Positions 1 through 64,000 of a stretch of 64,000 nucleotides of DNA are shown here, in pieces. The notes beneath the pieces are model-generated. The model saw only the letters and a list, made by a program, of their open reading frames with translations. It did no database searches and had not been told where the DNA came from. Source of the DNA: an uncultured Psychroserpens sp. (GTDB taxonomy: Bacteria > Bacteroidota > Bacteroidia > Flavobacteriales > Flavobacteriaceae); the NCBI RefSeq assembly GCF_947500255.1, contig NZ_CANMRL010000005.1, forward strand, positions 62,001 through 126,000, in the 5' to 3' direction. The position numbers and the translations under genes were made by a program. Positions within the stretch are counted from its first letter, which is position 1. Each line of letters begins with the position of its first letter.

Positions 1-208
1 GATAATCTTCTAGCATGTCCTTATCATGGAGTAATTCATCATCTATATCAATAGACTTAATTGTTCTATTTGCGGTAATAGTGACTTTCAACTTTTCGTC
101 ATGACTATTCATATCAATCAGAACAGTATGCAAGCGCTCTTTAGTCGCTTCAACTTTCTTTTGGGTTTCTTTAAGTTTACCCATCATTCCCATCATATCT
201 CCAAACAT
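1..208 (-). CDS. ybaB: YbaB/EbfC family nucleoid-associated protein, truncated at the window edge
   Basis: Minus-strand translation [60 protein letters not shown] is typical of YbaB; runs off the left edge. Confidence 0.75.
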
Positions 209-300
209 ATTGTTAAGTATTAAAATTATGAAAAGCAAAATTACTAAATTGCCACACTTTTAAAAAGAAAAAAGCAAAGCTTATTTCCGAAGAATACTAT

Positions 301-2361
301 ATGAAGACGACCATTGAAGCTCCTATTGCTAGAAAAATTCCTAAAGAATTAGAAAAACACAACGATATAAGAATTGATAACTACTTTTGGTTAAATCAAC
401 GTGACGACCAAAATGTATTGGATTATCTCAATGCTGAAAACGAATTTTATCAACAGGAAACGGCACATACTAAAGATTTTGAAAAATCGCTTTTTGAAGA
501 AATGAAATCTAGAATTAAGGAAGATGATTCGTCTGTTCCTTATAAATACAATGGCTATTGGTATATTGTTCGTTATGAGAAAGGGAAGGATTATCCTATA
601 TATACTCGAAAAAAAGAAACCTTAGACGCCACAGAAGAATTGTTATTTGATGGTAATCTGATGGCTGAAGGTCATGGCTACTTTAGATTGGTTGGGTTGA
701 GTGTGAGTCCAGATAATACAATGATGGCTTTTGGAGTTGATACTATTGGTAGACGACAGTATACATTGCAGATTAAAAACCTAATTACAAATGAGGTGTT
801 TTCTGATACTATTGAAAATACAACTGGCTCCTCAACTTGGGCTAATGATAACTCGACCTTATTCTATACAAAGAAAGACGAACTAACGCTTAGGTCTAAT
901 AAAATTTACAAACACAAAATTGGAGACATTAAAGAGAAGGATACACTTATCTTTACCGAAGAGGATGATACCTTTGGCGCTGCTGTATTTAAGTCGAAAT
1001 CAAGAAAATATATAATCATTGCATGTTACAGTACACTCACAAATGAGTTTCATATCTTAAATGCAAATACACCAGATGCTGACTTTACGTTATTTCAACC
1101 ACGTATTCGCGGATTAGAGTACAGTATTTCGCACTTTGAAGATCATTTTTATATATTGACCAATCATAATAATGCGACCAATTTTAAACTCATGAAAACT
1201 CCTGAGCATCATACAAGATTAGAGCATTGGGTTGAGGTCATGGCGCATCGAGATAATGTACTATTGGAGGATATTGACATATTCAAGGGCTATTTAGTTA
1301 TAAGTGAACGTACTAACGGGCTCAACCAAATTAGAATCAAACGCTGGGATGGTCAAGACGATTATTACTTACCATTTGATAACGAAACCTATACAGCCAA
1401 TACGGGAAATAATGTAGATTTTGATACTGAAACTTTGCGCTACAGTTATAATTCTTTAACAAATCCGTCTTCTGTGATTGATTTCAATATGAAAACAAAA
1501 CAAAAGGATATAAAAAAAGAGCAAGCCGTTTTAGATCCTAATTTCGATAAAATAAATTATACATCCGAACGTATTTGGGCTACTGCTCAGGATGGTACTA
1601 AGATTCCAATGTCTTTAGTAAGACGACGAGATACAAAATTAGACGGTAATGCTCCTGTTTTGCAATATGCTTACGGAAGTTATGGGTCTACCATTGATCC
1701 CTATTTTTCTACAATTAGATTAAGCCTGTTAGACCGTGGTTTTATCTATGTTATTACTCATGTAAGAGGAGGAGAGTACTTGGGAAGACAATGGTATGAA
1801 AATGGAAAATTACTGAATAAAAAACATAGTTTTACCGATTTTATTGATTGCTCGAAGCATTTAATTGCTGAAAATTATACATCGCCTAAGCATTTGTATG
1901 CTATGGGAGGAAGTGCAGGTGGTTTATTAATGGGTGTTATTGCCAATGAGGCACCAGAACTTTATAATGGCATCATCGCAGCAGTACCTTTTGTTGATGT
2001 CGTAACTACTATGTTAGATGATACTATTCCTTTAACAACAGGAGAATATGATGAATGGGGGAATCCTAACGATGAAACCTATTACAACTATATTAAAAGT
2101 TATTCGCCATATGATAATATTAAGGCACAATCGTATCCTAACCTAATGATAACAGCTGGTTTGCATGATTCTCAAGTACAATATTGGGAACCAGCAAAAT
2201 GGGTTGCAAAACTCAGAACTTATAAACAAGATACCAACAAATTGTATTTAGTGACTAATATGGAAGCTGGTCATGGCGGAGCTTCTGGCCGATTTGAAGC
2301 TTTAAAAGAAGATGCTCAAGAATTTGCATTTTTACTAGACTTAGAGGGAATTACTTGCTAA
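301..2361 (+). CDS. S9 family peptidase (oligopeptidase B / protease II type)
   Basis: N-terminal propeller, GGSAGG nucleophile motif (YAMGGSAGGLLMG), C-terminal GHGG. Confidence 0.9.
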   Translation: MKTTIEAPIARKIPKELEKHNDIRIDNYFWLNQRDDQNVLDYLNAENEFYQQETAHTKDFEKSLFEEMKSRIKEDDSSVPYKYNGYWYIVRYEKGKDYPIYTRKKETLDATEELLFDGNLMAEGHGYFRLVGLSVSPDNTMMAFGVDTIGRRQYTLQIKNLITNEVFSDTIENTTGSSTWANDNSTLFYTKKDELTLRSNKIYKHKIGDIKEKDTLIFTEEDDTFGAAVFKSKSRKYIIIACYSTLTNEFHILNANTPDADFTLFQPRIRGLEYSISHFEDHFYILTNHNNATNFKLMKTPEHHTRLEHWVEVMAHRDNVLLEDIDIFKGYLVISERTNGLNQIRIKRWDGQDDYYLPFDNETYTANTGNNVDFDTETLRYSYNSLTNPSSVIDFNMKTKQKDIKKEQAVLDPNFDKINYTSERIWATAQDGTKIPMSLVRRRDTKLDGNAPVLQYAYGSYGSTIDPYFSTIRLSLLDRGFIYVITHVRGGEYLGRQWYENGKLLNKKHSFTDFIDCSKHLIAENYTSPKHLYAMGGSAGGLLMGVIANEAPELYNGIIAAVPFVDVVTTMLDDTIPLTTGEYDEWGNPNDETYYNYIKSYSPYDNIKAQSYPNLMITAGLHDSQVQYWEPAKWVAKLRTYKQDTNKLYLVTNMEAGHGGASGRFEALKEDAQEFAFLLDLEGITC

Positions 2362-2435
2362 TTCTAAAAAAAATCTTAATTTTGCGAGGTTTTATGTTTC
2401 ACATTGAATCAATAGGAAACTGATAAATAGCATTT

Positions 2436-3473
2436 ATGAAAAAAGACATACAAGTGTTTGATAATGTTTTACAGTTAATAGGTAAAACCCCTCTTATCAG
2501 ATTAAATAAAATGGCTCAGGACTTTGAAGGTGACTTCTTTGCTAAAGTTGAAGCGTTTAATCCTGGTCACTCGTCAAAAGATAGAATTGCACTTCACATC
2601 ATAGAAGAGGCCGAGAGACAAGGCATCTTAAATCCAGGTGATACTATTATAGAAACAACATCAGGAAATACAGGTTTTAGTATTGCCATGGTGAGTATTA
2701 TTAAAGGATATGAGTGTATTCTAGCAGTAAGTTCTAAATCTTCTGCGGATAAAATTGACATGTTAAAGTCGATGGGAGCTCATGTGTATGTGTGTCCTGC
2801 AAATGTTAGTGCAGACGATCCACGTTCATATTATCAAGTAGCAAAGCGACTGCACAACGAAATTAAAGGTTCTGTTTATATCAATCAGTACTTTAATGCG
2901 TTAAACCTTGATGCACATTACCATACTACTGGCCCTGAAATTTGGGAACAAACCGAAGGTCAAATCACGCATTTGGTTGCTTGCAGTGGAACGGGAGGAA
3001 CTATTTCAGGAATTTCTAAATACTTAAAAGAGCAAAACCCAAATGTAAAGGTAATAGGTGTTGATGCTTATGGTTCTGTATTAAAAAAATATCACGAAAC
3101 ACGTGAGTTTGATGATAAAGAGATTTATCCTTACCGAATAGAAGGTTTAGGTAAAAACTTAATTCCAACAGCGACGGATTTTGATCTTATAGACAAGTTT
3201 GTTAAAGTTACCGATGAGGAAAGTGCTCACACCGCAAGAGAAATATCGAGAACTGAAGGTTTGTTTGTTGGCTACACTAGTGGTGCAGCGATGCAAGCCT
3301 TAAAACAACTTAATGAAGAAGGGGAGTTTAAAGTTGGAGATAAAGTTGTTGTTGTGTTTCCAGATCATGGATCACGCTATATGAGTAAAGTATATAGTGA
3401 TAAATGGATGGGAGACCAAGGTTTCTTTGATAGTCAGAGAGAAGTTGCTGAGAAAATTCAGTATATAAAATAA
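2436..3473 (+). CDS. PLP fold-II cysteine synthase-family enzyme, probable cysteate synthase (CapA-like)
   Basis: SSKDR PLP lysine and TSGNTG motifs; directly upstream of an alpha-oxoamine synthase. Confidence 0.75.
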
Positions 3474-3499
3474 AATAATAGTACAATGCATACAAAACT

Positions 3500-3530
3500 C
3501 CTATCACGTTTAATCGTGGTAGGTTTTTTA
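3500..3530 (+). terminator. Rho-independent terminator after the cysteine synthase-family gene
   Basis: CCTATCACG-TTTAAT-CGTGGTAGG stem followed by TTTTTT. Confidence 0.75.
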
Positions 3531-3630
3531 TGTTTAGTGAGGATATAAACATTGGTTCATAAAAATATTATGCTGTGATAATATAATTACCTAATTTTGT
3601 CCCAACTAATAAGACTAAAAACTCGCTTTA

Positions 3631-4890
3631 ATGAAGGATTTATTTGAGAAGATATACAAAGATAAAGGACCATTAGGAAAATGGGCTTCTCAGGCTGAAG
3701 GATATTTTGTATTTCCAAAGCTGGAAGGACAGATTTCTAATAGGATGAAGTTTCAAGGGAAAGAAGTGATTACCTGGAGTATCAATGACTATCTAGGTTT
3801 AGCTAATCACCCTGAAGTTCGAAAGGTAGATGCTGAGGCTGCTGCTCAATATGGTTCTGCTTACCCAATGGGAGCACGAATGATGTCTGGTCACACAGAT
3901 CTTCATGAGAAATTACAGAATGAACTTGCTGAATTTGTAAGCAAAGAAGCTGCATATTTATTGAATTTTGGTTACCAAGGAATGGTGTCTACTGTAGATG
4001 CTTTGGTATCTAAAGATGATATTATTGTCTATGATGTTGATGCACACGCTTGTATTATTGATGGTGTACGTCTTCATATGGGAAAACGCTTTACCTATAA
4101 GCATAATGATGTTGAAAGTTTAGAAAAGAACTTAGAACGTGCCACTAAAATGGCAGAGCAAACAGGAGGAGGAATCTTAGTTATTTCTGAAGGTGTCTTT
4201 GGAATGCGAGGTGAACAGGGACGTTTAAAAGAAATAGTTGATTTAAAGAAAAAATTTAATTTTAGATTATTTGTTGATGATGCACATGGTTTTGGAACCT
4301 TAGGGAAAACAGGAGCAGGAGCAGGAGAAGAACAAGGTGTACAGGATGATATAGATGTATACTTTGCAACATTTGCCAAATCTATGGCTAGTACTGGTGC
4401 TTTTATTGCTGCAGACCAAGAAATCATTGATTATTTAAAATATAACTTACGTTCGCAAATGTTTGCAAAATCGTTGCAAATGCAGCTGGTAGTTGGTGCG
4501 TTAAAGCGTTTAGAAATGTTAAAGACCATGCCAGAACTTAAGCAGAATCTTTGGACTATCGTAGACGCCTTACAATCTGGATTGAAAGAGCGAGGCTTTG
4601 ATATTGGTACTACACAAAGTTGTGTAACTCCAGTATATTTGAAAGGAAGCATTCCTGAAGCCATGGCTTTAGTGCGAGATTTACGTGAAAACTACGGTAT
4701 TTTCTGCTCTATTGTTGTGTATCCAGTAATTCCTAAAGGCTTGATTTTATTAAGAATGATACCAACAGCAACCCATACTTTAAAAGATGTAGAAGAAACG
4801 TTAGACGCTTTTGATGCAATTAGAGATCGTTTGGAAAATGGAACATATAAGCGCTTATCTGCAGCTGTTATGGCAGCAATGGGTGAGTAG
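3631..4890 (+). CDS. Alpha-oxoamine synthase family PLP enzyme, probable cysteate-C-fatty acyltransferase / 3-ketocapnine synthase (CapB-like)
   Basis: AONS/KBL/SPT-type sequence (WSINDYLGLANHPEV, FATFAKSMASTGAFI with PLP Lys); gene context with CapA-like enzyme. Confidence 0.8.
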   Translation: MKDLFEKIYKDKGPLGKWASQAEGYFVFPKLEGQISNRMKFQGKEVITWSINDYLGLANHPEVRKVDAEAAAQYGSAYPMGARMMSGHTDLHEKLQNELAEFVSKEAAYLLNFGYQGMVSTVDALVSKDDIIVYDVDAHACIIDGVRLHMGKRFTYKHNDVESLEKNLERATKMAEQTGGGILVISEGVFGMRGEQGRLKEIVDLKKKFNFRLFVDDAHGFGTLGKTGAGAGEEQGVQDDIDVYFATFAKSMASTGAFIAADQEIIDYLKYNLRSQMFAKSLQMQLVVGALKRLEMLKTMPELKQNLWTIVDALQSGLKERGFDIGTTQSCVTPVYLKGSIPEAMALVRDLRENYGIFCSIVVYPVIPKGLILLRMIPTATHTLKDVEETLDAFDAIRDRLENGTYKRLSAAVMAAMGE

Positions 4891-4912
4891 TAAATTGAGA
4901 TATCAAATAAAT

Positions 4913-4945
4913 AAAAATCCGATTCAATTTTGAATCGGATTTTTT
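4913..4945. terminator. Bidirectional terminator between convergent genes
   Basis: AAAAATCCGATTCA-ATTT-TGAATCGGATTTTT perfect stem. Confidence 0.85.
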
Positions 4946-6066
4946 CATACAATATCTTTCTTAAACGTACATCGGCGTTTATTAGTAACAGGCTTAAAAT
5001 TCTTCCATAACTTATGGATTGCTTCATTATCATCCAACTCTGGGCCTCTTATGCACAACTTTATGTCCTTTTCAGAAAATGTCTTATGAAATTCGTGGAA
5101 TAAGATAGCTGTTACGCCTTTATTTTGATATTCGGGTAAAACACCAATTAAATAGAAAGTAACAGTCTTAGCGTGCTTTTTTGCATGTAATAAATGACGA
5201 ATTCCAAAAGGAAATAACTTGCCTTTCATTTTTTGAAGGGCTTTCGCATAGGATGGAGTTACAATTCCAAATCCAACGAGTTTATCATTTTTATCTAAAA
5301 CGAACTTTACATATTCGGGATTCAGAAAGCCAATGAATTTTTTCTTGAAATATTCACGTTGCTCATCATTAATCTCAACAAAGGACGATAAAACAGCATG
5401 CGATTTGGTAAATACCTCAAACATTTCATCTGTATAAGGCATTATATCTTTATTCTTATTGAAATTTAAAGCACGAAGCTCATATCGTTTTTTTATTAAC
5501 GTTTGAACTCTGGAGAAAAATTCAGGAAGAATATTTTTAAACTCCATCACATTTTCAGAATAGCGTTTAGCAACTTCATAGCCTAGTTCTTCAAAATGGG
5601 ATGCATAATACGGAAGATTATGCCAAGTAATCATACTACCTATTTGATCAAAGCCTTCAGTAAGAATGCCAACTTTGTCTAAATTTGAAAACCCAACAGG
5701 ACCTTCAACATACTTCAAGTTTTGAGCTTTACCTATCTCATGTACTTTTTCTAATAAGGCCTTAGTGACATTGATATCATCAATGACATCAAACCAGCCA
5801 AAGCGCATTTTCTTTTCATTTTTTCCTTTAATCTCGAGCCAATTAATAATAGCAGCAACACGACCAACAATTGTATCGTTTTTATAGGCCAAGAAAAAAC
5901 GTGCTTCAGCATCATTAAATACTGGGTTTACATTTTTATCAAAGGTCCTAACTTCTTCTTTTATAATAGGAGGCACCCAAGATTTTGAGTCTTTGTTTAG
6001 TTTAAAAGGAAATTTGACAAATGCCTTTAAGTCTTTTTTAGAGTGAATTTCTTTTACAGTAATCAT
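4945..6066 (-). CDS. GNAT-superfamily acyltransferase (long ~375-aa type)
   Basis: SWVPPIIKEEVRTF...ARFFLAYKNDTIVGRVAAI and C-terminal YLIGVLPEYQNKGVTAILFHEF acetyl-CoA-type motif. Confidence 0.75.
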   Translation of the reverse strand: MITVKEIHSKKDLKAFVKFPFKLNKDSKSWVPPIIKEEVRTFDKNVNPVFNDAEARFFLAYKNDTIVGRVAAIINWLEIKGKNEKKMRFGWFDVIDDINVTKALLEKVHEIGKAQNLKYVEGPVGFSNLDKVGILTEGFDQIGSMITWHNLPYYASHFEELGYEVAKRYSENVMEFKNILPEFFSRVQTLIKKRYELRALNFNKNKDIMPYTDEMFEVFTKSHAVLSSFVEINDEQREYFKKKFIGFLNPEYVKFVLDKNDKLVGFGIVTPSYAKALQKMKGKLFPFGIRHLLHAKKHAKTVTFYLIGVLPEYQNKGVTAILFHEFHKTFSEKDIKLCIRGPELDDNEAIHKLWKNFKPVTNKRRCTFKKDIV

Positions 6067-6078
6067 AGAGAGCAAGGC

Positions 6079-7059
6079 TTAAAGACTTCCGTCATCATCA
6101 AAATCATCATTTCTTTTCTTTTTCTTGTTCTTCTTTTTAGGTTTTCTATTATCAGCATCACTTCGAGAAGTTCCGTTGTCTATTTCTTTATCTTTATGGA
6201 AATCGAAACGGTAAGACATTCCAAAGTTCACACTAAAAACAGAAGGTGTATCTTTTGTGTTAAAGGTTAGTGCAGTATCTAATTGAAAATCTTTGCTCCA
6301 TAAATAAGCACCTCCAAATCGAAATAGATTGTCGGCATAAAAATCACTCTGAATTCCTTGGGCTTCACCAAAAATAACCCATTGTGGACTGAATGAGTGC
6401 GTTAATGTGATGATGTACTGAAAATCTGAATAGTCTGTTCCAATACGATCTTTAATAAGGTTAAGTACTAAAACCCAGCCGCCAGAAAAATTATTTTGCG
6501 TTGCAACCATGATTTTAGGGCTAAAACCTTCAACTCCTGGTGCAGTGTAAGGATTGTTCTTAGAATCAAAATTTGCACCAGCATAGACAGCAACTGCAGG
6601 AATTAATGATTTCCATTTAAATGAGCGATTAGCATGATAACTGTACAAATTTGGTTTGTCTTCTTCTGCATTTTTATAAGGATCATATACCAAATATTTC
6701 GCACCAAAGGTAAAGTTCTTGAAATTTGAGCGTTTGTCTTCTGTAGCTATAGTAGAACGGTTATCTGTAAAGGTGTCGTTTTGATAAGTACCCTCTAAGT
6801 TTATTTCTAATTGTTCAAAAAGTAAACCGTAGCGTAATGAAAAATCAGCACCAAATCCAGATACTTCATATTGTAAAGGTGTATGTTCTTCCTTTAAAAT
6901 GTAAGGGCCAACTTCAATTTGAGCTACATTTGTTCCTACAGAAAACGCACTACGAGAAACGCCTGGTCTGTTAGAATTAATTACTTCGGTGTATTGAGAA
7001 AATGTTAACTGGGTGATTAACAAAGTTGTAAATAAAAGCGCTTTTTTAGCAAGGTTCAT
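6079..7059 (-). CDS. Outer-membrane transporter-like protein (MetA/phenol-degradation transporter type)
   Basis: Signal peptide, beta-barrel pattern, NSNRPGVSRSAFSVG N-terminus. Confidence 0.55.
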   Translation of the reverse strand: MNLAKKALLFTTLLITQLTFSQYTEVINSNRPGVSRSAFSVGTNVAQIEVGPYILKEEHTPLQYEVSGFGADFSLRYGLLFEQLEINLEGTYQNDTFTDNRSTIATEDKRSNFKNFTFGAKYLVYDPYKNAEEDKPNLYSYHANRSFKWKSLIPAVAVYAGANFDSKNNPYTAPGVEGFSPKIMVATQNNFSGGWVLVLNLIKDRIGTDYSDFQYIITLTHSFSPQWVIFGEAQGIQSDFYADNLFRFGGAYLWSKDFQLDTALTFNTKDTPSVFSVNFGMSYRFDFHKDKEIDNGTSRSDADNRKPKKKNKKKKRNDDFDDDGSL

Positions 7060-7161
7060 AGGCTATCGATTTAAGTCAAATATAGAGATTTTATATTTTT
7101 TTTAAGTATTTATAACTGTTTTTCAATACAGATAATTGTATTTTTGAATAAATTTAATTTA

Positions 7162-7437
7162 ATGTTACAAGAAGCATCATTATATGGTTTTGTAAGAACC
7201 ATTCTTATTATACTTTTGGTGTACTACGGATTAAAAATCCTAACGCGCTTATTTGCACCTTATATGGTGCGATATATGTCGAAAAAAATGCAACAGAAAT
7301 TTGAAGGTCAATTTCAGCAGCATCAACAAAAACAACAGCATAAAGAAGGCGAAACGGTTATTGATAAAATGCCAAACGATAAAGCATCTTCAAATAAAAA
7401 AGTAGGAGAGTACATAGATTACGAAGAAATTGACTAA
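7162..7437 (+). CDS. DUF4834-like small membrane protein
   Basis: N-terminal TM plus Gln/Lys-rich tail ending VGEYIDYEEID; ORF track starts at a TTG at 7144, ATG at 7162 more plausible. Confidence 0.6.
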   Translation: MLQEASLYGFVRTILIILLVYYGLKILTRLFAPYMVRYMSKKMQQKFEGQFQQHQQKQQHKEGETVIDKMPNDKASSNKKVGEYIDYEEID

Positions 7438-7449
7438 TTTTCGAGTCTA

Positions 7450-9894
7450 TTGAAAGTCAATCATTCTATGCAATTTTCATTTAAAAATTTTTTGCCACAC
7501 GTATTAGTTCTTATTGGTTTTGTGGTTATCTCATTAGCCTATTTTAGTCCTGTTTTACAAGGCAAACAAATCAAGCAAAGTGATATCATGCATTATATTG
7601 GTATGGCTCAGCAACAAAAAGATTTTAAAGCTGCTACAGGTGAAGAAACCTATTGGACTAATAGTGCATTTGGAGGAATGCCAACTTATCAATTGGGCGC
7701 CAGATATCCACATAATTATGTTAAAAAACTAGATTCAGTTTTGCGATTTCTGCCACGACCTGCAGATTACCTATTTATCTATTTTTTAGGATTTTACGCC
7801 TTATTATTGGTATTAAAAGTTGACTTCAAACTTGCTGCTTTGGGCGCATTAGCATTTGGGTTTTCCACTTACCTCATTATTATACTTGGTGTTGGACATA
7901 ATAGTAAAGCCCACGCCATAGCTTATATGCCTTTAGTGCTAGCTGGAATTGTGCTCACGTTCAGGCAAAAATACATTTTTGGCTTTTTACTCACGGCTAT
8001 AGCTTTAGCCTTAGAAATTGGTGCAAATCATTTTCAAATGACCTATTATTTAATGCTATTAGTATTCGTTTTAGGTGTTTGTTATCTCATTGACGCCTTT
8101 AAAAAGCAAATGTTGCCACATTTTTTTAAGTCTGTAGGAATGATGGTAGTAGCCCTTGTATTAGCCATAGGTCTTAATGCAACTAATATTCTAGCTACAC
8201 AAGAATACGTTAAAGAAAGTACACGAGGAAAAAGTGAACTTACTATTAATCCTGATGGTTCACCTAAGGAGGCAAATTCTGGACTCAGCAGAGAATACAT
8301 TACTCAATATAGCTATGGAAAAATGGAAACCTTCAATCTCTATGTTCCTAGGTTATATGGTGGTGGAAATAGAGAAGATGTAGGTAAGGACTCTGAAATT
8401 TATAAGTTTTTTAGAAACCTAGGAGCTTCGCCAGCTCAAGCTAGGCAAGAATCTGAAAATGCACCAACATATTGGGGAGATCAACCTATAGTAGAAGCAC
8501 CTGCTTATGTTGGAGCAGTAGTGATTTTCTTGTTTATATTCGCGTTGTTTTTAGTGAGAGGTCGTCTTAAATGGTGGCTGGTTGGTGGTACAATCTTATC
8601 ACTATTATTGTCTTATGGAAAGAATCTAGGATTTTTAACCGATTTCTTTATCGATTATGTGCCTTTATACAATAAATTTAGAGCTGTTAGTTCCATTCAA
8701 GTCATATTGGAGCTATGTATTCCTGTATTGGCAATTTTTGGTTTGGCACGCTTGTTTAATGATTTTGATAAGGACGAACGTAAACTTAAAGCGCTCAAGA
8801 TTTCAGTAGCAATTGCTGGTGGATTGGCTTTGTTATTTTTAGTATTTAAAGGGTCTTTTGACTTTGTAGGTAGTAATGATGGTTACTATAGACAGCTTTA
8901 TGGCGATTACGGTGAAGGTTATATCGATGCTTTGCGAGATGATCGAAGAGGCTTTTTTACCCAAGATATATTGAGAACACTCATTTTAGTGCTGTTATCT
9001 GCTGGAACGATCTTTATGTTCTTAAAAAAGAAACTATCAGAAACGCTAGTTGTTATCATTTTTGCAGGATTAATTTTATTTGATCTTGTTGGAGTTGATC
9101 GTCGTTATGTGAATACAGAGAACTTTATTTCTGCAGTTAAAGTGAATAAACCGTATCAAGCCAATGCTGCAGATAAGGAAATTATGCAGGATAAAGGGCA
9201 TTTTAGAGTATTGGACGTGTCTAGTGAAGGCCAGAGTTTACCTGCACGAGCAGCTTATTTTCATAATTCCTTAAGCGGTTATCATGCAGCTAAACTTAAG
9301 CGATTTGATGAACTCTTCGATTTTCATATTGCCCGAAATAATATGAACGTGCTTAATATGCTTAACACGAAATATATTATTGCCGAAGAAGAAGGGCAAA
9401 TATTCCCTTTTGTGAACGAAGATGCTAATGGTAATGCATGGTTTATCTCAGAATTAGAGAAAAAGCAAACTGCAAATGAAGAAATAAAAGCCCTTGATAG
9501 TTTGCAAACAGCTATAAAAGCTGTCACGACTGTGTCTAATTTGTCTTCACAGCGTTTTGTTGTAGATTCTCTAGCCAACATTACGTTAACCAAGCATCAA
9601 CCAAATTATTTAGAATATAAATCGACTAATAACAATAATGGATTTGCAATCTTTTCTGAAATGTACTACGGTAGTGGCTGGCAAGCTACAATTGATGGAA
9701 ACGAAGTTCCAATACAGTGCGTAAATTATGCTTTACGCGGACTTGAAGTACCAGCAGGAGAGCATGAGATTATTTTTAAATTTGAACCTCAAGTAGTGCA
9801 GACTGGAAGCATGATCTCTTTGGGAAGTTCTATTGTATTTGGCTTGTTATTGGTTGGCGGATTCTGGTTTGGATTGCGGCAGCGCAAAGATTAA
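7450..9894 (+). CDS. YfhO family multi-TM membrane protein
   Basis: Multi-TM protein with C-terminal lumenal domain (YYGSGWQATIDGNEVPI...VPAGEHEIIFKFEP); TTG start or ATG at 7468. Confidence 0.8.
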   Translation: MKVNHSMQFSFKNFLPHVLVLIGFVVISLAYFSPVLQGKQIKQSDIMHYIGMAQQQKDFKAATGEETYWTNSAFGGMPTYQLGARYPHNYVKKLDSVLRFLPRPADYLFIYFLGFYALLLVLKVDFKLAALGALAFGFSTYLIIILGVGHNSKAHAIAYMPLVLAGIVLTFRQKYIFGFLLTAIALALEIGANHFQMTYYLMLLVFVLGVCYLIDAFKKQMLPHFFKSVGMMVVALVLAIGLNATNILATQEYVKESTRGKSELTINPDGSPKEANSGLSREYITQYSYGKMETFNLYVPRLYGGGNREDVGKDSEIYKFFRNLGASPAQARQESENAPTYWGDQPIVEAPAYVGAVVIFLFIFALFLVRGRLKWWLVGGTILSLLLSYGKNLGFLTDFFIDYVPLYNKFRAVSSIQVILELCIPVLAIFGLARLFNDFDKDERKLKALKISVAIAGGLALLFLVFKGSFDFVGSNDGYYRQLYGDYGEGYIDALRDDRRGFFTQDILRTLILVLLSAGTIFMFLKKKLSETLVVIIFAGLILFDLVGVDRRYVNTENFISAVKVNKPYQANAADKEIMQDKGHFRVLDVSSEGQSLPARAAYFHNSLSGYHAAKLKRFDELFDFHIARNNMNVLNMLNTKYIIAEEEGQIFPFVNEDANGNAWFISELEKKQTANEEIKALDSLQTAIKAVTTVSNLSSQRFVVDSLANITLTKHQPNYLEYKSTNNNNGFAIFSEMYYGSGWQATIDGNEVPIQCVNYALRGLEVPAGEHEIIFKFEPQVVQTGSMISLGSSIVFGLLLVGGFWFGLRQRKD

Positions 9895-9918
9895 TTTTTA
9901 GTCATAAAATTTAATCGA

Positions 9919-11196
9919 ATGAAAAAGCAAATTCTCATCATCACATATTATTGGCCACCGGCAGGAGGACCAGGTGTACAGCGATGGTTGAAATTTGTCA
10001 AGTATTTGCCAGAATTTGATATTGAACCTATTGTGTATTGCCCTGAAAACCCAAGTTATCCAATGATGGATGAAAGCTTATTACATGAGGTTTCGGCAGA
10101 TCTAAAGATAATCAAACAGCCTATTAATGAACCCTACCGTTTTGCAAAAGTGCTTTCTAAAAAGGGTGTCAAGCAAATAAGTTCAGGAGTGATTCCAAAA
10201 CAAAAAAAACAATCTTTCATTCAGAAATTGTTATTGTATGTACGTGGTAATTTCTTTATTCCTGATGCTCGTAAAAACTGGGTTAAACCTTCGGTTAGAT
10301 TTCTTACAGAATATATTAAAACTCATCATATTGATACCATTGTAACTACTGGTCCGCCACATAGTCTACATTTGATAGGATTTCAGTTAAAAAAACAATT
10401 GAATGTAAAATGGTTGGCCGATTTTAGAGATCCGTGGACATCTATTGGATATCATAAAGAGTTAAAACTTACGAGACGTTCGCAAGAAAAGCACAAACAA
10501 CTAGAAATCTCTGTCCTTAATTTTGCAGATGTAGTTATAGTCACCAGTGGTAACACAAAGCGAGAATTTGAGTCTGAAACAGATACACCTATATCAGTCA
10601 TTACAAATGGTTATGATACGCATCATATTCAACGGCCACCAAAAGATGACAAGTTTACGTTAGCACATATAGGATCTTTACTATCAGAACGCAATCCAAT
10701 ACACTTATGGGAAGCCATTAGTGAGCTTATTCAAGAGCATGACGATTTTCAAAGCGCATTTCAGTTAAAACTTATTGGTGTTGTTAGCGAAGATGTATTA
10801 CAAACGTTACATAATCACGGATTAGAAAGTTACATCAATAATTTAGGCTATGTAACTCATGAAGAAGCGTTGAGACAACAAATGGCGTCACGAGTATTAT
10901 TATTGGTAGAAATTGATTCAGAAGATACTAAAGTGATCATTCCTGGAAAATTATTTGAATACATGGCATCTGGCACTCCTATTATTGCTGTTGGCCCAAC
11001 AGACTCAGATGTTGAGACTATCTTAAAGACTTCAAATACAGGTCATTATTTCTATTACGATAAAAAGGAACACATGAAATCTCAAATTTTATCGTATTTT
11101 AATGCATACAAATCCGATTCATTAGTTGTAAGTGCTATAGGGTTGGAGCAGTATAGTAGAAAGTCGCTAACCAAACGTTTGTCTGAGATTATCTAA
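9919..11196 (+). CDS. Glycosyltransferase family 4-like protein
   Basis: YYWPPAGGPGVQRWLKF N-terminus and GKLFEYMASGTPIIAVG donor-site motif. Confidence 0.85.
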   Translation: MKKQILIITYYWPPAGGPGVQRWLKFVKYLPEFDIEPIVYCPENPSYPMMDESLLHEVSADLKIIKQPINEPYRFAKVLSKKGVKQISSGVIPKQKKQSFIQKLLLYVRGNFFIPDARKNWVKPSVRFLTEYIKTHHIDTIVTTGPPHSLHLIGFQLKKQLNVKWLADFRDPWTSIGYHKELKLTRRSQEKHKQLEISVLNFADVVIVTSGNTKREFESETDTPISVITNGYDTHHIQRPPKDDKFTLAHIGSLLSERNPIHLWEAISELIQEHDDFQSAFQLKLIGVVSEDVLQTLHNHGLESYINNLGYVTHEEALRQQMASRVLLLVEIDSEDTKVIIPGKLFEYMASGTPIIAVGPTDSDVETILKTSNTGHYFYYDKKEHMKSQILSYFNAYKSDSLVVSAIGLEQYSRKSLTKRLSEII

Positions 11197-12659
11197 TGGG
11201 AATTGTTATAAATCAATCCTTTAAAAACACTATAACGACGTATTTAGGTTTCGGTATTGGAGCCATAAATGCCCTTTTTCTGTACACCAACTTTATTACA
11301 GATGAGTATTATGGATTAGTTGCCTATATTCTTTCTGCAGCAAACATTATGATGCCACTTATGGCCTTTGGTGCTCATAACACCATCGTAAAGTTTTACT
11401 CCACATTTAAAACTAAAAATTCGCTTAATAGTTTTCTTACTCTCATGCTACTTTTGCCTTTGGTTTTATCTATTCCAGTAGCTATTGTAGGGTATTTGGC
11501 TTATGATGCAATCGCTGATATTCTGTCTCAAAAAAATGAGATTGTACGTAGTTATCTCTGGTATATTTTTATTACAGCGATATCGATGTCTTACTTTGAA
11601 GTGTTCTATGCCTGGATGAAAGTTCAAATGCAAACAGTATTTGGAAATTTTATGAAAGAGATATTTCATCGTGTTGGAGCCATGACGCTTTTGTTTTTGG
11701 TGTATTTTAATGTGATTACTATAGATCAATTTTTAATGGGAATTGTTGGTGTATATGTGTTAAGAGCATTTATCATGATGTTATATGCGTTTACAAAGCG
11801 CTTACCAGTATTTCGATTTAACAAAATCGACAAATTGAGTTCTATTTTAAAGTATTCGTCACTTATTATTATCGCTGGTTCAATAGCAACGCTTATTTTA
11901 GACTTGGATAAAGTGATGCTTAATAACTTTATAGAGCCAATTTCAGTAGTTGCTCATTATAGCGTTGCAGTTTTTATTGCTACAGTAATAGCTGTGCCGC
12001 AACGTGCTATGCATCAAATATTATTGCCTTTAACGGCGAAGTTCTTAAATGAAAACAATAAAACAGAGCTCAAAGATTTATATCAACGTAGTTCATTAAC
12101 GCTTTATGTGATTAGCGGGTTTATTTTTTTGCTAATTGTTTTAAACATTAATGAACTCTATGACATAATTCCGCCCGAATTTAGCGGAGGTTTAATTGTC
12201 GTGTTTTTAATTAGTGTTGCTAAATTGTATGATAATCTTTTAGGGAATAATAATGCCATTTTGTTTAATAGCGACTATTATCGTATCGTATTATTATTTG
12301 GTGTTATTTTGGCTGTACTTGCCGTTGTATTGAACCTAATTCTAATACCACTTTATGGCATAAACGGTTCGGCTTTAGCTACGTTTATAGCTATTATCGT
12401 TTATAATACCATAAAGGTCTATTTTGTAAATCAAAAATTTGGAATGCTTCCTTTTACTTCGGAAACTTTAAAGATTTCGATAGTATTATTATGTATTGTA
12501 CTAGGGTTTTACTTTTGGGATTTTCCTTTTAATCCTTTTGTAAATATTGCCCTAAAATCTATAATAATAGCAATTGTATATGGGATTTTAATTTTAAAGC
12601 TTAATGTTTCTGAAGATATCTCTTCAATGATGATGAAGTATTTAAGATTAAAAAAATAA
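11196..12659 (+). CDS. Lipopolysaccharide/oligosaccharide flippase (Wzx-like)
   Basis: About 12-14 TM polysaccharide biosynthesis protein pattern; TAATG overlap with upstream glycosyltransferase. Confidence 0.8.
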   Translation: MGIVINQSFKNTITTYLGFGIGAINALFLYTNFITDEYYGLVAYILSAANIMMPLMAFGAHNTIVKFYSTFKTKNSLNSFLTLMLLLPLVLSIPVAIVGYLAYDAIADILSQKNEIVRSYLWYIFITAISMSYFEVFYAWMKVQMQTVFGNFMKEIFHRVGAMTLLFLVYFNVITIDQFLMGIVGVYVLRAFIMMLYAFTKRLPVFRFNKIDKLSSILKYSSLIIIAGSIATLILDLDKVMLNNFIEPISVVAHYSVAVFIATVIAVPQRAMHQILLPLTAKFLNENNKTELKDLYQRSSLTLYVISGFIFLLIVLNINELYDIIPPEFSGGLIVVFLISVAKLYDNLLGNNNAILFNSDYYRIVLLFGVILAVLAVVLNLILIPLYGINGSALATFIAIIVYNTIKVYFVNQKFGMLPFTSETLKISIVLLCIVLGFYFWDFPFNPFVNIALKSIIIAIVYGILILKLNVSEDISSMMMKYLRLKK

Positions 12660-12665
12660 TATGCT

Positions 12666-13091
12666 CTATTTTTTGTTTTTTATGTACTCTAGAATTAGAG
12701 TGTTCTCATTTAACTTATTAATTTTATAATATCGCGTTCGAGTTGTATGTCTTGGGTATAGAATTAGAATACCGTCGTTTTTATTTAAAGCCCAGTCCGA
12801 CTTTTTTTCTTTACTAGGAAGTTCATTTCCACACCATCTTTTGGGTTTTCTATGACGTTTAGGATATTCATAATTAAAGTCACCTACATTAGATATTTCT
12901 AACTTTGCAAAGTTTTTTTCTTCACCTTTAGATATATTTCTTGTATAGGTTATCGTGTTTGTATCTTGACTTACAACAAACCATGTTCCTATTAGTACAT
13001 CAAAATCCTGTTGTTCTTTTTTGATGTTTTGTCCTAAAACGCTTGTGGTTGTGGCTACCATGAGAATGACAATACATAATTTATATTTCAT
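12666..13091 (-). CDS. Small secreted protein (lipocalin-like)
   Basis: Signal peptide; LIGTWFVVSQDTNTITYTR pattern. Confidence 0.4.
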   Translation of the reverse strand: MKYKLCIVILMVATTTSVLGQNIKKEQQDFDVLIGTWFVVSQDTNTITYTRNISKGEEKNFAKLEISNVGDFNYEYPKRHRKPKRWCGNELPSKEKKSDWALNKNDGILILYPRHTTRTRYYKINKLNENTLILEYIKNKK

Positions 13092-13125
13092 AATTGAAGA
13101 CTTTAATATTTTTTTAAACGAGAAA

Positions 13126-13163
13126 GTCCCATAAGGTGCTTTGAGGCATACGGCTTATGGGAC
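13126..13163 (-). terminator. Nested stem-loop downstream of the Arg/Ser-rich protein gene
   Basis: GTCCCATAAG / CTTATGGGAC perfect 10-bp arms around a 18-nt loop. Confidence 0.55.
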
Positions 13164-13194
13164 ATTCTACTAACCAACCAAAAAATTTATATTG

Positions 13195-14451
13195 TTACGA
13201 TCGTGATCTTCCTCTTGATGTTCTTGAGTTTCTACTTTTAGAAGAACTTCTAGAACTTGATGTTCTTACCGAAGACTGTTTTCTACTTCTAGACTGCTTT
13301 ACAGTTGAAGAAGATTTGTTGCTTCGTTTGTTACTAGATATACGAGTATTAGTTGTGTTTGGTTTTCTAACATTCGTATTTTTTCTAACGTTTCTAGTTG
13401 TCGTTTTATTATTAGACACAGACCTAGGTGATTTGGTCACATTTCTAGTTCCTGAATTTGATCTTGGAGAAGTTGTTCTTATCCTAGTATCTCTTTTCGT
13501 CTTTGTATTTGCTCTACTATTATCTCTAACAGTTCTCGTATCTCTTGTTCCAGAGTTCACTCTATTATCATCTCTTGTGATTCTAGTATTAGATCTCGTA
13601 GTTCCTCTATTTCCTCTTGTGCTAGAAGTACCTGATGATACATTTCTTGTTCCACGTCTCGTTGTGCTTGATACATTTCTATCACCTCCACGTCTCGTTG
13701 TAGTAGCTTCTTGTCTGTAGCGTTCATTTGCTCTACGTCCAGTAGTTGCAACAGTACCTCTTCGACTACCAACTCTTACGGTTTGTCTTACATTGTTTCT
13801 GTAAGGTCTGTAATATGTATGTCTTACAGGTGTGTAAAACTGTCTGTAAGGTCTTGCATATACAACACAGTAGTTTACAGGTGGAATTACATAATATGTA
13901 TGCCATGGTCTAAACACATATGCTCTATTATAAACATTGATAAACCCAGTACAGTGTGTAAATGTTCTATATCTGTTATAATGAACGTATAATCCTCCTA
14001 AACGAGCAACACGACCATAACTATTATAGTTTATATTAATATTCCCTATTTGAGTAACACGTCCATAGTAATCGTAGTAGATAGGAGTGTTCTCAATTTG
14101 AATAATAGCACCATAATCGTCATATTGAACATAAGGATTATAGTCATAACCACTATTGAAACTAATCGAAACATTTCTAGTATTAATCCCTACATTAACG
14201 TTTGGTCCATAATTTTGCATATAGAAATCAAATTGACCATCAGGAAAAATAGAAAACTCTATTCCACCTTCAACAAATATGAAAGAATTACCATAACCTC
14301 TAACATAGTTGTACGACGTGTTTGACTCTACTGTGTTGGTGGTTGTTGCATTAGCTGTTGTTCCTACTAGGAGCAATACTGCAAAAAATGATAAAATGCG
14401 TTTACTCGTCATTTTCATTTTTCTTTCGAATTTGTTAATCTTTGATTTCAT
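13195..14451 (-). CDS. Secreted protein with YD/GR beta-repeats and an Arg/Ser/Thr-rich C-terminal tail
   Basis: Signal peptide; FIFVEGGIEFSIFPDGQFDFY domain shared with 15304..16002; start moved from 14490 to ATG at 14451 because a sigma-54-like promoter overlaps the longer N-terminus. Confidence 0.75.
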   Translation of the reverse strand: MKSKINKFERKMKMTSKRILSFFAVLLLVGTTANATTTNTVESNTSYNYVRGYGNSFIFVEGGIEFSIFPDGQFDFYMQNYGPNVNVGINTRNVSISFNSGYDYNPYVQYDDYGAIIQIENTPIYYDYYGRVTQIGNININYNSYGRVARLGGLYVHYNRYRTFTHCTGFINVYNRAYVFRPWHTYYVIPPVNYCVVYARPYRQFYTPVRHTYYRPYRNNVRQTVRVGSRRGTVATTGRRANERYRQEATTTRRGGDRNVSSTTRRGTRNVSSGTSSTRGNRGTTRSNTRITRDDNRVNSGTRDTRTVRDNSRANTKTKRDTRIRTTSPRSNSGTRNVTKSPRSVSNNKTTTRNVRKNTNVRKPNTTNTRISSNKRSNKSSSTVKQSRSRKQSSVRTSSSRSSSKSRNSRTSRGRSRS

Positions 14452-14485
14452 AATTGTAAGTGTTTTTTGATTACAAACTTTATAA

Positions 14486-14501
14486 AACAATTAGCGTGCC
14501 A
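14486..14501 (-). promoter_or_regulatory. Sigma-54-type (-24/-12) promoter of the Arg/Ser-rich protein gene
   Basis: Minus strand TGGCACG-CTAA-TTGTT, 1 mismatch to TGGCACG-N4-TTGCW with exact spacing. Confidence 0.7.
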
Positions 14502-14608
14502 AAAAACATTAATAAGTTTAAGTATTTGTTTTCGAGTTGTTTAAAAACAGGTAAATCTACCTATATGTATGAGAAGGAGGAAGTTTATTTTAGTACTGTT
14601 AATTTAAA

Positions 14609-15217
14609 TTGATAGATATGATTGCAATCAAGGATTCTGAAGTGCTAAATGATCGTGTAAAATTACCGTTTCAATTTGATGCTAATAAAATGCTGAAAGA
14701 ATACTTAGCGTTACAAGCTTCTGATTTTGAATATTATAATGTTATTCAATTAAGAGCGCCATCTCACATCGTAGACCCATCATTGCCAATACCACCTCCT
14801 GCGAAAGATTATGCTGATGGTTCTTGGACGGAATGGTCAGATGCAAAGGAATTAAATAGCTCACCATATCTCAAAGAGATTATCAATTCATTTAAAGAAA
14901 TTACTACAGTAACTTTAGTAAGACTACTAAGGTTGGCACCTAAATCTGAAGTTAAGGAGCACACAGATCCAACATTGGGACTAGAGGTAGAGCGATCGGT
15001 AATTCGATTAACCATACCGATTGTAAAAAATGAAGGTGTTACATTTTATTTAAATGGTACACCTGTTGATATGAAACCAGGAGAATGCTGGTATCTGAGA
15101 CTAACTGATGCGCATCGTGTTGTGAATTCTGGAGATATAGAACGTGTGAATTTGACCATTGATATGATTCCTAATGAGAATTTACGCTTGCTCATTGAAA
15201 GTATGTTTAGATCTTAA
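14609..15217 (+). CDS. Aspartyl/asparaginyl beta-hydroxylase-like Fe(II)/2-oxoglutarate oxygenase
   Basis: VKEHTD (HxD) ... DAHRVVNSGDIERVNLTIDM (distal His and Arg). Confidence 0.75.
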   Translation: MIDMIAIKDSEVLNDRVKLPFQFDANKMLKEYLALQASDFEYYNVIQLRAPSHIVDPSLPIPPPAKDYADGSWTEWSDAKELNSSPYLKEIINSFKEITTVTLVRLLRLAPKSEVKEHTDPTLGLEVERSVIRLTIPIVKNEGVTFYLNGTPVDMKPGECWYLRLTDAHRVVNSGDIERVNLTIDMIPNENLRLLIESMFRS

Positions 15218-15218
15218 A

Positions 15219-15251
15219 AATCCCGAAGGCTTGGGGAAGCACATCGGGATT
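15219..15251. terminator. Nested stem-loop between convergent hydroxylase and beta-repeat protein genes
   Basis: AATCCCGA-AG-GCTT-GGGG-AAGC-ACA-TCGGGATT. Confidence 0.65.
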
Positions 15252-15303
15252 CTATATATGTTCACTTATAATGTGAACAACCAACTAAAAAAATCAAGAC
15301 TTT

Positions 15304-16002
15304 TTAATCTTTGTATTTTTTATTCTTTTTTTGTTTAAACTTTTTATGTTTTTTGATTTTACCATTCTTTCTGTAGTAGTAGAAATCGTCATCAAAATCT
15401 CCATCATAACCATAGTCATCATATTGATTTCCTCCAATTCCAGACCCTACACCACAGTTTAGTGTTGCATTGTGATGGTTTACGATACCATTAATATGAA
15501 CAATCTCTCCCCATCTGTTATAGTTAACTCTAAGTCCGCCTACTTGACGAAGAAATCCATTTCCTCTTTGGTAACTCATATATACAGATCCAGCACGTTT
15601 AATTCGGCCTCGTCTGTCGTAGTTAATAAATACATTACCAATTCTACGTACTTTACCATAGCTGTCATGTGTAATGATAACACCTCTTGGTCTTGGCGTA
15701 GAGTAGTGAACTCTGTTTACTGAACCTGGTGCACCATAAGTAGTGTTAACAGAACCTCTACGAGTTCTTGTGGTTCTGTAGTAGGTTTCTGAAACGTTGT
15801 TTCCGAATTCTGTATTGAAATCGAAACTTCCGTCAGGAAAGATTAAAAATTCTACACCACGCTCAATGAACACTATTGGTTCTGCAAAACGATAGCGTGA
15901 ATTATTAAAATCAATTCCTTGTGTTGCAGTTATTGTTTCTGCTGCTGTTACAGTTGTTAATCCCATCAACAAACCTGTAAATAATAGTACTAATTTTTTC
16001 AT
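15304..16002 (-). CDS. Secreted YD/GR beta-repeat protein, paralogue of 13195..14451
   Basis: Signal peptide; FIERGVEFLIFPDGSFDF matches paralogue; repeats HDSYGKVRRIGNVFINYDRRGRIKRAGSVYMSYQ...; Lys-rich C-terminus. Confidence 0.75.
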   Translation of the reverse strand: MKKLVLLFTGLLMGLTTVTAAETITATQGIDFNNSRYRFAEPIVFIERGVEFLIFPDGSFDFNTEFGNNVSETYYRTTRTRRGSVNTTYGAPGSVNRVHYSTPRPRGVIITHDSYGKVRRIGNVFINYDRRGRIKRAGSVYMSYQRGNGFLRQVGGLRVNYNRWGEIVHINGIVNHHNATLNCGVGSGIGGNQYDDYGYDGDFDDDFYYYRKNGKIKKHKKFKQKKNKKYKD

Positions 16003-16072
16003 AGTAAATAAGGTTTTAATTTTGCCTACTCATAATTGTAGCTTTTCGGCTTACGCTATATGCTTATGATAA

Positions 16073-16088
16073 ACCAATATGCGTGCCA
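16073..16088 (-). promoter_or_regulatory. Sigma-54-type (-24/-12) promoter of the second beta-repeat protein gene
   Basis: Minus strand TGGCACG-CATA-TTGGT, 1 mismatch to TGGCACG-N4-TTGCW with exact spacing. Confidence 0.65.
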
Positions 16089-16216
16089 AAGTTTTAATTA
16101 TTTGATATTTAAGTAGTTACATGTATTTTTGTAAAGGTTGGTAAATTCTGATGTATAAAAAGAAACTCCTGACTTCAATTTTTTTATTACTTTTATCTAA
16201 CTAACCAATCCAACTT

Positions 16217-17296
16217 ATGGAAGATCAAATATCTAAATGCCTAAACTGTGATTCCGAATTAAAAGAGCAGTTTGAATTTTGTCCAAACTGTGGTCAGAAA
16301 ACGGAAGAAAATCTTACCATGGGTGTATTGTTTTACAATACGATAAGCAATTATTTTTCGTTTGATGCGCGGTTTTTAAAAGGCTTTATTCCATTGATGT
16401 TCAAGCCAGGTTTTTTACCTCAAAAGTTTATCGAAGGTAAGCGCTTGGTGTATTTGCATCCAGGGCAGATGTATTTATTTGTTGCTTTTATTTTCTTTTT
16501 TGTGTTTTCATTTACGGTTACTGAAAATACAGATGTACTAAATAAAAAACTGCAAAAAAACGACAATGTTACTCTTGGAGGTATACCGCTGGATAGTATG
16601 CAGCAACCTCAATTGGATTCTTTACAAATAGAGAGAATTACCAAACCCATAAAAGACAATAAGAATGCTTTAGGTATCAAAGATGAAGACGTTAAGGTAC
16701 TTGATTCTATTATAAAAAGTGAAGCTAATAAAGATCCTCGAAATACTGCTCTCACTTTTGATTTTGATCAAAAAAAGGTGGACTCGTTAATTAAAATCGA
16801 TGCTAAAGAGGATGACATCATTAGGGCCATGGGAATGCCCGAAGATGCTGGGTTTGTAAAGCGAAAGTTTTATACACAAATGCTAAAGCTCTATAAAGAA
16901 AAAGGTGTAGGTACCATTTTACTTACATTGTATAACAGTTTACCTATTGCCTTATTTTTCTTATTGCCAATTTTTGCACTCATTTTAAAAATCTTATATT
17001 TTAAAAAAGGACCTTATTCTCATCATTTGGTTTTTAGTTTATACTTCTTTTCCTTTTTATTTACGGCGTTTTGTGTTTTGTATTTAATAAACCTTATTGT
17101 AGATATTCCAGATTGGATTGATTGGTTATTGTTCTTTTCTACGTTCTTTTATTTGATGATAGCCGTCAAACGATTCTATAGGCAAGGATGGTTTTTGAGT
17201 TGGTTTAAAAGCGGTGTAGCGACGTTTTTATTTTTATTATTCGTAGCACCTTTAGCCTTGTTTGTAGTTGGAATGTTCTCGTTTATGTTTTATTAA
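16217..17296 (+). CDS. DUF3667-like membrane protein with N-terminal zinc ribbon
   Basis: CLNC...CPNCG ribbon; KPGFLPQKFIEGKRLVYLHPGQMYLFVAF. Confidence 0.8.
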   Translation: MEDQISKCLNCDSELKEQFEFCPNCGQKTEENLTMGVLFYNTISNYFSFDARFLKGFIPLMFKPGFLPQKFIEGKRLVYLHPGQMYLFVAFIFFFVFSFTVTENTDVLNKKLQKNDNVTLGGIPLDSMQQPQLDSLQIERITKPIKDNKNALGIKDEDVKVLDSIIKSEANKDPRNTALTFDFDQKKVDSLIKIDAKEDDIIRAMGMPEDAGFVKRKFYTQMLKLYKEKGVGTILLTLYNSLPIALFFLLPIFALILKILYFKKGPYSHHLVFSLYFFSFLFTAFCVLYLINLIVDIPDWIDWLLFFSTFFYLMIAVKRFYRQGWFLSWFKSGVATFLFLLFVAPLALFVVGMFSFMFY

Positions 17297-17369
17297 TATG
17301 CGTATTAAAGTGTTCTAGTCGAATTTGAAAATGGTGTTTTAAAATAACAGATGTACTGTGTGATACAAA

Positions 17370-20153
17370 TTAAATCTTATCTTTTAAATACTCACCAGTA
17401 ATAGACTTCTTATTCTTAACTATGTCTTCAGGAACTCCTTGTGCTATGAGCTGTCCGCCACGATTTCCGCCTTCAGGTCCTAAATCGATTACATAATCTG
17501 CACATTTTATAAGATCGAGATTGTGTTCAATTACAATAATCGAATGTCCTTTAGTAATCAATGCTTGAAATGATTTCAACAGTTTTTTAATATCATGAAA
17601 ATGTAAACCAGTTGTAGGTTCATCAAAAATAAATAGCGCATTATCACTTTTAGATCCTTTTCCAAGGAATGATGCTAATTTAATTCGTTGTGCTTCTCCA
17701 CCTGAAAGTGTAGAAGAACTTTGACCAAGAGCCACATAACCTAGACCAACATCTTGCAATGGTTGCAATTTGTTTTTAATTTTTGAAATATTATGTTGAT
17801 CAAAAAAAGCAATAGCATCATCAATGGTCATAGTTAAAATATCGTCAATATTTTTACCTTCAAAGGTGACTTCTAAAACATCTTTTTTGAAACGCTTTCC
17901 ATTACAGGTTTCACAAGTTAAATGCACATCGGCCATAAATTGCATTTCAATGGTCACTTCACCATCGCCTTTGCAAGTTTCACATCGACCACCATCAACA
18001 TTAAAGCTAAAATGCTTAGCTTGATAATTACGAATCTTACTCAATTTTTGACTCGAAAATAATGCTCTTATGTCGTCATATGCTTTAATATAAGTTACAG
18101 GGTTAGAGCGAGATGAACGACCAATAGGATTTTGATCTACAAACTCAATATGTTTAATGTTTTTATAGTTTCCTTTTAATTCGGTAAACTGTCCAGGTTT
18201 ATCCCCAAATCCTGTAAGTTGTTTTTGAATAGCCGGAAAAAGAATTTTCTTAACTAGTGTACTTTTTCCACTACCCGAAACGCCAGTAACAACGGTGAGC
18301 ATTTCCAAAGGGAAAGTCACATCAATATTTTGTAAGTTATGTTCTCTGGCACCAACAATTTCGATTTGATATTTTGAGGTTCTTCTATTTTTAGGCAGTT
18401 CAATCTCTAGTGTTTCATTTAAGTATTGTGCTGTTAATGACTCCGAATTTAAAATATCTTGATAGGTTCCAGTAGCGACAACTTCGCCACCAAAAGTCCC
18501 GGCTTCTGGTCCAATATCAATAATTTCATCTGCGGCTTTCATAATATCTTCATCATGTTCAACAACAATAACAGTGTTACCTAAATCACGAAGTGCCTGT
18601 AGTACTTTAATTAGTTTCTCAGTGTCTTTAGGGTGAAGTCCAATACTTGGCTCATCTAGTATATACATTGATCCTACTAAGCTACTTCCAAGTGATGTAG
18701 CCAAATTAATACGTTGACTTTCACCACCAGATAAAGTATTCGATTTTCGATTTAAGGTTAAGTAGTCTAATCCAACATTACTTAAAAATGATAATCTGTT
18801 GTTGATTTCTTTAAGCAAACGCTTGGCAATACTTGTATCATAATCATCTAGTTCTAATTGCTTGAAAAAATTAGCTAGATTATCAAGAGGCATTTCTACT
18901 AAATCTGTAATGGTGATACCTGCAATTTTCACATAATTGGCTTCCTCTCGTAATCGTTTTCCTTTACAGACATTACATTTTGTTTTTCCACGATAGCGCG
19001 ATAGCATCACGCGATTTTGAATTTTATAAGCTTTAGACTCTAATTCGGTAAAGAATGAGTTCAAGCCTTCAAAATAGTCATTGCCAGTCCAAATCAATTG
19101 TTTTTGTTCGTCTGATAATTCAAAAAATGGTTTGTGAATTGGGAAATCAAACTTATGAGAATTATTGACCAATTGATCGCGATACCAACTCATGCTTTCA
19201 CCTCGCCAAGGAAAAATTGCATTTTCATATACCGATAGTCCAGTATTAGGTATCACCAGATCTTCATCAATACCAATAACATCGCCATAGCCTTCACATT
19301 TTGGACACGCACCATAAGGATTATTAAAACTAAAGAGATGTGGATTGGGCTCTAAGAAGGTCATTCCATCCAATTCAAAACGATTATTAAATTCTGTACG
19401 CTTTTGATCAGAAAGGGATTCAATAGTACAAGTCCCTTTCCCTTCAAAGAAAGCAGTTTCGATAGCATCTGCTAATCGATTATAAAAGTCTTCTTCATGT
19501 TTAACTACAATTCGGTCAACAACTAAGAACACATCTTTTTTTATACGTTTCTCGATAGCATCATCAATTCTTAAAACTTCTTCATTATACTGAACCCGAG
19601 CATATCCTTGTTGCTTTAAAACATTTAGCTTATCATCCATTGTACGTCCTTCTTCCAAAATAATAGGAGAGAGGAGCAATAATTTGTCACGATCATCAAA
19701 AGACTTTACTAAGTCTAAGACGTCTTTGGTACGATGCTTTTTGACCAACTCTCCGGAAATAGGTGAGTAAGTCTTCCCGATTCTAGCAAACAGTAATTTT
19801 AAGTAGTCATAGATTTCAGTTGTAGTTCCAACAGTAGAACGCGGATTGGTACTATTTACTTTTTGTTCAATAGCAATAGCTGGAGCAATACCTTTGATAA
19901 GATCAACTTTTGGTTTATTAAGCCTTCCTAAGAATTGACGCGCATAGCTAGATAAACTCTCTACATAACGACGTTGACCCTCAGCATATAGGGTGTCAAA
20001 AGCTAAACTTGATTTTCCAGAACCCGATAAACCAGTAATCACCACTAATTTATTCCTTGGAATAACGACATCAATATTTTTTAGGTTGTGCAATTTTGCA
20101 CCTTTTATAATGATATTTTCTTTAGGGTTTAGGTCTAAAATGTTACTGTTCAT
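17370..20153 (-). CDS. uvrA: Excinuclease ABC subunit A
   Basis: Duplicated Walker A/ABC signature LSGGE, CxxC zinc motifs; start set to MNSNILDLNPKENIIIKGA. Confidence 0.97.
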   Translation of the reverse strand: MNSNILDLNPKENIIIKGAKLHNLKNIDVVIPRNKLVVITGLSGSGKSSLAFDTLYAEGQRRYVESLSSYARQFLGRLNKPKVDLIKGIAPAIAIEQKVNSTNPRSTVGTTTEIYDYLKLLFARIGKTYSPISGELVKKHRTKDVLDLVKSFDDRDKLLLLSPIILEEGRTMDDKLNVLKQQGYARVQYNEEVLRIDDAIEKRIKKDVFLVVDRIVVKHEEDFYNRLADAIETAFFEGKGTCTIESLSDQKRTEFNNRFELDGMTFLEPNPHLFSFNNPYGACPKCEGYGDVIGIDEDLVIPNTGLSVYENAIFPWRGESMSWYRDQLVNNSHKFDFPIHKPFFELSDEQKQLIWTGNDYFEGLNSFFTELESKAYKIQNRVMLSRYRGKTKCNVCKGKRLREEANYVKIAGITITDLVEMPLDNLANFFKQLELDDYDTSIAKRLLKEINNRLSFLSNVGLDYLTLNRKSNTLSGGESQRINLATSLGSSLVGSMYILDEPSIGLHPKDTEKLIKVLQALRDLGNTVIVVEHDEDIMKAADEIIDIGPEAGTFGGEVVATGTYQDILNSESLTAQYLNETLEIELPKNRRTSKYQIEIVGAREHNLQNIDVTFPLEMLTVVTGVSGSGKSTLVKKILFPAIQKQLTGFGDKPGQFTELKGNYKNIKHIEFVDQNPIGRSSRSNPVTYIKAYDDIRALFSSQKLSKIRNYQAKHFSFNVDGGRCETCKGDGEVTIEMQFMADVHLTCETCNGKRFKKDVLEVTFEGKNIDDILTMTIDDAIAFFDQHNISKIKNKLQPLQDVGLGYVALGQSSSTLSGGEAQRIKLASFLGKGSKSDNALFIFDEPTTGLHFHDIKKLLKSFQALITKGHSIIVIEHNLDLIKCADYVIDLGPEGGNRGGQLIAQGVPEDIVKNKKSITGEYLKDKI

Positions 20154-20251
20154 AGGAGTTGTAGCGAATAAGAAAGTGCAAAGATACGTCTTTTGATCAA
20201 GCTTAGAAAATGAATTATTGTTCATTAAAATGTTAAAGTTTTATACTTTTT

Positions 20252-20284
20252 TTTGGAATTCCGGAATGATTGTTGTTATATTTG
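20252..20284 (+). promoter_or_regulatory. Bacteroidetes-type housekeeping promoter of the ECF sigma gene
   Basis: TTTG (20252-20255), 21-nt spacer, TATATTTG (20277-20284). Confidence 0.6.
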
Positions 20285-20385
20285 AGAACATAAACAGTTA
20301 AAACCGAGTTGCCTATATTATAATATTACTTTAAAAAATGTAACCCCAAGCTTAGATTAAATTCTTTGCCCTTAAAGTAATAATT

Positions 20386-20970
20386 ATGAGACACGAACTT
20401 ATCACGGACGCTGTTTTAGTAAAAAACTACATGAATGGAGACGAAAGTGCTCTATCAGTCCTTATCCACAGACACAAGCAGAAAATTTACAGTTTTATTT
20501 ATTCAAAAGTCTTTGATAGAGATATCACTGAAGATATATTTCAGGATGCTTTTATTAAGGTTATTAAGAATCTAAAACTAGGGAAGTATAATGAAGAAGG
20601 TAAATTTTTGCCTTGGGTGATGCGTATATCTCATAATTTGGTTATTGATCATTTCAGAAAGAACAACAGAATGCCAAAATTTGATAATTCGGGTGATTTT
20701 AATATTTTTTCTGTGTTAAGTGATTCGGCTATGAATGCTGAAAAACGCTTGATTAAAGACCAGGTAGAATGTGATTTAAGACGTATTATAGAAGAACTTC
20801 CTGAAGATCAAAAAGAGGTGTTAATTATGCGTATGTATAAGGATATGAGCTTTAAGGAAATCTCAGACAGAACGGGTGTTAGCATTAATACTGCTTTAGG
20901 GAGAATGCGTTATGCACTCATTAATTTAAGAAAGGTCATCGATAAGAATAATATTATTTTAACAAATTGA
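20386..20970 (+). CDS. RNA polymerase sigma factor, sigma-70 family (ECF type)
   Basis: Sigma region 2 (EDIFQDAFIKVIKNL) and region 4 (MSFKEISDRTGVSINTALGRMRYAL). Confidence 0.92.
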   Translation: MRHELITDAVLVKNYMNGDESALSVLIHRHKQKIYSFIYSKVFDRDITEDIFQDAFIKVIKNLKLGKYNEEGKFLPWVMRISHNLVIDHFRKNNRMPKFDNSGDFNIFSVLSDSAMNAEKRLIKDQVECDLRRIIEELPEDQKEVLIMRMYKDMSFKEISDRTGVSINTALGRMRYALINLRKVIDKNNIILTN

Positions 20971-21028
20971 TACAATAAGTTAAGTTTTGTTGCGTTAATA
21001 AAAGTGATAACAAACTAAAAAACGTAAA

Positions 21029-21172
21029 ATGGCAAAACTTTACTCAGAATGTCCCCAAAAACAAAACGACCTCAACCCAAAAGAAGAGACAGTGGATTTT
21101 CTTTTGAATTATTCTAAGGCTTTAAGTGTTATACATTATAATAATTTGAAGTTTGAAGCACTTCAAAACTAA
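21029..21172 (+). CDS. 47-aa small protein downstream of the ECF sigma factor (not in supplied ORF track)
   Basis: ATG to TAA: MAKLYSECPQKQNDLNPKEETVDFLLNYSKALSVIHYNNLKFEALQN, followed by a terminator. Confidence 0.7.
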   Translation: MAKLYSECPQKQNDLNPKEETVDFLLNYSKALSVIHYNNLKFEALQN

Positions 21173-21181
21173 ATTTGAAAA

Positions 21182-21215
21182 AATCCTGAATCGTTAGTCT
21201 TCAGGATTTTTTTTT
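21182..21215 (+). terminator. Rho-independent terminator after the small ORF
   Basis: AATCCTGAA ... TTCAGGATT followed by a T tract. Confidence 0.8.
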
Positions 21216-21762
21216 ATACTACTACTAATAGCTTTTCGAAGCTATTTAACTCATGTGTTTCGGTATCTAATTCAATCATTAGTTTACCTTTTTTTAAAGT
21301 AACCAAATGCACATCTTTATTTTCTAAAAGAGAACTAAGAATTATTATTAAATCTGAAATGAGCTTAGAAGGCTTTTGGTCAGATATTAGTACATATTTA
21401 CTATGTTTATTTAGTGTTGATGTACTTTTTTTGAAAGTATCTAGAATCGATTTCCTTCTAATGGTGAATTTCAAATTTGTGTCTAATTGTGTAGACCATT
21501 TTGTTCGAATTCTCAAGCTTTGTTTTTTAGATGATAGAAATATATTCCAATTATAAGTGAAAGTAGATTTTTCATACATCAGCGTCCAAGATCTTGGCTG
21601 GTCAATTTTTCCAGATATGAGATAAGACCAAGCATTATAAGTTCCTTTTACTTTTCCTTTCTTAGAAGCAATATAATTTTCAAATTCTTGACAAAATTCT
21701 TGATTCTTTTTATAGAAAGTGGACGATAATTCTGTTGAAGTTGCATCTGATTTGATTTTCAT
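21214..21762 (-). CDS. Hypothetical protein
   Basis: 182-aa open frame with no overlapping better candidate. Confidence 0.55.
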   Translation of the reverse strand: MKIKSDATSTELSSTFYKKNQEFCQEFENYIASKKGKVKGTYNAWSYLISGKIDQPRSWTLMYEKSTFTYNWNIFLSSKKQSLRIRTKWSTQLDTNLKFTIRRKSILDTFKKSTSTLNKHSKYVLISDQKPSKLISDLIIILSSLLENKDVHLVTLKKGKLMIELDTETHELNSFEKLLVVV

Positions 21763-21826
21763 AAAATTAAAGTGCTTATCTATGTGTTCGAATTAATCAT
21801 AAAATGTTACACTTTAAAGCGTAAAT

Positions 21827-22381
21827 CTAATCTTCAATGTAATGTGTTTTGAATAGTACTTCGACATAATTACTCGTTGTCAAGTATTCCTGTTTTAAGC
21901 GTTTTAAATAATTGATAACCTCATCTCTGTCTTTATAATTTGGTTTTAGACAATTATTAGAATCATTGTCCCAAATAGTAATTGCTATATACCAATCCTC
22001 ATGTCTGGATACATAAAAATCTGATAACTGCGAATCTATATTCTTACTTTCTAAGGCTAAATCTATAACGATAGGAGCAAAGTTGAGTGTTTTATTTGGA
22101 ATTTCTGCTTCATAAAAAGATAGAAAATATTGTTTATTCTTTAGTTTGAATGGGACATCGTAATCTACATCGATATGATTTAACTGAAACTTAGTATTGA
22201 TGTAATTGTAGAATTCATTAGCCTCTTTTGTGTCTTGAAAGATAAAGGCATATTCCTTTGGTAGTGTACGTCTAAACTTTTTAGCGACCATTATTTTTTG
22301 GTCTTTAATTTTTGGAGCTATTCTAATAGGTATACAGGATGTAACTAATATGATTAGTGTGAAATAGTAGATTGATTTCAT
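21827..22381 (-). CDS. Hypothetical lipoprotein
   Basis: Lipobox LVTSC near N-terminus. Confidence 0.6.
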   Translation of the reverse strand: MKSIYYFTLIILVTSCIPIRIAPKIKDQKIMVAKKFRRTLPKEYAFIFQDTKEANEFYNYINTKFQLNHIDVDYDVPFKLKNKQYFLSFYEAEIPNKTLNFAPIVIDLALESKNIDSQLSDFYVSRHEDWYIAITIWDNDSNNCLKPNYKDRDEVINYLKRLKQEYLTTSNYVEVLFKTHYIED

Positions 22382-22434
22382 AAAAAGAGTTTCCTCTCAA
22401 TGCACAATTATTATACCAAATAGACGATTATTAC

Positions 22435-23091
22435 CTATTTCAATTTTTTGTAATAATCATCTAGAACCGACTTTCTACCTATAGTCTTTGTGATGATATC
22501 TTTATCTAGATTCCAACCCCTAGCTGGTGAATATTCTCTTCCATACCAAATGATTTGTAAATGAAGATCATTCCATAATTCTTTTGGAAATAAGCGTTTT
22601 GCATCTTTTTCGGTCTGTACCACGTTTTTACCGTTAGTTAGATTCCAACGGTACATCAAACGATGGATGTGTGTGTCTACAGGAAAAGCAGGAATCCCAA
22701 AAGCTTGAGACAATACAACAGCAGCAGTTTTATGACCTACAGCTGGAAGTGCTTCAAGTTCCTCATAGGTTTGAGGTACTTTACCATCGTGCTTGTCGAT
22801 CAAAATATGTGATAAACCATAAATGCCTTTACTTTTCATAGGAGACAGACCAACAGGTTTTATGATTTCTCTTATCTCTTCAACCGAAAGCTTAATCATA
22901 TCATAAGGATTATCAGCTTTCTCAAACAAAAGTGGTGTAATTTGATTAACACGTACATCGGTACTCTGTGCAGACATTAATACTGCTATAAGTAAAGTAT
23001 AAGGGTCTTTATGCTCTAAAGGAATTGGAATTGTTGGGTAAAGCTCGTTTAACGTTCTTATAACAAAATCTACTTTCTCTTGTTTGGTCAT
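22435..23091 (-). CDS. nth: Endonuclease III
   Basis: HhH (ALPAVGHKTAAVVL) and catalytic VDTHIHR; start MTKQEKVDF. Confidence 0.92.
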   Translation of the reverse strand: MTKQEKVDFVIRTLNELYPTIPIPLEHKDPYTLLIAVLMSAQSTDVRVNQITPLLFEKADNPYDMIKLSVEEIREIIKPVGLSPMKSKGIYGLSHILIDKHDGKVPQTYEELEALPAVGHKTAAVVLSQAFGIPAFPVDTHIHRLMYRWNLTNGKNVVQTEKDAKRLFPKELWNDLHLQIIWYGREYSPARGWNLDKDIITKTIGRKSVLDDYYKKLK

Positions 23092-23096
23092 TGTTG

Positions 23097-23104
23097 TATA
23101 TTTG
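23097..23104 (+). promoter_or_regulatory. Candidate -7 element of bcp
   Basis: TATATTTG in the 31-bp divergent gap between nth and bcp; no clear -33 element seen. Confidence 0.4.
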
Positions 23105-23122
23105 ATCACAAAAATAAGCAAT

Positions 23123-23578
23123 ATGAAGACATTAAAAGCAGGAGATAAAGTACCAAATTTTACAGTCAATGATCAAGATGGCAATGCGGTCTCTCTTTCT
23201 GACTACAAAGGGAAAAAATTAGTTGTTTTTTTCTATCCTAAAGCCAATACACCAACATGTACAGTAGAAGCTTGTAACTTGGGAGAAAATTATAAAGCTT
23301 TGCAAGATGCTGGTTATAATATTTTAGGTGTAAGTGCCGATTCTGAAAAGCGCCAATCTAATTTTAAAAATAAATTTAATTTTCCTTATCCGTTATTAGC
23401 AGATACAGAAAAGGAAGTGATTAATGCTTTTGGAGTTTGGGGACCTAAAAAATTTATGGGACGCGAATTTGATGGTATCCATCGTATCACGTTTATTGTT
23501 AATGAGGACGGTGTTGTTGATCGTGTTATTGATAAAGTAAAAGCCAAAATCCATACAGACCAGATTTTAGAAGCATAA
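23123..23578 (+). CDS. bcp: Thioredoxin-dependent thiol peroxidase (Bcp-type peroxiredoxin)
   Basis: FYPKANTPTCTVEACNLGENY. Confidence 0.92.
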   Translation: MKTLKAGDKVPNFTVNDQDGNAVSLSDYKGKKLVVFFYPKANTPTCTVEACNLGENYKALQDAGYNILGVSADSEKRQSNFKNKFNFPYPLLADTEKEVINAFGVWGPKKFMGREFDGIHRITFIVNEDGVVDRVIDKVKAKIHTDQILEA

Positions 23579-23601
23579 CCGAAATAGGATACTTAAATAC
23601 T

Positions 23602-23640
23602 AAAAAAAGCCGCATATTAAATATGCAGCTTTTTTTTTTT
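23602..23640 (+). terminator. Terminator downstream of bcp
   Basis: AAAAAGC-C-GCATATTAAATATGC-A-GCTTTTTTTTTT. Confidence 0.8.
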
Positions 23641-23660
23641 GTGTCTTTTATTTAGATAAC

Positions 23661-25112
23661 TTATTCTCCTAAGTGTACCTGCTCAGTTTCACAACCAAAA
23701 AGGCTTTTTTCTTTAATAAGATTTGAAACACCTTCAGGGAGCATGTTTTCCCAGCCATCTTCTCCTTCGGCAATCATTTTTAATACTGTTCTAGAGAACA
23801 CATTTAATATTGATTCATCAAAATCTGTGATATCCACAACCTTACCATTATACTTAAAGAATTTGTATAATTCTTTCATTCTAGGATGCACTTTTAAGTT
23901 TTCACTATCTGTTAATGTATCATCATCATTTTGCATTGGATATAGATAAACACGTAAGTCTTTAAAGAATAGTTTTCCAAAGGCTTCTAAAATTCCACCA
24001 CTCAAGTGACGATAATATTTCTCATCAAAGATATCTACTAAGTTATTAACTCCCATAGCTAATCCCATTCTACTCTTTGTATATTGAGAGAAGTATTCTA
24101 CAAGTTTATAATACTCTTGAAAATTTGAAATTAAAACGGTTTGACCTAAAGAACATAATAGTCGTGCACGATCCATAAAATCTTGCTCATCGATTTCTCC
24201 TTCAGCTCTAAGATTTGATAAGGTAATTTCAAAAATCACCTGCGTTTTTTCGGGATCAACTTTATTTTCTTTAATAAACATGTCATAAGATTTCTTATAC
24301 ATGTCCATATTAACTTTAGTTACAGGTCTAAAACTACCACGTAAAGTCAAGATGTTTTTCTTGTAAAGTACTCTAGCTGGTAATACGTTATTTCCGTCAG
24401 GAGCAAACATGACCGCATCAGTCATTCCATTTTTAACAAGTTGTAAACTCATTAAACGGTTATCTACATCTTCAAACACAGGACCAGAGAAATTAATGGT
24501 ATCTATTTCAACTTGATCTTTATCTAAGTGATCATAGAGGTAGCGCAATAACTTTCTTGGTTCATTGTACTTATAAAAAGCACCATAGATAAGGTTGGTT
24601 CCTAAAACACCTAATGTCTCTTGTTGTAGTCTGGCATCATTCTCTTTAAAACGAATGTGCAATACAATTTCATTATAGCCTTGATTTGGATCTACTTGAT
24701 ATTTAATACCAACCCAGCCGTGTCCTTTATATTTCTTTGCAAAATCAATAGTCGCTACTGTATTAGCATAGGCAAAGAACATTTTATTTGGATGCACATC
24801 CCTTTTAATTCGTTCTTCTACTAAATTTACTTCATGGTCTAACATTTTCCGAAGTCGAGCTTCGGTTACATAACGTCTATCATTTTCAATACCATAAATC
24901 GCATCACTGAAGGCTTTGTCGTATGCAGACATTGCTTTTGCGATGGTTCCGGAAGCACCTCCAGCTCTAAAGAACTGACGAACAGTTTCTTGACCAGCTC
25001 CAATTTCGGCAAACGTTCCGTAGATATTTTCATTTAAGTTGATGCGTAAACATTTCGTTTTTAGCGAAGGAATCTCATCAAACTCTTTGTCTCCTTTTAA
25101 GGTTATCTCCAT
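23661..25112 (-). CDS. Conserved hypothetical protein (long Bacteroidetes family)
   Basis: 483-aa intact frame with no recognised catalytic motif. Confidence 0.7.
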   Translation of the reverse strand: MEITLKGDKEFDEIPSLKTKCLRINLNENIYGTFAEIGAGQETVRQFFRAGGASGTIAKAMSAYDKAFSDAIYGIENDRRYVTEARLRKMLDHEVNLVEERIKRDVHPNKMFFAYANTVATIDFAKKYKGHGWVGIKYQVDPNQGYNEIVLHIRFKENDARLQQETLGVLGTNLIYGAFYKYNEPRKLLRYLYDHLDKDQVEIDTINFSGPVFEDVDNRLMSLQLVKNGMTDAVMFAPDGNNVLPARVLYKKNILTLRGSFRPVTKVNMDMYKKSYDMFIKENKVDPEKTQVIFEITLSNLRAEGEIDEQDFMDRARLLCSLGQTVLISNFQEYYKLVEYFSQYTKSRMGLAMGVNNLVDIFDEKYYRHLSGGILEAFGKLFFKDLRVYLYPMQNDDDTLTDSENLKVHPRMKELYKFFKYNGKVVDITDFDESILNVFSRTVLKMIAEGEDGWENMLPEGVSNLIKEKSLFGCETEQVHLGE

Positions 25113-25206
25113 CTTTTATTTTGGGTTTGTCAACAATACAAAGGTATTAAAATAGGTGTTCAAACTAAAAAAATAAGTTCTATTTTTACAGCAAATAAAA
25201 TTAAAG

Positions 25207-25968
25207 TTGAAAGTTACATTTTTAGGAACAGGAACATCACAAGGCATCCCAGTAATTGGTAGTGATCATCCTGTATGCTTAAGTAATAATCCTAAGGACA
25301 AGCGTTTACGGGTTTCGGTGTTGATTGAATGGGACGATTATACCTATGTCATCGATTGTGGTCCAGACTTTAGACAACAAATGCTAAACACTAATTGTAG
25401 TAAGATTGATGGTGTCGTGTTTACGCATGAACATGCAGATCACACTGCAGGTCTAGATGATATTCGTCCGTTTTATTTTCGTCAAGGAGACATTCCGTTT
25501 TATGCGCATAAGCGTGTTTTGGGAGAATTGGCTAAGCGTTTCAATTATATTTTTACGACAGAAGATAAATATCCTGGAGTGCCAAGTGTAATTCAGCATG
25601 AAATTAAAAATGAACCCTTTTTACTTGGAAATTTAAACGTTGTACCTGTTAATGGGTATCATCATAAATTGCAGGTATTCGGATTCCGCTTTGGAGATTT
25701 TGCATATCTCACCGATATGAAGACCGTTGTTGAAGAAGAAATTGAAAAGATTATAGGAGTTAAGGTTTTAGTTGTTAATGCTTTACGTGAAAAGGAGCAT
25801 ATTTCTCATTTCAATCTTGATGAAGCTTTAGCTTTTATTGAAAAAGTAAGACCAGAAACAGCTTATTTAACTCATATTAGTCATTATTTAGGTTTTCATG
25901 ATGACGTACAACAAAGATTGCCAGAAAACGTTTATTTAGCTTACGATAACTTACAAATAGAATTATAA
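25207..25968 (+). CDS. MBL-fold metallohydrolase (PhnP/RNase Z-like)
   Basis: FLGTGTSQGIPVIGSDHPVC and THEHADHTAGLDDIR; TTG start. Confidence 0.9.
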   Translation: MKVTFLGTGTSQGIPVIGSDHPVCLSNNPKDKRLRVSVLIEWDDYTYVIDCGPDFRQQMLNTNCSKIDGVVFTHEHADHTAGLDDIRPFYFRQGDIPFYAHKRVLGELAKRFNYIFTTEDKYPGVPSVIQHEIKNEPFLLGNLNVVPVNGYHHKLQVFGFRFGDFAYLTDMKTVVEEEIEKIIGVKVLVVNALREKEHISHFNLDEALAFIEKVRPETAYLTHISHYLGFHDDVQQRLPENVYLAYDNLQIEL

Positions 25969-25973
25969 TTATT

Positions 25974-26477
25974 ATGAAGAGTAGAATTTTTATGTACCTG
26001 TTTATTTTCACACTATTACTTGTGATTTTTCAATTTGTGAATTCAAAGAATATCATAGAAGAATATGACGGACAACTAACTAGTTATAAGGATGTGAATA
26101 CACAACTTAGAGATTCTATTAGAACAATGGAGGATAATATTGTTGAAGATTTGTACACATTTAGATTTGATACAAATGACGATGCAATGACTTACTGGGA
26201 AAATAGAGGGTTTAGAATCTCAGAATTTGTTCCATCAATAAAAGACGGACTTATTAGTCTTAACGAATATGATACCGAAGATCATCCACTAGTGCCTTTT
26301 GCATCGATGTCTGGTGAAAAAATGCGTATCGATCAAATTAGAATGCTCAACCACAAATGGATCATTCTTAATTTTACCGATGGGAAATATTTTGGAGAAA
26401 TGCTTTTAGGTTATGATTTAGATGACAATGGAAATGTCAAGTTTACAGAATTAGGGTCTTTATTATATCAACCTTAA
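25974..26477 (+). CDS. Hypothetical membrane-anchored protein
   Basis: N-terminal TM segment. Confidence 0.6.
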   Translation: MKSRIFMYLFIFTLLLVIFQFVNSKNIIEEYDGQLTSYKDVNTQLRDSIRTMEDNIVEDLYTFRFDTNDDAMTYWENRGFRISEFVPSIKDGLISLNEYDTEDHPLVPFASMSGEKMRIDQIRMLNHKWIILNFTDGKYFGEMLLGYDLDDNGNVKFTELGSLLYQP

Positions 26478-26479
26478 TT

Positions 26480-27013
26480 TTATTGCTGTTGTTTTAGCCA
26501 TGTGCCTCTAGTAATACTAAAGACATTAAACTCATCTACTTTTTTCTCGAAAGTCATTCCGTTTTTCTTGGCTACAATTTCTGAACCTATATTGTCTAGA
26601 TGCATCATCGACATTAGGTTATCTGTGAGTTCATGTTCAAAGCAAAAGTCTTTACATTTTATAGCAGCCTCTTGGGCATAACCTTTTCCCCAATATTCTG
26701 GTAGAATAGAATATCCAATTTCTAAACGTTCTTCGTCTTCAACGGTTTGAATAAGTAACCCACTTTGACCTATAAGCTTATCAGTGCGTTTGTCGATTAG
26801 AGCATTCATACCACCAAGATTATTGTTGTACCTATGAAACACTTTATTGAACCAAAACTCACATTGCTCCATTTGTGATAAGCCTTTAGGCATACCTAAA
26901 AACTCATCTATACGCTCTTCTTTAAATAGCGGCAGCCAACTGTCGAAGTCATCTTTAGTGACTAACCTAAAATATAAGCGTTCTGTTTCTTCGCCTGTAA
27001 GAAGGTAGTTCAT
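26480..27013 (-). CDS. GNAT family N-acetyltransferase (RimJ/RimL type)
   Basis: IGYSILPEYWGKGYAQEAA ... NIGSEIVAKKNGM. Confidence 0.85.
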   Translation of the reverse strand: MNYLLTGEETERLYFRLVTKDDFDSWLPLFKEERIDEFLGMPKGLSQMEQCEFWFNKVFHRYNNNLGGMNALIDKRTDKLIGQSGLLIQTVEDEERLEIGYSILPEYWGKGYAQEAAIKCKDFCFEHELTDNLMSMMHLDNIGSEIVAKKNGMTFEKKVDEFNVFSITRGTWLKQQQ

Positions 27014-27017
27014 AGAT

Positions 27018-27656
27018 TTAAATTCGTTGTTCTAACCAGCTTCTAAATTCATAAAAATTTTGTGGTGCTACACCATGACCAACAGGAAATTCAGAATAAC
27101 TATGTTTAATGTTTTGGTTGTCTAAAAATTTTGGTGCTTTTCTGGCCCAATCTACAGGGATAACTTGATCTACGCTACCATGAGAACAATAAAAATCAAG
27201 ATGTGAGTAGTTATTGTTTTTAGTATTTGTTATCATATCTTCACTAATATAACCGCTTAAAGCCACAATATTTTTTACTTTTTCTGGATAGGTAAGAGCA
27301 ACAGCATAACTTAAAATAGTGCCTTGGCTAAAACCCAATAAAGTAACATTCTCTTTATTAACAGGATACGTTGCACAAGCTTCATCGATAAAGTTTGAAA
27401 TTTTATCTCGCGATTCTATAGCTTGTTCAACATCATTCCATTTGTTTTGTTGTGCATCAAAATTAATAGCATACCAAGCATTTCCAAAGGGTTGCATTGG
27501 ATATGGTGCTCTTAAAGAAATGATAAACAACTCTTCAGGAAGCTCTTGTGCAAATGAAAATAAATCATTCTCGTCACTACCATAGCCATGGCACATGATA
27601 AGTAATGGAGCATTCTCTTTTAACGATGATGGTCTAGTGATATAATGTAATTTCAT
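27018..27656 (-). CDS. Alpha/beta hydrolase (carboxylesterase/phospholipase type)
   Basis: LLGFSQGTILSYAVAL nucleophile elbow; C-terminal PVGHG. Confidence 0.85.
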   Translation of the reverse strand: MKLHYITRPSSLKENAPLLIMCHGYGSDENDLFSFAQELPEELFIISLRAPYPMQPFGNAWYAINFDAQQNKWNDVEQAIESRDKISNFIDEACATYPVNKENVTLLGFSQGTILSYAVALTYPEKVKNIVALSGYISEDMITNTKNNNYSHLDFYCSHGSVDQVIPVDWARKAPKFLDNQNIKHSYSEFPVGHGVAPQNFYEFRSWLEQRI

Positions 27657-27660
27657 GTTG

Positions 27661-27993
27661 TTATTTACCTATGTTTGCAAACCATTTTTGGAAATAAGGC
27701 CCTAAAACAGGAATAGTTTGAAATTTTCCTAAAAATGCAATAATGAACCCATATAATACTAATGTACCAAAAAACACCCATAAGCACATACGCAACGTTG
27801 CAGAATCAAAGTTGCTAACACTTATGGCACATATCAAGTAAGCCAACCATAAACCTAATGCTTGTCGTATATGAAAACTAGTGAAAGGATTTTTTTTATC
27901 TGCATTTAAATAATAAGCAATTAGAGTTCCAAAAATTGGAAAGTAGCTCACGCAGGCCAAGGTCTTTCCTTGTTTTATGATATCTTCAGTCAT
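27661..27993 (-). CDS. Small multi-TM membrane protein
   Basis: YFPIFGTLIAYYLNADKKNPFTSFHIRQALGLWL. Confidence 0.65.
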   Translation of the reverse strand: MTEDIIKQGKTLACVSYFPIFGTLIAYYLNADKKNPFTSFHIRQALGLWLAYLICAISVSNFDSATLRMCLWVFFGTLVLYGFIIAFLGKFQTIPVLGPYFQKWFANIGK

Positions 27994-27998
27994 TATAT

Positions 27999-29252
27999 TT
28001 ATTTGATTAGTAGTTGGTTATTCGCTACAATACCATATACAGTTCCGTTGAGTTCTTTTCCTTTGTATATAGCGTTTTTAGATGTAGATAAGATGTTGTT
28101 ACCTGAAAAGGTATAACTTCCACTAGGATTGAAAAGTGATACATTAGCATCATTACCAACAGCAATAGGAGTCACTGTTAAACCAAACCGTTCTCTACCT
28201 TTAGTCAATAATTCTATGGTCTTTTTTACCGTGAATATAGAATTTAAAGCTCCAAAGGCACTTTCAAGACCAATAGTACCATATTTGGCATAATCAAATT
28301 CAATTTTTTTGTGCTCGATATCTAAAGGATTATGATCGCTAGTCACCATATCGATAGTGCCGTCCTTTAGTCCGTCAATAAGCGCATCAATATCATTTTG
28401 AGTTCTCAAAGGAGGTAATACTTTATAGTTGGTGTCAAAGGTGTTAAGTTGTTCATCTGTATATAGGACATTATGAATAGCAACACTACAAGTGACATCT
28501 AGTTTTTTCTGTTTCGCTGCTCTTATTAACGCGACAGATTTTGCAGTAGATACCGTTGGAATATGTAGCTTTCCTTCAGTGTATTCTAAAATAAACAAGT
28601 CTCTTGCTATTTGTAATTCTTCAGCTAAGGCAGGATTTCCTTTTAGGCCCAATGATGTACTTGTTACATTTTCATTCATAACTCCCAATCCACTAATTTT
28701 TGATTCTTGTGGAAACGAACAAACCAATCCATTAAAATTACTAGCGTATTGTAAAGCCAGTTTCATGAGATTCGGATTTGAAATTGGTTTTTGGTAATCA
28801 TAAAAAGCCACGGCTCCTGCTGTTTTCATATCAAATAATTCAGCTAGCTCTATACCATCGCTATTTTTGGTTAAAGCACCAATAGGATAGAGGTCTACTG
28901 CATGTTTTGCAGCTTTTGATTTTAAAAATGAAATACCAGCATATGAATCGATGACAGGGTTTGTATTAGCATTTACGGCTACACTAGTAAAACCTGAGTG
29001 CGCAGCTGTTTGGAGTCCGTTATCTATAGTTTCACGCTCTTCAAAACCAGGTTCACCAAAACTCACACTACTATCAAACCAGCCTTGAGATACATGGAGG
29101 TTATCTAATCTTATTTCTTTGTAGTTTTTTGGATTTTGTATGCGTTTAGAGATTTGGGAGATTGTCCCTTTTTCTATTAAAATATCAACGGTTTGATTGT
29201 GAAAATCGCTTTTAGGATCAACTATAGTGGCGGATTTTACAAGTACGTTCAT
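27999..29252 (-). CDS. Dihydroorotase-like amidohydrolase lacking canonical metal ligands
   Basis: GWFDSSVSFGEPGFEERET replaces D.HVH.REPG; MVTSDHNPLD and LESAFGALN retained; start MNVLVKSATIVDP. Confidence 0.8.
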   Translation of the reverse strand: MNVLVKSATIVDPKSDFHNQTVDILIEKGTISQISKRIQNPKNYKEIRLDNLHVSQGWFDSSVSFGEPGFEERETIDNGLQTAAHSGFTSVAVNANTNPVIDSYAGISFLKSKAAKHAVDLYPIGALTKNSDGIELAELFDMKTAGAVAFYDYQKPISNPNLMKLALQYASNFNGLVCSFPQESKISGLGVMNENVTSTSLGLKGNPALAEELQIARDLFILEYTEGKLHIPTVSTAKSVALIRAAKQKKLDVTCSVAIHNVLYTDEQLNTFDTNYKVLPPLRTQNDIDALIDGLKDGTIDMVTSDHNPLDIEHKKIEFDYAKYGTIGLESAFGALNSIFTVKKTIELLTKGRERFGLTVTPIAVGNDANVSLFNPSGSYTFSGNNILSTSKNAIYKGKELNGTVYGIVANNQLLIK

Positions 29253-31174
29253 TTCAGAAATTTTAAGATAAGCATTTCGATAATTAAGAAAATCACTGCA
29301 AAAATAACAAACCATTTCCATAGTTCATTAACATTAGTTGCACTTTTGATATCACTTATAGCTGTAGCCACTGAATTATTCATGCTGGTATTCGCAATAT
29401 TTTGAGTATCAAAGTAATTTAAATGACTTTCATTTCTATTAAAATTAAAGCTTAAATTTTTAAGAAAACTATCTTTATTTTTAACCGAGATAATGCCAGC
29501 TACGTCTGGATAAGTGTTTGTAATAAGCTCAACCTTATTGTCATAGGTTTGCTGCAAGGGAATTACAGAATTATCACCATTTACGAGTGTTAAAATATCG
29601 TCTTGTTGTAATTGCGTTGCAATATCTATATTATTTTCTTGCCCAATAGTGTAAAATAGATTGCCAGTTTTCAAGCTTTGTTTTCCAATATTATAGAGTA
29701 CAGGAACAATTAGCGGAGAGTTTTTAAAATTTGAATTTATAGGATCTAAAGCTGCTGAAAATCTAAAGGCATTTCCTGATTGCGCCAAAAATGACATTCC
29801 GTCTTCAAAACTTAAAATAGAGTTGACAGAGCTTGTAGCATTGTTATAAAATGAATTGACCTTAGGGTATTGAAAATTGTTAACACGTTTATCAAATACA
29901 TTGTTAAGTAACGGATGTGAAAAGTTAATTGTTGTAATCTTTTTTTCTACCGGGTTAATAGCACCAAAATTAGAAAGATTATATTGGTTAAATAATTGAT
30001 TGTAAGTGTTTAATGTTGCTTTTTCTGAAGGGATTATTAATATACTTCCTCCATTGTCAGTAAATGATTTTAACGTCGTAATGAGAGCGTTTGGAATCGT
30101 GTTTAATTCGTTTAAAACAATTAAATTTTGGCGTTCGATTATATTGTAATTTAGCGCACTAAAATTTGATGATGTATACTCAAATTCATCACTTGTATAT
30201 ATTTTTTTAAGGAAGAGATCATCAGCTTCATTTATAGCTAAAACGTTTATTTTTTCACGTTTATCAATATTGAAATACAGGGTATTGTCATACTGAAGAT
30301 TACTATCTTCTATAACAAGTTTACCATTAAATACAGTATTTACAGGAATTGTGAAATTAGTAGCCGCCTCATTACTAATGTTAACAGCCGTTTTTGCAAT
30401 GAGTTTATCATCATTATATAGTGATACAGGTAAGGTTTCTATAGGATCACCTTGATTTTTTATACCTACGGTGAGTTCAATATTTTCTACTGTGGTTTTT
30501 GATATAAACACACTATCAATAACAATGTTACTTTGATTTGTAGGTTTTAGCTGCACTAATTTCAAGTTAATTAGACTATCACTTGTAGCAGTCATAGCCT
30601 CAGCCTTTTGCTGAAAATCGGATACTAGCACTAGATTTTTTATGCTGCTTTCATCATTTGAAAATAACTTTTTTCCCTTTAAAATTGCTGCATCATATGC
30701 AAGTTGATTTGCAGAGTGTTTTAATTGGATCAATTCATTTTTAATGGCTTTTATGCTCGTATTATTAAAGTTTACATCGTTAGTGAAAATTGAAAGTTGT
30801 TCATTCTCGTCAACGTTTTCTATAATGTCTTGTATAGCCGAGTTTAACAAACTGCCATTAGTACTTGGTGATTGCATACTAAATGAGTTGTCGAGATAAA
30901 TAACGGTTTCACTTTTTGTATTGAAGCTTTCAGAATTTGAAATGTAAGGTTGAGCAAAAGCAATGATAGTAAAAGCTAAGAGTAATAAACGTGTAATTAA
31001 TGTAAGCCATTTTTTTAATTGTGAGCTTTTACGTGTTTGAATGGTTAATTCCTTTAAAAATTGAACATTAGTAAAGGGGACACTCTTGAATTTTCTTAAT
31101 TGAAATAAGTGAACAATAATTGGAATGATAAGCAGAAATAAAGCGTAAAGAAGTTCTGGGTGTTTAAACTGCAT
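29249..31174 (-). CDS. BatA/VWA-domain aerotolerance-like membrane protein
   Basis: N-terminal FKHPELLYALFLLIIPIIVHLFQLRKFKSVPFTNVQFL BatA signature, VWA-like YLDNSFSM, C-terminal TM. Confidence 0.8.
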   Translation of the reverse strand: MQFKHPELLYALFLLIIPIIVHLFQLRKFKSVPFTNVQFLKELTIQTRKSSQLKKWLTLITRLLLLAFTIIAFAQPYISNSESFNTKSETVIYLDNSFSMQSPSTNGSLLNSAIQDIIENVDENEQLSIFTNDVNFNNTSIKAIKNELIQLKHSANQLAYDAAILKGKKLFSNDESSIKNLVLVSDFQQKAEAMTATSDSLINLKLVQLKPTNQSNIVIDSVFISKTTVENIELTVGIKNQGDPIETLPVSLYNDDKLIAKTAVNISNEAATNFTIPVNTVFNGKLVIEDSNLQYDNTLYFNIDKREKINVLAINEADDLFLKKIYTSDEFEYTSSNFSALNYNIIERQNLIVLNELNTIPNALITTLKSFTDNGGSILIIPSEKATLNTYNQLFNQYNLSNFGAINPVEKKITTINFSHPLLNNVFDKRVNNFQYPKVNSFYNNATSSVNSILSFEDGMSFLAQSGNAFRFSAALDPINSNFKNSPLIVPVLYNIGKQSLKTGNLFYTIGQENNIDIATQLQQDDILTLVNGDNSVIPLQQTYDNKVELITNTYPDVAGIISVKNKDSFLKNLSFNFNRNESHLNYFDTQNIANTSMNNSVATAISDIKSATNVNELWKWFVIFAVIFLIIEMLILKFLK

Positions 31175-31281
31175 TCCTTTTTTTGGATTGTTTTAGTTTG
31201 GAATCAAATATAGAAAATGATAAGCGATTAGTTGCTTTAGCTTTTGAGAATTTTAACGTTTATCTAATGATTGAAGTTGAG

Positions 31282-31722
31282 CTATTGCTTTTTTTTCATT
31301 TCTCTAATAGGTGTCATGCTTCTAGCTTGAAGTTTCCACAACCCTTCATGTTTTGCGAATACACTCATATAGCGCATTTTAGGAATTGGATTTCCCATGA
31401 TTTTTCCATCTAATTTCAATACACCAACAATAATTGCGCTATCTCCATTTAAGATAATTGTATTAGCTACAACATCAACACTTGAAACATTAAGATTCTT
31501 GATGCCTTTAATGGCCTGTGACTTGCTTTCTGTTATGCCAATTCCTGCTATTAAAATGAAATCATCTTTAACATGCTCATTAAAGAATGCTTCATTTTTA
31601 TGAAGTGCATATTCTTTGTAAATATCCTCATTTAACTGAATGAGTTTCTCTTTTATGTCTTTTTCAGAGTTTTGACTAAACACTGAAAACGGTAAAATTA
31701 ATAGTACAATTAGATATTTCAT
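31282..31722 (-). CDS. Secreted NTF2-like (DUF4440-type) protein
   Basis: Signal peptide; NTF2-like fold pattern GDSAIIVGVLKLDGKIMG ... WKLQARSMTPI. Confidence 0.65.
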   Translation of the reverse strand: MKYLIVLLILPFSVFSQNSEKDIKEKLIQLNEDIYKEYALHKNEAFFNEHVKDDFILIAGIGITESKSQAIKGIKNLNVSSVDVVANTIILNGDSAIIVGVLKLDGKIMGNPIPKMRYMSVFAKHEGLWKLQARSMTPIREMKKKQ

Positions 31723-31770
31723 AATGACTTGTTTTATTAAGAGTAAATTACAATTTTTTGAAGGTTCAAT

Positions 31771-32778
31771 CTAACAAAAGAAAAAATAATCAATCATTGA
31801 TACCATTTTCTGTTCTTGAAAATAGGAGGTAATCTCTTTTTGAGACTCAGCATTGGCAACAGTAACAATACTTTGAGGGTTTTTAAGGTCTTCTAGATAC
31901 TGGAAATTATGTAATAATTCATCATAGATATGTTTTCCTATCTTTTTAGGGTTGTCACAAATCCAAATAAAAGGAATGTGTTTGGTCTTTAAAAGTTGAG
32001 CAACTTTTTTTCCTTTTTGTCCTGCTCCCCAAATGGTAAGTGGTCTGAAATCATCATAATTAAGTTCTAAAAAATAATCGACCTTTAGTTCTAAGAAATG
32101 ATTTTCGGCATAATGTTCATCTGTTCGCGAAGCTCTAGTGCTATAGTCCCTCCAATAGTGTAAAACTGTATTACTGGGAATACATTTGATATTGTTTTTA
32201 TAAAACCGAAATGTGAGATCATAATCTTCAGGGTAACGTTCAGGAATAAAGCCTTGACAATTAAGGAGATCATCACGATGTAACATCCAACAAGGTGAAG
32301 GAATAACACATTCTTTATAAATTTCGGTGTAATTATGCCCATATTGGGTTAAATTGTTAAGCCATGATTCATATTTAGCATAGCCATCTCCAATTCCATT
32401 ATCACTGAAGTATTTTACTAATCCCAATGCGATATGTTGCTTCCCATGAGTTTGCAAATCGTTGAGCATCATACTTAGCTTTTCAGAATGCATAATATCA
32501 TCACTATCCATTCTAGTGATATAGTTTCCTGAACTTTCAGAAAAAGCGAGTCGCAATGCGTTAATAATCCCGTTACCTTTATTTTTATATAATTTAATAC
32601 GCTTATCATGCGCTGCGAAAGTATTCACAAGCTCATAACTTTTATCGTTAGAATGATCATCAACAATAAGTAATTCCCAATTTTGATGACTTTGATTTTG
32701 AATAGATTCTATACATTCTGGAAGATATTGTTCCGTATTTTTAAAAGGCGTAAGAATACTAATTAAAGGATTTGACAT
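31771..32778 (-). CDS. Glycosyltransferase family 2
   Basis: SNPLISILTPFKNTEQYLPECIESIQNQSHQNWELLIVDDHSND ... DSDD; start moved to the second Met. Confidence 0.9.
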   Translation of the reverse strand: MSNPLISILTPFKNTEQYLPECIESIQNQSHQNWELLIVDDHSNDKSYELVNTFAAHDKRIKLYKNKGNGIINALRLAFSESSGNYITRMDSDDIMHSEKLSMMLNDLQTHGKQHIALGLVKYFSDNGIGDGYAKYESWLNNLTQYGHNYTEIYKECVIPSPCWMLHRDDLLNCQGFIPERYPEDYDLTFRFYKNNIKCIPSNTVLHYWRDYSTRASRTDEHYAENHFLELKVDYFLELNYDDFRPLTIWGAGQKGKKVAQLLKTKHIPFIWICDNPKKIGKHIYDELLHNFQYLEDLKNPQSIVTVANAESQKEITSYFQEQKMVSMIDYFFFC

Positions 32779-32881
32779 GTTACAAAAGTACCATTTTAAC
32801 AAAACCTTAGCTAAATTAGTGGTAACAGATTGTAGTTTTGTGCGTCAGATAAAAAATATCTGAAAAACAATTAACATTACG

Positions 32882-34771
32882 ATGAAAAAAATCCTATCAA
32901 TTTTTGCTACTAGTGCACTACTTGTAGCTTGTGGCTCTTCTAAGTCTTCGGTAAATGACTTAGCTACAGCAAATCCAATTTCAACATCTATCAACTTATC
33001 TGCAGTTACTGACGATAAAGCACCTGTGATTATAAACCCTGGACGATTCACCGAAGAGGTGGTGACGTACAGATTACCTAAGGTTGTCCAAGGAACGTAT
33101 TCTGTGAGTGACTTCGGAAAATATGTTGACGATTTTAAAGCATTTGACTACAACGGTAACGAAATGACTGTCGTTAAAGAAAATACGAATACTTGGACCA
33201 TTGCAAACGCAAAGGAACTTGATAAAATAGAGTATATGGTTAATGATACGTTCGATCAAGAAGTGAGTGGTGGTATTGGAGGAGATGTTCCTTTTTCACC
33301 AGCAGGAACAAATATTGAACCAGACAACTATGTATTAAATTTACACGGTTTTATAGGATATTTTGATTCTTTAAAAAATGCACAGTATACATTAGATGTT
33401 ACAGCTCCTGCTAATTTTGAGCGTACATCTGCTTTAGAAACTAGAAATACAACTTCAAGTTCTGACGGAACACAAATCACGACTTCATATTTTGCGCCAC
33501 GTTATTTTGACATCACTGATAATCCAATGATGTATGGTAAGTTAGATGTAGAAGAGTTCATGGTTGGCGATATTAAGATTGTATTGAGTGTATACTCTCC
33601 AAACAAAGTGCATAGTGCTGCGAGTATGAAAGAGACGGTTTACAAAATGATGGAGGCTCAAAAAGCATATTTAGGCGATGTCAACAGTACGCCACGTTAT
33701 GATATTTATTTATACCTGTCTGATGGTACTGAAAAAGCCCCTAAAGGATTTGGTGCGTTAGAACATCATACATCAACTGTTGTTGTGCTAGGTGAAAACT
33801 CATCTAAAGAGCAATTAGCAGCATCAATGACTGATGTGGTTGCACATGAGTTCTTTCACATTGTAACGCCACTTTCTGTACATTCTGAAGATGTGCATTA
33901 CTTTGATTATAATGATCCTACATTCTCAAAACATTTATGGATGTATGAAGGTGTGACCGAATATTTTGCACAGCATTTCCAGATTTATGAAGGTTTAGTA
34001 GATGCAGATACTTATTATGCTACAATGAATCAAAAAATCCAAGTATCTAAAAATATGGATGATTCGATGAGTTTTACTACAATGAGTGAAAACGTACTCG
34101 AAGAACCTTATGCAACTAATTATTACAATGTTTATATGAAAGGTGCTTTGATTGGTATGTGTATTGATATTTTAATGCGTGAAGAAAGTGATGGAAATAG
34201 GAGTATGTTGTCATTAATGAAAGAGCTATCTGCTAAGTATGGAAAAGAAAAACCTTTTGTTGATGATAATATCATTGCAGAAATTACTGAGATGACCTAT
34301 CCTTCTGTGGGTGAGTTTTTAAATACTCACGTTGTAGGTGGAACACCAATAGATTATTCAAAGTTCTTTGAAAGAGTAGGATTAACATTTGGTGAAAAAC
34401 GAGTGCCTACAAGTTACATTCAAAGTGGATCAGGTTTTATTTTTGGTGCAAATCAGGAAAAAGGAGAGATCTTCTTTTCTGAAGGTGTAAAAAACAATAG
34501 TTTTTGGGCAGATCAAGGTGTGATGCCAAATGATATCATTAAAACTGTAAATGGTGAAGCCTTAACAATGCAGAATGCACAAGCAATGCTTGGTGCTATG
34601 TACCAATGGAAAGAAGGCGATGATATCAAAGTTGTATTAGAACGTGATGGTGAGGAAGTTGTAGTCGAGGCTAAATTAGTCCCGTCATTTACGACATCTC
34701 GCAGCATTATAGAAGCTGAAAATGCGACAGATGCTCAGATAAATACAAGAAAGGCTTGGTTAAAAGGTTAA
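32882..34771 (+). CDS. M61 family metallopeptidase lipoprotein with C-terminal PDZ
   Basis: Lipobox LLVACGSS; HEFFHIVTPLSVHSE zinc motif; PDZ-like GVMPNDIIKTVNGEAL. Confidence 0.85.
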   Translation: MKKILSIFATSALLVACGSSKSSVNDLATANPISTSINLSAVTDDKAPVIINPGRFTEEVVTYRLPKVVQGTYSVSDFGKYVDDFKAFDYNGNEMTVVKENTNTWTIANAKELDKIEYMVNDTFDQEVSGGIGGDVPFSPAGTNIEPDNYVLNLHGFIGYFDSLKNAQYTLDVTAPANFERTSALETRNTTSSSDGTQITTSYFAPRYFDITDNPMMYGKLDVEEFMVGDIKIVLSVYSPNKVHSAASMKETVYKMMEAQKAYLGDVNSTPRYDIYLYLSDGTEKAPKGFGALEHHTSTVVVLGENSSKEQLAASMTDVVAHEFFHIVTPLSVHSEDVHYFDYNDPTFSKHLWMYEGVTEYFAQHFQIYEGLVDADTYYATMNQKIQVSKNMDDSMSFTTMSENVLEEPYATNYYNVYMKGALIGMCIDILMREESDGNRSMLSLMKELSAKYGKEKPFVDDNIIAEITEMTYPSVGEFLNTHVVGGTPIDYSKFFERVGLTFGEKRVPTSYIQSGSGFIFGANQEKGEIFFSEGVKNNSFWADQGVMPNDIIKTVNGEALTMQNAQAMLGAMYQWKEGDDIKVVLERDGEEVVVEAKLVPSFTTSRSIIEAENATDAQINTRKAWLKG

Positions 34772-34793
34772 ATCAAATAATCTTTATAATCAT

Positions 34794-34833
34794 AAAAAAA
34801 GCTGATAAATAGTACTATTTATCAGCTTTTTTT
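34794..34833 (+). terminator. Terminator after M61 peptidase gene
   Basis: AAAAGCTGATAAATAGTACTATTTATCAGCTTTTTTT. Confidence 0.85.
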
Positions 34834-34842
34834 ATTAAACCG

Positions 34843-35121
34843 CTATCCAATTATAAAATTTTCAAATTTTCTGATAGAATCGAAAAACAATTTTTTATCA
34901 GAATTGGATTGGTATGTTAGTTCAAACGTAATTGAGTTATTCAGAAAATTATATGAGAAATTTATTGGTACAAGCTTGTCTTCTAATTCAATAAACATGA
35001 GCACAGTATTTATAGCGTTTTGCACATCATTTTTATTCTCAATAGTTAAATTTTTAAACCCCATTTTGTTAGAAAAAACAGACTTAAGTTGAGATTTCTT
35101 TAATTTAAAAGAATATTTCAT
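34843..35121 (-). CDS. Hypothetical protein
   Basis: 92-aa frame. Confidence 0.5.
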   Translation of the reverse strand: MKYSFKLKKSQLKSVFSNKMGFKNLTIENKNDVQNAINTVLMFIELEDKLVPINFSYNFLNNSITFELTYQSNSDKKLFFDSIRKFENFIIG

Positions 35122-35166
35122 TTTGGTTAATTTTAGATTAGCTAGGGGTATACAAATATAGAAAAT

Positions 35167-35931
35167 TTAAAAGCCTTCAAAAACCCCTAACCCAAATAAT
35201 GCAAAATCATACTTCACGGGATCATTGGAATCTAATTTCCTTAAGGCTGTATCAAGTTCAAGTAACGCTTTTCCATCGTTTTGTTTTCGCTTGAGAAGCT
35301 TTAATTTTCTAGCTACATTTCCTGAGTGTACGTCTAAAGGGCAAGAGAGTAATGCAGGAGATATGCTGTTCCAAATACCAAAGTCTACACCATTATTGTC
35401 CTGTCTTGCCATCCATCGTAAATACATATTGATACGTTTAGCTGCCGAGTTCTTTAGTGGGTCACTCACATGCTTTTTAGTACGCTCTAAATGTTTTATT
35501 TCGAAAAAGACGGATTTGAATCTATGGATTGCCAACTGAAGGTTGTTGTTTTCAATACTTGTTGAGAACACAGCTTCTAAGCCGTCATGATTGTTGTAGA
35601 TATGCTTTAAGCTTTTTACAAACTGAACAAAATCTAAACCATTAAATGTGCGATGTACAAAACCACCTAATTTCTCCAAATCTGATTCACTATGATTCTT
35701 GATAAAATCGTAAGGCGCTTGGTCAAGTAATGCCATCATTCTATTAGCATTATTGATAATACTTTTACGGTTTCCCCAAGCTATAGTAGCTGTTAGAAAT
35801 CCTGAAATTTCAATATCTTCTTTTTTTGAAAACTGATGAGGGACTTGAATAGGGTCGCTTTCAATGAATCGCGGATGATTGTATTGTTCAACTTTAGCGT
35901 CTAAAAATTCTTTAAGTTCTTTTTTATTCAA
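35167..35931 (-). CDS. TIGR02757 family protein
   Basis: DPIQVPHQFSKKEDIEISGFLTATIAWGNRKSI; RMNxYLRWMAR-like LRWMARQD; LDVHSGNVARKL. Confidence 0.85.
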   Translation of the reverse strand: MNKKELKEFLDAKVEQYNHPRFIESDPIQVPHQFSKKEDIEISGFLTATIAWGNRKSIINNANRMMALLDQAPYDFIKNHSESDLEKLGGFVHRTFNGLDFVQFVKSLKHIYNNHDGLEAVFSTSIENNNLQLAIHRFKSVFFEIKHLERTKKHVSDPLKNSAAKRINMYLRWMARQDNNGVDFGIWNSISPALLSCPLDVHSGNVARKLKLLKRKQNDGKALLELDTALRKLDSNDPVKYDFALFGLGVFEGF

Positions 35932-35975
35932 ATGATTACGACTTTAATACATACAAATTTACATTACTTTAATAG

Positions 35976-36006
35976 TTGTTGCAATAGTTTAGAATTGCTA
36001 ATTTTG
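35976..36006 (+). promoter_or_regulatory. Bacteroidetes-type promoter
   Basis: TTG (35976-35978), 20-nt spacer, TAATTTTG (35999-36006). Confidence 0.5.
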
Positions 36007-36024
36007 TGGGTATAACCTAATATT

Positions 36025-36480
36025 ATGAAAACATCAGTCTACTTAGCCTTATTATGTGTGTTCACATTAATCTCTTGCCAACGTGTAAAAGATAAAACTC
36101 AAGAAACCATTAATGCAGGAGGAGAAGCTGTAGGAAAATCGGCTACCGAATTTATTGAAGGAGTTTCGGAAGGAATAGATAAAACCTTAGAGGTAAAAAT
36201 AGCTATGTCTTCAGATTTGAAGGCCAGTGGTTTAAGTACAGGTAAGTACTCAATATCTAATAACCCACAAGGAGGTAAAGACAACTTACTTACACTATAT
36301 ATTATTTTTGATCAGGATTTTAAGGACATTATTTACGTGAAGGCTTTTGACAAGAATGGACTTGAAACAGGACGTGCTAAACTAGAAGTAGAAGGTAAAA
36401 AAGGAGAAGCAAATTATTATGATTTTACTTTTGGGAAGCGTGTTGAAATCGAATATCGAAGTAAGATTGTTGTGGAGTAA
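36025..36480 (+). CDS. Hypothetical lipoprotein
   Basis: Lipobox LISC. Confidence 0.65.
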   Translation: MKTSVYLALLCVFTLISCQRVKDKTQETINAGGEAVGKSATEFIEGVSEGIDKTLEVKIAMSSDLKASGLSTGKYSISNNPQGGKDNLLTLYIIFDQDFKDIIYVKAFDKNGLETGRAKLEVEGKKGEANYYDFTFGKRVEIEYRSKIVVE

Positions 36481-36526
36481 AGTTATCTAACTATATTAGA
36501 GTTGGATAAAAACAGTAAGACTATAG

Positions 36527-37189
36527 TTACCCAACAATTTTCCCGTCAACCATGGTTAGTTTTCTATCTGCCATGTTTGCTAATTCCTCATTATGCGTTA
36601 CAATAACAAAGGTTTGACCAAACTCATCACGAAGTTTAAAAAAGAGGTTGTGTAAATTTTCAGCAGATTCGCTATCTAGGTTACCAGATGGTTCATCGGC
36701 AAAAATCAAACTTGGATTATTTACCAATGCTCTGGCTACAGCTACACGTTGCTGTTCACCACCAGAAAGCTCATTGGGTTTGTGATCATAGCGATGGGAT
36801 AACCCTAAAAAGTCCAATAATTCTTTTGCACGTGTTTCGGCTTCATGCTGAGATTTTCCGAAGATAAAAGCTGGAATACATACATTTTCTAAAGCTGTGA
36901 ACTCTGGTAATAACTGATGAAACTGGAAGATAAAACCAATGTGCTCATTTCTAAATTTGGCCAGAGCCTTGTCTGCCAATTGCGGAATAGATACATTATT
37001 AATTACAAGCTCACTCGAGTTATTTGTACTTATCTGATCTAAAGTACCAATGATTTGGAGTAACGTTGTTTTTCCTGCGCCAGAAGCACCAACTATAGAT
37101 ACAACTTCTCCTTTATTAATATCAAGATCCACACCTTTTAAAACATGCAGATCTCCATAATATTTATGAATGTTTTTTGCTTTGATCAT
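36527..37189 (-). CDS. ABC transporter ATP-binding protein (LolD-like)
   Basis: Walker [27 protein letters not shown]. Confidence 0.9.
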
Positions 37190-37238
37190 CCTATTGAAAT
37201 GAACTTCGAAAATACCATTTTAAAATGAGAAATGATAA

Positions 37239-39749
37239 TTATAGTACTTGTTGTGAAGTAGAATTTGAAGCTCGTGATAAACGACTTAACTTCTCTGCGT
37301 TTCTGTCTCTCTTTTTAAAGATTTGTTTGATACCACTATAATCAATAAAATATTGCAGTCTCAACGATAAGATATGTTGCATGTCTTGATCTAATAAATT
37401 ATTAAGACTATCCACAAAACTATCATCAGAATTTGTATTGGAGTTGAATAATTGATTTCTGTAAAGCGCTGTTAAGAAGCTACCTGGCGCAAATTGCCAT
37501 GAGTAACTCAAATCTATATTCCATGTGCTAAAGTTTACATTTGAATCGCCTAAGCCTAAGTCTTCAAAACTGTCATCAGACTGTAAGAGTCTACCATTGT
37601 CTTGTAAGAAAAATGGGTTAGCATCATAATGTACTGTGGTCCAATAATTTCTAAATGTCAGGTTTAGTGAATTAAATGGATTAAAATTATAACTTCCTGA
37701 AACACTATTGGTAATTGTTTTTTGGTCGCGTTCACCAAAAACAATTTCATTATCCAAATTATTAGAGTTATTAGCATAACCTCTATCATTTAATTCATTT
37801 TGATAATCAAAAGAGTAGGACACCAAGAACTTATCATTAAATTGAAATCTAGGACTTATACCAAACCATAGCGTTGAATAATCGGTTCTAACATCTTCAA
37901 ACATTAAGGCTCCTCCAACATTAGCATCAATTGCAAACGGTTTATTATAATTAGTAGAGATCCAAACGTTTCCATTTACACGATCTTCATAAATAAAGAA
38001 ACGCTTGTTTGCAAAATCACGGGGTTCGAAAAAATCAAATTGTTTACCCATTTGATAGTTGAGATTTCCACCAAAGGCCATTAGTGTCTTTTTCGTATTA
38101 CCAAATACATTTATACCTGCATTCTGACCAGTAAATGTGCTAGGTCTGTATAAACGTCTATAGTTATACCAACCATTTATTCTAAATTGATTCAGTTTTT
38201 CTGTTGCTTCAAAAATCTGATAAGAAGCGTCGACACCAAAATTGTTAAGGTTATTTCTAAAATTAAGCCCTAAATCGTTAATATTAAATTCTTCATCAGA
38301 AAACCTATGATCAAAGCTATATCTTACTTTTCCATGTGACTTTCTTATGAGGAAAAAAGAGCTCAAGCCAGTTTCAGTACCAGTGGAAAGGTTACGATTA
38401 CTCATCTTTACATCTGCTCTAATATTATAAGTGTTTCGTTTATTAAAAATATTACCAACTAAAGCCGTGACGTTAGCATCTCTAAAGCTACCTTCCCGTA
38501 GTACATTAGTATTTACGATTCCTATTGACGAGTTTCCATTGAATTGTTGATCAAGCACAACAATGTTATAATTCGTGAATGGTTCTACTGTTTCCTTTCT
38601 AATTTCACCAGTAACATTGTTTCTAATTGATGCATCGGTTTTTTCGGTAATAGCATTAAAGAAACCTATTCCTAATCCGTTTTTTGTACGTCCTGAAACT
38701 TTAACCGCATTTAAAACTTTAACTTCATTTGGATAATCTACAAGTTCTTCATCCTCTGCAAGGTCTACACTTCCAGTTGGTGCGCTTCCAACACGTCTGG
38801 AAAAAAACAGATTACCTTTACTAAATAGGTCAACACCCTCAGTGAAGAATTGTCTTTGCTCACTAAAAGTTTGTTCAAATGGTCCTAGGTTAAGGCTTAG
38901 ATTATCAAAGCCAGCTTGACTAAAATCTGGTATAAGTGTAGCATCTAAAGTAATATTTTCGGTAATACCATATTTCACATCCATACCAAGATTGAATTGA
39001 GGTCTAGCCATATTATCAAAAACCGTTGAGGCAAAAGGGTATAAATTGAGTCGAACAGGAGGGTGGATGTCCTTTATTCCTTTGAGCTCACCATGATAAA
39101 GACCTATATTACCTTTGGTAACATCTAAGGGATTCCATGTGTACTGTTCATTGTTTCGTCTAAATCGTCTATGAAACTGAAGTCCCCATGTTTCAACATC
39201 AGTAGAAAAACGTAAAGCCCGATATGGTATTTTCATTTCTACAGACCATCCGTCATCATTTATTTTAACTGCGCTATCCCAAACAGCATTCCAACTAAAG
39301 TCTTCACCACTATTAGGGTTTGCCACAGCATCTGCTTGTGTTCCAGAGCTAAAAACGAAAAATTCGGTATCGTTTTGTGCGTCATTATTAGGATTGAGAA
39401 CGATTAAGAAAAAATCGGATTGCCCAAAATTATCGCGACTAGTAAACTGTTTTGATATTAAACTTGGGTCATCGTACATATAAGCACTAACATAAATCCC
39501 TGTATCATCATAGGCCAACTTTACAATAGTTTTTATGTCTTCGGTTGCAGTTTTACCCATGTCTGGTCTAAACTGTATGAAATCGGTAGCTATATCGGCA
39601 TCTTCCCATACTTTGTCATCTAAAACACCATCAATCTTTGGTGCAATGTTTGTTCGTTTAATCTGAAGTTGTTTTTTGGGTATTGTGTCTTGACTATGCG
39701 AATAACTAATGGAAAGTATTAATATGAGAAGCAGTAAGCGGATTTTCAT
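37239..39749 (-). CDS. DUF5916 protein with N-terminal CBM9-like domain
   Basis: PKIDGVLDDKVWEDADIATDFIQFRPDMGK and C-terminal barrel-like segment. Confidence 0.8.
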   Translation of the reverse strand: MKIRLLLLILILSISYSHSQDTIPKKQLQIKRTNIAPKIDGVLDDKVWEDADIATDFIQFRPDMGKTATEDIKTIVKLAYDDTGIYVSAYMYDDPSLISKQFTSRDNFGQSDFFLIVLNPNNDAQNDTEFFVFSSGTQADAVANPNSGEDFSWNAVWDSAVKINDDGWSVEMKIPYRALRFSTDVETWGLQFHRRFRRNNEQYTWNPLDVTKGNIGLYHGELKGIKDIHPPVRLNLYPFASTVFDNMARPQFNLGMDVKYGITENITLDATLIPDFSQAGFDNLSLNLGPFEQTFSEQRQFFTEGVDLFSKGNLFFSRRVGSAPTGSVDLAEDEELVDYPNEVKVLNAVKVSGRTKNGLGIGFFNAITEKTDASIRNNVTGEIRKETVEPFTNYNIVVLDQQFNGNSSIGIVNTNVLREGSFRDANVTALVGNIFNKRNTYNIRADVKMSNRNLSTGTETGLSSFFLIRKSHGKVRYSFDHRFSDEEFNINDLGLNFRNNLNNFGVDASYQIFEATEKLNQFRINGWYNYRRLYRPSTFTGQNAGINVFGNTKKTLMAFGGNLNYQMGKQFDFFEPRDFANKRFFIYEDRVNGNVWISTNYNKPFAIDANVGGALMFEDVRTDYSTLWFGISPRFQFNDKFLVSYSFDYQNELNDRGYANNSNNLDNEIVFGERDQKTITNSVSGSYNFNPFNSLNLTFRNYWTTVHYDANPFFLQDNGRLLQSDDSFEDLGLGDSNVNFSTWNIDLSYSWQFAPGSFLTALYRNQLFNSNTNSDDSFVDSLNNLLDQDMQHILSLRLQYFIDYSGIKQIFKKRDRNAEKLSRLSRASNSTSQQVL

Positions 39750-39965
39750 TTTATATTGATTGATGATTAGTGGCTGATTAACATATAGACACTAGAATTT
39801 TTTATTTGTTACAGTTAGGGGTACAAATCTACCCATGCAAATCGCTCGATTTTCATAAGTAAACGTTAAAAAGGTTAGCTTACTGTTAATCTTTTGATAA
39901 TAGAATATTAAAATTTTGTCTGATTTTTTTTACTTACATTTAATAAAATTTAATTCTGATATACG

Positions 39966-40562
39966 ATGCCTTACCAAAAATTTGAGGAATATAATATTCA
40001 AGTTACTGATGATGTTAAACAGCGTTATGAGCAAATAATTGAAGAATTAGGTGAAGATACGAAGCGTGAAGGACTCTTAAAAACGCCTGAACGTGCTTCT
40101 AAAGCCATGCAGTTTTTAACGCAAGGTTATAATCAAGATGCTGCCGAAATATTAAAGAGTGCCATGTTTAAGGAATCTTATAATGAAATGGTGATTGTGA
40201 AAGATATTGAGTTGTATTCGCTATGTGAGCATCACATTTTACCTTTTTTTGGAAAAGCTCATATTGCCTATATTCCTAACGGACATATCGTTGGGTTGAG
40301 TAAATTGCCTAGAATTGTTGATGTATTTGCTAGACGTTTGCAAGTGCAAGAGCGTTTAACCGAACAGATCTTAGATTGTATTAACGATACATTGAAACCT
40401 GAAGGCGTTGCCGTCGTTATTGAGGCATCCCATATGTGTATGATGATGCGTGGTGTACAGAAACAAAATTCTACAACAACTACATCTGGATTTCGTGGTG
40501 CTTTTAAAAATATGGAAACTCGAACTGAGTTTTTAAAACTTATTAGTGAAAAACTGTCATAA
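39966..40562 (+). CDS. folE: GTP cyclohydrolase I
   Basis: [32 protein letters not shown]. Confidence 0.95.
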
Positions 40563-40615
40563 CTTGTGTTTTGGAACACTATTTGCTTTATTACAAGTGA
40601 ATTACAAACATAATT

Positions 40616-40900
40616 ATGACATTAGAAAACATTTCAAAACACAAAAAACTAGCGTTAAGTCTTCTCTTTGATGCCTTAGGCTATCTTTCATTTATATTTC
40701 TACCTTTTGATTTTATTTGGGCTCCAGCTTCGGCTTGGTTAATGACCAAATTGTATAAAGGCAAAAAAGGAAAAATTGCGGCTGTAATATCATTTGTAGA
40801 AGAAGCTTTACCTTTTATGGACGTTATTCCAACGTTTACTTTAATGTGGATTTACACGTATGTGTTTAGTAAAGAGAAAACAGCAATAATAGAAGCGTAA
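40616..40900 (+). CDS. Small membrane protein
   Basis: Two TM segments. Confidence 0.65.
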   Translation: MTLENISKHKKLALSLLFDALGYLSFIFLPFDFIWAPASAWLMTKLYKGKKGKIAAVISFVEEALPFMDVIPTFTLMWIYTYVFSKEKTAIIEA

Positions 40901-40905
40901 ATAAA

Positions 40906-40936
40906 AATCCCTTTCAAACTAATGAAAGGGATTTTT
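40906..40936. terminator. Terminator between convergent genes
   Basis: AATCCCTTTCA-AACTAA-TGAAAGGGATTTTTT. Confidence 0.85.
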
Positions 40937-40955
40937 TAATTTTTGCAAGTAGTGC

Positions 40956-41522
40956 TTATTGCACTGTAACAGGGAATGTCCCTTCAATATCTGTCTCTCC
41001 ACCTGCATTAGTAATATCTCCATCACTTACACCTGCAGCATCTTTCATAGGCTCGTGACGTAATGTAATTGTAATATTTCCAGAACCAGCAGCACCTGTA
41101 GTTAAAGTGAATTCTAATCCTAAAGGATTACCATCTCCATCAAAATCTACATATGTAAATGTTGCAATACTGTTTGTCGCTTGGAAGAAAAATTGGTGTT
41201 CGTCATCTTCTCCTTGAATTTCTGGATTGACAGGCTCAGCTGGCGTTTCAGTTTCATTTAAAATTTCTAAACTACCATTATAAGTAGTTCCAGCAGCCAA
41301 GGGTCCTGAAACAGTTATAACAGGAGCATTAGGACCGTCACCATCTAAATCTCTTGTTTGTAAAGTAATTTCTGTTCCGCCTCCAACAGGCATTAAAGTT
41401 GCAGTTAGTGTTGTAATTACTTCTTCTTCATTTACAGGAGGAGGGTTGTCATCATCATTTGAGCATGAAGTAATTAATACTGCAGAGCATAAAACAAATG
41501 CTAATATTTTTATTGTTTTCAT
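40956..41522 (-). CDS. Secreted lipoprotein found with TonB-dependent receptors
   Basis: Lipobox LITSC; GDDEHQFFFQ and LRHEPMKDAAGVSDGDITNAGGETDI. Confidence 0.7.
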   Translation of the reverse strand: MKTIKILAFVLCSAVLITSCSNDDDNPPPVNEEEVITTLTATLMPVGGGTEITLQTRDLDGDGPNAPVITVSGPLAAGTTYNGSLEILNETETPAEPVNPEIQGEDDEHQFFFQATNSIATFTYVDFDGDGNPLGLEFTLTTGAAGSGNITITLRHEPMKDAAGVSDGDITNAGGETDIEGTFPVTVQ

Positions 41523-41578
41523 TGTTTCTAATTTTAAATTTTTGATAATCATTGTAATATGTTTTTGAATATTTTTTG

Positions 41579-43978
41579 TTAATAATTTAATTGTAATTGT
41601 AACATCACATTTCTTCCGAGGTCATCAGCAAAATATCTCAGTCTGTTTAAATATGATCTATAATTTGTGTCAAATATGTTATTGATAGATAGAGCTACAT
41701 TTAGCTTGGTGTGTTTAGTAATGTCAAAATCGACACTACTATAAAGATGTAATAAATGATAAGCAGGAGGAGGCGTACTAATATCTACCAAAACAGTTTC
41801 ATTTGTAGTGGCAATAAAGGTTTCAAAATTATAATCTGGAAACCTAGTTTGTTCAAACACCCACTCACTTTTTAAGCTTGTGGAAAAGTTATTCCATTTA
41901 GGGTTGACATATCTAATTTCATTCATTGTATTAAATGCAGGTATGTCAATTAATGCCGTATCATTTTTTAAATCGTCTCCTTTTATGAAAGACGATTTGT
42001 TTGTAAATCCTAAAGCCTTTGTAAATTTATAATTTAATGATAAGTCTATTCCATATAAAGCGGCATTGGTTTGTTGGTAACTCCAAACTGGAAAAGCACC
42101 TCTTATCGTTTGCTCAATTCCAGTAGGCTGCAAATACATGAAGTCTGTAATATTATTATAAAACACTTCAATTAATGCATTTAGGTCATTTTTTTCGTAA
42201 GAATAACTGGCTGATAAACGATTTGATAGTTCTTGATCAAGGCGTAAATCACCTAACTCTATTCTCGCGGCCGAATGATGTAAGCCATCACTAAACAATT
42301 CTGACGGATTTGGAGGTCTACTTGCTAAGGCATAATTTGCTGAAATAAAACTATTATCATTTAAATCATATTTTATACCACTTGCAAAGGAAAAATTATG
42401 GAAATTAAAAACAGGGTTAGTAAGGAGTTGAGTTCCTAAATCTTCAATAATAATTGAACCAAAATCTTCATCATAACCACGTTCTTCCCATCTACTAGTT
42501 TGATAGAATTTTTTAGCATCAATTCTATTAAAATCATATCGTATTCCTGCATCTAAAGTCAATCGATCGTTAATATCCCATTCTGAAGTGATATAAGTTC
42601 CAAAATCATAGCGTTGATAGTCTGGGATTAAACGTCTTACACCTGTATCTGGGTTAGCAAAATTATCTTGATAACGTCCCAGTACACCAAAATTTAATTT
42701 GTATATACTTTTTGCATCCAAAATAACATCTGCAGTCACTGTATGGGTTTGAAGTGTTAAATCTAAAGCTGGCTTATTTCTATCGTCACCTACACGAACA
42801 TCAAATTCAAAACGTTGGTTATTTTGATAATCATATTGCAACGTAAGCTTTCCAAAGTTTTTAAACCTCTGATAATAAGACGCTTTTAGTAAATGATGAG
42901 TAACTTCCTGCTTAGGGAAATTGATATCATAACTAAAATCGTCAACAACTAATGGCTGTTGCGTGTTAATAGCAGATACTAAATCGCTAATATTTCCTAT
43001 ATGCGACGCTCGTAAAATACCAATTTCATTATTCACATAACTATAGAACAATTCAAAACCACTTTCAAACTTTTTCTTACCACCATGAAATGATACACCT
43101 TTTGATGCATTGCCTGTATTGGTTAAGATATAATCTGGAGCTTCAAAATCTCCATTTTTTCTCAAACTAGCTTGAACGTTAGCAAACCATCCTGAGCTAA
43201 AATTTGAATTAAAGTTTGTCGTAATACTGTAACCTCTACCATTGGTTTGCCCACCAAGGATTGTTTTTCCATATATGGTATCTTTAAGTCTAATATTTGA
43301 AGGATTAATCACAATTATTCCTCCAATAGCATCTCCTCCATAGGCTAGTGTTCCTGAGCCTTTTATAACCGAAATCTGTTCTGCAGAATTTATATCAATA
43401 TTGGGAGCATGTTCAATACCCCATTCCTGATCTTGTAAGCGTACATTATTGTTTAAAATTAAAAGGCGACTACTGTGCATGCCATTTATCATAGGTTTAA
43501 CTATACTGTTACCTGTATTGATAGATGAGACACCAGAGACTTCTTTTAAGGCATCACCCAAATTTAAAGAACTATACCTGTCTAATGTTTTTGCTTTGAT
43601 TACAGTTTCTTGAGCCGTTTTCGTTTCCTTTTTTGTACTATTACCTTTAATAGAGACTTCATTTAGTTCTTCAATATGATGTTCTAAAACAATAGACTTA
43701 TAGACGTCACTTACAATGTTATAAGTAACTGTTTTTGTTTCACAACCAACATGAGAAATAACTAATGTTAATTCTCCTTTGCAAAGGTTTTCTATTTTAA
43801 ACTTACCGTCTAAATCAGAAACTATATAACGGTCAAAATTCTTGATATAGATGTTTGCTGAAGCTATAGGAGTATTGTCGTGAAAATCAGTAATTTCTCC
43901 TAATAACGTCAACGAACAATCTTGAGCATTGCTTATACCAAAAAGGGATACAACAATGCATAAAATATAATATTTCAT
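41579..43978 (-). CDS. TonB-dependent receptor with carboxypeptidase-regulatory-like N-terminal domain
   Basis: CarbopepD-like domain, plug (ISVIKGSGTLAYGGDAIGGIIVINP), C-terminal barrel. Confidence 0.93.
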   Translation of the reverse strand: MKYYILCIVVSLFGISNAQDCSLTLLGEITDFHDNTPIASANIYIKNFDRYIVSDLDGKFKIENLCKGELTLVISHVGCETKTVTYNIVSDVYKSIVLEHHIEELNEVSIKGNSTKKETKTAQETVIKAKTLDRYSSLNLGDALKEVSGVSSINTGNSIVKPMINGMHSSRLLILNNNVRLQDQEWGIEHAPNIDINSAEQISVIKGSGTLAYGGDAIGGIIVINPSNIRLKDTIYGKTILGGQTNGRGYSITTNFNSNFSSGWFANVQASLRKNGDFEAPDYILTNTGNASKGVSFHGGKKKFESGFELFYSYVNNEIGILRASHIGNISDLVSAINTQQPLVVDDFSYDINFPKQEVTHHLLKASYYQRFKNFGKLTLQYDYQNNQRFEFDVRVGDDRNKPALDLTLQTHTVTADVILDAKSIYKLNFGVLGRYQDNFANPDTGVRRLIPDYQRYDFGTYITSEWDINDRLTLDAGIRYDFNRIDAKKFYQTSRWEERGYDEDFGSIIIEDLGTQLLTNPVFNFHNFSFASGIKYDLNDNSFISANYALASRPPNPSELFSDGLHHSAARIELGDLRLDQELSNRLSASYSYEKNDLNALIEVFYNNITDFMYLQPTGIEQTIRGAFPVWSYQQTNAALYGIDLSLNYKFTKALGFTNKSSFIKGDDLKNDTALIDIPAFNTMNEIRYVNPKWNNFSTSLKSEWVFEQTRFPDYNFETFIATTNETVLVDISTPPPAYHLLHLYSSVDFDITKHTKLNVALSINNIFDTNYRSYLNRLRYFADDLGRNVMLQLQLNY

Positions 43979-44014
43979 TGAAAATTATTTAATGTAAAGA
44001 TGCTATTCTTAAAA

Positions 44015-44347
44015 TTACATTAAAGAAGGAGGACCTCTTAAATATGAGGGTAAGTGCTGATGACTTTTTAAGAAATTATGATAAGTAGTAATAGGTTTAT
44101 ATAACTTATCATTCGCTGTTAAGGAATAATTTTCTAGTTGAATATATAGACTATTACTTAGCTTAAACTTATAAAATTCGCAGTCAATATCAATATTATG
44201 AAAATGCGTTTGATTTTTAATAAAACAAACCTCATGTTCATGACTGCTTAAAGCATGGGAAAACTTGACAACAGAAGGCAACACCAATACAAATGCTAGC
44301 AATAATGATGCAAGTCTAATAGAGATATGTTGTTTTACGTTTGCCAT
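44015..44347 (-). CDS. Small His-rich secreted protein
   Basis: Signal-like N-terminus; SHALSSHEHEVCFIKNQTHFHNIDIDCEF. Confidence 0.65.
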   Translation of the reverse strand: MANVKQHISIRLASLLLAFVLVLPSVVKFSHALSSHEHEVCFIKNQTHFHNIDIDCEFYKFKLSNSLYIQLENYSLTANDKLYKPITTYHNFLKSHQHLPSYLRGPPSLM

Positions 44348-44844
44348 TAATTAATAAATTTCCCTAAACCAAAGCGTTTGAGCATTTTCTTTTCAAATTC
44401 CCAGAAAAACTTAAATTGACCAAAGAGCCAACCAAAAGTCACTAGCAGAATTTGGTAGAAAATTAGGCCAATGATAATGAATAAAACCCAATAAACAAAA
44501 GGATTTAAATTTTCTTTAGTAATTCCTAAAAGATCCATTATTGGTCGTCCTACATATACCGAAGAGGAGCCAGTAATGGCAAATACAATGAAAATTCGAA
44601 TCATTTCCCAACGATACTTAACGATCCACTTATTCTCCAATTTCTTAAAAATAAATAGTGTTAATTTGAGCAATAAAAAAAACAATACCACAGAAAGCAC
44701 TATTGTTATTGAAATGTGATAAGACTTTGTAAATACAAATGATAACTTATAAGCACTGTATCCTAAACCTATTAGTCCTAATATAGGAAAAATAAGGTGC
44801 CAATTTTGTTGTATGTCCCAATTTGATTTGAAGTCTTTAAACAT
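44347..44844 (-). CDS. Conserved membrane protein (DUF6787-like)
   Basis: Multi-TM; overlaps downstream start by one base (TAATG). Confidence 0.6.
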   Translation of the reverse strand: MFKDFKSNWDIQQNWHLIFPILGLIGLGYSAYKLSFVFTKSYHISITIVLSVVLFFLLLKLTLFIFKKLENKWIVKYRWEMIRIFIVFAITGSSSVYVGRPIMDLLGITKENLNPFVYWVLFIIIGLIFYQILLVTFGWLFGQFKFFWEFEKKMLKRFGLGKFIN

Positions 44845-44871
44845 AGCTTGTTTTTGCTATGCAAAGATACT

Positions 44872-45330
44872 CTAAATTCTAGGAACAAATGTAGATAATT
44901 GCTGTTTGTATGTTAATTGGAAATAAATAAAATAATTATAAAGTTTATAGTTTACATCATAGCCATAATCAACATTAGCTCTGTAATCAATTGGTAATTC
45001 GTAAAGGCTAGGATCAAATCTGTTAACCTGCAAAACTCTAGTATTCCACTCCTGTACAAGGATTCTGTTTCTTGCTTCAAGAAATGATTGAGAGTAATAA
45101 CCTTCAGGTCTGGCAATAGAAGCAAGCCACCCGTTAAAACCAGGTTCAATAATTATAATTTCATATTCAATATCATCGTTAGATATTCTAACAATATCTT
45201 CTTCAGGTACATCTGCAAGATCAGGTTCGTTTGTTGTTTGCGTTGCCCCACAATTAAATAACAAAAATGTTAATACAAAAAGGGTTAAAAAATGTTTCAT
45301 TGTTTTTTCTTTTAAAGTTACAAAAATCAT
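44872..45330 (-). CDS. DUF6146-like lipoprotein
   Basis: Lipobox LFNC; ARNRILVQEWNTRVLQ. Confidence 0.65.
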   Translation of the reverse strand: MIFVTLKEKTMKHFLTLFVLTFLLFNCGATQTTNEPDLADVPEEDIVRISNDDIEYEIIIIEPGFNGWLASIARPEGYYSQSFLEARNRILVQEWNTRVLQVNRFDPSLYELPIDYRANVDYGYDVNYKLYNYFIYFQLTYKQQLSTFVPRI

Positions 45331-45462
45331 TCCGAAGCACTATGTACTTTTTAGATTTCAATTATTAGTTTTTTTGATATATCAAAAGTATGAGGCAAAT
45401 GTCTCTTTGAAAAACAGCAATGAGTGAATACCGTATTTGAATGAGTGAATTGGATATAAAAA

Positions 45463-45485
45463 AAGCCAAACACAAGGTTTGGCTT
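45463..45485 (-). terminator. Terminator downstream of the DUF937 gene
   Basis: AAGCCAAAC / GTTTGGCTT with T tract on the minus strand. Confidence 0.8.
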
Positions 45486-45509
45486 AAATATATCAACGTG
45501 TAAGTTGTT

Positions 45510-46145
45510 TTATTTCCCGAAAAGTCCACCTAGCAAACCTCCAAGTCCGCCTTTTTTCTTAGAGTTCCCTAAAACCATTCCTGCAACATCATCAATAACA
45601 CTTCCATCACCATCGGCATCTAAAATCTTCTCTAAGAAACCTTGTTCTTTTTGAGCGCTATTTCCTCCAAGTAAACCACCTAATAAACCACCTAAATCAT
45701 TTGGTGAACTTACATTGTTTTGTCTTGTTTGTTTTCCTAAAACACCCATTAATATTGGTGCAGCAACTTTAAGAATATTGCCAACAGATCCAATATCTAT
45801 ACCAGATTTTTCACCGATAATTTTTTCAACACCTTGTCTTCTGTTGCCTAGAACATGTCCTAAAATTTTATCACCATCAGTTTTTACCTCTTCATTAACT
45901 CCGCCACCAAATAAGCCGCCAAGATTGTCTAAAATGCTTCCATCGTGTTTGCCTTTTAGTGCTCCCATTAACCCTTCAGCGCCTTGAGGTGTAGCTGCAT
46001 TTCGCTCCATAGCTTTCATTAACACTGGTAGTGCCATAGTTAATACATCTTGGGTTTTGTTTTGTGGTTGTCTTGTTTCGTTCGATACACCACTAATTAT
46101 TGTTTTACCGAGGTCACTGTTTAATAAGTCTAAAATTCCTGACAT
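45510..46145 (-). CDS. DUF937 domain protein with Gly-rich C-terminus
   Basis: GILDLLNSDLGKTIISGVS...; C-terminal KKKGGLGGLLGGLFGK. Confidence 0.8.
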   Translation of the reverse strand: MSGILDLLNSDLGKTIISGVSNETRQPQNKTQDVLTMALPVLMKAMERNAATPQGAEGLMGALKGKHDGSILDNLGGLFGGGVNEEVKTDGDKILGHVLGNRRQGVEKIIGEKSGIDIGSVGNILKVAAPILMGVLGKQTRQNNVSSPNDLGGLLGGLLGGNSAQKEQGFLEKILDADGDGSVIDDVAGMVLGNSKKKGGLGGLLGGLFGK

Positions 46146-46195
46146 AATTTATTTGAATAAAGTTAATATAAATTGGACATTCAATTTACGAAAAA

Positions 46196-46229
46196 AAGTC
46201 CTAACATATATTAGGACTCCTTTTTTTTG
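46196..46229. terminator. Bidirectional terminator
   Basis: AGTCCTAA-CATATA-TTAGGACT flanked by A and T tracts. Confidence 0.8.
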
Positions 46230-46251
46230 TTTTGGTCACAATTTTGACCAA

Positions 46252-47202
46252 TTAATTCAAAATACTAATGATTTGATCTGCTAATTCTGTTCCGATTCTA
46301 TCTTGCGCTTCGTTTGTTGCAGCTCCAATATGAGGGGTTAAAGAAATGCGTCCATTCATCAAGACTTGAACAGCAGGAGTTGGTTCTTCTTCAAAAGTAT
46401 CTAAACCGGCAAAAGCAACTTTGCCAGACTCTATAGCTTTGACCAAAGCAACTTCATCAATAACACCACCACGTGCAGCATTAACTATTCCAACACCATC
46501 TTTCATTAGATTGAATTGTTTATCTCCAATAACATATTCTTTCTGTGCTGGCACATGTAAAGTAATGAAGTCTGCATGTTGTAAAACATCTTTCATTGGT
46601 TCTGTCTCAATTTCCACGTTGATAAACTGTCCGTTATAAAATTCAACTTTCACATTCGCCTTACCTACAAATTTATCGCTAGCAATAACTTTCATTCCAA
46701 TACCCAATGCAATCTTTGCAACTTCACGACCAATTCTTCCGAATCCAATAATACCAAGTGTTTTCCCTCGTAATTCTACACCTTTAGCGTAGTTTTTCTT
46801 TAGGGCTTTAAATTTTGTATCACCATCTAAGGGCATGTTCCTATTCGAATCGTGTAAAAAACGAACACCTCCAAATAAGTGGGCAAAAACTAGCTCTGCA
46901 ACAGATTGAGAAGACGCTGCAGGAGTATTAATAACATGTTTCCCTTTACTGCGAGCATATTCAACATCAATATTATCCATGCCAACACCGCCACGACCAA
47001 TTATTTTCAAATTAGCACAAGCGTCGATCAAGTCTTTTCTAACTTTAGTCGCACTTCTTACTAGAAGAACATCAATGTCATTCTCATTTATAAAATTGGT
47101 TAATTGTTCTTGGGCAACAGTTGTAGTTAGAACTTCAAAACCAGCATTTTCTAATGCTGTAATTCCGCTTTGCGAAACACCATCGTTTGCTAATACTTTC
47201 AT
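46252..47202 (-). CDS. serA: D-2-hydroxyacid dehydrogenase, probable phosphoglycerate dehydrogenase
   Basis: GIIGFGRIGREVA; NAARGGVIDE; HIGAAT; adjacent to serC. Confidence 0.85.
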   Translation of the reverse strand: MKVLANDGVSQSGITALENAGFEVLTTTVAQEQLTNFINENDIDVLLVRSATKVRKDLIDACANLKIIGRGGVGMDNIDVEYARSKGKHVINTPAASSQSVAELVFAHLFGGVRFLHDSNRNMPLDGDTKFKALKKNYAKGVELRGKTLGIIGFGRIGREVAKIALGIGMKVIASDKFVGKANVKVEFYNGQFINVEIETEPMKDVLQHADFITLHVPAQKEYVIGDKQFNLMKDGVGIVNAARGGVIDEVALVKAIESGKVAFAGLDTFEEEPTPAVQVLMNGRISLTPHIGAATNEAQDRIGTELADQIISILN

Positions 47203-47212
47203 TTAATTTTAT

Positions 47213-48274
47213 TTATGCTTTTCTTTCTAATTCACTCATAACGTCTACAAGAATACCAACGCTTTCTAGCGACAAAGCATTATACATAGATGCTCGGTAG
47301 CCACCAACACTTCTATGACCATTAAGGCCATTTATTCCAGCTTCTTTAACCATAGTTTCAAAGGTTTCTTTTAAATGGTCATTAGCTAAAGTAAATGTAG
47401 CATTCATGGTTGATCGATCTGCCTTTGTAGAAAACCCTTTAAATAATGGGTTGAGATCAATTTCTGAATAAATTAACTGGGCTTTTTTATCATTTTCTTT
47501 TTCTATAGCAGCTATACCTCCAAGGTCCTTTAGCCATTGTAAGGTTAGCATAGATACGTACACCGAAAAAACAGGAGGTGTATTAAACATACTGCTTTTG
47601 CCTATGTGTACTTTATAATCCATCATAGAAGGAATTTTTCGTGACACTTTTCCTAAGACATCTTCTTTAACAACAACTAGAGTTGCTCCTGCAGGTCCCA
47701 TGTTTTTTTGAGCTCCAGCATAGATCAAGTCGAATTGCGAAAAATCCAATTGGCGTGAAAAAATGTCGCTACTCATATCACAAACCATGGGAATAGGAGA
47801 GTTAGGGAATTCTTTCATCTGTGTTCCAAAAATGGTGTTATTGGATGTACAGTGAAAATAGTCATAATCTGTTGGGATATCATATCCTTTAGGGATATAA
47901 TTATAATTAGCATCTTTAGACGAAGCTACTTCATAGATGTCGTCATATATTTTAGCTTCTTTTATAGCTTTGTCACTCCAAGTTCCAGTATTAAGATATC
48001 CTGCTCTTTTTTCGAGCATGTTGAGTGCTACCATTAAAAACTGTGTACTTGCACCTCCTTGTAAGAATAACGCTTTATAACCTTTACCTTCAAGTCCAAG
48101 TAATTCTAAAGCCAGCGCTCTTGCATTCTCCATCACGTCTACGAAGGGCTTGCTTCGATGTGATATTTCTAAGAGTGATAATCCATTGTCAAAATTTATC
48201 ACTGCTTCAGAAGCTTTCTGTAGTACTTCACCAGGTAAAATACATGGACCCGCACTAAAATTATGTCTTTTCAT
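47213..48274 (-). CDS. serC: 3-phosphoserine aminotransferase
   Basis: MKRHNFSAGPCILPGEVL; YAGAQKNMGPAG PLP site. Confidence 0.95.
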   Translation of the reverse strand: MKRHNFSAGPCILPGEVLQKASEAVINFDNGLSLLEISHRSKPFVDVMENARALALELLGLEGKGYKALFLQGGASTQFLMVALNMLEKRAGYLNTGTWSDKAIKEAKIYDDIYEVASSKDANYNYIPKGYDIPTDYDYFHCTSNNTIFGTQMKEFPNSPIPMVCDMSSDIFSRQLDFSQFDLIYAGAQKNMGPAGATLVVVKEDVLGKVSRKIPSMMDYKVHIGKSSMFNTPPVFSVYVSMLTLQWLKDLGGIAAIEKENDKKAQLIYSEIDLNPLFKGFSTKADRSTMNATFTLANDHLKETFETMVKEAGINGLNGHRSVGGYRASMYNALSLESVGILVDVMSELERKA

Positions 48275-48379
48275 TTATGTAGATTTTAATTCCGAATTAA
48301 CGAAAAAATAAGTTGTATTTTCACTTCTCACAAAGGTGGTGATTTCTGCTAAAAAACGAGATATAATATCGATATTTTA

Positions 48380-49441
48380 TTAACAGATTGTCAACGAAAA
48401 CGTAATAGTGTCTATGGCATCGGCATATTCCCATAAGTTAGGCAATTGTGTTTGGCCAAATTTAATTTCATTGTCTAGTATGCCATTACCAACAACACAT
48501 TGAATACGTTCTGCCTTCTCTTTCAAAATGTTTGTCAATTGTTTTTTTGACTTGTAATGTTCATAAAAAACTGTCGCGATAGGAGAAGAGAAATTGTCAT
48601 CTTCTTTAACCATCAGAAACCCATTTTCTAACATTTCAAATTCGCTCATTAAATACACAGCCTTGTTATAATCATAATTGTTGGCATATTTTGCTTGGTT
48701 TATGATTGGATTCCAGTCATACATTCCTTTAAAGAAATTGTCAAAGTCATATCCTTCAGGAACAAACAATTTGGATACATTTCGGCACCCTAAACCATAA
48801 TATCTAAAAATATCTTCAGAAAGTGCTTTCAGATCGTTTTCGGTTTCATTTCCAGTTAATACAGCTACTGAGTTTCGATTCTTTCTAATGATTGAAGGTT
48901 TGTTTTTAAAATAATATTCAAAGTAGCGCGCAGTATTATCACTTCCTGTAGCAATAACAGCATCGAAATTGTCTAGTTTGCCTTCGGTAAATGAAATTCG
49001 TCCTTTAAATTCAGGTTCTACATGCTCTAAATATTTGGCTAAATAGGGCAAAAGATGCTTGTCATTAGACGATTGTTTTACCAAAACATTTTGACCAGAA
49101 ATTAATACAGACAAGAAATCATGAAAACCTACCAACGGAATATTTCCTGCCATAATAATAGCTATGTTCTTTAAGTTTTCGGTAGTAAACTTATACTTTG
49201 ACAACCATTGTTTAATATTATTGTTAGTCAATTGGTTAGACCATCCGTCTAAAGCAAATAATATATTTTCTTTTGTAAACCAGCCGTTATGTTCTTGAGT
49301 TAATTTGATTTGATGTTTAAAGCCGTCAAAAAACAAATCATTATTGATAATGTCGTCTTTTTTTTTGATGCCTTCTGAAGAAAACTGACTTAAAAACTCG
49401 CCTAGTTTAGAAAAAGCGTTAATTCTTTGTTGTAAATCCAT
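48380..49441 (-). CDS. Acyl-CoA reductase (LuxC-like)
   Basis: [20 protein letters not shown]; start [14 protein letters not shown]. Confidence 0.8.
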
Positions 49442-49521
49442 ATTGCGTTTGGTTATACGATGTTTTGGCTTTATTTTTGCAACTGCAAATTTACGCAAGC
49501 TTATTTAAAAGAAAAATTACT

Positions 49522-49875
49522 ATGGCAATTATAATAACAGATGAGTGTATCAACTGTGGCGCATGTGAACCTGAATGTCCTAATACTGCGATATATGAAG
49601 GTGCAGATGATTGGAGATACAAAGATGGTACGAGTTTAGGAGGACATGTCGTTTTACCAAACGGTAATGCTGTTAATGCAGATGAAGCGCAAGAGCCTAT
49701 TAGCGATGAGATTTATTATATCGTTCCCGATAAATGTACAGAATGTAAAGGGTTTCATGAAGAGCCACAATGTGCAGCTGTATGCCCTGTAGATTGTTGT
49801 GTTCCTGATGATGACCATGTGGAAACAGAAGAGGTATTGCTTGGAAAGCAACGCTTTATGCATCCTGATGATTAA
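49522..49875 (+). CDS. 4Fe-4S dicluster ferredoxin
   Basis: [12 protein letters not shown] ... [22 protein letters not shown]. Confidence 0.93.
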
Positions 49876-49905
49876 ACAATACAAAACCATTTAATTATAA
49901 AATTG

Positions 49906-49935
49906 AATCCCAAGTTTATTGCTTGGGGTTTTTTG
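49906..49935 (+). terminator. Terminator after ferredoxin gene
   Basis: ATCCCAAG-TTTATTG-CTTGGGGTTTTTT. Confidence 0.75.
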
Positions 49936-49949
49936 TTTAAATTGCCTTT

Positions 49950-50078
49950 ATGGAACACAAAGACAAAGAAGAGTATAACGGATTTTGGAAGCACTTAGGT
50001 TGTACGCTTATGATTGTTACAGGTTGCGTATTTCTTTATGTGATCTATATCATACTGAAATTAATCTTTTTAAGATAA
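49950..50078 (+). CDS. 42-aa single-TM small protein (not in supplied ORF track)
   Basis: MEHKDKEEYNGFWKHLGCTLMIVTGCVFLYVIYIILKLIFLR, ending just before a strong terminator. Confidence 0.55.
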   Translation: MEHKDKEEYNGFWKHLGCTLMIVTGCVFLYVIYIILKLIFLR

Positions 50079-50094
50079 TACTGAGCAAAAACAT

Positions 50095-50128
50095 AAAGAT
50101 CCTAAGCAATAAGCTTAGGATTTTTTTG
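50095..50128 (+). terminator. Terminator after the 42-aa ORF
   Basis: ATCCTAAGC-AATAA-GCTTAGGAT-TTTTTT. Confidence 0.8.
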
Positions 50129-50140
50129 TTTAATAATGCA

Positions 50141-50941
50141 ATGAAATATATTACTTTAGTTTTATGTGTTTGTCTTTTCCTATCCTGTTCTAAAGACAAG
50201 AGGACGTCTTCAGATTCTTTAGAAAAGAAAACGTCTTTAAACCCTTTATTGGTTAACTACATAGATGATATACCACATTTGATGAGGGCTTCTGATGCAG
50301 GTTTGGTTTTTGAAATTCTTACTCATGGTAAAGTTGCTGGTTCTATAGTGGGCGATACCTTAAGCTATTTTGTTTTGCAAAAAAATAATATTGTCATGGA
50401 AAATAGAAGAGGCTTTATGTGTTGCACCAATCATTTTGAATTTGATTCTACGGGGTTGCTAAGTAAGAAGAATATATTTACTGATTACTCCGAATTATAT
50501 ACTTATGAACGAACGCGACATAATGATACTATTTTTGAAAGTGAGATGTCTAATTTTGGATGGGGAATTCACTATAAATATGTCGTTAAAAACGAAAAAA
50601 TAATTTCAAGAGATGGTGAACTAGAAGAAGGGAAAATTATGAATTACCCAGAATTTTATGACCATATAGATTATTACTACAATGAAAAAGGACAACTCGT
50701 AAAGAAGACTATAAAGAAAAAGGATCATCCTAAAGCTGAATTTGGATTAAATCAAATTATGACTTATTCTTGGAACGAGACTATTTTAAAGCGAGTAACT
50801 GTGCAACAATTTAAAAAGGCAAATGATTCTCATTCTGTCTCCACTACAGTTATTCATATGGACAGTACTGGGTTTCCTATAGAAGAAACGATACTATCTC
50901 TACAAGACACGGTATATCGTGCTGTAATAATTAGAAAATAG
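50141..50941 (+). CDS. Hypothetical lipoprotein
   Basis: Start reassigned to MKYITLVLCVCLFLSCSKD (lipobox); upstream extension reads through a terminator hairpin. Confidence 0.7.
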   Translation: MKYITLVLCVCLFLSCSKDKRTSSDSLEKKTSLNPLLVNYIDDIPHLMRASDAGLVFEILTHGKVAGSIVGDTLSYFVLQKNNIVMENRRGFMCCTNHFEFDSTGLLSKKNIFTDYSELYTYERTRHNDTIFESEMSNFGWGIHYKYVVKNEKIISRDGELEEGKIMNYPEFYDHIDYYYNEKGQLVKKTIKKKDHPKAEFGLNQIMTYSWNETILKRVTVQQFKKANDSHSVSTTVIHMDSTGFPIEETILSLQDTVYRAVIIRK

Positions 50942-51004
50942 AGACGTCTCTTAGTCTCTGTAATCTTACTTCTCGTTTTTATTTAAAACAATAAGATATT
51001 TAAC

Positions 51005-51012
51005 TACATTTG
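51005..51012 (+). promoter_or_regulatory. Candidate -7 element of ychF
   Basis: TACATTTG 21 nt upstream of the ychF ATG. Confidence 0.45.
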
Positions 51013-51032
51013 CACTCGCAAAAACAAAACTT

Positions 51033-52127
51033 ATGAAAGCTGGAATTGTAGGATTACCAAACGTAGGTAAATCGACCTTATTTAACTGTTTATCTAATGC
51101 TAAAGCGCAGAGCGCAAATTTTCCGTTTTGTACGATTGAACCCAATATTGGTGTGGTTAATGTGCCAGATCCAAGGCTTCAAAAATTAGAGTCTTTGGTA
51201 AACCCTGAGCGTGTTATGCCAGCTACTGTTGAAATCGTAGATATTGCAGGCTTGGTAAAAGGCGCAAGTAAAGGTGAAGGTTTAGGAAATCAGTTTTTGG
51301 GAAATATTCGTGAAACTGATGCCATTCTTCATGTGTTGCGTTGTTTTGATAATGATAATATTGTGCATGTAGATGGAAGCGTAGATCCTATTCGTGATAA
51401 GGAAACTATCGATATGGAATTGCAGCTTAAGGATCTTGAAACTGTAGAAAAGAAACTCGATAAAGTGAAGCGTGCAGCAAAAACTGGGAATAAAGAGGCA
51501 CAAAAAGAGGAAGCAGTATTGCTAAAACTTAAAGATGGTCTCGAAGCTGGGAAATCGGTTAGAGCATTGGAGTTTAGCGATGATGAACAAGAGGAATTTG
51601 TTGGTCCTGCGCAATTGATTACTTCTAAGCCAGTGATGTATGTATGTAATGTCGATGAGGCAAGCGCTGTATCTGGAAATGCTTATGTAGAGCAAGTAAG
51701 AGCAGCTGTAAAAGATGAAAAAGCAGAAGTTTTGGTTTTAGCCGTTGGTACTGAAGCAGACATTAATGAACTTGATGACTACGAAGAACGTCAAATGTTT
51801 CTTCAAGATATTGGTTTAGACGAGCCAGGTTCTTCAAAACTTATAAGATCTGCTTACAAGTTATTAAATCAACAAACGTATTTTACTGCTGGTGTCAAGG
51901 AAGTTAGAGCATGGACAGTTGATATAGGCGCAACAGCACCTCAAGCTGCTGGTGTGATTCACACCGACTTTGAAAAAGGTTTCATTAGAGCAGAGGTTAT
52001 TGCCTATGACGACTATGTGCAGTATGGTAGTGAGGCAAAAGTTAAAGAAGCCGGTAAAATGCGTGTTGAAGGTAAAAATTATATTGTCAAGGATGGTGAT
52101 GTTATGCACTTCTTATTTAATGTATAA
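51033..52127 (+). CDS. ychF: Redox-regulated ATPase YchF
   Basis: [37 protein letters not shown] domain at C-terminus. Confidence 0.96.
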
Positions 52128-52591
52128 TGCCTTTAATCGAAATCAAGACTTTTATTAAAGCAGACATTCAAGTCTGTTTTGATTTGTCTCGTGATATAGA
52201 TTTTCATAAATCGTCCATGGTACATTCTGGCGAAAAAGCCGTTGCAGGTAAAATGTCAGGCTTGATCGCACTAGGAGAATGGGTAACATGGGAAGCTAAA
52301 CACTTCGGAGTTACACAGAAGCTAACCTCTAAAATTACACAATTTGATCCTCCCTACTATTTTGTAGATGAAATGGTTTCTGGAGCTTTTAAATCGTTTA
52401 AGCATGAACATCGATTTCAAGTTGAAAATGACTATACTGTGATGATTGACACGTTTTATTTTCAATCGCCTTTTGGGATCTTAGGAAAAATCGCCAATGT
52501 TCTGTTTTTAAAGCGCTATATGACCAATTTATTAGTGACTCGAAATACGTTTTTGAAAGAAAAAGCTGAAGAATTATCTTATAATCAATAA
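52127..52591 (+). CDS. SRPBCC family protein
   Basis: Polyketide cyclase-like pattern; TAATG overlap with ychF. Confidence 0.8.
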   Translation: MPLIEIKTFIKADIQVCFDLSRDIDFHKSSMVHSGEKAVAGKMSGLIALGEWVTWEAKHFGVTQKLTSKITQFDPPYYFVDEMVSGAFKSFKHEHRFQVENDYTVMIDTFYFQSPFGILGKIANVLFLKRYMTNLLVTRNTFLKEKAEELSYNQ

Positions 52592-52708
52592 AACAGTAAC
52601 GTTCTCAACAATATTGGGCTTTTATTGTTAATTACTTTGTGGGATCCCTATTTCATTTTTTGTAACGTTATGTTATATTAGCGTTCTATCTTAATTTTTC
52701 ATCCATTT

Positions 52709-54568
52709 ATGTCTCAAGAAACCAAATATACCGAAGATAACATACGCTCGCTCGATTGGAAAGAACACATCAGAATGCGACCTGGTATGTATATTGGTAA
52801 ATTAGGTGATGGCTCATCACCAGATGATGGTATATATATATTACTTAAAGAAGTTTTAGATAATTCCATTGACGAATATGTCATGGGAGCAGGTAAAACT
52901 ATAGAAATTTCTATCCAAGGTAATAAAGTGATCGTAAGGGATTATGGACGAGGAATTCCATTAGGAAAAGTAGTTGATGTAGTTTCTAAAATGAACACTG
53001 GAGGAAAATATGATTCTAGAGCTTTTAAGAAATCTGTCGGATTAAATGGTGTTGGTACAAAAGCGGTAAATGCTTTATCTAATTATTTCCGAGTAGAATC
53101 AACACGTGATGGGAAGTCTGCTTCGGCCGAATTTGAACAAGGAAATCTTTCTAACCAAGAATTGCTTGATGACACATCTAGACGAAAAGGTACCAAAGTG
53201 TCATTTATTCCAGATGAGACCATTTTCAAAAATTATAAGTATCGTAATGAGTACGTCTCAAAGATGCTTAAAAATTATGTGTATCTCAATACAGGACTAA
53301 CAATCGTTTTTAATGGAGAAAAGTATTTTAGTGAGAACGGACTTAAAGATCTCTTATCTGAAAACATAAATGAAACAGATCGCCTCTATGATATTATCCA
53401 TTTAAAAGGAAATGATATTGAAGTGGCACTAACACATAGTAAAACACAATACAGCGAAGAATATCACAGTTTTGTAAATGGACAAAACACAACACAAGGA
53501 GGAACGCATTTAGCAGCGTTTAGAGAAGCTCTAGTGAAAACCTTGCGTGAGTTCTACGGAAAGAACTATGAAGCGTCAGATATTAGAAAATCTGTAGCTT
53601 CAGCGATCTCAATCAAAGTCATGGAGCCTGTTTTTGAAAGTCAGACAAAAACAAAATTAGGTTCTACAGATATGGGAGGAGACTTGCCAACGGTAAGAAC
53701 ATATATTAACGATTTTATGAAGCGTTATCTGGATAACTACTTGCATAAAAATCCAGATACTGCAGAGAAAATTCAACGTAAGATCTTACAAGCTGAGCGC
53801 GAACGTAAGGAGCTTTCAGGAATTAGAAAGCTAGCAAAAGATAGAGCAAAGAAGGCAAGTTTGCACAATAAAAAATTGCGGGATTGTCGTGTGCATTTTG
53901 GAGATACCAAAAATGAACGTAATCTAGAGACTACATTATTTATTACAGAGGGAGATTCTGCATCTGGTAGTATCACAAAATCAAGAGATGTCAATACCCA
54001 AGCCGTTTTCAGTTTAAAAGGAAAACCTCTTAATTGTTATGGTTTGAGTAAAAAAATTGTCTATGAAAATGAAGAGTTTAATTTATTGCAAGCTGCTTTA
54101 AATATTGAAGAATCACTAGAAGATTTGCGTTATAATTATATCGTAATTGCTACCGATGCTGATGTCGACGGTATGCATATTAGATTATTGTTAATTACAT
54201 TTTTCTTACAGTTTTTTCCAGAAGTCATTAAGGAAGGACATCTGTATATATTACAAACACCTTTATTTAGAGTCCGAAATAAAAAAGAAACCATCTATTG
54301 CTACTCAGATGAGGAACGTCGCAATGCCATTGAGAAGTTGAAACCAAAACCAGAAATTACCCGATTTAAAGGTCTTGGTGAGATTTCTCCAGATGAATTT
54401 GTGCATTTCATTGGTGATGATATTCGTTTAGATCCAGTAATGCTAGATAAAGACATGTCGATTGAGGAATTGTTATCTTTCTACATGGGAAAAAATACGC
54501 CATCTCGTCAAGAGTTTATTATAAATAATTTGAAAGTTGAATTAGATTTGGTTGAAGACGAAAAGTAG
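52709..54568 (+). CDS. parE: DNA topoisomerase IV subunit B
   Basis: GHKL ATPase ([17 protein letters not shown]), [15 protein letters not shown]. Confidence 0.92.
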
Positions 54569-54569
54569 A

Positions 54570-55805
54570 ATGAAGTGTATTAATCAAATCGTATTTAAGC
54601 TAATTATCCTTGCTTTTACTTTAAGTGCTTGCGCTCAAAGTAGTAGCCTTAGGCAAGGAAAAGTTAATGCTAAGAATTATTATGAAGAAATTCCATTTGA
54701 GTTCGAGAAAAACAAAATCATTGTCCCAGTAGAAATAGAAGGAAAGGTGTATAGGTTTTTGTTGGATACAGGAGCTCCTAATATTATATCTTCTGAAGTT
54801 TTACAAGCTGTAAAGCCTAAAGTAGTAACAACGATTCCCACGACTGATGCTAACAGAAAACGTCAACAATTAGATGTAGTGTCGCTAAAAAGTTTAAAGC
54901 TTGGTAGTATTGAGTTTGAAAATGCAACAGCATTAGTATATGACCTCAATGGAAGTGATATTTTTAAATGTTTTGGTGTTGACGGGTTTATTGGTAGCAA
55001 CTTACTCAAACAGTCTATTATTCAATTTGATGCTTCGAATAAAGTTTTAATACTAACAGATAAACCAAAAAAACTAGGCTTAAATAAGAAAGAATCTAGC
55101 AAAATTAAATTGGTTGGTAATCAAAGCAGCCCCTATGTTTGGATTGAACTTTACGGAAAAGAAAAAGGCAGAGAACTCGTTTTAATTGACACAGGTATGG
55201 GAGATCTATATGATCTGTCTCGAGAAAATTATGATATTTTTAAATCCAAAGCTATCTTTAATGCTATTGGTCAAAGTGATGGAGCATCATCTGTAAGTTT
55301 ATTTGGTGAAGTACCTGTGAATAATCAGTTAAGAGTACATTTGCCGAAATTGGTTATCAATGATTTTGAAATTGAAAATTGTATCACTCATACCACCAAA
55401 GACAATAATTCTAAAATAGGCGCTGAATTATTAAATTATGGCGTAATGACAATCGATTATAGAAATAAACGATTTTACTTCAAACCAAAAACAGAAACAT
55501 TAGATGTGAGTAAGCCAATGTCTGGTTATACTTCGACATTTAAAAATAATACTATTGTTGTTGGCTATGTTTGGGATAAAGCGTTACAGAAAAAACTTAA
55601 TTATGGTGACCAAATCCTAGCCGTAAATGGAGAAGAAATCACAGAAAGTAAAATTTGTGACTATATTACTAAAGCTTCAAATACAGAAGAATTAAAACAA
55701 TTAACTTTAAAAATAAAAAATAAAGAGGGAGAACTTTTAGATGTAGATATTACAAAAAAAGACCTCTCTACTATTTTAAGTGATTTTAATATTAAATTAA
55801 ATTAG
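54570..55805 (+). CDS. Retropepsin-like aspartic protease with PDZ domain, predicted lipoprotein
   Basis: Lipobox LSAC; two DTG motifs (RFLLDTGAPNIIS, VLIDTGMGDLYD); PDZ-like LNYGDQILAVNGEEI. Confidence 0.8.
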   Translation: MKCINQIVFKLIILAFTLSACAQSSSLRQGKVNAKNYYEEIPFEFEKNKIIVPVEIEGKVYRFLLDTGAPNIISSEVLQAVKPKVVTTIPTTDANRKRQQLDVVSLKSLKLGSIEFENATALVYDLNGSDIFKCFGVDGFIGSNLLKQSIIQFDASNKVLILTDKPKKLGLNKKESSKIKLVGNQSSPYVWIELYGKEKGRELVLIDTGMGDLYDLSRENYDIFKSKAIFNAIGQSDGASSVSLFGEVPVNNQLRVHLPKLVINDFEIENCITHTTKDNNSKIGAELLNYGVMTIDYRNKRFYFKPKTETLDVSKPMSGYTSTFKNNTIVVGYVWDKALQKKLNYGDQILAVNGEEITESKICDYITKASNTEELKQLTLKIKNKEGELLDVDITKKDLSTILSDFNIKLN

Positions 55806-55809
55806 TACA

Positions 55810-56292
55810 ATGCGTACCAATAATTCAAAAGTAAAGAACACAATCATATCAGTATACTTTGTATTGATACTTCTTGCTGTGCTTTTTGCGACTGTCTTTA
55901 GGGCGTTTAGTGATGTCACTGATAATCCAGCGTTTACTTTTTTAATTATTGTTTTTGGGTTTGTGATGCTTTTAGTTTTAGTGCATTACATTTCAAAATA
56001 TTTTGAGTATGATAGTGATGGTATTAAAGTCGTGGCAATTAATCGAGGGTTGTTACTTTCAGAAAAATACAATTACAGAGAGCATAGATTAGAATTTGAA
56101 AAAGAACGATTATATGCTTTTAAGTTTAGAAACTACATCGTTTATAAAACACTTACGTTTTGTCTTAAAGATAGTCGCGGTAGAAAAACCAAGCAGTCCT
56201 TCAATGTGACTCTGGTTTCTCGAAAAAAGCGACGCTATATAAGGCAGTCTTTAAGTAAAATTATTAAAATGAATAAAAACAAGAAAGATTAA
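55810..56292 (+). CDS. Small two-TM membrane protein
   Basis: Two TM helices and basic C-terminal domain; TAATG overlap with parC. Confidence 0.7.
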   Translation: MRTNNSKVKNTIISVYFVLILLAVLFATVFRAFSDVTDNPAFTFLIIVFGFVMLLVLVHYISKYFEYDSDGIKVVAINRGLLLSEKYNYREHRLEFEKERLYAFKFRNYIVYKTLTFCLKDSRGRKTKQSFNVTLVSRKKRRYIRQSLSKIIKMNKNKKD

Positions 56293-58940
56293 TGAGCGAA
56301 GATAATACTGATATGATTGATAATCAAGATGAACCACAAGAAAGCATTACCAGAGTTACTGGTATGTATAAAGATTGGTTTTTAGATTATGCATCTTATG
56401 TAATCCTCGAAAGAGCAGTTCCTGCAATTGAAGACGGTTTCAAGCCTGTGCAACGTCGTATTATGCATTCTATGAAAGATTTAGATGACGGTCGATATAA
56501 TAAGGTTGCAAATATAGTTGGTCACACCATGCAGTACCATCCTCATGGAGACGCTAGTATAGCTGATGCCATGGTTCAGATTGGTCAAAAAGACCTTCTT
56601 ATCGACACGCAAGGAAACTGGGGAAACATACTTACAGGTGATAGCGCTGCTGCTTCTCGTTACATAGAAGCACGCATTTCTAAGTTTGGATTGGACGTGG
56701 TTTATAATCCAAAAATCACACAATGGCAAGCGAGTTATGATGGTCGTCGTAAAGAGCCAATCAATCTTCCAGTGATGTTTCCTTTACTTCTAGCTCAAGG
56801 AGGAGAAGGTATTGCTGTAGGATTGTCAACCAAAATATTGCCTCATAATTTTATCGAACTTATAGAGGCTTCTATTAAGCACCTTAAAGGGAAACGTTTC
56901 ACTATTGTTCCAGATTTTCCAACAGCAGGTATTGCTGATGTATCTAATTATAATGACGGACTTCGAGGAGGAAAGGTTCGTGTACGTGCTAAGATCTCTC
57001 AATTAGACAAAAATACTTTGGTTATTACCGAAATTCCTTTTGGAACAAACACATCATCTTTAATTGATTCTATTCTAAAAGCAAATGACAAAGGAAAGAT
57101 CAAGATTAAAAAAATCGAAGATAATACTGCAGCAGATGTAGAGATTTTGGTGCATTTACCTAGTGGCATTTCACCAGATAAAACTATAGATGCGCTTTAT
57201 GCATTTACGAATTGTGAAACTTCAATTTCGCCTCTAGGTTGTGTGATTGAAGATAATAAACCGTTGTTTATTGGTGTTTCTGAAATGTTGAGACGTTCAA
57301 CAGATAATACAGTTCAACTTCTGAAAAGTGAATTGGAAATCAAACTTGGTGAGTTTGAAGAGCAATGGCATTTTGCATCTTTAGAGCGTATTTTTATTGA
57401 AAATAGAATCTATCGTGATATTGAAGAAGAAGAAACTTGGGAAGGTGTGATTCAGGCTATCGATAAAGGATTGAAGCCTCATGTAAAGCATCTTAAACGT
57501 AAAATCACAGTCGAAGACATTACACGTCTAACTGAGATTAGAATTAAGCGTATTTCAAAATTTGATATTGACAAGGCGCAACAAAAAATTGATGCGCTAG
57601 AAGATCAAATTGCTGAGGTTAAACATCATTTGGCTAACCTTATCGATTATGCTATTTCCTATTTTCAACGTTTAAAAAAGGATTATGGCGACGGTCGTGA
57701 GCGTAAAACAGAAATTAGAACATTTGAAGATGTAGATGCAACTAAAGTTGTAATTAGAAATACAAAACTATATGTCAATAGAGCTGAAGGCTTCATAGGA
57801 ACATCGCTTAGAAGGGATGAGTATGTTTGCGACTGTAGTGATATTGATGACATCATCGTATTTACACAAGAGGGTAAAATGATGGTGACTAAGGTAGGTA
57901 GTAAAACTTTTGTTGGGAAAGATATTATCCATGTTGCTGTCTTTAAAAAGAAAGATAAACGTACTATCTATAATTTGATTTATCGTGATGGGAGTAAAGG
58001 GCCAACTTACGTGAAGCGTTTTGCGGTGACTTCTATGACAAGAGATAAAGAATATGACCTCACTAACGGATCAAAAAGTTCTAAGCTATGGTACTTTTCT
58101 GCAAACCCAAATGGAGAAGCAGAGGTTATTACAGTACACTTGCGCCAAGTAGGAAGTATTAAAAAACTTAAATGGGACTTAGATTTCGCTGATGTACTAA
58201 TTAAAGGTAGAGCTTCAAAAGGTAATCTAGTGACGAAGTATTCGGTTAAGAAAATAGAACTCAAAGAAAAGGGAGTTTCTACATTGAAACCACGTAAAAT
58301 ATGGTTTGATGATACAGTACAACGACTTAATGTTGATGAGCGTGGAGAATTAATAGGTGAATTTAGAGGGGAAGATCGATTGCTTATAATTACACAATCT
58401 GGTGTTGTGAAAACGATTTTACCAGAGTTAAGTACGCATTTTGATGATGATATGATTGTATTGGAAAAATGGATTCCGAAGAAACCTGTTTCTGTCGTAT
58501 ACTACAATGGTGAAAAGGAAATGTATTATGTTAAACGTTTTCTTATAGAGAATGAAGGTAAAGAAGAATCTTTTATTTCAGATCATCCAGACTCTCAATT
58601 AGAAATCGTTTCTACAGATTGGAAGCCAATGGCCGAAATAGAATTTAAAAAAGAGCGTGGAAAAGACAGAAAAGATAGCGAAGAGATTAATCTTGAAGAA
58701 TTTATAGCAATCAAAGGAATTAATGCTTTGGGTAATCAATTGACAAAAGAGAAAATTAACCAGGTCAATCTATTGGAACCATTACCATATGAGGCGCCTG
58801 AGGAGATTCCAGCAGTAGAAATTGAAGTGATTGATGAAACAGTAGAGCCTTCTGATTCGAAACCTGTTTCTGATGAAAAACCTGAAGATAATCCTAAAAA
58901 GGATTCTCAAGACGATGAAGGACAGATTACTTTGTTTTAA
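56292..58940 (+). CDS. parC: DNA topoisomerase IV subunit A
   Basis: DYASYVILERAVPAIEDGFKPVQRRIMHSM; AASRYIEAR catalytic Tyr. Confidence 0.92.
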   Translation: MSEDNTDMIDNQDEPQESITRVTGMYKDWFLDYASYVILERAVPAIEDGFKPVQRRIMHSMKDLDDGRYNKVANIVGHTMQYHPHGDASIADAMVQIGQKDLLIDTQGNWGNILTGDSAAASRYIEARISKFGLDVVYNPKITQWQASYDGRRKEPINLPVMFPLLLAQGGEGIAVGLSTKILPHNFIELIEASIKHLKGKRFTIVPDFPTAGIADVSNYNDGLRGGKVRVRAKISQLDKNTLVITEIPFGTNTSSLIDSILKANDKGKIKIKKIEDNTAADVEILVHLPSGISPDKTIDALYAFTNCETSISPLGCVIEDNKPLFIGVSEMLRRSTDNTVQLLKSELEIKLGEFEEQWHFASLERIFIENRIYRDIEEEETWEGVIQAIDKGLKPHVKHLKRKITVEDITRLTEIRIKRISKFDIDKAQQKIDALEDQIAEVKHHLANLIDYAISYFQRLKKDYGDGRERKTEIRTFEDVDATKVVIRNTKLYVNRAEGFIGTSLRRDEYVCDCSDIDDIIVFTQEGKMMVTKVGSKTFVGKDIIHVAVFKKKDKRTIYNLIYRDGSKGPTYVKRFAVTSMTRDKEYDLTNGSKSSKLWYFSANPNGEAEVITVHLRQVGSIKKLKWDLDFADVLIKGRASKGNLVTKYSVKKIELKEKGVSTLKPRKIWFDDTVQRLNVDERGELIGEFRGEDRLLIITQSGVVKTILPELSTHFDDDMIVLEKWIPKKPVSVVYYNGEKEMYYVKRFLIENEGKEESFISDHPDSQLEIVSTDWKPMAEIEFKKERGKDRKDSEEINLEEFIAIKGINALGNQLTKEKINQVNLLEPLPYEAPEEIPAVEIEVIDETVEPSDSKPVSDEKPEDNPKKDSQDDEGQITLF

Positions 58941-59101
58941 TTGATATTTATCATTTCATGGGATTTTAGTGTTTCAGTAATTTGATTTTTTAGTAAGGGT
59001 TGAGGTAGTCGAAAGTGTAGTTTTAACATTTTTTAACTGACCGATTGTATGTATTTGATTTTTTTGTCGTTTTAACAACAACCTATTAACTATTAATCTT
59101 T

Positions 59102-59539
59102 ATGAAGCATAAAATCATAGTTGCTTTGTGTATACTTTTTTCAGTATCCGCATTTTCTCAAGAATGGATTACCGATTTTAATACGGCTAAATCTTCGGCT
59201 CAAAAAGACAGCAAAAAAATAGTACTGGTTTTTCAAGGATCAGATTGGTGCGCACCTTGTATTAAATTAGATAAGGAAATATGGCATACAGATGAATTTA
59301 AAACATATGCCAAAGATCATTTTATAATGCTTAAAGCTGATTTTCCAAAACGAAAGAAAAATGCATTACCTCAATCTCAGCAAGAGCACAATAATAAATT
59401 AGCTGAAACTTATAATAAAAATGGATACTTTCCTTTTGTTGTTGTTTTAGATGCTAAAGGGAATAAGTTAGGAGCTATTGGTTATAAAAAAGTATCACCT
59501 TCCGATTACATAAAAATCTTAGAGTCTTTTAAATTATAA
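59102..59539 (+). CDS. Secreted thioredoxin-family protein
   Basis: Signal peptide; FQGSDWCAPCIKLDKEIW. Confidence 0.9.
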   Translation: MKHKIIVALCILFSVSAFSQEWITDFNTAKSSAQKDSKKIVLVFQGSDWCAPCIKLDKEIWHTDEFKTYAKDHFIMLKADFPKRKKNALPQSQQEHNNKLAETYNKNGYFPFVVVLDAKGNKLGAIGYKKVSPSDYIKILESFKL

Positions 59540-59543
59540 TACT

Positions 59544-60530
59544 TTGAAAAAGACCTCAATACTAATTTTTTTACTTCTCGCACAGTTTTGTGTTCAAGGA
59601 CAGATTACACACAAGCGAACTTTAAAGCTTATGGGTAGTCGATTTGATATTACAGTAGTGGCAAAAGACACTATTCAGGCTAACCAACATATTGACTTAG
59701 CAGTCTCGGAAATAACTAGAATTGAAAAATTGATTTCTTCGTGGGATGTAAAATCTCAAACTTCCGAAATTAATAGAAATGCTGGTTTTAAACCAGTAGT
59801 AGTAGATAAAGAGTTGTTTGATTTAATTCAACGCTCATTATCTATCTCTAAATTAACAGATGGCGCCTTTGATATTTCCTATGCTTCAATGGATAAAATT
59901 TGGAAGTTTGATGGAAGTATGAAGCAAATGCCTTCAAAAACAGATATAAAAGCATCAGTTGAAAAAGTTGGGTACGAAAATGTAGTGTTGAATTCTAATA
60001 ATTCTTCAGTTTTTTTAAAAGAAAAGGGAATGAAGATTGGCTTTGGAGCCATAGGGAAAGGTTATGCAGCCGATAAAGCCAAATCTCTTTTGAAATCCAA
60101 AGGAGTAACCTCAGGAATTATAAATGCTTCGGGAGATATGAATACTTGGGGTAAACAGGTAAGTGGTGACGAATGGAACGTGGCAATCACTAACCCATTG
60201 GACAAAGCCAAAGCTTATGCACTGTTACCTATATCTAATGGAGCAGTAGTGACTTCGGGTAATTACGAGAAACATGTCACGTTTAACAATAAGCGTTATT
60301 CTCATATTATAGATCCTAGAACAGGTTATCCATCATCGGGAATTATAAGTGTTACTGTATTTGCTCCAAAAGCCGAGTTAGCCGATGCGTTAGCAACTTC
60401 GGTATTTGTTATGGGAATAGATGTAGGCCTAAATAGGATAAATCAATTACAAAATATAGAGTGCATTATCATTGATGATAATGGCAATCTCTTTACATCA
60501 AATAATATAAAAATCAAATCAGATGATTAA
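59544..60530 (+). CDS. apbE: FAD:protein FMN transferase (ApbE)
   Basis: GAIGKGYAADKA, SHIIDPRTGYPS; TTG start; signal peptide. Confidence 0.92.
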   Translation: MKKTSILIFLLLAQFCVQGQITHKRTLKLMGSRFDITVVAKDTIQANQHIDLAVSEITRIEKLISSWDVKSQTSEINRNAGFKPVVVDKELFDLIQRSLSISKLTDGAFDISYASMDKIWKFDGSMKQMPSKTDIKASVEKVGYENVVLNSNNSSVFLKEKGMKIGFGAIGKGYAADKAKSLLKSKGVTSGIINASGDMNTWGKQVSGDEWNVAITNPLDKAKAYALLPISNGAVVTSGNYEKHVTFNNKRYSHIIDPRTGYPSSGIISVTVFAPKAELADALATSVFVMGIDVGLNRINQLQNIECIIIDDNGNLFTSNNIKIKSDD

Positions 60531-60735
60531 AAAAGCATTATTACTTATCATGTCGATATCATTTTTAACGTCTTGTGTGGCTGTAAAAGAATATGAAAAA
60601 GTAAACCTTAATGACCCTGATATGGTTTTAGCCGACAGGAAATCAGATAGAAATATATTAACAGCTCATTCTTATAGAGAAGCAGCATCTGGTGCTAATG
60701 GAGGTAAAACCGGAGGCGGCTGTGGTTGCAACTAA
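60523..60735 (+). CDS. DUF4266-like small lipoprotein
   Basis: Lipobox LTSC; HSYREAASGANGGKTGGGCGCN C-terminus. Confidence 0.85.
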   Translation: MIKKALLLIMSISFLTSCVAVKEYEKVNLNDPDMVLADRKSDRNILTAHSYREAASGANGGKTGGGCGCN

Positions 60736-60756
60736 ATAATTTAATAAAACAGAAAT

Positions 60757-62073
60757 TTGAAAAAAGGAAGTTTGATTGTTCTTGCCATATGTTCATTTCA
60801 ATTTGTATTTGGGCAATCTCAAGATTCTACGCAAGTTTATAAAAAGAGAGTTTTGGAGACTACTGAAGTTGATTTTCTGTCGAGTTATTATACTCAAGAT
60901 GGAGATAATGCTGCTGTAAGTGGTGGAATTGGAACAGAAGAACTTACAGATGTTACAGCAACATTTATAGTGTCTATTCCATTAAATGACGATGATATAT
61001 TAACAATAGATGCAGGTGTTTCTGCTTATACGTCGGCATCTTCAAGTAATGTTGGTCCTTTTGATGGAGATGGTCCTGCTGATGCATTTGTAGCTAGCTC
61101 TGGAGCTTCTAAGGGAGATGTTTGGACTAATATAACAGGGTCTTATAGCCATAGCTCTGATGATAGAAACGACATATGGTCTGCTAAGCTTTCTATATCT
61201 ACAGAATATGATTATTTCTCAATTGGAGTTGGAGGGAGTTATACAAAACTGTTTAATGAAAAAAATACTGAAATTAGTATTAATGGAAATGTTTATATAG
61301 ATACTTGGAATGCTCTTTACCCAACAGAGTTAAGACCGTTTCAAGAAGGCGGAGAGGGTTTAAATAGTAGTTTATTTAACCAAAACACAATTACAGGAAA
61401 CCCTAATTATAACCCGAATTTTACAATTTTTGACAATGAAGGACGTAACTCTTATGCCTTAGGTTTTGGATTTTCCCAAATACTATCCAAAAACCTTCAA
61501 GGGTCAATTGCTCTTGATCTAGTTATGCAAGATGGATTACTGTCTACACCTTTTCAGAGGGTATATTTTAGTGATATAGAAGATTCGTTTATTGATAATT
61601 TTCATCTCGCAGATGATATAGAACGCCTACCAGATTCTAGATTTAAAATCGCGTTGGGAGGACGATTAAATTATTATATAGATGAAGCATTTGTGTTAAG
61701 GATGTTTTATCGCTATTACACAGATGATTGGGGAATAAAATCTCATACTGCTAGTGTTGAAATTCCTATAAAAGTAAGTGATAAGTTCACGCTGTATCCA
61801 TCATATCGCTTCTATAATCAAACTGCAGCAGATTATTTCAATGTTTATGAAGGGCATGTATCTACAGATGAGTTTTATACATCAGATTATGATTTGTCTA
61901 AGTATAATGCAAATCAATTTAGTTTTGGAGCTTCGTATACGGATATATTTACAAAATTCCATATATGGAAACTCGGATTAAAGAGTATCGATTTGAAATA
62001 CACCTATTATGATAGAAATAATAGCTTAAATTCAAGTATTATAACTACAGGGTTCAAGTTTGTTATAGACTAG
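60757..62073 (+). CDS. DUF3570-like outer-membrane beta-barrel protein
   Basis: Signal peptide, beta-barrel pattern, context with DUF4266/ApbE; TTG start. Confidence 0.8.
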   Translation: MKKGSLIVLAICSFQFVFGQSQDSTQVYKKRVLETTEVDFLSSYYTQDGDNAAVSGGIGTEELTDVTATFIVSIPLNDDDILTIDAGVSAYTSASSSNVGPFDGDGPADAFVASSGASKGDVWTNITGSYSHSSDDRNDIWSAKLSISTEYDYFSIGVGGSYTKLFNEKNTEISINGNVYIDTWNALYPTELRPFQEGGEGLNSSLFNQNTITGNPNYNPNFTIFDNEGRNSYALGFGFSQILSKNLQGSIALDLVMQDGLLSTPFQRVYFSDIEDSFIDNFHLADDIERLPDSRFKIALGGRLNYYIDEAFVLRMFYRYYTDDWGIKSHTASVEIPIKVSDKFTLYPSYRFYNQTAADYFNVYEGHVSTDEFYTSDYDLSKYNANQFSFGASYTDIFTKFHIWKLGLKSIDLKYTYYDRNNSLNSSIITTGFKFVID

Positions 62074-62879
62074 TTCGCTTTCGTTTTCTTCTTTTGTGCT
62101 TTTTTATTGAGTCTGTAATTCAAGAACTCAACAAATAAAGAGAAAGCGATAGCAAAATAGAGATAGCCTTTAGGTATTGCGCCAACCTTATTTCCAAAGA
62201 ATTCGGTATTCGATAAGTGAGCAGCCTCGGTAATTAGCATAAAACCTATTAATATTAAAAAGGCCAATCCTAACATTTGGATACTCGGATTCGTGTCTAT
62301 AAAGCGACGAATAGGGTTAGCGAAAGCAATCATAATTACAATAGAGATCATTACAGCGATAATCATTAGCACTAAGGTGTAATTTTGATTTGGATGTAAC
62401 CCATTGGTCATTCCTACTGCTGTAAGAATAGAATCTATGGAAAAAATAAAATCAATAATGAGTATTTGTACCAATGCGTTAGATAAAGATTTAATTTTCT
62501 TTCCTTTTACCTGGTCTTCATCATGCTCTGGATCTGTTACTTTTTCTCTAATCTCAGAAGTGCTTTTATAAATCAAAAACAAGCCACCAATAAACAAAAT
62601 TAGTGCTTGCCAACTAATATGTAGCTGAAGCCAGTTGTTTTCAATAGTATAAAAAGGTTTAGATAAACCAACAAGAAAAGAGACAAAAAACAGAAGAATA
62701 ACACGTTGCACTAAGGCTAGGATTAACCCTATATTCGTGGCTTTGCTTCTCTGATTCTCTGGAAGCTTATTAGCTGCAATAGAAATAAATACAATATTAT
62801 CTATTCCTAAAATTATCTCTAAAAATGTCAAAGTTAACAATGCTATTATAGCATCACCAGTTAATAAAAATTCTAACAT
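62070..62879 (-). CDS. TerC family integral membrane protein
   Basis: LEIILGIDNIVFISIAANKLPENQRSKA ... DFIFSIDSILTAVGM. Confidence 0.93.
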   Translation of the reverse strand: MLEFLLTGDAIIALLTLTFLEIILGIDNIVFISIAANKLPENQRSKATNIGLILALVQRVILLFFVSFLVGLSKPFYTIENNWLQLHISWQALILFIGGLFLIYKSTSEIREKVTDPEHDEDQVKGKKIKSLSNALVQILIIDFIFSIDSILTAVGMTNGLHPNQNYTLVLMIIAVMISIVIMIAFANPIRRFIDTNPSIQMLGLAFLILIGFMLITEAAHLSNTEFFGNKVGAIPKGYLYFAIAFSLFVEFLNYRLNKKAQKKKTKAN

Positions 62880-62880
62880 G

Positions 62881-63267
62881 TTATTTTATCTTTTTTGCAA
62901 TGCCTTTTTCTACACGTTGCTTTTTAAAATCCTCTTTTACAGCTAATTTATATTCAAAAGTATAGGAATCTTCAGTTGTACTCAATATTTTAAAATGAAT
63001 GGCTTTCTGCTCTTCCTTATTTTTTGGGTGTAACTCTTTCTGAATAAATTCACAATCGTTAATCCATCGTATGGATGCAGAATCAATTTTATTGTCAAAA
63101 TAGTCGATGTTATAATCTTTAGTCCTAACAAATGTGCCAGTCTTTTCAACACCATCAATTGTGTAAGTGAATTCAAAGGTTCCAGTTTTGAAGTCGGTAC
63201 AATTGCGCTCTGCTTCATAGCAGTTTAGAAAAAATAATGGCAGAAGAAGTAGTAACCTGTGTCGCAT
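62881..63267 (-). CDS. Hypothetical lipoprotein
   Basis: Lipobox FFLNC; start MRHRLLLLLPLF. Confidence 0.65.
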   Translation of the reverse strand: MRHRLLLLLPLFFLNCYEAERNCTDFKTGTFEFTYTIDGVEKTGTFVRTKDYNIDYFDNKIDSASIRWINDCEFIQKELHPKNKEEQKAIHFKILSTTEDSYTFEYKLAVKEDFKKQRVEKGIAKKIK

Positions 63268-63355
63268 AATTTGAGTTTTGTACAAAATTACAAAATGGAA
63301 CATGATTTATAAGAGATATTAGAATAATCAGGTATTAAAAAAATAGTTAGCAGAT

Positions 63356-63733
63356 TTAAGACTGCTCAAAATTCTTAAATGTACCATCCTTGTAAAATAT
63401 AACTATACGTTCTATTGATTTATCATCGGATTTAGAAATTTGAGGAATTTCTGGTATTGGATTTTTTTCAACTTCGGAAATTGGGAGAGTAGGTATTTTG
63501 CTTTTTTTAGATGGGAAATTTCCTTTGCCATTCATTAGCCAATATAATTCCACTTCAGGAAAGGAGGAGAGTACCTTTAAAACAAAATCTAAACTCGGTT
63601 TATTTCGACCAGATAATATATGAGAAATACTAGAGCGTTGGACGCCTATTTTTTCTGCAAAAGAAGATGCCGATTCTCCGTAAAAATCGATGACTTTTTG
63701 AAGTCGTTTTGTGAATTCTTCGTTGTTGATCAT
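63356..63733 (-). CDS. XRE/HTH transcriptional regulator
   Basis: SSFAEKIGVQRSSISHILSGRNKPSLDFVLKVL helix-turn-helix. Confidence 0.88.
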   Translation of the reverse strand: MINNEEFTKRLQKVIDFYGESASSFAEKIGVQRSSISHILSGRNKPSLDFVLKVLSSFPEVELYWLMNGKGNFPSKKSKIPTLPISEVEKNPIPEIPQISKSDDKSIERIVIFYKDGTFKNFEQS

Positions 63734-63755
63734 TGTAAACCTTGAAGTTTAATTA

Positions 63756-63767
63756 TGTAACGTTACA
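63756..63767. promoter_or_regulatory. 12-bp perfect palindrome, candidate operator
   Basis: TGTAACGTTACA, 23 nt upstream of the XRE start codon. Confidence 0.4.
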
Positions 63768-63985
63768 AATGTAAATAAAATTGTAAACTCTAAAGACAAA
63801 GAACTAATAATAATATACTATATATAAAACTAAAACTTTATTTAAATTTATTTAATAGCCTGAATATTAAATAGTTAATATTGATAAATATTCTTTATTG
63901 CATTTTCTTCAATTAACATTTAGACATAAGAGGCAAATTGTATACAAATATCAACAAATGAAATTGTAATTGGAGATTTTACATG

Positions 63986-63999
63986 TTTACAATTGTAAA
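63986..63999. promoter_or_regulatory. 14-bp perfect palindrome, candidate operator
   Basis: TTTACAATTGTAAA. Confidence 0.4.
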
Positions 64000-64000
64000 T

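Follow-up and report, generated by a model that had tools for sequence, protein, structure and literature searches.

In this study we focus on a locus within a 64-kb window (the whole stretch of DNA analysed, 64,000 nucleotides) of the 4.0-Mb genome of an uncultured Psychroserpens species. The locus comprises two paralogous genes, hereafter A and B, which encode exported repeat proteins (Table 1). The two proteins share a common core, in which GxEFxIFPDGxFDF leads into ~20-residue repeats. Upstream of each member of the pair lies one -24/-12 element on the minus strand, as had been proposed in an earlier, sequence-only reading of this DNA, and the sequences and coordinates given there agree with ours: each site departs from TGGCACGN4TTGCW at a single position. 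The GG at -24 and the fixed spacing to the -12 TTG are present at both sites, and both -12 boxes deviate from the TTGCW ideal at the consensus C, which is replaced by T in TTGTT (B) and by G in TTGGT (A). The transcription starts predicted here are given in Table 1; those of the earlier reading were 14475 for B and 16061 for A.

Table 1. Features of the A/B locus and of the surrounding genome. Plain numbers are positions in the window, entries beginning with G000 are positions in the genome, and the neighbours of the four activator genes were named by eye from translations.
Feature	Position	Strand	Description
Gene A	15304..16002	-	232-aa exported protein; signal peptide recognised by eye; about four YD-like beta-hairpin repeats of ~20 residues each
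Gene B	13195..14451	-	418-aa exported protein; N-terminal signal peptide recognised by eye; A-like core; Arg/Ser/Thr-rich tail
Predicted -24/-12 RpoN promoter of A	16073..16088	-	TGGCACG-CATA-TTGGT = TGGCACGCATATTGGT; predicted start ~16063
Predicted -24/-12 RpoN promoter of B	14486..14501	-	TGGCACG-CTAA-TTGTT = TGGCACGCTAATTGTT; predicted start ~14476
DUF805b-like leader RNA of A (Rfam RF02914)	16023..16059	-	~5 nt after the predicted start, ~20 nt before the A start codon
Candidate activator-binding palindrome	16102..16112	-	consensus YTGANNNTCAR; upstream of A; weak
Activator 1	G000:C1:1135015-1138518 (L007)		cNMP-binding + PAS + AAA; adjoins a class III adenylate-cyclase-like gene
Activator 2	G000:C2:94996-98496 (L008)		receiver + AAA, no detectable HTH; adjoins a polyphosphate-kinase-2-like gene
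Activator 3			AAA + Fis-type HTH; between miaB and an lptE-like gene
Activator 4			NtrC-type, receiver + AAA + HTH; adjoins a histidine kinase and an efflux gene
RpoN-type site before a lipoprotein gene	G000:C1:1360276		recurrent in the genus
RpoN-type site before a LysM-region protein	G000:C3:172038		NCBIfam PRK11198, E 2e-20, below cut-off
RpoN-type site before a second lipoprotein-like gene	G000:C6:273255		sigma-A-like box also present
RpoN-type site before an sRNA-like transcript	G000:C9:10908 (L082, G000:C9:9000-13500)		terminator hairpin at the end, no obvious protein

No Pfam family, RHS/YD included, matched A or B up to an E-value of 1, and a sequence search against solved structures returned nothing credible. 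The structural model of A has a pLDDT of 55 over the full protein and is confident at residues 108-172 (pLDDT ~85), which form a chain of short beta-strands. The best fold matches of this segment are teneurins, with a probability of 0.99. Like the teneurin YD/RHS repeats, residues 108-172 are modelled as beta-hairpin repeats; unlike them, they make up about four repeats and no large shell. The E-value of the match is only 0.1, and the Pfam RHS/YD families gave no counterpart. One may guess that the proteins act at the cell surface, in structure or adhesion.

Taken alone, the window proves little, since a pattern allowing two mismatches is found in it six times against 4.6 expected from shuffles, without enrichment; the comparative evidence carries the case. 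The genome-wide scan proposed in the earlier reading gave five matches to TTGGCACGN4TTG and none to the reversed control pattern, and across 25 genomes of the genus TTTGGCACRN4TTG is matched 153 times, against 18 for the reversed control. Of the 151 family genomes, 130 hold a relative of A (or of its paralogue B), and every one of the 25 genus genomes holds a relative of B. When the regions upstream of these orthologues were scanned with TGGCA[CT]-N5-TTG, counting for A within 260 nt, the motif proved conserved: B has it upstream in 25/25 genus genomes and A in 74 of 80 named Flavobacteriaceae loci, a sample that partly overlaps the other set of family genomes. Among the 30 best family matches to A, 25 have the motif upstream. 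Six of the 80 A loci have no site within 260 nt, and in two of these six a site lies about 600 nt upstream. Over the 673,361 bases of the 80 loci, the motif occurs 140 times on the gene strand against once on the opposite strand, and nearly all of the remaining gene-strand matches stand where the promoter of a B gene further downstream would be expected. The sigma-A -7 box, whose consensus is TAnnTTTG (PMC9723704), is present at background level only (7/80 for A and 1/25 for B, with 561/8000 in random windows). Conservation, strand asymmetry and the background level of the sigma-A box together argue that the A and B sites are selected RpoN-type promoter elements. We consider it very likely from the sequence comparisons that both are genuine, family-conserved RpoN (sigma-54) promoters, driven by an AAA+ enhancer-binding protein. 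The family-wide conservation of the predicted promoter pair is added by the present analysis, and the genes and their promoters appear to stem from an old duplication.

The position of the B promoter also bears on the start of the protein. The longest open reading frame call, of 431 aa, begins with a TTG at 14490, which is the TTG of the -12 box itself; the earlier proposal that translation starts at 14451 or later is thus upheld. Indeed, the sequence ...TTACAATTATG at 14451 is conserved in nearly all B orthologues, and B is most likely translated from this ATG. The predicted leader, from ~14476 to 14451, would be 25 nt long, which compares well with the 24-nt median measured in Flavobacterium psychrophilum (PMC9723704). 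A GTAA/TTAC hairpin in the B leader, which looked conserved in the genus, was dropped because it is not conserved in the family. Further upstream of B, at approximately 14538-14556, a conserved inverted repeat of the type AGGTAGATTTACCT accompanies the divergent Asp/Asn beta-hydroxylase-like gene (14609-15217, +) and probably belongs to it.

To our knowledge, RpoN has been little studied in Bacteroidota. The genome carries a single rpoN (G000:C1:1465892-1466368, E 8e-53) with all three sigma-54 Pfam domains. The sequence-only reading depended on this gene, which was found here and in 151/151 family genomes; as it is present in all of them, phylogenetic profiling of rpoN was uninformative. The enhancer-binding protein that such promoters require is available as well, as four proteins of this genome have full Sigma54_activat domains with E-values below 1e-64, while weaker matches to the domain are probably other AAA-type proteins. 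The cNMP-binding/PAS activator is unusual, with an N-terminal cyclic-nucleotide-binding domain and a gene divergent from that of the adenylate-cyclase-like protein. The receiver-AAA activator stops after the AAA lid, no DNA-binding domain being detected, and frames near its length recur in most of the family genomes examined.

In the mechanism that we propose, RNA polymerase with RpoN would sit waiting at the -24/-12 elements, and an AAA+ enhancer-binding protein would open the complex when the cell senses a signal, probably one related to the envelope; the genes of the two paralogous exported repeat proteins would then be transcribed separately. In four other genomes (G045, G057, G115 and G147) only two strong activators are found. 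Their frames, of ~388-400 and 421-428 aa, match activators 2 and 3 in length, and these genomes nevertheless keep sites at A or B; one of the receiver-AAA and AAA-HTH classes would thus suffice there, with the reservation that activator class in other genomes was set by frame length alone and that activators could differ between species. Judging from these frames, the activator of A and B is probably either activator 2 (receiver-AAA, no detectable HTH) or activator 3 (AAA-HTH, LptE-linked). The promoters could also be real and respond to the cNMP-binding/PAS protein or to the NtrC-type regulator, both of which are encoded in this genome, and more than two activators also occur in several genomes that carry A/B; we regard this as unlikely in view of the same four genomes, which by frame length hold neither class and still carry A/B sites.

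A strong, well-conserved activator site was not found upstream of A and B. Only a weak palindrome, YTGANNNTCAR, was seen; its distance from the -24 element, on the upstream side, is ~18 nt for A and ~30 nt for B, and no other position in either class is more self-complementary. It is the best of 113 centres tested in the A class, while the B class peaks at a different fixed distance, and in the window the palindrome is poorly preserved before B.

Downstream of the predicted A start lies a leader that resembles the DUF805b RNA both in its match to the Rfam model and in its place before a start codon, and that differs from it in that most orthologues of the genus have a longer hairpin variant. 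The A leader scores 34.9 bits against RF02914 (E 2.4e-7), 0.7 bits short of the gathering score of 35.6, and the orthologous leader at G163:C38:22827-22861 scores 41.7. When aligned, the A leaders of the family share ATAGCGTAAGCCGAAAAGCT...GAGTAGGC. The short form fits a predicted pseudoknot, made of two interleaved helices, AGC/GCT and GCC/GGC; as these are nearly invariant (57/57 and 56/57), the short form offers little covariation. In the longer variant, which is found in many orthologues, including most of those in the genus, an additional hairpin, GTTTCTAA-ACGAG-TTAGAAAC, sits inside the second helix. Over the 14 distinct sequences of this variant 98% of cells pair, with changes on both sides in 7 of 11 pairs, whereas pairing reaches at most 46% in a control with slid partners.

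Moreover, in 53 of the 69 loci where it could be measured, the -12 G is separated from the first leader stem by 17-18 nt. Such constancy would follow from a transcription start immediately ahead of the stem, and it would place the beginning of the leader RNA ~5 nt from the predicted start. Since the predicted transcript opens with a small structured RNA before the start codon, A is probably under a second, post-transcriptional control. Our proposal that an RpoN promoter is coupled family-wide, at constant distance, to a 5'-terminal structured RNA, so that A is controlled twice, is put forward tentatively, as a possibility that we would not yet favour over its converse. If it holds, A would answer both to an envelope-sensing enhancer-binding protein and to an RNA responsive to a ligand or a protein, or one that determines mRNA stability. 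A general association of DUF805b RNAs with RpoN was considered and rejected, an RpoN site lying within 70 nt upstream of 3 of 30 genus matches, all three before A. Most of the other genus matches also stand shortly before a start codon; they precede unrelated genes without a site in those 70 nt, which makes the coupling specific to A. A further DUF805b RNA, above the gathering score, is found in this genome at G000:C2:232968-233005 (-) (L166), before a gene starting MGFYKKQPVDASKTTATYLWTGLR.

In the sequence-only reading A and B formed a small two-gene RpoN regulon, and they are indeed the only two strict sites that lie close together in the genome. This delimitation proved too narrow. Site classes that recur in the genus with aligned downstream sequence were taken as further members; a lipoprotein gene, a LysM protein gene and an sRNA-like transcript are among those that have a conserved site of this form in front (Table 1); furthermore, the regulon of F. 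psychrophilum is larger (PMC9723704). An isolated pair is, in our view, very improbable.

An RpoN regulon of this type is already mapped in the family. In F. psychrophilum, a -24/-12 RpoN motif, SM4, was found by 5'-end mapping and confirmed by mutagenesis at one operon, remFG-sprCDBF, and the RpoN targets there include envelope and chaperone genes, Lon, the gliding operon, genes for lipoproteins, genes for exported proteins whose function is not known, and the RNA Rfp36 (PMC9723704). The A/B pair fits this picture by analogy of target class: the two systems have in common the bacterial family, the -24/-12 promoters, exported, lipoprotein and RNA targets, and PF00158 activators, of which F. 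psychrophilum has three. They differ in the prominence of chaperone genes and the gliding operon in the F. psychrophilum regulon, and in the 5'-terminal DUF805b-like leader that A carries here, which is not described for that regulon in the portion of the report drawn on (PMC9723704). That the A and B sites are chance matches or a conserved site of another DNA-binding protein, with transcription from ordinary sigma-A promoters, is scarcely credible. In favour of this reading, the looser pattern is no commoner in the window alone than in shuffles, but conservation at 74/80 and 25/25 loci against about one chance match per 673 kb, the kept -24/-12 spacing, sigma-A boxes at background only and the proven promoter role of the same kind of motif in F. 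psychrophilum (PMC9723704) all speak against it.

Sigma-54 has been presented as a controller of the bacterial exterior by Francke et al. 2011 (PMC3162934), and the targets A and B are likewise exported or envelope proteins; the strings 'Bacteroid-' and 'Flavobacteri-' are absent from the main text of that article. With our work a conserved pair of RpoN targets is defined at the sequence level throughout the Flavobacteriaceae. Two further additions of the present analysis are the structured RNA at the predicted 5' end of the A transcript and the reduction of the candidate activators to two proteins. Furthermore, an orphan Rfam element would be tied to a promoter of known type, which makes the role of the DUF805b-like RNA testable on a single well-defined transcript.

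Among the further sites, that at G000:C9:10908 precedes an sRNA-like transcript of ~130-140 nt that is strongly conserved in the genus. The order at this locus is the RpoN site, GAGGAGTGATTACCTC...ATAACGGAGTAACATTTA, GGTTGGTTAG and the terminator hairpin, with a conserved element, AATATGATATTATTTTGATATCAAAT, upstream. An exact pattern did not recover the transcript across the family, finding it in 3 of 151 genomes, which belong to the genus and one sister genus. The sequence GGTTGGTTAG stands shortly before a terminator-like hairpin both in this transcript and after gene B (13170-13179, -). A second possible short RpoN transcript, with ~100 nt and then a terminator-like hairpin and with no obvious protein, follows the site at G000:C3:118611 (L079, G000:C3:117100-119800).
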